Below are positions 1-32,960 of a stretch of DNA of 32,960 nt, one piece after another. A program made the position numbers and the translations under genes. How positions within the stretch are numbered: the stretch's first letter is position 1; each line of letters starts with the position of its first letter. The DNA comes from Methanobrevibacter sp. (GTDB lineage: Archaea; Methanobacteriota; Methanobacteria; Methanobacteriales; Methanobacteriaceae). The notes beneath the pieces are model-generated. The model searched no databases. It was not told the origin of the DNA and saw only the letters and a list, made by a program, of their open reading frames with translations. Where the stretch lies: assembly GCF_017447225.1 (NCBI RefSeq), contig NZ_JAFSNZ010000110.1, forward strand, positions 1 through 32,960. The letters run 5' to 3'.

Positions 1-81
1 AAGATAAATTTCTTACTTCCTCCGCTGACCTTGTAATGTCAAAGTTATTGTCATTAACTTCTTTCAAATTTCTTATCATTA

Positions 82-531
82 TTAAATCTCCAAAATTTTA
101 ATTGAATTAGTTGGGCACTCATCTTTACATAGCTGACAACCACAACATTGTACGGAGTTTATATGTGATTTCAATGATTCTAACTTAATAGCTTTCATTA
201 AACACACATTTACACATAAGCCGCAACCAATACAGGAATCTTCAATAATTGCTTCATAGTTTTTTTCTCGGCAAATATTCACAATTTTTCGACTCTGTTC
301 CGGTTCATCAAATACCGCATTGGTCATTATTAAAAAATCCCTGGGAGTTAACTCAGTGATAGTCCTTGCAACATCAATTGAATTCCAGGACAAGTTCCTG
401 CCATTCAAATAATGAGATACAGTTGATCTATCAATACCTAACTCATCAGCAATTGCCTGGTGACTCACACCAGCTTCTTTTAATTTAACCGCAGCCAGAT
501 ATTTCAAACCAGATGCAATATGCTTCGGCAT
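82..531 (-). CDS. Helix-turn-helix / 2[4Fe-4S] ferredoxin fusion, putative redox-sensing regulator
   Basis: The 149-residue protein has an N-terminal helix-turn-helix at about residues 13-43, in a region reading AIADELGIDRSTVSHYLNG. Its C-terminus is a bacterial-type ferredoxin with two complete CxxCxxCxxxC motifs: C100, C103, C106, C110 and C129, C132, C135, C139 (followed by Pro). I infer a transcription factor whose DNA binding responds to the Fe-S clusters (redox, oxygen or iron). The ATG at 531 has a GGTGG Shine-Dalgarno just upstream. It is divergent from mobB-moaA, and a 19-bp palindrome lies between its TATA-like sequence and its start, which suggests autoregulation. I do not recognise a named family; a ferredoxin with an incidental HTH is the alternative, but the HTH match is good. 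Confidence 0.82.
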   Translation of the reverse strand: MPKHIASGLKYLAAVKLKEAGVSHQAIADELGIDRSTVSHYLNGRNLSWNSIDVARTITELTPRDFLIMTNAVFDEPEQSRKIVNICREKNYEAIIEDSCIGCGLCVNVCLMKAIKLESLKSHINSVQCCGCQLCKDECPTNSIKILEI

Positions 532-541
532 TTAAACCACC

Positions 542-560
542 ATGTGTAATGATAACACAT
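542..560. promoter_or_regulatory. 19-bp palindromic operator candidate at the regulator's own promoter
   Basis: The sequence is ATGTGTAATGATAACACAT. Arms ATGTGT and ACACAT are perfect inverted repeats around a 7-nt centre. It begins 11 bp before the regulator's ATG and lies about 25 nt downstream of its TATA-like sequence, so a bound protein would cover the probable transcription start. It aligns base for base with the palindrome at 866-884. Confidence 0.65.
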
Positions 561-619
561 ATGTTTATCTATATAAATATATTTGTCTACTAGATTTAAG
601 TCGAAAGTAATATATATAA

Positions 620-638
620 CTGTGGGAATACTACACAA
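620..638. promoter_or_regulatory. Degenerate third copy of the 19-bp operator
   Basis: The sequence is CTGTGGGAATACTACACAA. Its right half, TACTACACA, is identical to the right half of the perfect site at 866-884, and its left half keeps TGTG. It lies upstream of the regulator's TATA-like region. It could be a weak or half site; by itself it would not be convincing. Confidence 0.4.
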
Positions 639-865
639 AAAATTTTAGTATAAGAAAGTAAAATAAGTATTTAATAATAATTCAGAATAAAAATTATTAT
701 TTTATAAAAATAAACAATATTAATTTTTTATTCAATAAATAAACATCAGTTATCAATATGTAAATAGGTTTATATCGGGTGTTTAAGCAATAATTGTAAT
801 AAAAATTATCTAAAAAATATTACAAAATGGCCAAAAAATGGGTAAAATCTTTAGGTTTGCCAAAA

Positions 866-884
866 ATGTGTAGTTACTACACAT
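866..884. promoter_or_regulatory. Perfect 19-bp palindromic operator candidate upstream of mobB-moaA
   Basis: The sequence is ATGTGTAGTTACTACACAT, with perfect 8-bp arms around TTA. It is 57 bp upstream of the mobB start, next to the AT-rich stretch that probably holds the TATA box. It shares outer ATGTGTA and ACACAT and total length with the site at 542-560. The placement suits a repressor or activator of the molybdopterin genes, probably the adjacent HTH-ferredoxin protein (inference). Confidence 0.65.
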
Positions 885-941
885 ATGAATATTTTAATAA
901 TTGAAAATACATATATTTATATAATAATAGGGGGATTTTAA

Positions 942-1976
942 GTGAAAATCGTATCAATTGTTGGGAGAAAGAACACGGGTAAGACATCGCTGAGCGTAAA
1001 AGTTATCAGGGAACTTACAAAAAGAGGATATAACGTTGCATCAGTGAAACATTCCCATCACTCCATAGAAATGGATAAGGAAAATACCGACACATGGAAA
1101 CATAAACAGGCCGGAGCGAATTTGGTCGTAGGTGTTGGATCAACCACATTTTTCAATTCAAGAGAAGAACATGACCTAAACAGAATATTATATCTGCTCA
1201 AGCACTTCGATGATTTTGATTTTGTAATAATAGAAGGATATAAAACATACAATTATCCTAAAATAGCAACTTCCCCTGAAGTTGTTGATGAATATACAAT
1301 TAAAGAAGTCAATTCATTTGAAATAACTCCAGAGGGAGTTAGTGAATTAGCTGATTTGATTGAACAGAGAGGACATGATATCATAGACACTTTATTTGCA
1401 AATAACTGCGGGTTTAATAACGGGGAAGTTATTGCAAAAGAAATTCGTGAAGGAAAACTTACAGTTGAAGAGTTGGACAAAGTACACAGTTATCTGTCAA
1501 TCGATAACAAGGTCGTGGGCATGAACAGATTCGTTAGCGATTACTTGAAAAAGAGCGTGTTGGGAATAATAAGCACATTGAACCTGGAAGACTATGGTGT
1601 TGAAGATATTGATAAAATTGAAGTTATTATAAACAAAAACATTGAAATCCCGAATTGCGAATATCAGAAATGCGACATTATAATCAACAATGACGAAATT
1701 GAGATAAGTAACCGTGAAAAGGAAATTATCTCAAATTCAGTAAAAGCTATGATTAACTCCATAAAGACCAAAGGCGAAATAAAAAAGATTACAGTTGAAG
1801 TCACAGATATTGAAAATAATGAACTGGTTAATTCACCAATCCATCTTAAAACAAACGATAATGCTGTTGAAATTAATGAATTCACACAGGGAATCATTAA
1901 AGAAACAATCTATGCAATCATAAAAAGCGTTTATGATGATGAAATAAAAGAATTTAAAATAGATGTGGAAGTATGA
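942..1976 (+). CDS. mobB: MobB-like molybdopterin-guanine dinucleotide biosynthesis GTPase with C-terminal extension
   Basis: The N-terminal 150 or so residues are MobB-like: a P-loop GRKNTGKTS at 8-16 and the IIEGYK motif near residue 100. MobB is a GTP-binding partner of MobA in adding GMP to molybdopterin, making the bis-MGD-type cofactor that FdhA uses. Typical MobB is about 160-170 residues, whereas this protein has 344; the extra 180 residues are unrecognised and alternate charged and hydrophobic segments. The start is GTG with GGGGGA 6 nt upstream. The stop overlaps the moaA start by 4 nt, so the two are translationally coupled. The N-terminal call is firm; the tail's role is unknown. 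Confidence 0.85.
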
Positions 1977-2911
1977 TTATGAGCGAAAGAGTAGTAAAAG
2001 ACAAATTTGACAGGCCGATACTTTCACTTAGGATTACCCTAACTAACAGATGCAATGTTAACTGCATTTACTGCCATCATGACGGCATGAGATCATCTAA
2101 AAATGAAATGACCCCTGATGAGATTTACAGAATCTGTAAAATAGCCAAAAGAATTGGAGTAAGGAAGATAAGATTATCTGGTGGAGAGCCGTTAATCAGA
2201 AAAGAAATTGTTGAAATTGTGTCAAAAATAAACAGTATCGGATTCAATGACATTTCAATAACTACAAATGGTATATTGCTTGAAAAATATGCAAAAGACT
2301 TGAAAGAGGCAGGTCTTGACAGGGTAAACGTTAGTCTGGACACTTTAAATCCCGAAACTTATCAGTTCATTACAAAAAAAGATTATCTTGATGCTGCCAA
2401 AAAAGGTATTCTTAAAAGTGTTGAAGTAGGCCTATATCCTGTTAAAATCAATATGGTCATCATGAAAGACATTAATGAACATGAAATAAAGGACATGTTC
2501 AACTTCTGTAAGGATAATGATATGGTGCTTCAACTGATTGAACTGATTGAAAGTGAAAACTGTGACGACGATAAATTCTCACAGGAATACCACTATAAAT
2601 TGGATATGGTTGAAGAAAGATTATCCGATATAGCTGATGAGATAAAAGAACGTGAATTTATGCAAGGCCGTAAAAAATATTACATTAATGGTGGAGAAAT
2701 CGAAGTAGTTAAACCTGTCGATAACTCTAAATTCTGTGCAAATTGTACCAGATTGAGGGTAACTCCAGACGGCAAGATAAAACCATGCCTGCTTAGAAAC
2801 GATAATCTCGTTGACATTATCACAGACATCAGAAACAATGAAAGTGATGAAAAATTAGAAGAGATCTTTTTAAAAGGTATTGACAAACGTGAACCGTTCA
2901 ATACTGAATAA
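1973..2911 (+). CDS. moaA: GTP 3',8-cyclase MoaA, radical SAM enzyme of molybdopterin synthesis
   Basis: MoaA rearranges GTP to 3',8-cyclo-7,8-dihydro-GTP, the first step of molybdopterin synthesis. The SAM-binding cluster motif CNVNCIYC gives C27, C31 and C34, and SGGEP at 69-73 is the SAM-binding GGE motif. The second cluster, which binds GTP, is C255-x2-C258-x13-C272. Length (312) is normal for archaeal MoaA. It lacks the C-terminal double glycine of bacterial and human MoaA and ends EPFNTE. Two close ATGs (1973 and 1979) are possible starts; the first overlaps mobB by 4 nt. It supplies cofactor for the adjacent formate dehydrogenase. Confidence 0.93.
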
Positions 2912-2940
2912 AAAACTCTTTTTACTTCTTTTTTTAATAT
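2912..2940 (+). terminator. T-tract terminator after moaA
   Basis: Directly after the moaA stop there are successive T runs (CTTTTTACTTCTTTTTTTAA) without a convincing stem, as is usual for archaeal T-tract termination. Confidence 0.45.
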
Positions 2941-3018
2941 AATTATAAAACTAGTTTTGAAAAAAATAAAAATAAAAAATTGAAAGAAAGTGCATTTCTC
3001 TAAAAAAAGAAAGAATGA

Positions 3019-3038
3019 ATAAAGCACAAATGCTTTAT
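3019..3038 (-). terminator. Hairpin terminator of the fdh operon
   Basis: Perfect 8-bp arms ATAAAGCA and TGCTTTAT surround a 4-nt loop, immediately after the fdhB TAG. On the minus strand they are followed by T-rich sequence with a run of seven T. Confidence 0.7.
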
Positions 3039-4247
3039 CTATAATTTTTTAGCTTTTGAAATGTGTTCGGTGAATGGGATTCTGTCATCAGTGTCGAATC
3101 CTGGGATGTATCCGTAAACTTCTCTTACTTTGTTGTTTACAGTACTCCATACTTTGGATACAGGAATTTCACAAGGACAGACATCACTACATTGACCACA
3201 GTTGGTACATGCATCAACCATGTGAACCATACGGGTTAAGTGGAAGAATGGTGCTGCAGGAGTGTATCCACCAGGTACCCATTCAGGACCTTCAGCTTCA
3301 AGACAGCAGTCTTCACAGAAACATAAAGGACATGCTTCACGGCAACCGTAACATTTCATACATTTGGAGAACTCTTCATCGTACATGTGGAATACGTCAA
3401 TGATGTCTCCGGTAGTGCCAGCATAGTCAACTTCTTTTTTAGCGTTGGAAGCTTTGAGCATGAAGTTGTTAATGTTTTCTCTGATTTTGATACCTTTTTC
3501 GATTGGTTCAGCAACTTCAATTAAACCTGCGTCAATTACATCAGCTAAGATTTCAGATCCTTTGTCAGTGAAAACTTCTACGAAAGTAGCTTTACCAGCT
3601 AATTCACCGATAACTCCCCAGTTACCTAATGCTAAGTCAGCATTGGATGGGATTTTTAAGTTACATCTTTGACAGTTTTCTCTTCTACCCATACCGTCTT
3701 CTTCTAAGTCTTCGATACCGAAGCCTTTTTCTTCACCGTCAGCAGTTTCCATGATGAGTTTACCTTTAGAGATTTCTTCTTTTACAATTTCTTTAGGGTC
3801 TAATTCATAGACGTCTCTAATCATGTTCATGGTTGGTACAGGTGGTAAGGTACCTCCACAGTTTACACCAATCATGATGATGTTATCGCCGATGATTTTT
3901 CCTCTTTTGATTAATTCTCTAATGGTCATTGCATCACATGGTTTACATGAGACTGCAACTTTCATGTCTCTGCATCCGTCTAAGTATTTGTAAACGAATT
4001 TTGCTAAGTTTAAAGTACCGCAGTGAATGGAACCAGCGGTTTTAATAACATCTTCAGGTTCGGTTACTAAACATGGTACTCCGTCATATAAATCGTGTCC
4101 GTGTTCTACACCAACAACTGCATCAACTGTTCCGCTTTCTAATAAGTATTTCATGATGGTAGTTACAACTCCACCATATTCTCCTTTGGATTTGATGTCG
4201 TCATTAGCAGAGTAAGCATAATACATTTTTTCAATATTTGCGCTCAT
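3039..4247 (-). CDS. fdhB: F420-dependent formate dehydrogenase, beta subunit FdhB
   Basis: FdhB passes electrons from formate to coenzyme F420 through FAD and Fe-S clusters, partnering FdhA in the cytoplasm. At 402 residues it has the FrhB/FdhB-type N-terminal and central domains. Two C-terminal ferredoxin motifs are visible: C296, C299, C302, C306 and C347, C350, C353, C357. Extra cysteines (C101, C104, C130, C192, C195) probably bind further clusters. The start at 4247 has a GGGGAGT ribosome binding site. It lies 18 bp behind fdhA and ends the fdhC-fdhA-fdhB transcription unit, followed at once by a hairpin. Confidence 0.95.
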   Translation of the reverse strand: MSANIEKMYYAYSANDDIKSKGEYGGVVTTIMKYLLESGTVDAVVGVEHGHDLYDGVPCLVTEPEDVIKTAGSIHCGTLNLAKFVYKYLDGCRDMKVAVSCKPCDAMTIRELIKRGKIIGDNIIMIGVNCGGTLPPVPTMNMIRDVYELDPKEIVKEEISKGKLIMETADGEEKGFGIEDLEEDGMGRRENCQRCNLKIPSNADLALGNWGVIGELAGKATFVEVFTDKGSEILADVIDAGLIEVAEPIEKGIKIRENINNFMLKASNAKKEVDYAGTTGDIIDVFHMYDEEFSKCMKCYGCREACPLCFCEDCCLEAEGPEWVPGGYTPAAPFFHLTRMVHMVDACTNCGQCSDVCPCEIPVSKVWSTVNNKVREVYGYIPGFDTDDRIPFTEHISKAKKL

Positions 4248-4265
4248 TTAAATCTACTCCCCTAT

Positions 4266-6431
4266 TTATTTTCCTACTTGTACAGTGGTAGTTGACATAT
4301 CTTCAGCTTTTACTTCAGTATCAGTACCATATTTGTAAAGTTCGTTTTTGATTTCGACTTTTTCATCGAATTTTTCAACTTCAATAGCACAAGCTTTTAA
4401 TTCAACCATTTTAGATTTAGGATCGAAAGAATCAGAATTGGTTAATACGTTAGCAGCACATTCTGCAAAGTGCATAGGAATGTTTACAATACCTTCTCTG
4501 ATATCATCAGTTACACGTGCAGGAATAGCGATTTCTCCTCTTCTGGAGAATGCTCTTACTACTTCACCGTTAATAATTCCTCTTTCTTCAGCATCTTTAG
4601 TGTTGATTTCGATGAATCCTGTTTTAACTTCGTTAGATAATGTTTCACATCTTCTGGTCATTGCAGCGTGATAGTGGAACAATATTCTAGTAGTAGTTAA
4701 TAATAATGGATATTCTTCATCGACAGTTTCAACTGGTCCTTTGTGTTCTAATGCCTGGAAGACACCTAAACCATCAGGGTGTGCAAATTTCTCTTTGTGC
4801 ATTAATGGTTGACATGGGTCGTCTTCAGATGGGCAAGGCCAGTGAAGTGCTTCAGGAGTGTCTAATCTTTCACGGTTCATACCAGCCATGATAGGAGCAC
4901 ATTCTCTGATTTCGTTGAAGATATCTTCAGAAGTTTCGTAGTGGAATAATTCTCTTGGAACTCCCATTCTAACTGCGATTTCTTCCATGATTTTCCAATC
5001 TAACCATGCGCCTTCAGGTGGTTCTTGAGCTTTGTGTAAGCATTGTACTCTTCTTTCACCACTGGTAAATGTACCTTCTTGTTCACCCCAACCTGCTGCA
5101 GGTAAAACAACGTCAGCACATTGTGCGGTGTCAGTTAAGAAACATTCTTGTACGACTAACATTTCTAAGTTAGCGAGAGCTGCTTTAGTGTGTGCAACGT
5201 CTGCATCAGACAATACTGGGTCTTCCCCGTGGATGTATAATACTTTTAAGTCACCAGCGTGAGCTGCATTCATCATTTCAACTAAAGTTAAACCTGGTTT
5301 GGTAGGTAAGTTGACTTCGTATCCGTATCCGCTGTAGTAATCATTGAACCATGCAGTAGTTTCTTCGTCTGCAACTTTTCTGTATCCTACGTAATCGGAA
5401 GGTAATGCACCCATATCACAAGCACCTTGTACGTTGTTTTGTCCTCTTAATGGGTTTACACCAGTACCTTGTCTACCGATGTTACCGGTTAACATTGCTA
5501 AGTTAGCAGTGGACATAACGTTGTCTGCTCCGTGAGAGTGTTCGGTAATACCTAATGAGTATACGATAGCAGCTTTGTCAGCAGATGCGTATTCAATAGC
5601 TAAGTGTTCAATTACTTCAGGTTTGATTCCGGTAATTTCAGAAGCCATTTCTAAGTCGTATTTTTGAACAACTTCTTTCATTTCTTCGAAACCTTTGGTT
5701 CTGTTTGCAATGAATTCATCATCTTGTAAGTCATTGTCGATGATAACTTTAATCATTGCGTTCATTAAAGCTACGTCAGTACCAGTTTCAAATTGTACGT
5801 ATTCATCTGCAATTTTAGCAGTAGGAGTGAATCTTGGGTCTAATACAACTAATTTAGCACCGTTTTGTTTAGCTTGAATCATTTTACGACCAAACAATGG
5901 GTGTGCTTCCATGTTGTTAGAACCGATACAGAAAATGTAGTCTGCTTCTTTAATACTGTCGAAACCGTTGGTCATAGCACCTGAACCGAAGGTGGTAGCT
6001 AAACCAGCTACGGTAGGACCGTGACAGATACGTGCACAGTGGTCTACATTTTGAGTTCCACAAGCTACTCTTGCTAATTTTTGAGTAATGTAAATGTTTT
6101 CGTTTGGTGAACGAGCACATGCGTAGAATCCAACTTTGTTTGGATCTTCATCAGATACTTCTTTGAGTTTGTTAGCGACTAAGTCTAATGCTTCATCCCA
6201 AGAAGCTTCTCTGAATTCACCATTTTCTTTAATTAATGGTGTAGTTAATCTGTCTTCTCTGTTAATGAATTGGTATCCGAAGTTACCTTTTGGACATACT
6301 TTACCTTCATTTACAGGATGTCTTTTGTAAGGTTCAACACCTATGATTTTTCCATCTTTAACTACAAAGTTGATACCACAACCGGTACCACAGTATGGAC
6401 AGATAGATGGGACATATTTTATCTCAACCAT
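4266..6431 (-). CDS. fdhA: Formate dehydrogenase catalytic alpha subunit FdhA, cysteine form
   Basis: This molybdopterin oxidoreductase (721 residues) oxidises formate to CO2, giving F420H2 through FdhB. The N-terminal [4Fe-4S] ligands are C11, C14, C18 and C46. The active site reads [10 protein letters not shown], so metal ligand C136 is an ordinary cysteine and H137 follows; no selenocysteine decoding is needed. The rest follows the usual order of molybdopterin domains and ends in the dinucleotide-binding barrel. The ATG at 6431 has GGAGATT upstream. A strong hairpin sits between fdhC and this gene, suggesting separate control. Whether Mo or W is bound cannot be read from sequence. Confidence 0.96.
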
Positions 6432-6473
6432 TTTATAATCTCCAAAATTTTTTTATTGCTCAATAAAAATTTT

Positions 6474-6498
6474 TTAAGAAGCAAAAATTGCTTCTTAA
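6474..6498 (-). terminator. Hairpin between fdhC and fdhA: partial terminator or processing site
   Basis: Perfect 11-bp arms TTAAGAAGCAA (6474-6484) and TTGCTTCTTAA (6488-6498) close a 3-nt loop. On the minus strand the stem is followed by an A/T stretch containing TTTTT, then the fdhA ribosome binding site. It begins 13 nt after the fdhC stop. It could lower fdhAB readthrough, stabilise an fdhC mRNA end, or mark processing. Confidence 0.6.
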
Positions 6499-6511
6499 AC
6501 AAAATTCACAC

Positions 6512-7303
6512 TTAGTCTTTAAGATAAGTGTACCAATATATACAAGCTACGAAAATAGCTCCTCCAACAATGTTTCCTAAAGTTACAGGAATTAAATTGT
6601 TTACAATTATAGTGGTCCAGTTTACACCTTCAGCACCTAAGAACATACCTAATGGTATGAAGAACATGTTTGCAACACTGTGCTCAAATCCTATGGTAAC
6701 GAAAGCCATGATTGGGAACCAGATACCAACGATTTTACCGATGATATCATCAGATGCGTTAGCTAACCATACAGCTAAACATACTAACCAGTTACAACCG
6801 ATTGCTCTAATAAATGCTTGATCCCATGCTAAACCTACTTTTGCAGTAGCAACACCAGTTGCTTTTGCTGCAAATACGGAATCTGCAGGGAAAAGACCGC
6901 CCATGTAAGCGAGTACAAATGCAACGAATAATGCACCGACAAAGTTGAATACCCAACTTAATACCCAGTTTTTAGCGAGACCGCCGACAGATGCGGAACC
7001 GTCTAATACACCGATGGTCATGAACATTACATTTCCGGTGAATAATTCAGATCCTGCAAGTACTACGATAATCAAACCTACAGGGAACACTGCACCAAAT
7101 ACAAATTTTTCTAAACCAGCAGGTGCGCCTGCGCCTGCCATTCCTGCACTAGCGATTACTGCTAGTAATCCTCCGAATGCGATATAAGCTCCTGCTAAGA
7201 AGGAGAGTAAAATCACATTTACAATATTTGCTGAGTTTTTTGCTCCAGCTGTTGCAGATATTGCTTTAGCAGTATCTACTGGACTTTTAAATGATGAACT
7301 CAT
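6512..7303 (-). CDS. fdhC: Formate transporter FdhC (FNT family)
   Basis: FdhC is a formate/nitrite transporter-family channel of the cytoplasmic membrane that brings formate to FdhAB. The 263-residue protein has six hydrophobic segments, roughly 29-52, 66-84, 113-134, 161-181, 187-210 and 232-258. Family signatures are GSELFTGN at 84-91 and [13 protein letters not shown] at 205-217; H208 matches the pore histidine of FocA-type channels. The start at 7303 has GAGGTTGAG upstream. It is first in the fdhC-fdhA-fdhB unit. Confidence 0.95.
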
Positions 7304-7704
7304 ATTCTCAACCTCTTTTTATCCCCTTATAAATTAATTTATATACATAATACATATTAATCCGCCAAAAGATTAATCCTTGTATTATGATATTATATAT
7401 AGTAAACATATAATAAAAAGGCTTTGTTATTTGAGCCTAAAAGAAATACTTAAATAGTATTAAGTAAATAAATAAAAAGTTAATGATAAATCATTACAGA
7501 ATTTTATTCATATCGGTATTTTTTGAGCAATTTTTAGGAATGCTTAAATAAATAATTATAAAATCGAATAAAATCAAAATTAATAAAATTAAATACAAAT
7601 AAAAAGAATAAAAAATGTTTGAATTGAAAAAAACAAACAAATATTAAATTATAATTAATACAATTATTCGTTTAACGAAAAACATTCATATCAATCGAAT
7701 GATA
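7304..7704. promoter_or_regulatory. 401-bp spacer with the fdhC promoter
   Basis: No gene is seen. A minus-strand TATA candidate (TATATAAATT) lies at about 7333-7345. Upstream of it are two copies of ATTAATCC (7356-7363 and 7372-7379, period 16), each holding a GATTAATC-like dyad. A 7-bp-arm palindrome, TACTTAA/TTAAGTA, spans 7447-7466. A weak AGGCT/AGCCT dyad is at 7419-7438. The rest is featureless A/T, ending in the terminator of the neighbouring operon. Confidence 0.5.
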
Positions 7705-7705
7705 T
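7667..7705 (-). terminator. Terminator of the ExbB/DUF2149 operon
   Basis: On the minus strand, overlapping the DUF2149 stop codon, ATATCA and TGATAT arms (7688-7693 and 7700-7705) close a 6-nt loop. A TTTTT run and a small TTCGT/ACGAA dyad (7667-7679) follow. Confidence 0.45.
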
Positions 7706-8013
7706 TAACCCGAAACCATGACAAGTTCGCCAGTAGTCGGGTCTTCATATACTTTTCCGACCTCATTAAACCCGCTTTCCTCGATTCCGCTGGCATCAGA
7801 ATATGTCTGATTGAATGTTTCGGCAGTGGATACATCCTGGGTGTTGGGAGAATCAGAAATCAAATCAGGATTTGCGGATAATGCCATAATAGCAAAGATT
7901 AAAAATCCTAAAGCCAAAACCAGCATAGCATCGGAAAGATTACTGATACCTGCCATCGGATCATCATCTATTGAATCACTGATTCTGCGTTTTTTCCTAA
8001 GCATAGCACTCAC
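7705..8013 (-). CDS. DUF2149 / ExbD-like small membrane protein
   Basis: The 102-residue protein has a basic N-terminus, one membrane helix at about 29-47 and a short outer tail. The stretch SDAMLVLALGFLIF places D28 at the start of the helix, like the protonatable aspartate of ExbD/TolR (VDVMLVL in ExbD). This organisation, and an ExbB/TolQ homologue overlapping it by 4 nt, fit the archaeal DUF2149 family. I infer it is the ion-conducting partner of the upstream channel. It lacks the large periplasmic domain of bacterial ExbD. It is last in the operon and followed by a terminator. The substrate or mechanical target is unknown. Confidence 0.75.
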   Translation of the reverse strand: MSAMLRKKRRISDSIDDDPMAGISNLSDAMLVLALGFLIFAIMALSANPDLISDSPNTQDVSTAETFNQTYSDASGIEESGFNEVGKVYEDPTTGELVMVSG

Positions 8014-8654
8014 TTCTGATTATTAATGGATTCAAGTTCAACTTCCGCCAATGTTTCAACATTAATCAAATCTGATTCATACCATTGTTTTCTGAATTTG
8101 GATACCAGATATCCGATACCACCAACAGCAAGACCAGTTACAGTTGTGTCAAAAGCAATTGTCAATGATTCTGCAAGAGTAGTTATGTCGCCGCTGCCCA
8201 ATGCCGCAAGACCTGGACCCAAAGGAATTAAAGTTCCCAAAAGACCTAAAATAGGACCTAACCTTACAAGAATATCCGTTTTATTAGTGCTTTTAATCAA
8301 TCTTGTTTCTTCATTTGAAATTAATTCACCGGCCAAAGCCTTTCTTGCGTTAATGCCGATATCATGGTTATTGGCTATCTTTACAAGAACATCCTTTTGC
8401 CAATCGAACAAACTGCTGCCATTTACTTTCTCTTCGATTTCTGCTGGAGACTTGGAAAATGAAATATCCCTAACTAATTTTTCAAAATCCTGTGACTTGA
8501 TAGGTTTTCTTGAAAAATATTCATTAATTATTCCTCCAAGACATAAAATAGCTAAAACGACAAAGATTACCAATATAATAACAACAGGAGTCAGTAAACT
8601 TTCAGATATTATATGAATCAGTGAAGTTAACGTTTCAGTACCTTGAATTATCAT
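8010..8654 (-). CDS. MotA/TolQ/ExbB-type proton channel protein
   Basis: The 214-residue protein has three membrane helices at about 22-45, 131-152 and 164-186, with a cytoplasmic loop between the first two, as in ExbB and TolQ. The family signature GPILGLLGTLIPLGPGL lies at 133-149, and the third helix carries the usual Thr/Gly pattern (FDTTVTGLAVGGIGY). Such proteins use the ion-motive force to move a partner protein. It overlaps the DUF2149 gene by 4 nt and starts 8 nt after the upstream membrane-protein gene, with a GAGGTAG ribosome binding site that spans that gene's stop. No TonB or flagellar gene is nearby, so its load is not obvious. Confidence 0.87.
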   Translation of the reverse strand: MIIQGTETLTSLIHIISESLLTPVVIILVIFVVLAILCLGGIINEYFSRKPIKSQDFEKLVRDISFSKSPAEIEEKVNGSSLFDWQKDVLVKIANNHDIGINARKALAGELISNEETRLIKSTNKTDILVRLGPILGLLGTLIPLGPGLAALGSGDITTLAESLTIAFDTTVTGLAVGGIGYLVSKFRKQWYESDLINVETLAEVELESINNQK

Positions 8655-8662
8655 AAACTACC

Positions 8663-9301
8663 TCAAATTTTTCTATCGTTCCAATATGATCCAATAATTA
8701 AAACAATGACAATGGTGATTATAACATAAATCAGCTGATATGTTGGAGTCATTATTAAAAATGATGAAAACATTTCATAATCCAACTGCATGATGGAAGT
8801 ATTGGTTAAAGCAAACAGGAAAACCAAAATTCCTTCCAAAGACATGTATTCGCCAACGATTGCATTGTACGGGCGTTTAGCATACATCAGCAATTTAGAA
8901 GACTGGAATGCCACTATCATTACAACTATTGAAATAAACGTTAATAATAAACTATCAAATATTGAAGATTCATTCAATTGGGAAGCTAACAGGAAAGAAG
9001 AAATATAATATAATGCAAGGGTAATGTAAAATGAAATATCCGATTTATCCAATTTTAAGTAGATTATCATTATAAAAAATATTATTACTGACATTGCAAG
9101 GAATATGTATGTTAAATAATCCAACAGACTGATTGCAACTAAACTGGACAAAGCAATATCAATAATAAGCAATATGCCCAACACTATAAATATCAAACTG
9201 CTTTTTATATCATTAAATTTAAAATTAGCTGAAAAAAGACCAATATTAGCTGAAAATAATATTGTAATTATTAATAAATACCCAAAAATTAAATCTAACA
9301 T
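8663..9301 (-). CDS. Polytopic membrane protein, possibly DUF2162-like
   Basis: From the ATG at 9301 this is a 212-residue protein that is almost entirely hydrophobic, with about six or seven membrane segments and a KRPYNAI-type cytoplasmic loop. I chose 9301 because MLDLIFGYLL begins a clean first helix. The longer frame to 9406 adds an unconvincing Cys/Phe/Tyr-rich lead, overlaps the upstream gene by 11 nt and covers TATA-like sequence at about 9331-9355. The ribosome binding site is weak. Its place beside ExbB and DUF2149 genes, and its topology, suggest DUF2162, but I could not confirm motifs. Function unknown. Confidence 0.6.
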   Translation of the reverse strand: MLDLIFGYLLIITILFSANIGLFSANFKFNDIKSSLIFIVLGILLIIDIALSSLVAISLLDYLTYIFLAMSVIIFFIMIIYLKLDKSDISFYITLALYYISSFLLASQLNESSIFDSLLLTFISIVVMIVAFQSSKLLMYAKRPYNAIVGEYMSLEGILVFLFALTNTSIMQLDYEMFSSFLIMTPTYQLIYVIITIVIVLIIGSYWNDRKI

Positions 9302-9395
9302 ATTTATAGTCCATAAAATTATCTTACAACTAAATATATAACAATATAAATATATAAACATATCGTATTTTAAAAAAAGAAAATGAAATGAACAG

Positions 9396-11297
9396 TTATT
9401 GTCCATTTCTCTTATTTAACATGTATTTAACATCATCCCTATAATATAAGCCTATTACGGCAATAATAAGCAATAAAATGAAGCCCATTCCAGCAATTCT
9501 AACAACTTCTTCATCAATATTCAAAGCTTTTGCAATAGAACTTGTCGGATCAGAAATCTGTTTAGAAACTGATTGTGAATCACTGGCACTTGAAACCGCT
9601 TGAGAAGCTGCCTGACTGGAAGAACTTTCAGCACTTTGAGATGATACCTCTTCAATAGAATTGGAATTATCCGCATTACTTACACTTTGACCCTGTGAGG
9701 ATCCGGAATTAGGATTTGAACTGGTACCGTTTCCTTCAATCTGCTCTGATTGTGAATTGGTACCGTTGGATTGTGTAGAATCTGAAGATGGAGTATCAGG
9801 ATTTGTAGGATTTTGCGGATTGTCCGGAGTAACGGGAGTTACAGGAGTTGGCGGGACATAATTGTCCAACTGATACTGGTAATTATCATTGCTTTCATAA
9901 TAATCAAACATGACATTACCGTCATCATTTGAAATGGCCATGGTAGCTTTTCCGTCAACCAAATTTACGGTTTGCCAGTTTTTACCGCCGTTATATGAAA
10001 CTCTCAACGTGGAAGCTGTTTTTATTCCATCCACGCTTACAGATAAAGTATTTCCGTCAACCTGTTCAACATTCAAATGATACTTCTTAAACTTAATCTT
10101 TTCACATACCCCATTGAATCTGGAATTGTCAGAAGCAATCCAATTGGTATTGAGATCTATTTTCATGTAAATGCTGTCTCTTCCCAGAATATTGAACTCC
10201 TTATTATATACAATTGAATTGTTTGCAACATTGAGGACTCCGGTTTCATTAGTTTTGCGGTAATTTGCCCCAAAATAAATACCGTTGTCATCATTTCTTT
10301 GAATTGTATTGAGTTCGATGTTTAAGTCTTCATCCCCAACCATATCAATAAATATGCCGTTTTCATTTTTTTCAAGGATATTGTATGACATGTTGGTGTG
10401 AGATCCGGATTTGGCAAAGCTGATTGCATCATTGCCGGATTTTGATATGTAATTTGAAAAAATCTGACTTTCCAGAACATCCTCATCAAAATAGATTCCA
10501 TTATAATTATTCAGCAATGTGTTATAGGATATGTTTGTATTGACTGAATTTTTCAGATAAATACCGTCATTTCTGGAATTGGAAATATCATTATTCAGGA
10601 TTAATGCATCATTTGAATTCACAACACTGATTCCATTATAATTATTTATAATATTATTATCTGAAATCCCTACATTGCCCGCACCATCTATCAGAATACC
10701 TGCAGAACCTGAAGAAATTACAAGATTTGAAATATTGACATTGTCTGATTTGACAGTGATTACTGGAGATGCAGAATTCCCGTTAAAGATTGATTTTACA
10801 ATACTGATGATATTCAAAGATTTATTTACATTTAAAGAAACGTCATTATACGTACTGCCTGCAAAAATCAATGTATCGCCAGAATTTGCACTATCAATAA
10901 TTTTTTGAATCTCGCTGCCTGCCAAATTCTCTTTAATCAATGTTCCCCAATTATGTGAGACATAAATGGTATTGTTATTGATTATCTGCTGATTATTCTG
11001 ACTTTCGAATGTGGTGGAAATCGGATAAATCCCATCCATCAGATTAATGTTTAAAAATGCACTGCCGTTCACATCAGTGATTCTGGTATAGTTTACACCA
11101 TTTATACAAAAGATTATTGTCTGATTATTTAAAGGAGTATTGTTGAATGATGTGAGAGTTGCATTGTATACCATATTTTCACCAAACAAATCAGCATCGG
11201 ACGTGTCCAATATGACCTCAGAAACGTCAGTGACATTATCATTTGCACTAACAGCATTAATAGAAATAAAAACTATTAATATCAAACCTAAAAGCAC
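9396..11297 (-). CDS. Membrane-anchored beta-helix adhesin-like surface protein
   Basis: From the GTG at 11297 the protein has 633 residues: a signal sequence (about 1-18), an Ig-like repeat at about 42-112 with INGVNYTR, and a right-handed beta-helix (NosD/pectate-lyase type) at about 125-370 rich in NNxI turns. A small beta domain to 475, a Pro/Ser/Gln/Asn-rich linker at about 479-590, a membrane helix near 603-620 and a basic tail follow. It is thus a cell-surface stalk protein anchored at its C-terminus. A better start may be CTG at 11309, five nt after a strong GGAGGTG, giving NKKV before the signal helix. It heads the operon with the ExbB-like channel. Ligand unknown. Confidence 0.85.
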   Translation of the reverse strand: MLLGLILIVFISINAVSANDNVTDVSEVILDTSDADLFGENMVYNATLTSFNNTPLNNQTIIFCINGVNYTRITDVNGSAFLNINLMDGIYPISTTFESQNNQQIINNNTIYVSHNWGTLIKENLAGSEIQKIIDSANSGDTLIFAGSTYNDVSLNVNKSLNIISIVKSIFNGNSASPVITVKSDNVNISNLVISSGSAGILIDGAGNVGISDNNIINNYNGISVVNSNDALILNNDISNSRNDGIYLKNSVNTNISYNTLLNNYNGIYFDEDVLESQIFSNYISKSGNDAISFAKSGSHTNMSYNILEKNENGIFIDMVGDEDLNIELNTIQRNDDNGIYFGANYRKTNETGVLNVANNSIVYNKEFNILGRDSIYMKIDLNTNWIASDNSRFNGVCEKIKFKKYHLNVEQVDGNTLSVSVDGIKTASTLRVSYNGGKNWQTVNLVDGKATMAISNDDGNVMFDYYESNDNYQYQLDNYVPPTPVTPVTPDNPQNPTNPDTPSSDSTQSNGTNSQSEQIEGNGTSSNPNSGSSQGQSVSNADNSNSIEEVSSQSAESSSSQAASQAVSSASDSQSVSKQISDPTSSIAKALNIDEEVVRIAGMGFILLLIIAVIGLYYRDDVKYMLNKRNGQ

Positions 11298-11306
11298 CTT
11301 TTTATT

Positions 11307-11320
11307 CAGATTTTCACCTC
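11307..11320 (-). promoter_or_regulatory. Shine-Dalgarno implying a CTG start for the anchored surface protein
   Basis: On the minus strand GGAGGTG, AAAAT, then CTG-AAT-AAA-AAG-GTG. The first standard start codon (GTG at 11297) is 17 nt from the ribosome binding site, whereas the in-frame CTG at 11309 is 5 nt away and would restore a lysine-rich signal-peptide start. Confidence 0.5.
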
Positions 11321-11676
11321 CTTAAAATTAATTGATTATGGTTTAAAGTTTATGGATATAACTATATAAATAATTCGAAGGCTTTTTTAAAAAAAATACA
11401 AAAAATATAAAATCGATTATAAATAAGGTTAATTTCGATTATAATTTTAAATTAAAATGACATAATAATTAAAAAAATTTATAAAAACTAAACAAAATTA
11501 CAATTTATAAAATATATTTTAAATGGAAAAATTCGATTTCTATCGAATGATAACAATATTTATATAGGTTTTAAATATAGAGATAATATCACTAATAATT
11601 ATTAATGCATGCAAAAATAATTTTAATACATTATCTTTATTAGTTTTATTCAATTAATAATAGGAGAAAAAATAAT
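11310..11676. promoter_or_regulatory. 367-bp divergent promoter region between two surface-protein genes
   Basis: No gene is seen. A minus-strand TATA candidate (ATTTATATAG) lies at about 11362-11371 and a plus-strand one (TTTATATA) at 11559-11566. Just upstream of the latter is the palindrome ATTCGAT-TTCT-ATCGAAT (11531-11548). TCGATTATAA occurs twice at 11413-11422 and 11435-11444, 22 bp apart. The plus-strand leader is about 85 nt and ends in an AGGAG ribosome binding site at 11662-11666. Confidence 0.55.
11531..11548. promoter_or_regulatory. ATTCGAT/ATCGAAT palindrome upstream of a surface-protein TATA box
   Basis: Perfect 7-bp arms surround a 4-nt centre, ending 10 bp before the TATA candidate. 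The TCGATT core recurs at 11413 and 11435. Position suits an activator or a repressor blocking TFB. Confidence 0.5.
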
Positions 11677-13875
11677 ATGAAGCTTAATAATAAGATTTTA
11701 GCATTATTACTTGTCTTCGTAGCTATTTTATCAGTATCCGCTGTATCTGCAGAAGATATAGCTGCTGATGATGTTGTAGCTATTGATGCAAGCAGTGATG
11801 CTGAGGTATTATCAACTAGTTATGATGTACCTGCTGATGCTACTGTATCAGACATTGAAGCTATTATTGCAAATACAAGTGCTGGAGACACACTTAACTT
11901 TGCAGAAAATGCGACATATGACTTCGGTAACTTAAGTTCCGGAGTAAAAATTGAGCACACCCTTATCTTACAAGGTAACGGTGCAACTGTCAAAGGATAC
12001 CAAGGTTTCTCATTTGAAGCTGACGAAGAAAGTGTTGCTGGTACACAAGTATACAACTTTAACTTTGAAATGACAAACCCTATTCTCTGGAATGGACGTG
12101 CATTAGAATTCTTCGGTGGTAGTGACTATATTATTGAAGACTGTACCTTTAAAAACGGTAACTCTGGAATTTACATCAGAAGACCAACCGGAAATGTAAC
12201 AATCCAAAACAACTATTTCTTCGGTGACGAAGGTGCGACCAATCAAAGTACCATTACTGGAGATTTCGCAAAACAAGAAACCGGTTCAAAAGCAATTAAC
12301 CTCATGGGCGGATCAGGAATTACAATTATAAACAACACCTTTGAAGGAGATCTTCTCGATGCTGTTTCAATCGCATCTGGTGCTGCTAATGTGGAAATGT
12401 ACAACAACACTATGAATAATGTTTGGTACGGTGTTTTCTACGGTGGAGGAATTACCAACATTACAATGCAAGGAAATAAAATTAAAGACTCAAAAGCATT
12501 TGCAATTGGTATTATTAAAGCTGCAGGTAACTCAGACATTTACGAAAATGAATTTACCACTCCTGCTGGAAAATCTGCAATCTATGTAGAAGAAGGTAAC
12601 ACCGCTCACGGTGCTCCAAGTAACATTGAAACTATTTTAATCCACGATAACATATTCTACGGTGAAGATTCAACTGCTATTTCCGCTTCAAGTAAAGGTG
12701 GTATGATTACTCCTAAAGGTGCATTTGAAGTTGTTGACAATGCATATGAAACCGGTATAACCGTATTTGCATTCACTGATAACAATACTTACACCTTCAA
12801 AACAAGCAATTTAGTTGTAGAAGAAAACAATGTTACAATTGAAAACAATGTTCCTTTCACAAACGCAAACATTACTGTAACTGAAGATGAAGTTTCAATC
12901 GAATTAGCTGAAGACGCAACTGGATTCTTATTAGTTGAAGTTGACGGAATTGCAACATATGCTCCTGTTGAAGACGGACAAGCTACTGTAGAGTTACCTT
13001 ACTTAGAACCGGGTAACTACACTGTTAATGTTATCTACACAGGTGATATGAAATACGGTGCAGCTAGCGCTAGTGAAGAAATTACCATTGAAGGACCTGA
13101 TATAACTATCTTTGCTGATGATCTCGTTAAAATAGACAAAGCTGCTGACAAATTTGTTGCTGACTTCACTGATGATGAAGGTAATCCTTTAGCTAATACC
13201 AACATTACTTTCAACATTAACGGTAACGATTACACCAGAGCTACTGACGCTAACGGTCAAGCTTCCATTGCAATCAACTTAGGACCTGGTGAATACACAG
13301 TCATTACAACTAACCCAGTTACTGGTGACTCTATAGAAAATACAATTACTGTTTTATCAAGATTCTTTGATAATGCAGACCTTGTAAAATACTACAGAAA
13401 CGATTCCCAATTTGTAATTGGTCTTTTTGATGATGAAGGTAATCCTTTAGCTAATACCAATGTTACTTTCAACATTAACGGTGTATTATACAACCGTACA
13501 ACTGATGCAACCGGTCATGCAAAAATGAACATCAACTTAAATCCAAATAACTATGTCATTACAGCTGAATACAAAGGAGCTAAAGTTGCTCAAAACATTA
13601 CCGTTTTACCAGTTTTAACCGCACAAGACTTAACTAAAAAATTCGGTGAAGCTGGAGCATTCAAAGCTACATTAGTTGACGGACAAGGTAAAGCATACGC
13701 TAACCAAACTGTAACCTTCAACATTAACGGTGTCTTATACGAAAGAAATACCAATGATGAAGGTGTTGCATCATTAAATATTAACTTACAACCTGGCGAA
13801 TACATTATTACTTCTTCCTACAAAATTGGCGACGGATTCGCTACTATAGCTAATAATGTAACTGTAACTGCTTAG
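11677..13875 (+). CDS. Secreted beta-helix adhesin-like protein with Ig-like repeats
   Basis: The 732-residue protein has a clear signal peptide (cleavage likely near VSAVSAED, residues 20-27). A right-handed beta-helix region rich in NNT/NNI turns follows at about 60-350, then an Ig-like domain at about 400-475, then three Ig-like repeats of about 80-86 residues with the core TFNINGxxYxRxT and a PGxYxIT ending. There is no C-terminal membrane helix or recognised wall-binding repeat, so attachment is unclear. An AGGAG site lies 10 nt before the ATG. Codon use is regular and expression may be high. A hairpin terminator follows directly. Role in adhesion is inferred from architecture only. Confidence 0.85.
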   Translation: MKLNNKILALLLVFVAILSVSAVSAEDIAADDVVAIDASSDAEVLSTSYDVPADATVSDIEAIIANTSAGDTLNFAENATYDFGNLSSGVKIEHTLILQGNGATVKGYQGFSFEADEESVAGTQVYNFNFEMTNPILWNGRALEFFGGSDYIIEDCTFKNGNSGIYIRRPTGNVTIQNNYFFGDEGATNQSTITGDFAKQETGSKAINLMGGSGITIINNTFEGDLLDAVSIASGAANVEMYNNTMNNVWYGVFYGGGITNITMQGNKIKDSKAFAIGIIKAAGNSDIYENEFTTPAGKSAIYVEEGNTAHGAPSNIETILIHDNIFYGEDSTAISASSKGGMITPKGAFEVVDNAYETGITVFAFTDNNTYTFKTSNLVVEENNVTIENNVPFTNANITVTEDEVSIELAEDATGFLLVEVDGIATYAPVEDGQATVELPYLEPGNYTVNVIYTGDMKYGAASASEEITIEGPDITIFADDLVKIDKAADKFVADFTDDEGNPLANTNITFNINGNDYTRATDANGQASIAINLGPGEYTVITTNPVTGDSIENTITVLSRFFDNADLVKYYRNDSQFVIGLFDDEGNPLANTNVTFNINGVLYNRTTDATGHAKMNINLNPNNYVITAEYKGAKVAQNITVLPVLTAQDLTKKFGEAGAFKATLVDGQGKAYANQTVTFNINGVLYERNTNDEGVASLNINLQPGEYIITSSYKIGDGFATIANNVTVTA
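13120..13872 (+). repeat. Three tandem Ig-like repeat units
   Basis: Units lie at about 13120-13365, 13378-13614 and 13627-13872. The first two share a 54-bp block, 13171-13224 and 13429-13482, that differs at only two bases, coding for DDEGNPLANTN and FNING. The period there is 258 bp. Confidence 0.8.
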
Positions 13876-13878
13876 GCA

Positions 13879-13918
13879 TGAGAAGTTTAATACACTTCTC
13901 ACTTTTTTTATTTTTTTA
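13879..13918 (+). terminator. Hairpin plus T-tract terminator
   Basis: TGAGAAGT (13879-13886) and ACTTCTCA (13894-13901) form perfect 8-bp arms with a 7-nt loop, followed by a T-rich tract. It begins 3 nt after the preceding stop codon. Confidence 0.8.
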
Positions 13919-14032
13919 ATGAAATTCATAAAATACTATTTTTATAACCTCATTTATTTTTGAATAGAATATTTTTTATAATATGAAACATCATACATAT
14001 CAATTGTTATACTAATACTAGAGGTTGAATAT

Positions 14033-17000
14033 ATGAAATTTAAAAAAATATTGCTAATTTTTTTAAGCATGATTATTGTATTATCTTTTTCATCTGCAGT
14101 AATGGCTAATGAAGACCTTAATAATACGGGAAATACAATAATTGTAGACGGTTCTTCAACAAACCAGATGAACGAACCAACGATACAAACTGCAATTAAT
14201 AACGCTAGTGCTGGAGACACAATTCAAATAACCGGTACTAATTATGAACACTGTCATTTCATAGTTGACAGACCGTTAACTATTATAAGTGATGTGGGAA
14301 CAAAAATGAGCACATGTCCTTCCAATATTAAAGGTTCAGACGGTGTTGGAATATTTTACTTCACTGAAAATGCATCAGGTTCCGTATTGTCAGGATTTAC
14401 TTTTTCTAATGATGGTGCAAAAAGGGGAAGTGTTGACCCTTATGCAATATACATTAATGGTGCGGACAACATTGAAATAACAGACTGTAAGATTACTGAA
14501 GTTTCAGAAGGACCTGGTATTTATATTATAAACAGTTCAAATGTTAATATAAACCAAATTTCAGTTAGAAAATCCGTAAAAGGAATTTATGCTACAGATA
14601 GTAATAATATAAATATTACGAAGTCTGTCATTGAACGCAACACTGAAGCGGGAATTTATTTTGGTGCAAACGTTGAAGCTACAAACATAATAAACAATAC
14701 GATTTATCGCAATAACTGGAAAGGAATCTATTACGAATCCTGTGTAAACAGCAACATCACAAGCAACAACATTACAGCAAACAGGGACAATAATGTCCAG
14801 TCCAGGGCAACACAGGGTGGCGGAATATTTGTTAACTCACCAATAGAATCCCTGAAAGTCAGAGGAAATAACATTTTCCAAAATGGTAACTACGGTTTAT
14901 ACAATACCTATTTGGCAGTCCCTACATTAATTAACGAAAAAGTTGAAGAAATTGATCAGAACTTCTTCAATCAGCATTTGACAAGAGCCGTATTTACACA
15001 ACAGACTGCTCAAGGCGGAACCGGAATAATCTATGTTGAAAGTAACTTCTATGCATATGAACAGCTATGTCCAAGCACATATTACGAAGTAGGACTTCTC
15101 AAGGACGGAACCAGAGATTTGGTATTCAGTGACATTAAGGAAGTTTCACCGGGAATTTATAATGTATCTCTCGTTAGAAAAGATACTGGTGAAATAGCTG
15201 AATATTTAAACACAATTGATTTAACATTCTTTTTAAATAAGGCTACCACAAGAGCAGGTATTGAAACAAATGACCAGGCAAAAATTATTAGAGTAGTTAA
15301 CGGAACTGGAACAGTCGATTTTACCGATGGAAAATATAAATCCAAAGGAAATACTATTACTGTAATCAGTCCGGGATACGGGGCAATAGATCCAAAATCA
15401 ACAGCAGACAGATTATCTGCAATCTATAATGTTCCTGATTCAAATATACCTAATGGAACTGTAATTATTGAATCTGAAATTAATGGAATAAACCTGACAA
15501 AATATTGCGGTGCAAAAGACCCGTATACAGTTACTTTAAAGGATAGCGACGGAAACTACCTATCCAACCAGAACATTACAATTACTTTAAACGGTGTAAA
15601 TTACACCAGAACGACAAATGAAAACGGAACAGCATCCATTAATATTAACTTCAATCCTGGCCAGTACTCAGCAATAGCCACATTTGAAGGAAATGACGAA
15701 TATCCTTCCGCAACCACTTCAAACGAAATAAATATCATGTCAACTATTGAAGGATTAGACCTTATCAAAATGTATAGGAACGCTACACCTTATTCAGCAA
15801 AGTTCATTGATAGCGAAGGAAATATCCTTAAAAATGAGACAGTTAACTTTAATATCAACGGAGTCTTTTATTATAGAACAACTGATGAAAACGGAATCGG
15901 CAGATTGAATATTAATTTAAATCCTAATGAATACATCATTACCGCCTACAATCCTGTTACAAAAGAACAGAAATCAAATATCATCACGGTTTTACCTACA
16001 ATTACAGAAAATAAAGACCTTGTAAAATATTACAGGAATGCATCACAGTATGTAGTTAAAGTTCTTGATGATAAAGGCAATCCTGCAGCAAATACAGATG
16101 TTAACTTTAACATTAACGGAGTATTCTATACCAGAACATCCAATTCAACTGGTTATGCTAAGCTAAATATTAATTTAGGTCCTGGAGAATACATTATTAC
16201 AGCCATATACAACGGATGTATGGTGTCAAACAATATTACTGTTATGCCAACATTAATCACTTCTGATTTGGTAAAAGAATACAAAACTCCTGATCAGTTT
16301 AAGGTCAAATTGGTTGATGGCGAAGGAACTCCTATAAAAAATGTGTCAGTAAGATTTAATATTAACGGAGTATTCTATGAAAGACAAACTAATGATAGTG
16401 GAATTTCCGCATTGAATATTAATCTAAGTCCTGGAAAATATATAATAACTTCTAGTTACAACGGAACAAGCACAGGCAATACAGTTGAAGTTTTAGAAAC
16501 TTTAACTGTTGCCCCTAACTTATCAAACAGTGAAATACAAAATATTTTAGATTCTGTTAATGAAAAAAAGGCAGTTAGATTTTTGGGAAGCGAATATTCA
16601 GACATTTCATTGAATATAAATAAGGCAATCTTACTTAATGGTAATGATGCTGTTTTAAACGGCAAGCTGGACAGCGCAGTTATAACTGTCAATACAAATG
16701 ATGTAATCATCAAAAATGCAAAAATTTATGCAAACAATGGTTCCGGAATTGTACTGAACAATGCAGAAAATACACTCATTGAAAATAATGTGATAAACAA
16801 TAAAGCAGCTAAAAGCAATATTGATCAGTATGATTTAAATGAGTCATTGCTTAAAGGAAATGGTATTGATGTTTCAGGACTGAAAACCAAAATTATCAAC
16901 AGCACAATAACCAACTTCAAAAACGGAATATATCTGAAAAATGCTGATACAACAATAATTGAAGAAAATTCAATCTCAAGAAATAATTTCGGAATAGAAT

Positions 17001-17815
17001 TTGACACCGATGTTAGAAAAACCGAAATCTCAAACAATAATATTTCAAATCAGATTGGCTGGTATACATTTGATATGATAGAAGGACCATACGGATATGG
17101 AATAAGCGTAAGGCACTCAGGAAACAATATCAAAATACTGAACAATCTCATTAATGAAAATTACATGGGAATATTTTTAGATGCCGCCAATTCATCAGGA
17201 ATTGTGATTCGTGGAAATGAAATAAGAGACAGTGTTATTGAAGGTTTTACTGCCAATGAAAATTACACTCCTGCCATCGGAGCAACATTAATCGTAGAAA
17301 ACAATGCGCTATACAACAATGCAAAAGGTCCAAGCCAAATTATTTTGGGAGAGGTCAGCGCTAACCCTGCAGGAATATACGGTCCCGGCGAATGGGACGA
17401 TGATTTAAAATTGGTATTAGGCCCAAATTGGTATGGAACAACATTATACACAAAATGGTCCGAAGACAATCCCGGAGCGGGAACAATCTGTCCAAGAATT
17501 AAAACTACATTAATCACATGTGAATTGAAAAGCATTGGAAACGGAAAATATAATGTTACCTTTGTAAATGATGGAAAAACAGTAAGTGAACTGCCTGATT
17601 TCACATATTACTTTACATTAAATGCATCTAGCGACTTACAACAAGAAAAAATAGCTAATGTGCATAATGGTGTAGCTACAATTGAATTTGATAAAGGAAA
17701 CTTCAATTCAACCGGAAATATAATTGAAGGATCATCAGGTTCCTTGTTCGACAGTGATAGGCCATTTAGGGTAACGTATACATATAATGTTCCGGATTCT
17801 GAAATCCCTAAATAA
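14033..17815 (+). CDS. Large two-headed beta-helix adhesin-like surface protein
   Basis: The 1260-residue protein has a signal peptide (about 1-25). A first beta-helix block lies at about 40-300, followed by a beta-rich module ending YNVPDSNIP near residue 475. Four Ig-like repeats (about 485-825) come next, then a second beta-helix (about 835-1115), and a second copy of the beta-rich module ending YNVPDSEIPK at the very C-terminus. The architecture is head-stalk-head. No C-terminal anchor is visible. The second beta-helix begins NSEIQNILDSVN, like the GSEIQKIIDSAN of the anchored protein at 9396-11297. A GAGGTTGA ribosome binding site lies 4 nt upstream. Ligand unknown. Confidence 0.86.
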   Translation: MKFKKILLIFLSMIIVLSFSSAVMANEDLNNTGNTIIVDGSSTNQMNEPTIQTAINNASAGDTIQITGTNYEHCHFIVDRPLTIISDVGTKMSTCPSNIKGSDGVGIFYFTENASGSVLSGFTFSNDGAKRGSVDPYAIYINGADNIEITDCKITEVSEGPGIYIINSSNVNINQISVRKSVKGIYATDSNNINITKSVIERNTEAGIYFGANVEATNIINNTIYRNNWKGIYYESCVNSNITSNNITANRDNNVQSRATQGGGIFVNSPIESLKVRGNNIFQNGNYGLYNTYLAVPTLINEKVEEIDQNFFNQHLTRAVFTQQTAQGGTGIIYVESNFYAYEQLCPSTYYEVGLLKDGTRDLVFSDIKEVSPGIYNVSLVRKDTGEIAEYLNTIDLTFFLNKATTRAGIETNDQAKIIRVVNGTGTVDFTDGKYKSKGNTITVISPGYGAIDPKSTADRLSAIYNVPDSNIPNGTVIIESEINGINLTKYCGAKDPYTVTLKDSDGNYLSNQNITITLNGVNYTRTTNENGTASININFNPGQYSAIATFEGNDEYPSATTSNEINIMSTIEGLDLIKMYRNATPYSAKFIDSEGNILKNETVNFNINGVFYYRTTDENGIGRLNINLNPNEYIITAYNPVTKEQKSNIITVLPTITENKDLVKYYRNASQYVVKVLDDKGNPAANTDVNFNINGVFYTRTSNSTGYAKLNINLGPGEYIITAIYNGCMVSNNITVMPTLITSDLVKEYKTPDQFKVKLVDGEGTPIKNVSVRFNINGVFYERQTNDSGISALNINLSPGKYIITSSYNGTSTGNTVEVLETLTVAPNLSNSEIQNILDSVNEKKAVRFLGSEYSDISLNINKAILLNGNDAVLNGKLDSAVITVNTNDVIIKNAKIYANNGSGIVLNNAENTLIENNVINNKAAKSNIDQYDLNESLLKGNGIDVSGLKTKIINSTITNFKNGIYLKNADTTIIEENSISRNNFGIEFDTDVRKTEISNNNISNQIGWYTFDMIEGPYGYGISVRHSGNNIKILNNLINENYMGIFLDAANSSGIVIRGNEIRDSVIEGFTANENYTPAIGATLIVENNALYNNAKGPSQIILGEVSANPAGIYGPGEWDDDLKLVLGPNWYGTTLYTKWSEDNPGAGTICPRIKTTLITCELKSIGNGKYNVTFVNDGKTVSELPDFTYYFTLNASSDLQQEKIANVHNGVATIEFDKGNFNSTGNIIEGSSGSLFDSDRPFRVTYTYNVPDSEIPK
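15487..16500 (+). repeat. Four tandem Ig-like repeat units
   Basis: Units lie at about 15487-15742, 15754-15999, 16012-16250 and 16261-16500, each with a FNINGVFYxRxT-type core (the first reads ITLNGVNYTR). DNA identity between units is lower than in the neighbouring gene, so they are older or less homogenised. Confidence 0.75.
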
Positions 17816-17826
17816 AAAAAATTAGA

Positions 17827-17848
17827 GATAGTAATTAATTTTACTATC
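17827..17848. terminator. Bidirectional hairpin between convergent genes
   Basis: GATAGTAA (17827-17834) and TTACTATC (17841-17848) are perfect arms with a 6-nt loop. T-rich sequence follows on the plus strand, and a run of T follows on the minus strand. Confidence 0.55.
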
Positions 17849-17853
17849 ATTTC

Positions 17854-18423
17854 TTATTCTTCAATTAACTCGTAATATGCACCTTCAACACAAGGTTTGC
17901 AAACTGGTTTACCATCAACAATTAAATGACGGCCATCAGTTACTTTATCACCGCAGACTGAACAGATTTCAGTGGTGTGAGGTTTACCCGGCATTTGAGC
18001 TTCAGTTAATTCAACTTTAACTTTTTGAACTGTGAATAACTCTTCCGGAGGAGTTACTTTAAATCTTTCAATCATTTCGTCACGAGTTTCTTTTTTCTTA
18101 TCTTTTCTATTGGCGTCTGCATCAACTATTCTTAAAGCTTCGCCAGTGTCCATATTATAGAAAGTTGCAGCGAATTTGCCGTAATAAGCCTGTTTTAGAG
18201 AACGTTTACCCATTGAACATTTTGTAACAGCCTGAACTGCATCTGCCATACATCTGTCAATTTCCAAAATAACAATGAGGTTCTTATGACGGGTGTTTAG
18301 TTCCATACCCATTAATTCCAAACCGTACATTGCCAGTTTTGTTCCAATAGCTATTCCTCCACAGATTTCACCGTGGAATTCTCCGGCCATTTTCAACTGT
18401 TCTTCATAATCTTTTTGATTCAT
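17854..18423 (-). CDS. FmdE-family protein with C-terminal zinc ribbon
   Basis: The 189-residue protein has the FmdE-family N-terminal motif FHGEICGGIAIG (H17, C21) and DRCMADAV with C58 and C69. A treble-clef or zinc-ribbon-type C-terminus carries C154, C157, C175 and C178. FmdE proteins are associated with molybdenum formylmethanofuran dehydrogenase operons, but this one is last in an ABC-importer operon, sharing one nucleotide (TAATG) with the ATPase gene. I infer a role in handling the imported metal or cofactor rather than as an enzyme subunit. The exact function is not established by sequence. Confidence 0.83.
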   Translation of the reverse strand: MNQKDYEEQLKMAGEFHGEICGGIAIGTKLAMYGLELMGMELNTRHKNLIVILEIDRCMADAVQAVTKCSMGKRSLKQAYYGKFAATFYNMDTGEALRIVDADANRKDKKKETRDEMIERFKVTPPEELFTVQKVKVELTEAQMPGKPHTTEICSVCGDKVTDGRHLIVDGKPVCKPCVEGAYYELIEE

Positions 18424-19214
18424 TAAATATCACCTAATTTTAAATTTGTTTTTAAAGGAACACAAACTTTCCTATTATCGTCAATTTTAATTAATTTTAC
18501 ATCTATCGAATAAGCTTTCTTTAAGTTTTCTTCAGTCACCACATCATCCGGTTTTCCAAAATCAATGAATGATTTGTCTTTCATGATAGCTACTTTTGTA
18601 GAGCTTAAAAATGCATGATCGGGAAAATGTGATGACATTATTATGGACAATCCGGATTTTGCAAGATTATCTATTATTTCCAAAAGTTTAATCTGGTTTC
18701 CAAAATCCAGATGGGATGTCGGTTCATCAAGAATCAGAATGTCTGGCTGCTGGCATAATATTCTTGCCAGAAATACCAGCTGTCTTTCCCCTCCACTTAA
18801 ATTGGTATAATCCTTGTCTTTTAAATCCTCTATTCCCAGTGTCTTTAAAGCATTTAAAGCAATTTCTTCATCTTCTTTTTTAGGAGTTTCAGTCAGATTC
18901 AGATAGGGAGCCCTTCCCATCAATACGACATCAAAGACTGAAAATGGAAATGTTGGAATGTGTGACTGCGGAATATAACCGATATGCCTTGATATCTGAG
19001 CAAATGACAAATCTTTTATATTTTTTCCTTCAACCAATATTTCACCAGAGTCGATGTCATGAATTCTGTTGAGACATTTTATTAATGTGGTTTTGCCTGT
19101 CCCATTGGGACCAAGTATGCATAAAACATCTCCCTTACCTATGGAAAAACTGATATTTTCAAATATGAGCTCATCATCATAAGAAAATGAAATATTTTTA
19201 ACATCTAAGACCAT
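18423..19214 (-). CDS. ABC transporter ATPase, FecE/BtuD type
   Basis: The 263-residue ATPase powers the FecBCD-type importer. Walker A GPNGTGKTT is at 35-43, Q-loop near residue 83, signature LSGGERQ at 139-145, Walker B plus D-loop ILILDEPTSHLD at 159-170, and the switch histidine in SSHFPDH. The start overlaps the permease gene by 10 nt, so the two are translationally coupled. The family moves iron-siderophore, haem, cobalamin or, in MolBC relatives, molybdate and tungstate. Substrate cannot be fixed here; the FmdE and fdhD neighbours favour a metal relevant to formate or methanofuran enzymes. Confidence 0.92.
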   Translation of the reverse strand: MVLDVKNISFSYDDELIFENISFSIGKGDVLCILGPNGTGKTTLIKCLNRIHDIDSGEILVEGKNIKDLSFAQISRHIGYIPQSHIPTFPFSVFDVVLMGRAPYLNLTETPKKEDEEIALNALKTLGIEDLKDKDYTNLSGGERQLVFLARILCQQPDILILDEPTSHLDFGNQIKLLEIIDNLAKSGLSIIMSSHFPDHAFLSSTKVAIMKDKSFIDFGKPDDVVTEENLKKAYSIDVKLIKIDDNRKVCVPLKTNLKLGDI

Positions 19215-20218
19215 TCTGAATACCCCCTTCTGAGTAAATAAAGAAATATTGGAACACCAATAATTGCAGTTAGAATTCCGATTGGTATTTCTATAGATAT
19301 GACTACACGGGAAATATTATCAATCAACAATAGAAAACTTGCTCCAAGACTTAAGGAAGCGGGAAGCAGAATTTTATTGTCCGGACCGACAATCATTCTT
19401 GCCATATGAGGAATAATCATACCTATCCAGCCGATGATACCGCTGATTGATACTGCAGCGGAAGTCAATAATGTACATGCGGCAATGATTATTAACCTGA
19501 TTCTAGACGGATTAAGGCCTAAGGATTGGGCTTCCTCATCACCCATAGCCAGGATATTCATTTGCCATCTCAGCAAATAAAGAACTAAAAATCCTATAAA
19601 AAGCGGAATAATAATCATGATGATTTCATCCATTGTAACGGAAGCCAGACTACCCATTAACCAGTATACAATTTCCGGCAGTTTATCTTCAGGGTCAGCA
19701 ATGAACTTAATTGCAGATATCAGAGAGTTGAAGAATGCTGAAATCGCAACTCCTGAGAGTACCAAAATTAAAATTCCTCCAGCTTTATATGCTTTTGAAA
19801 TAAGATATGTAATGGAGACTGAAATAATACCGAAAATAAATGCAAATATCTGAATAATAACACTGGATCCGCTGAATAATATAGCTAATGCTGCTCCAAA
19901 ACCTGCTCCATTGGATACTCCTAAAAGATCTGATGAAACAAGAGGGTTTTTAAATATTCCCTGAAATGCAGTTCCTGCCATTGAAAGTGAAGCTCCAACC
20001 AATAACGCAGCCAAAATTCTTGGAAGTCTGATCTGCCAAACAATAGTACTCACAGTTGATGAAACATATAATTGTGGAAGAATTGGAGATAAAATAGTCT
20101 TTACAACATCAACCGGACTGATTGGATATCTTCCCATTAAAAAAGATGCGAAAAAAAGAATTATAGGCAGGAACACTAAAAGTACCGTACTTATAATTTC
20201 TTTATTTTCCTTATTCAT
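19205..20218 (-). CDS. FecCD-family ABC permease
   Basis: The 337-residue membrane protein has the family length and about nine to ten helices. Family motifs include RLPRILAALLVGASLSMAG at about 63-81, the long SSDLLGVSNGAGFGA region, and the coupling-helix region around GWIGMIIPHMARMIVG. It forms the homodimeric membrane channel of the importer. A GGATGAT ribosome binding site precedes the ATG, 9 bp behind the binding-protein gene. Confidence 0.93.
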   Translation of the reverse strand: MNKENKEIISTVLLVFLPIILFFASFLMGRYPISPVDVVKTILSPILPQLYVSSTVSTIVWQIRLPRILAALLVGASLSMAGTAFQGIFKNPLVSSDLLGVSNGAGFGAALAILFSGSSVIIQIFAFIFGIISVSITYLISKAYKAGGILILVLSGVAISAFFNSLISAIKFIADPEDKLPEIVYWLMGSLASVTMDEIIMIIIPLFIGFLVLYLLRWQMNILAMGDEEAQSLGLNPSRIRLIIIAACTLLTSAAVSISGIIGWIGMIIPHMARMIVGPDNKILLPASLSLGASFLLLIDNISRVVISIEIPIGILTAIIGVPIFLYLLRRGYSEWS

Positions 20219-20227
20219 ATAATCATC

Positions 20228-21334
20228 CTATAAATTTGACTCTTTAAGTCCTGAACCCAATAAAATTTCCTTAGCCTGATCATCTGACAGGTCGTAATGA
20301 TAGAATTGTGAATAAAATTCCTTTGTAGCATCTACCAAATCAATATCTGAATATTGGTCAGGATATAATACTTTTGCAGTCCATGGAACTCCAATAATCA
20401 TATTTGCACCAACAGGTCTGTCAAACCATTTGAATGGAGACTGGGGTGATACATAAACTTCATGATTTTTGACTGCATCAATGCTAGCCCAATTTGAATC
20501 ATTATACACATTTGCATAGAAATCCGGATCATTTGTAATGATAACATCAGGATTCCAGCTGATAACCTGTTCTATTGAAACCTGAACACCGGTAGTTGTA
20601 TTTCCCTGATTTAGTGAATTGGCAACATTTTCACCGCCAACCAAATCAATCAGCTGGCCATGAGTTGAACCAGAAGGATAAGTCTTTAATCCATCATTGT
20701 CAACTGCATAATAAACAGTCTTTTTATCGCTGTCAGATAATTTGGAAGATTTTTCCTGAACCTCATTTAAATATTTGTCATTGAAATCGACTAATTTTTG
20801 AGCATTTTCTGTTGCACCAATGACTTCTCCAATGAAAGTAATTGAAGCGTCAACCTTATCAACACTTGTAGTATCATTTACCGATATGACGGGGATTTTT
20901 CCGAATTTTGTTTGTCTCTCATTAACAGTTGACAGATCACCATCTCCCCCTTCATCAATGGATTCAATGACGATATCCGGTTCTGAAGCAATGAACTCCT
21001 CATAGCTGCCGTCCTGGGTTCCATACCAACCCCCAATATTAGGCAATCCCCTATATTGTGCTGGAACATACTCAAGTTCCTCATCGGTCCATTGGAAATT
21101 TAAAGCTGTCAGTTTATCCGGAGCAATCATATAAATGACAGTAGACATCGGAGGTGACGTTGCAACAACCTTATTAAGTGATTGCGGTATCTCAACAGTC
21201 CTGCCAATCATGTCTGTAATATTTTTAGCTCCGGAATTTTCAACTGTGGAAGGAGTTAAAAATATGTGGGTAGCTATCCCCAATACAATCAAAAGAGCTA
21301 AAATTAAGATAATAATTTTACTTTTCTTTTCCAT
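20228..21334 (-). CDS. Periplasmic-type substrate-binding protein (FecB/TroA fold)
   Basis: From the ATG at 21334 the protein has 368 residues. It has a signal or anchor helix (about 5-25, IIILILALLIVLGIATHIF) with no lipobox cysteine, so it is probably membrane-tethered by that helix. The class III binding-protein fold follows, with DMIGRTVEIP at the start of lobe one and HGQLIDLVGGENVANS. I prefer 21334 to the upstream in-frame ATG at 21379, since the extra 15 residues (MLRIDIHIK...) spoil a normal signal start. It is first in the importer operon and divergent from fdhD across 132 bp. Ligand unknown: ferric chelate, corrinoid or oxyanion. Confidence 0.87.
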   Translation of the reverse strand: MEKKSKIIILILALLIVLGIATHIFLTPSTVENSGAKNITDMIGRTVEIPQSLNKVVATSPPMSTVIYMIAPDKLTALNFQWTDEELEYVPAQYRGLPNIGGWYGTQDGSYEEFIASEPDIVIESIDEGGDGDLSTVNERQTKFGKIPVISVNDTTSVDKVDASITFIGEVIGATENAQKLVDFNDKYLNEVQEKSSKLSDSDKKTVYYAVDNDGLKTYPSGSTHGQLIDLVGGENVANSLNQGNTTTGVQVSIEQVISWNPDVIITNDPDFYANVYNDSNWASIDAVKNHEVYVSPQSPFKWFDRPVGANMIIGVPWTAKVLYPDQYSDIDLVDATKEFYSQFYHYDLSDDQAKEILLGSGLKESNL

Positions 21335-21466
21335 AACAACCACATTATAACCTTTGATATGAATATCTATTCTTAACATATTAAATAATTTACGAAATAA
21401 TGAAAATAGCCAAAAAAAATAAAAAATAAATGAAAAATAAATATATTAATAATAGGGGATAATAAA
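21335..21466. promoter_or_regulatory. Divergent promoter between the ABC importer operon and fdhD
   Basis: This A/T-rich 132-bp spacer has a plus-strand TATA candidate around 21436-21450 and a GGGGATAA ribosome binding site for fdhD. No convincing ModE-like dyad is seen by eye. Confidence 0.4.
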
Positions 21467-22216
21467 ATGAAAATTGAAGAGATTGATGCTATACATTATA
21501 AAAACAGCAAAGCCCAGGAAGTAAAGGAAAATGTTGTGCAGGATGAGACGATTACATTAACCATTAATGATGATATCAGCCGCAGCTTATCTGCAATCGA
21601 AGATTCTCTGGAAGAATTTGCTGTGGGATACATGTTTAATGAGAATATGGTTGATTCAATGGATTCAATTAAAGATATAAAAATCAAAGGAAACCAGATT
21701 TATGCAGAAATTGATGATACATTACTTAAAACAAATGAAACAGTACTGTGTTCTGATTCAGCAGGCGGATGGAGAAGTAAAATTAAAACTGTGAAACGTG
21801 TCGAATCCGATTTTCAGGTTTCAGTGCATGAGCTGATTGACAGAATCGAAGAGCTGAAAGACAATGCGGAAATCTGGCAGGCGACCGGCGGAACACATGT
21901 TGCAGGAATCGTATATGATGGCCAGTTTATTGTAAAAGAGGATGTCAGCCGTCATGTTGCAGTTGATAAAGTAATCGGTTATGGATTATTGCATGATTTT
22001 GATTTGTCAAATTCCTATGTAATTTACAGTGGAAGAATGCCTGCAGACATGGTTATTAAAATGACCCGTGTTGGCGTTCCTGTTTTGGCATCTAATGCTG
22101 CACCGGCAAATTCAGGTTATAATATTGCAAAAAAAGGTAACGTTACATTAGTCGGATTTTTACGCGGTGAAAGATGTAATATATATAATAATCAGAATAG
22201 AGTAATTTTTGATTAA
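21467..22216 (+). CDS. fdhD: Formate dehydrogenase accessory sulfurtransferase FdhD
   Basis: FdhD transfers sulfur to the molybdenum or tungsten cofactor of formate dehydrogenase so FdhA becomes active. The 249-residue protein fits the family: DSLEEFAVGYMFNE near the N-terminus, TGGTHVAG, EDVSRHVAVDKVIGY and the C-terminal ASNAAPANSGYNIA nucleotide-binding region. E. coli FdhD has a CxxC loop (C121, C124). At that place this protein has CSDSAGG, only one cysteine (C95). It is far from fdhA but next to the metal-type importer and FmdE. The stop codon lies inside a hairpin shared with the converging hexuloisomerase gene. Confidence 0.92.
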   Translation: MKIEEIDAIHYKNSKAQEVKENVVQDETITLTINDDISRSLSAIEDSLEEFAVGYMFNENMVDSMDSIKDIKIKGNQIYAEIDDTLLKTNETVLCSDSAGGWRSKIKTVKRVESDFQVSVHELIDRIEELKDNAEIWQATGGTHVAGIVYDGQFIVKEDVSRHVAVDKVIGYGLLHDFDLSNSYVIYSGRMPADMVIKMTRVGVPVLASNAAPANSGYNIAKKGNVTLVGFLRGERCNIYNNQNRVIFD

Positions 22217-22224
22217 ATTACTCT
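22199..22224. terminator. Dyad holding both stop codons of two converging genes
   Basis: AGAGTAATTT (22199-22208) and AAATTACTCT (22215-22224) form perfect 10-bp arms with a 6-nt loop. The fdhD TAA is 22214-22216 and the hxlB TAA is 22218-22220 on the other strand. It probably serves as a bidirectional terminator. Confidence 0.6.
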
Positions 22225-22808
22225 AATACAGTATGTCTTGCTTTTAAATCGCTTTCAGTCTGATGCATTTTTTCCATTAGCTCGGAAACGATTGCATCCA
22301 AAAATACAAGGGTTGTCAATTCAAAAGCAGTTCCTAATGGAGTTAAAGAAGTATAATTTCCATGAATTTGACGTTTCATATAATTCTCATCATCAACTTC
22401 TTTTTTTGTTCTTCCTTTAACCAGCAGACAGCAGTCAGCCAATTGGCCTAAAGTTGATTCAGGATATGAAGTTACAGCTAAAACTTTTGAACCTCTATTT
22501 TTAGCTATTCTTGCAGCAGAGACAATAGTATTGGTTTCACCTGATCCTGAGATGGCGACTATACAATCATCTTCATAGATAGCTGGAGAGATAGTTTCTC
22601 CAACGACATATGCACTTACTCCCAAATGCATCAATCTCATAGCAAACGCTTTAGCAGCAAGTCCTGACCTTCCAGCACCAGTCACAAAAACGTTTTTTGA
22701 TTCAATGATTATGTCTTCAAATTTATCTATATCTTCCGCATCCAAAAATTCCTCAGCACTTACAATATTACCAATAATAGCTTTAATTGAGCTTTTCATT
22801 AATTCCAT
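22218..22808 (-). CDS. hxlB: 6-phospho-3-hexuloisomerase
   Basis: This SIS-domain enzyme (196 residues) interconverts arabino-hex-3-ulose 6-phosphate and fructose 6-phosphate. In methanogens lacking the oxidative pentose phosphate route it works in reverse of the ribulose monophosphate pathway to make pentose phosphate. The sugar-phosphate-binding GAGRSGLAAKAFAMRL and ISGSGETNT are visible, and HGNYTSLTPLGT carries the family's catalytic-site pattern. A ribosome binding site AGGAATGAT precedes the ATG. It is divergent from the ModE-like regulator over only 57 bp and converges on fdhD with one spare nucleotide. It is probably housekeeping. Confidence 0.92.
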   Translation of the reverse strand: MELMKSSIKAIIGNIVSAEEFLDAEDIDKFEDIIIESKNVFVTGAGRSGLAAKAFAMRLMHLGVSAYVVGETISPAIYEDDCIVAISGSGETNTIVSAARIAKNRGSKVLAVTSYPESTLGQLADCCLLVKGRTKKEVDDENYMKRQIHGNYTSLTPLGTAFELTTLVFLDAIVSELMEKMHQTESDLKARHTVLE

Positions 22809-22865
22809 TATATCATTCCTAAAAACACTAGATAAATATATGTAAAAAACTTTAATATATAATTA

Positions 22866-23735
22866 ATGAAACTTGAAAGCAAAGGTTTGATTAGTTTAGA
22901 GATAAATGGTGAAATCTATGGTTATAAATTATACCAAAGTTTGGAATCATTGAACAGAACAAATTCCCAAAGAAAATCCGCTAAAGAATTAAATATTTCT
23001 CATACAGTTTTCAACAGAAGGATATTGAATGCTGAAAAACAGTTAGGATTTAAATTAACAGAAAAACTGGGAAATGGCAGTGTTCTGACAGACAATGGTG
23101 TTAAACTTCTTGAGGAATACAGAAAATATCTCATTCAAATCGCCGAACCTGACAACATCAATATTGCCGGAGGTCATATCAGTTCAGGGCTTTTGGAAAG
23201 TATAGACTTGCCGTTCAACATTAATGTATACAGCAGCAATGACAATGATGCTTTTAAATTAGCTAAAAGAGGAGTTGTGGACTTATTAACATTAGATGAT
23301 CCGTTAATTGCTTATGAACGAGACATAAACTTCATACCTATTGCTTATGACTATCTTGTTTTAATATCAAGCCCTGATTGTCCGGAAATTAAAAGCATTG
23401 AAGAGTTGAATGACCTTGATTTTGTAAAAGTTAACGGATCCGCCCAAAGGCTTGCATGGAATACTCTCGAACATTACAACCTCAATTATACCATCAGACA
23501 TGAAGTCAATTCCCAGTTTGATGCATTTAAATTAGTCCGAAATTCAAAAAACTTATATAGCTTCTTAAATGCCAGTTATTTTAATGGAAATGAAATATTT
23601 AAGTTAGATACAAGACATGTTATCAGTTTAGTCAAAGTTAACGATGAAGACCCTAAAACTGATGAATTAATAGATTATTTATTGTCAGAAGGTCAAAAAG
23701 ACATTATAAAACAAGGTTTTATAGGCATGGAATAA
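22866..23735 (+). CDS. ModE/LysR-type winged-helix regulator with a substrate-binding-like domain
   Basis: The 289-residue protein starts with a ModE/LysR-like winged helix (about 20-88: SAKELNISHTVFNRRI, then the wing ending DNGVKLLEEY). A periplasmic-binding-protein-like domain follows (about 95-289). Archaeal proteins with this pairing are annotated as molybdate/tungstate regulators of the ModE type, the second half sensing the ligand. No TOBE or Mop domain is visible. There is no ribosome binding site, and a TATA candidate (TAAATATATG) is about 30 nt before the ATG, so the mRNA is probably leaderless. Targets may include the nearby importer or fdh operon; ligand unproven. Confidence 0.75.
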   Translation: MKLESKGLISLEINGEIYGYKLYQSLESLNRTNSQRKSAKELNISHTVFNRRILNAEKQLGFKLTEKLGNGSVLTDNGVKLLEEYRKYLIQIAEPDNINIAGGHISSGLLESIDLPFNINVYSSNDNDAFKLAKRGVVDLLTLDDPLIAYERDINFIPIAYDYLVLISSPDCPEIKSIEELNDLDFVKVNGSAQRLAWNTLEHYNLNYTIRHEVNSQFDAFKLVRNSKNLYSFLNASYFNGNEIFKLDTRHVISLVKVNDEDPKTDELIDYLLSEGQKDIIKQGFIGME

Positions 23736-23878
23736 TACTTGTCAGACGCTCTCACCAATATTATTTATACTCCAAAAACAAATTGTATATTACACCTCAT
23801 TTCTTAAATGTGAAATCTTATGCATAACGAAAAAAAGATTTTACAAAATTCATTAAAATAAATAAAAAAGGCGATAAT

Positions 23879-24793
23879 ATGGTAAAAAATACAGATTTAC
23901 TTGCAATTGGTCATTCAGCTCATGATTATATTATTAGAGTACCCGCATTTCCAAAAGCTAACTTTTCATCTCCAATAACTGATATGAAAACATTTAACGG
24001 CGGAGCTGCAGCAAATGTTGCTTGTGTTGGAGCAAAACTGGGATTGAAAACCGGTTTAGTATCTGCTGTTGGTGGAGGTTTCAAGAAAAGTGAATATTAT
24101 GAACATATGGAAAATTTAGGTATTGATACTGATTCATTAATTATTGTTCCGGGAGAACAAACTCCAACCGCTTTTGTTTTAACCGATGATAACTCAGACC
24201 AAATCAGTTATTTCTACTGGGGAGCTGCAAAAGAATTTGCTGAAAGCAAAGTTCCAAGTTTAGCGATTAAAAATGCTGAAGCAATACACTTAGCAACAGG
24301 AGATCCAAATTTCAACTGGAAATGCTCCGAAGAAGCTAAAAATGAAGACCTGCTTATTTCATTTGATCCAGGCCAAGACCTTGGAATGTATGATACCAAA
24401 AAACTTAAAGACGTTATTGAAAATACAACCATTCTTTTTGGAAATCATCATGAAATTGAAAGAATTTTGAATTCACTGGAAACCGATTTGGCCGGTTTAA
24501 GAGAATTAGGTCCTAAAATAATTGTTAAAACATGCGGAGCCAATGGAAGTGAAATCTATTCAAATGAAGATAAAATCGTTATCGATGCAATCAATGTTGA
24601 CGTAGTTGACCCTACTGGTGCTGGAGATTCATACAGAGCAGGATTTTTATCAAGATTCCTCAATGGAGAATCATTAGAACAGTCCGCAAAATTCGCATCA
24701 GCAGTTTCATCATTTATCATTGAACATCAAGGCTGTCAAACCAACATGCCTAGTTTTGATGATGCATTTGAAAGAATGAATGAGTTTTATTAA
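23879..24793 (+). CDS. PfkB-family carbohydrate or nucleoside kinase
   Basis: This 304-residue ribokinase-superfamily protein has the substrate-lid and first signature in FNGGAAANVACVGAKLG (39-55) and the second signature DPTGAGDSYRAGF, where D250 is the catalytic base and GAGD is the anion hole. Length and sequence resemble the methanogen nucleoside/phosphofructo kinases of the MJ0406 type, but the acceptor (ribose, nucleoside or sugar phosphate) cannot be read from motifs. A GGCGAT ribosome binding site lies upstream. Its stop codon falls in a hairpin terminator. Confidence 0.88.
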   Translation: MVKNTDLLAIGHSAHDYIIRVPAFPKANFSSPITDMKTFNGGAAANVACVGAKLGLKTGLVSAVGGGFKKSEYYEHMENLGIDTDSLIIVPGEQTPTAFVLTDDNSDQISYFYWGAAKEFAESKVPSLAIKNAEAIHLATGDPNFNWKCSEEAKNEDLLISFDPGQDLGMYDTKKLKDVIENTTILFGNHHEIERILNSLETDLAGLRELGPKIIVKTCGANGSEIYSNEDKIVIDAINVDVVDPTGAGDSYRAGFLSRFLNGESLEQSAKFASAVSSFIIEHQGCQTNMPSFDDAFERMNEFY

Positions 24794-24800
24794 ACTCATT
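24779..24800 (+). terminator. Hairpin terminator at the end of the PfkB kinase gene
   Basis: AATGAGTTT (24779-24787) and AAACTCATT (24792-24800) are perfect 9-bp arms with a 4-nt loop. The stop codon lies inside, and TTACTTATTTTTTT follows. Confidence 0.7.
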
Positions 24801-24821
24801 TTACTTATTTTTTTGATAATT

Positions 24822-25691
24822 ATGCATTATAGCAAAGTTAAAAGTATTCTATCACCAAAAAACGGAATGAACCTATATCGTGGATGCACACATGGCTGCA
24901 TTTACTGTGATTCCAGAAGTTCCATTTATAACATTAACCATAAATTCGAAGATATTGAAGTTAAAGAGAATGGTTTGGAATTATTAAGAAAAGCCCTTAA
25001 AAATAAAAAAGAAAAGGTTATGGTCGGAACGGGATCAATGGCTGACCCTTATATGCCCATTGAAAAAAGACTTAAATATACCAGAAGCGCTTTAGAATTG
25101 ATTTACAGATATGGACACGGATTTACATGCATTACAAAGTCCGATTTGATATTAAGGGATTTGGATTTAATAAAAAAAGTAAATGAAAAGTCAAAGGCTG
25201 TCGTTCAAATGACATTGACCACAGCAGATGAGGATTTGTGCAAAATACTGGAACCCCATGTCTGTACAACTAAAAGACGTGTTGAAGTGTTGAAAAAGTT
25301 AAATGAAGAGAATATTCCTACAGTAGTATGGCTTTGTCCAGTCCTGCCATTTATCAACGATACAGAAGAAAATATAAACAAAATTCTTGACTATTGCATA
25401 GATACCCATGTGAAAGGAATCATATGCTTTGAAATGGGAATGACATTAAGAGACGGAGATAGACAATATTTCTATAAAAAACTTGATGAACATTTTCCCG
25501 GACTGAAAAAGAAATACATCACACATTTTAAGAATAATTATCATATTCCCAGCCCATATAACTCTAAATTAATGGAAATTTTTAATGAAAGAACCTCAAA
25601 AGCAGGAATAATGAACAAAAGCGATGAAATTTTTGATTATTTACACGAATTTCCAAATAGGGAAAATACAAAACAAAGTAAATTATTCTAA
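24822..25691 (+). CDS. SPL-family radical SAM protein
   Basis: The 289-residue protein has the radical SAM motif CTHGCIYC (C22, C26, C29) and resembles the spore-photoproduct-lyase-like/Rv2578c family, whose members are mostly of unknown function. GTGSMADPYMP and TKSDLILRDLD are shared features of that family. I start it at 24822 because an upstream in-frame ATG (24780) would overlap the kinase gene, lie inside its terminator hairpin and add a spurious hydrophobic leader. No strong ribosome binding site is seen. A DNA-repair role is possible but not supported by context. Confidence 0.83.
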   Translation: MHYSKVKSILSPKNGMNLYRGCTHGCIYCDSRSSIYNINHKFEDIEVKENGLELLRKALKNKKEKVMVGTGSMADPYMPIEKRLKYTRSALELIYRYGHGFTCITKSDLILRDLDLIKKVNEKSKAVVQMTLTTADEDLCKILEPHVCTTKRRVEVLKKLNEENIPTVVWLCPVLPFINDTEENINKILDYCIDTHVKGIICFEMGMTLRDGDRQYFYKKLDEHFPGLKKKYITHFKNNYHIPSPYNSKLMEIFNERTSKAGIMNKSDEIFDYLHEFPNRENTKQSKLF

Positions 25692-25832
25692 ATTACACTT
25701 TATTTTTATCAATTTTTTTGGATTTAGAATCAATTAATTCAAATATTATTAACACATAACAATTAACATCAAATAAAAATGATTTTATAATCAAATAATG
25801 TTGATTTAATTAAAAATTAATTGAGTGATAGT

Positions 25833-27131
25833 ATGACACAGATTAGTGATGCAAAAAAAGGTATATTAACAGATGAAATGAAACACGTCGCAGAAATAGA
25901 AAACGTTTCTGAAGACTTTATTTTAAAATCTGTAGCTGAAGGAACAATAGTTATTCCAAGCAACGTAAACAGAGACATTGAAGCAGCAGGTATTGGTGCT
26001 GGACTTAGAACAAAAGTAAATGCAACAGTCGGAACTTCAACAGATATTGTAGACTTTGATGAAGAAGTATTAAAAGCACAAATAGCTATTGACCATGGTG
26101 CTGACTGTTTAATGGAATTAAGTATTGGCGGAGACTTGGATGTAATCAGAAGAAGGGTTCTTGACATGTCCCCCCTCCCAGTAGGATCCGTACCAGTATA
26201 CCAGGCAGCTATCGAAACCATCAGAGAAGAAGGATCAGTAATCTACATGGACGAAGACAAACTGTTCAACACAATCGAAAAACAAGCAAAAGACGGTATT
26301 GACTTCATGGCAGTCCACAGCAGTATTAACATTGAAACCTTAACCAGACTTAAAAGACAAGGCCGTGTAACAGGATTAGTATCCAGAGGAGGATCCTTCA
26401 TGTCCGGATGGATTGTGGAAAACGAAAAAGAAAATCCTTTATACGAAAACTTCGATTACGTCTTGGATATTGCTAAAGAACATGATGTTGTACTTTCACT
26501 TGCAAACGGTATGAGAGCAGGTTCAATTGCTGATTCAACAGACAGGGCTCAAATACAAGAATTGATCATTTTAGGAGAATTAATTGACAGATCCCGTGAA
26601 GCTGGAGTACAATGTATGATTGAAGGACCAGGACACATCCCAATTAATGAAATTCCAACAAATGTCATGATTCAAAAGAAAATGTGTTCCAACGCACCGT
26701 TCTACATGCTCGGACCTATTGTATGTGATGTAGCACCTGGTTACGACCACATCGTATCCTCCATCGGAGCAGCATCATCTGCAAAAGCTGGAGCTGACTT
26801 CATCTGTTATGTAACTCCTGCAGAACACTTAGCATTACCTTCTCCAGAAGATGTGAAAGAAGGAGTTATCGCAACAAAAATCGGAGCATATGCAGGAGAC
26901 CTTGCAAGTGGCCAAATTGACGGTTCACAAGACTTGGCAATGGCAGAAGCAAGAAAAAGATTAGATTGGGAAGCACAATACGCTTGCGCAATGTTTCCGG
27001 AGGCTGCACGTGCAAAAAGAGATGAAAGACCACCTGAAGAAGAAGACACATGTACCATGTGCGGAAACTTCTGTGCGGTAAAAATCGTTAACGAATGGTT
27101 GGACCAATCAGATTCCGATTTAATCAAATAG
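25833..27131 (+). CDS. thiC: Phosphomethylpyrimidine synthase ThiC
   Basis: ThiC is a radical SAM enzyme that converts aminoimidazole ribotide to hydroxymethylpyrimidine phosphate for thiamine synthesis. The 432-residue protein has the family body ([37 protein letters not shown]) and a C-terminal cluster motif C407, C410, C414, i.e. CxxCxxxC, one residue shorter than the CxxCxxxxC of E. coli ThiC. Archaeal ThiC is shorter than bacterial ThiC, as here. The ATG at 25833 sits 3 nt after GAGTGAT; the in-frame TTG at 25821 is rejected. I see no TPP riboswitch in the 141-bp spacer upstream. Confidence 0.94.
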
Positions 27132-27216
27132 ATTAACCAATCTATTTTTTCTTTTTTTATTTTAAATATAATAATTGACATATCACTATATAACAACTAT
27201 TTTTCCAGGTGATATG

Positions 27217-28395
27217 ATGGAAAGCTCTGCAGAAGAATTGCTAGAAAAAATTAAAACTCTTGAAGATGAGAACAAAACATTGAAAGAGAAAAATAGTGAA
27301 AACAGCAAAAAAGTAAGAAGTCTAGAAACAAAAGAATTGAAACAGAATGTCAGCAATCGTCAATTGGAAGGAAAAATCAAAGAACTGAAAGGAGAAATCA
27401 AATCCTTTAAAAAAACACCATTGATTCTTGCAACCATAACAGAAGTATTCGATGACAATAGAGTTGGAATCAGAGGTCATGTCGGCCATGACTTTGTTGT
27501 AACATATCCCGGTTCAATAGATAAGCAAAAAGTCATTCCTGGAGCAAGAGTTTCCCTGAATCAGGACAGTTTGGCTGTTGTTGAGGTTTTGCCATCTAGA
27601 AAGGAAGCTGACATCATAGCAATGGAAATTGAAGAAAAACCAGACATCAATTATGAGGATATCGGTGGCCTTGAAAACGCAATAGTGGAAGTGAAAGAGA
27701 CTGTTGAGCTACCGATTAAAAAACCGGAACTCTTTGAAGAAATTGGAATTGACCCGCCAAAAGGAATTTTATTATACGGTCCGCCAGGAACAGGAAAAAC
27801 TCTTCTAGCAAAAGCCGTGGCAAACCAAACAAATGCAACATTCATCAAACTGGTAGCATCCGAATTTGTAAATAAGTTTCTAGGAGAAGGTGCCAGATAT
27901 GTAAGAGAAGTCTTTGAGCTTGCAAAAGAAAAATCCCCTGCAATAATATTTATCGATGAAATAGATGCGATAGGAACAAAAAGAACACATGGAACACAGG
28001 GAGCAGACAGAGAAGTTCAGCGAACCCTTATGCAATTGCTATCGGAACTGGACGGATTTGAATCAAGAGGAAATATCGGAATAATAGCTGCAACAAACAG
28101 GCCAGATATTTTAGATGATGCATTGATAAGACCTGGAAGGTTTGACAGGGCAATTGAAGTTCCACTGCCTAACAAAGAAGGCAGGCAAAAAATTCTTGAA
28201 ATTCATACTCAGAAAATGAAGATAGATGACAATATTGACTTTGAATCAATTAGCGAGTTAACAGAAGGATTTTCTGGTGCGGATTTAAAAGCAATATGTA
28301 CTGAAGCGGGAATGTTTGCAATAAGGTCTGAACGGAAAAAGGTTATTTCAAAAGATTTTATGGACGCTATTGATAAAATCATGACTTCAATTTAA
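27217..28395 (+). CDS. pan: Proteasome-activating nucleotidase-type AAA ATPase, copy 1
   Basis: PAN forms a hexameric unfoldase that feeds proteins to the archaeal 20S proteasome. From the ATG at 27217 (392 residues; AGGTGAT ends 3 nt upstream) it has an N-terminal coiled coil (about 1-65), an OB domain opened by TPLIL, and the AAA module. That module has Walker A GPPGTGKT at 188-195, pore-loop NKFLGEGA near 219-226, Walker B IIFIDEID at 243-250, sensor ATN and RPGRFD arginine fingers. It stops at [10 protein letters not shown], about 15 residues before the point where M. jannaschii PAN ends in its LYR HbYX tail. A paralogue follows 12 bp later. Confidence 0.9.
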
Positions 28396-28407
28396 CTAGG
28401 TGTTTAG

Positions 28408-29535
28408 ATGGATGAAAAAAATAAACAAAAATATAAAGAACTGATGATAAGATTTAGAAATCTTGAAAAAGACCATTTACTGCAGGGAATAGAAAATCAG
28501 AAGCTGGAAAGAAAAGTTAAGGAATTGAAAAAAGAAATTGAAATACATAAAAAAATTCCACAAATTCTTGCAACGGTCGTTGACAGATTAGATGACGATA
28601 AAGTAGCTATCAGAGGAACAGTCGGCCATACATTAATAGTGGGATATCCCAAAGATATCAACGAAGAGCTACTGATTCCGGGAGCTAGAGTTGCATTGAA
28701 TGAACATACAATGTCCATTGTTGAAGTTTATCCCGACGAAAAGGATGCTGAAGTCAAAGCAATGGAGATTGAAGAAAAACCTGATGTTAACTATGAAGAC
28801 ATCGGAGGATTGGAAACACAAATTAGAGAAATTAAAGAAACTGTAGAACTTCCATTGAAACATCCTGAGATATTTGAAGAAATTGGAATAGATCCCCCAA
28901 AAGGAATACTTTTACAAGGCCCTCCTGGAACAGGAAAAACCCTTCTTGCAAAGGCTGTGGCTAAACAGACAAATGCTACATTCATCAAACTGGTGGCATC
29001 CGAATTTGTAAACAAATTCCTGGGGGAAGGCGCCAGATATGTGAGGGAAGTATTTGAACTTGCAAGAGAAAAAACACCTTCAATAATATTTATAGATGAA
29101 ATTGATGCTATAGGAACAAGAAGAACTGAAAACCATACTGGCGGAGAAAAGGAAGTTCACAGAACATTAATGCAACTTTTATCCGAACTCGATGGATTTG
29201 ATCAAAGAGGAGATGTGGGAATAATAGCTGCAACAAACAGAATAGATATTTTAGACGAAGCTCTCTTAAGGCCTGGAAGATTTGACAGAACAATAGAAGT
29301 TCCACTTCCGAATACTGAAAGCAGGAAAGACATTTTACAAATCCATGCTAAAAAAATGAAATTGGATGAGAAGATTGATTTTAATAAATTAGCTAACTTA
29401 ACAGAAGGATTTTCAGGTGCGGACTTGAAAGCTGTTTGTACAGAAGCAGGAATGTATGCAATCCGGTCAAAACGCAGAAAAGTAATTCAGAAAGATTTCA
29501 TTAATGCTATTGAAAAGATGATTAAATTAAACTAA
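28408..29535 (+). CDS. pan: Proteasome-activating nucleotidase-type AAA ATPase, copy 2
   Basis: At 375 residues this is a close tandem paralogue of the preceding PAN. It has a shorter coiled coil (about 1-47), OB domain beginning IPQIL, Walker A GPPGTGKT at 171-178, pore loop KFLG at 203-206, Walker B IIFIDEID at 226-233 and arginine fingers RPGRFD. It also ends early (AIEKMIKLN) without an HbYX motif. The 12-bp spacing with an AGGTG site implies cotranscription and perhaps mixed hexamers. Coiled coils differ most between the two, which would set pairing rules. Recent duplication is suggested by long stretches of near-identical DNA around the pore loop. Confidence 0.9.
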
Positions 29536-29614
29536 TATTTTTATATTAATAAAAACATAATAAAGTTATTAACTTATTTTATGATAATTTTTTTATTGAA
29601 TAACGGTGAATTAG

Positions 29615-31198
29615 ATGACACATTGGATTGAAAATATAGCTGATGAACTATGTAAAATGGATGTAGAAGAACATGTTATTGCAAGTGGAACTTCAATTTC
29701 AGGTTCTATACACATTGGAAACTCATGTGATATATTCATAGCAAATGCAGTCGGCAAAAAAATAAGAGAAAAAGGTAAAAAAGCAAAAACAATTTGGATT
29801 GCAGACGATCACGACCCGCTTAGAAAAGTCCCATACCCACTTCCTGAAGATTATGACAAATACCTTGGAATGCCATATTCAATGATTCCATGTCCTGACG
29901 GATGCTGCGCTAATTTTGTGGAACATTTCGAAAAACCATTATTAAGCGTTATGGACGACTATGGTATTGAAATGGAAGCTAAATCCGGTTTTGAAATGTA
30001 TAAAACTGGAGTTTATAACGATTATATAAGAACCTCATTCGAAAAGGTTGATGAAATAAAAGAAATTTTCAACGAATACAGAAGAGAACCTTTAGCAGAT
30101 GACTGGTTGCCATATAACCCGATTTGTGACGAATGTGGTAGAGTAAATACCACTTATGCTTATGATTATGACGGAGATATCGTCAAATACAGATGTGAAT
30201 GTGGTCACGAAGGTGAAATGGACATTAAATCCGGAAACGGTAAACTCACATGGAGAGTGGAATGGGCTGCAAGATGGAAAATATTCGGAACCACATGTGA
30301 ACCCTTCGGAAAAGACCATGCTGCAAGTGGCGGGTCCTATGATGTGAGTAGCGTAATTTCAGAAAAGATTTTCGACTATCCTGCACCTTACCCAGTGCCA
30401 TACGAATGGATTACACTTGACGGTGAAGCAATGAGTAAATCCCACGGAGTATTTTTCGCTCCTGAAGAATGGCTGAAAATTGGTCCTGCGGAAAGCCTTA
30501 ACTATTACTTATTCAGATCAAAACCTATGAAAGCTAAAGATTTCTCACCTAAAATGTCTTACTTGGACTTTATTGACCAATTTGATAAAGTAGAAAAGGT
30601 ATTCTACAATGAAGAAGAAGCACCATCTGAAAAAGAAGACAGAAAATTCAGAGAAATATATGAAGTAGCTCAAATTAATGCTGGTGAACCTCTTCCATTC
30701 AGGCCACCATTCAGATTCCTGGTTAATGCTTATCAGATAGCTGGCGATGATTTAGAAAAAATATTCGAAATTTTAAAAAGGAATTCACAATTGACAAAAA
30801 GCTTTGAAAACAAAGAATTCAGTGATTTGACCGAAGCAGAATTGGCACAATACAGAGAACGTGTTGACAATGTCATTTACTGGTTGGACAATTATGCTCC
30901 TAAATTCGTTAAATTCCAAGTTCAGGAAAATAATGTTCCAAAATTACCATTAACTGAAGAACAAGATAAATTCTTAAGTGATTTGGCGGATTTAATGGAA
31001 AGCACTGAATTTGATGATGCGGCAGCATTACATGACGCAATGTATGAAATCTTAGAAGGTCAAGGTTTAAAACCACAAAAAGGTTTCCAAGCCATTTATA
31101 AAATGATACTTGGTCAAAAACAAGGACCTAGAGCAGCATCATTCTTATTATCCCTAGATAAAGACTTTGTTGTAAAAAGATTAAGAAAAGAAGCTTAA
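29615..31198 (+). CDS. lysS: Class I lysyl-tRNA synthetase
   Basis: This enzyme charges tRNA-Lys with lysine. The 527-residue protein has the class I signatures SIHIGN at 31-36 (HIGH motif) and MSKS at 273-276 (KMSKS motif), so it is the archaeal class I (LysK-type) enzyme rather than the class II form. A zinc-finger-like insert has CDECGR near 170 and CECGHEG near 195, and an alpha-helical C-terminal anticodon-binding cage follows. Start: ATG after GGTGAATTAG. Its last four nucleotides overlap the convergent acetyltransferase-like gene. Confidence 0.95.
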
Positions 31199-31578
31199 AT
31201 CAAGCTTCTAAATTCTTTTTTTATTAATATTTCATCATCATTTTTAATTATTTTATAATCTAATTTTTCAAAAATATCCAAAAGCACATCATCTTTTTGC
31301 AGGGAAACATAAGATGATTTGAAATCCAGATCAATAGCTATTTTTTCCAATTGTTTAAGTAGTTTATAGGATATTTCTTCACGATTTTTAACTGAATCTA
31401 TAAATAAGCTTATAATTTCAATAGCTTCAGAATCATATACCATAAAACTAGTGCATCCGGACACATAATCATAATTAACTAAAAGTAAGACCACTTGAGG
31501 TTCATCCAAAACACAACCAAAAGATTTGCAGTATTTGATGAACCTCTCATCTCTTTCATCAGTTACTATAATCTCCAT
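31195..31578 (-). CDS. Small GNAT-like acetyltransferase (putative)
   Basis: The 127-residue protein shows a GNAT-like order of elements. A beta hairpin lies in the region [20 protein letters not shown], a long helix [19 protein letters not shown] sits where the acetyl-CoA pyrophosphate loop and helix would be, and [22 protein letters not shown] resembles the GNAT final fold. The classic Q/RxxGxG/A loop is not clear, so catalytic activity is doubtful. The start shares one nucleotide (TAATG) with the deaminase stop, with GAGGTT inside the deaminase gene, so the two are translationally coupled. Its 3' end overlaps lysS by 4 nt. Confidence 0.55.
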
Positions 31579-32048
31579 TATTTAACCTCTGTTGTATTTC
31601 CTACTTTAGCAAGTTCCTCATCCCAGATTTCAGAATTATTGCATGTGAATTTTAAGAATAAGTCCCTGCATCGCAAATCATTTAAAACAACGACTTCAAC
31701 ATCGTTGCATTTAAGTAAATTTTCAGCACCCATCAATGTCGTATTTTCGCCTATGACAACACGGGGAATATTATATAAAATTACGGTACCGGAACACATC
31801 GGACAAGGAGAAAGAGTTGTGTATAATGTGCATTCAGTATAATCTTCATAATTAAGACGCCCTGCATTTTCGATTGCATCCATTTCAGCATGCAATATTA
31901 CAGAATCATTTTGAATTAGCCTATTATGTCCTTTGGAAATAACTTCACCATCCCTAACAAGAACAGCACCAATAGGTATGCCTCCTTCCTGCAAAGATTT
32001 TTCAGCTTCCTTAATAGCTAATTCCATAAAATAAGAATCGTTATTCAT
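31578..32048 (-). CDS. Cytosine-deaminase-like zinc deaminase (yeast FCY1 type)
   Basis: The 156-residue protein belongs to the cytidine/deoxycytidylate deaminase fold with zinc ligands H53, C82, C85 and proton-shuttle E55 (LHAEMDAIEN; SPCPMCSG). From memory it follows yeast cytosine deaminase Fcy1 along its length: EGGIPIG, GHN, ENAGRL, TLYTTLSPC, IPRVVIGEN, EVVV and a C-terminal WDEELAK-type helix. That favours deamination of free cytosine to uracil (pyrimidine salvage) over tRNA or guanine deamination. No ribosome binding site precedes the ATG at 32048. A leaderless start at the internal ATG (32027), about 33 nt after a TATA-like TATAATTTA, is possible. It is coupled to the acetyltransferase-like gene. 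Confidence 0.8.
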   Translation of the reverse strand: MNNDSYFMELAIKEAEKSLQEGGIPIGAVLVRDGEVISKGHNRLIQNDSVILHAEMDAIENAGRLNYEDYTECTLYTTLSPCPMCSGTVILYNIPRVVIGENTTLMGAENLLKCNDVEVVVLNDLRCRDLFLKFTCNNSEIWDEELAKVGNTTEVK

Positions 32049-32065
32049 AAAAAAAATAAATTATA

Positions 32066-32085
32066 GATGATTATTTAAAATCATC
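32066..32085 (-). terminator. Hairpin terminator of the coiled-coil gene
   Basis: GATGATT (32066-32072) and AATCATC (32079-32085) form 7-bp arms with a 6-nt loop, right after the TAG. On the minus strand, T-rich sequence ending in eight T follows and runs into the deaminase ATG. Confidence 0.6.
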
Positions 32086-32960
32086 CTATTTGAATCTGTT
32101 GAACAATCCTCCTTTACTGGATTGTTTTTCAGCAGCTTCTTTAAGTTTTTCTATTTGGGATCTCAAATCAGAAATAGTTTTTTGAGAATCATTAGATAAC
32201 TTATCATAATTACTTTGTTTGATTTTTAAATCAGCTTTTAAAGAGACAATTTCATCTTTTAATTTGTCAATGGATTTTTTAGCTTTTTCATCCACTTCTT
32301 CTTTATAATCTCCCATTTCGATAAGTTTTTTCCTTAAATCATCAATTTCTTCTTGAAGATTACCAATTTTACTTTTTGATTCTTCTAATTCATCATTGGA
32401 AGATTTTAAATTATCTCTTAATTTTTGATTTGTATTTTCTAATTCTTCAACATTAGAAGCTTCCAAATCACCGATTTTTTCTTTTAAAGATTTTATTTTG
32501 TCTTCATAACTATCTTTAATAGAATTCAATTCGGATTCTAACCTATCAGTTCTTGCTTTATTAACTGCACTATCTGCACCTAATTCACCGATACGGTTAC
32601 TTAACTCTTCACTGATATCAAGTTGATCATAATATTTTCTGGAAGTTTTTTCTAAAGCTTCAGTTAATTCTCTTTTAACAGATTTTAAAGAAGCATTTTC
32701 TTTTTTAAGATCAGGGATAATTGTATTGGTTAAATAATTTAACTCATTTGATTGGTTTTTTAATTTAGATTCTTTTTCTTTTAAATCTTTTTTCAATTTA
32801 GCAATAAAACCATCATCTTTTGTTTCATCTTCAACTTCCTCAACCACTTCTTCCTCAACAGGTTCAGCAGCCTCAACAACTTCCTCAACCACTTCTTCCT
32901 CAACAGGTTCAGCAGCCTCAACAACTTCCTCAACCACTTCTTCCTCAACAGGTTCAGCAG
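32086..32960 (-). CDS. Coiled-coil protein with acidic tandem repeats, N-terminus beyond window
   Basis: The reading frame is open to the right edge, so only the C-terminal part is here (about 291 codons). The visible N-terminal section is an acidic 15-residue repeat (VVEEVVEAAEPVEEE); no ATG lies in it. The rest is a long heptad-rich coiled coil (Lys, Glu, Leu, Asn, Ser) ending in a glycine-containing basic tail KGGLFNRFK. The protein looks cytoplasmic, without a membrane helix in this part. It may be a structural, SMC-like or tethering protein; I do not recognise the family. A GTG at 32937 within the repeat is probably an internal valine codon. A hairpin terminator follows the stop. Confidence 0.7.
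   Translation of the reverse strand, partial: AEPVEEEVVEEVVEAAEPVEEEVVEEVVEAAEPVEEEVVEEVEDETKDDGFIAKLKKDLKEKESKLKNQSNELNYLTNTIIPDLKKENASLKSVKRELTEALEKTSRKYYDQLDISEELSNRIGELGADSAVNKARTDRLESELNSIKDSYEDKIKSLKEKIGDLEASNVEELENTNQKLRDNLKSSNDELEESKSKIGNLQEEIDDLRKKLIEMGDYKEEVDEKAKKSIDKLKDEIVSLKADLKIKQSNYDKLSNDSQKTISDLRSQIEKLKEAAEKQSSKGGLFNRFK
32848..32960. repeat. 45-bp perfect tandem repeat, 2.5 copies, continuing past the edge
   Basis: Copies lie at 32848-32892 and 32893-32937 with the next begun at 32938-32960; the two full copies are identical in DNA. Each encodes 15 residues (in-frame) on the minus strand, so copy-number change alters length without frameshift. Confidence 0.9.

Follow-up and report, generated by a model that had tools for sequence, protein, structure and literature searches.

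FwdH, a helix-turn-helix protein with a ferredoxin domain, as a probable local regulator of the formylmethanofuran dehydrogenase operon in Methanobacteria

The window analysed here, 32,960 nucleotides from a Methanobrevibacter sp. (contig NZ_JAFSNZ010000110.1), contains near its beginning a gene whose product joins a helix-turn-helix (HTH) to a ferredoxin domain. This gene is the first of the operon encoding formylmethanofuran dehydrogenase, which catalyses the first step in making methane from CO2. Gene context, protein domains and conserved promoter palindromes suggest that the product, FwdH, is probably a local transcription regulator of the fwd operon acting through three sites (A, B and D), with negative autoregulation and perhaps with its ferredoxin domain as sensor. 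The features concerned are the following.

1–81, minus strand: contig end; the window opens 81 nt past the stop codon of the regulator gene, and the fwdF start codon lies at 79–77.
82–531, minus strand: regulator gene, 149 aa, N-terminal Cro/C1-type HTH and C-terminal dicluster [4Fe-4S] ferredoxin (Pfam, orthologues and operon position).
537–541, minus strand: ribosome-binding site (RBS) of the regulator, GGTGG, read from the sequence; GGTG is conserved in the footprint.
542–560 (core 543–559), minus strand: site B, palindrome adjoining the regulator's RBS, core TGTGTAATGATAACACA.
609–618, minus strand: putative TATA box of the regulator-fwd operon promoter (TATATA 4 bp past site A in relatives).
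620–638 (core 621–637), minus strand: site A, palindrome just 5' of the fwd-operon TATA box, core TGTGGGAATACTACACA.
866–884, no strand assigned: site D, perfect palindrome ATGTGTAGTTACTACACAT, about 60 bp 5' of mobB and separated from site A by 246 bp.
942–1976, plus strand: mobB, which opens the divergent mobB-moaA unit (Pfam, NCBIfam), putatively controlled from site D in this genus.
1973–2911, plus strand: moaA (GTP 3',8-cyclase), overlapping mobB by 4 nt (NCBIfam TIGR02668, 392.7 bits against a cut-off of 325.25).

The place of the regulator gene at the head of a reg-fwdF-G-D-B-A-C operon was established from relatives and from the genome's own contigs. In relatives (L005), the regulator is followed by fwdF, fwdG, fwdD, fwdB, fwdA and fwdC, with fwdF beginning at the regulator's end. 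Contig C28 (L163), on which fwdF-G-D-B-A-C lie with fwdF matched from position 63 of L163, begins with 141 nt identical to the reversed first 141 nt of the window. In Methanothermobacter-type genomes (f3/g19; this label, like Methanosphaera-type for g12, was inferred from gene order and gene content), the order is reg-F-G-D-A-C-B, which equals that of the published Methanothermobacter operon fwdHFGDACB, MTH1553-1559 (PMC3087415), and the regulator is therefore FwdH. Methanothermobacter FwdH resembles the window protein in its first position, in the equal gene order and in an identity of about 57–58% (Methanothermobacter-type genomes), but differs in having been described as part of an enzyme: PMC3087415 counts it within the tungsten enzyme (FwdA-DFGH), which the same paper describes as constitutive. 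A regulatory role or binding site for FwdH was not found in the literature searched, a search that did not extend to most subscription papers or to the 1996 fwd operon paper, so that the HTH of FwdH may have been noted in print before.

Pfam and invariant cysteines confirmed the HTH and the two complete [4Fe-4S] motifs that the initial annotation had read in this protein. The HTH scored above curated Pfam cut-offs (PF01381, 25.4 bits against 23; PF13384, 25.6 against 24.6), and its recognition helix is RSTVSHYLNGRN, in which R35, S36, T37, S39, H40, Y41, G44 and N46 are invariant among 104 distinct regulator proteins. The two CxxCxxCxxxC motifs (C100/103/106/110 and C129/132/135/139) are likewise invariant in 104/104 of these proteins. 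An AF2 model showed a helical HTH domain with pLDDT of 75–94 across residues 1–90, the ferredoxin half not being resolved in the model, while Foldseek with the regulator returned weak fold matches, mostly XRE regulators and none at E <= 0.001.

The perfect palindrome claimed at 866–884 is present and is the sole perfect one with arms of at least 9 in the whole window. By itself it is not significant, because Markov-shuffled windows contain a mean of 0.56 such palindromes each. Its reported partner at 542–560 is indeed of equal length, one mismatch away from TGTGTA-N5-TACACA; it had been placed over the regulator's start site, but the ATG occupies 531–529 and the palindrome adjoins the GGTGG at 537–541. 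The weaker copy reported at 620–638 was also recovered, with two mismatches from the same motif, site A being weak in its own genome (core matches 10/12). A pair of sites with at most one mismatch within 350 bp appeared in 0/100 shuffled windows, and the repeated motif and the conservation of the sites are not due to chance. At the fdhC promoter we found no site, as had been stated; the only other window matches with at most two mismatches, at 2218 and 12031, are intragenic.

A search of relatives, proposed in the initial annotation, showed that the sites are kept 5' of regulator orthologues throughout the class, and that in this genus and a neighbouring one they also occur 5' of mobB. In nearly all of 108 distinct promoters, site A occupies −104 to −109 before the regulator ATG, and in 107 of them site B is found at −27 to −31, with a spacing between the two of 78 bp in 75 promoters and of 77–80 bp in 107. 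Shuffled sequences seldom match the score of this A/B footprint. Core half-site conservation across 31 lineage representatives reached 96% for A and 91% for B, compared with 49% upstream and 67% between the sites. The right half of site B, ACACAT, is near-invariant in the 108 promoters, and its left half is degenerate in several lineages. Given that TATATA starts 4 bp past site A in most of the 31 representatives, we infer that site A overlaps the expected BRE and that site B is positioned downstream of the expected transcription start, between it and the RBS.

With site A over the BRE and site B after the transcription start, repression is the preferred reading, a preference over activation that is drawn from site positions only. 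FwdH could instead serve as an activator that recruits TFB/TBP from site A (and from site D for mobB), site B then providing feedback repression; the location of A immediately 5' of the TATA box and of D just 5' of the mobB promoter would suit such a role, these being positions that archaeal activators use. However, the placing of site B downstream of the expected transcription start in nearly all lineages and the overlap of site A with the expected BRE count against an activator, and we regard activation as somewhat unlikely. A different proposal for site B is that of an RNA hairpin covering the RBS rather than a DNA operator, as it folds beside GGUG and reaches a z of −3.28 in one Methanothermobacter-type leader. 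However, z is about −1.7 to −2 elsewhere and no hairpin forms in g9, though the right half is retained there, and sites A and D carry the same motif upstream of promoters, all of which makes such an RNA role highly improbable. A search of Rfam with the first 3 kb of the window gave a chance-level match only.

We searched 40 genomes for exact sites, permitting R/Y at the inner base and using the reversed pattern as a control. All exact sites in 11 same-genus genomes (12/12) were located at the regulator locus, as were 32 of 46 across 35 regulator-bearing genomes, leaving 14 elsewhere. Six of these 14 come from a single conserved leader of a methyltransferase gene; with the reversed pattern as control, 5 sites were found. 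A cut-off of two mismatches was uninformative, the window's own genome having 65 sites against 89 for the control. A wider regulon was considered and rejected, since off-locus exact sites are few and near the control level except for the methyltransferase leader, which looks unrelated. That leader, GGGGGTGATGTGTGT-N5-ACACACAA, is conserved 5' of a methyltransferase gene in two lineages (L167, L168 and L170, around 3001), and on the opposite strand of L170 a nadA riboswitch family match was seen at E 0.001, sub-threshold (below gathering).

The near confinement of the exact site to FwdH's own locus fits a local regulator and bears on a further possibility, namely that FwdH serves Fwd structurally or in electron transfer and that the palindromes are bound by another transcription factor. 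Co-operonic location with fwd, the 2[4Fe-4S] domain and the published count of FwdA-DFGH (PMC3087415) are consistent with such a part. By contrast, an HTH with an invariant recognition helix argues against it, and among PDB entries, in which solved Fwd complexes are represented, no chain of those complexes includes FwdH and no chain at all matches its HTH half, the only matches being to the ferredoxin domain, though absence from models is not proof. Together with the site distribution, these points make an enzyme part very unlikely.

The distance from D to A is 244–260 bp in several genera, including those where mobB is not divergent, and in g9 site D occurs in two copies, 280–306 bp from A; some genera lack site D. 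At divergent loci of this genus, the D–A distance has an sd of 2.5 bp and that from D to the mobB start an sd of 8.8 bp, so that D is no less an element of the fwd promoter than of mobB. The spacer from D to A holds little conserved sequence in this genus. Helical phasing between D and A was considered, but although the lengths cluster at about 246 and 256–258, lengths of 250, 281 and 305 also occur, and we make no claim of phasing. A site 5' of mobB is found in most same-genus genomes and in one neighbouring genus, and no site was detected at mobB in g6, g8, g9 and other lineages tested; elsewhere in the class it is the fwd promoter that has the site and mobB that lacks it. The mobB-moaA unit, named as target in the initial annotation, is thus a candidate target in this genus and a neighbouring one; the probable main target is not molybdopterin synthesis but the regulator's own operon, fwdFGDBAC, which was missed because the contig ends there.

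Several further elements were observed around these loci. On the regulator-facing flank of site D (window 820–866), a second conserved element, GGCAAACCTAAA, is recurrent in the genus and is g9-like. In g9 loci (L134, L136, L140 and L143), a conserved stretch, GTTTGGCCTAAAAATTT ... TTACATATTGGAGATATAATTT, comes after the paired D sites in the region roughly −385 to −290 ahead of the regulator. A second fwdF and a 63-aa ferredoxin lie between mobB and the regulator at L018 4348–5568 and at similar loci (L024), and in some relatives the second fwdF (NCBIfam FwdF, above cut-off) is accompanied by an extra exact site next to mobB.

Regulator orthologues were found in 112 of 152 genomes of class Methanobacteria, full length and in single copy in nearly all, and in 13/13 genomes outside the window's family. 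The phylum-level genome sample consisted of Methanobacteria only, and the regulator's absence elsewhere rests on a pattern-based contig scan. The Methanosphaera-type genomes (g12), several of them closed, lack the regulator, fwdF, an above-cut-off MoaA and any site-like sequence 5' of fwdG. They retain fwdGDBAC, and at L164–L166 and L179–L182 the fwd operon is kept in this form without fwdF, regulator or moaA. Because the loss of regulator and fwdF may have been one deletion, we take the joint loss in Methanosphaera-type genomes as supporting evidence and not as proof. Incomplete metagenome bins in which regulator and moaA are both missing were left uncounted because the genes are linked.

That the regulator is gone exactly in the genus that lost moaA yet kept fwdB, together with the site at mobB-moaA in this genus, would fit a FwdH that senses tungsten/molybdenum or the pterin cofactor rather than Fe-S or redox and so couples the enzyme to cofactor supply. 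However, neither Pfam nor NCBIfam revealed a known oxyanion-binding or pterin domain in FwdH, sites at mobB do not extend beyond this genus and a neighbouring one, and PMC3087415 presents the tungsten enzyme as constitutive, which together leave cofactor sensing unlikely. As the signal, we prefer Fe-S supply or the redox state of ferredoxin to tungsten or molybdenum because of the complete ferredoxin domain, the [4Fe-4S]-rich enzyme and, again, that constitutive description. The invariant cluster cysteines suggest that the regulator may sense redox or iron.

In the mechanism we propose, a FwdH dimer would bind TGTGT-N7-ACACA palindromes, blocking TBP/TFB when on site A and promoter escape when on site B, and both blocks would lead FwdH to repress its own operon. 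From about 246 bp away, site D might contribute long-range cooperation and, in this genus, could bring mobB-moaA, and with it pterin cofactor synthesis, under FwdH control too. As the least certain step, the ferredoxin domain would act as the sensor, its two [4Fe-4S] clusters reporting either on cluster supply or on how reduced or oxidised the low-potential ferredoxin pool is, the pool that drives the formylmethanofuran dehydrogenase reaction. Since the tungsten enzyme has been called constitutive (PMC3087415), regulation by FwdH is probably homeostatic rather than on/off. A broader and more tentative proposal, which we consider possible yet short of likely, is that FwdH might be a class-wide sensor of the ferredoxin pool or of cluster supply that sets CO2 entry, with two operators, joined in many genera by a third at a distance of about 250 bp.

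To our knowledge, control of the first, energy-demanding step of CO2 methanogenesis is poorly understood. If methanogens of gut and rumen, and thermophilic ones, do have a dedicated regulator in FwdH, its exact operator and built-in ferredoxin would make that control directly testable in genetically tractable species. It would also correct the gene name fwdH, under which a likely transcription factor has been counted among enzyme subunits.

A known counterpart is Tfx of Methanothermobacter, a DNA-binding protein encoded beside fmdECB that binds downstream of its promoter (PMC3087415); the same paper names Tfx alone as a regulator, for the molybdenum enzyme. FwdH resembles Tfx in being a DNA-binding-type protein encoded next to a formylmethanofuran dehydrogenase operon, but it has no Tfx-family match (Pfam, E up to 0.001), includes a ferredoxin domain and is encoded in the tungsten-type operon. 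With the Cro/C1 (XRE) autoregulators lambda repressor and C.Esp1396I it shares the HTH type, palindromes flanking its own promoter and weak fold matches, whereas FwdH is fused to a dicluster ferredoxin and faces an archaeal TATA/BRE promoter. FNR, IscR/Rrf2, SoxR and WhiB are HTH or DNA-binding proteins whose cluster could sense iron or redox, as that of FwdH might, each having one cluster in a fold of its own. Among the 13 Pfam families found, none was an FNR, IscR (Rrf2) or WhiB domain; FwdH, by contrast with those proteins, couples a Cro/C1 HTH to a complete ferredoxin with two [4Fe-4S] clusters.
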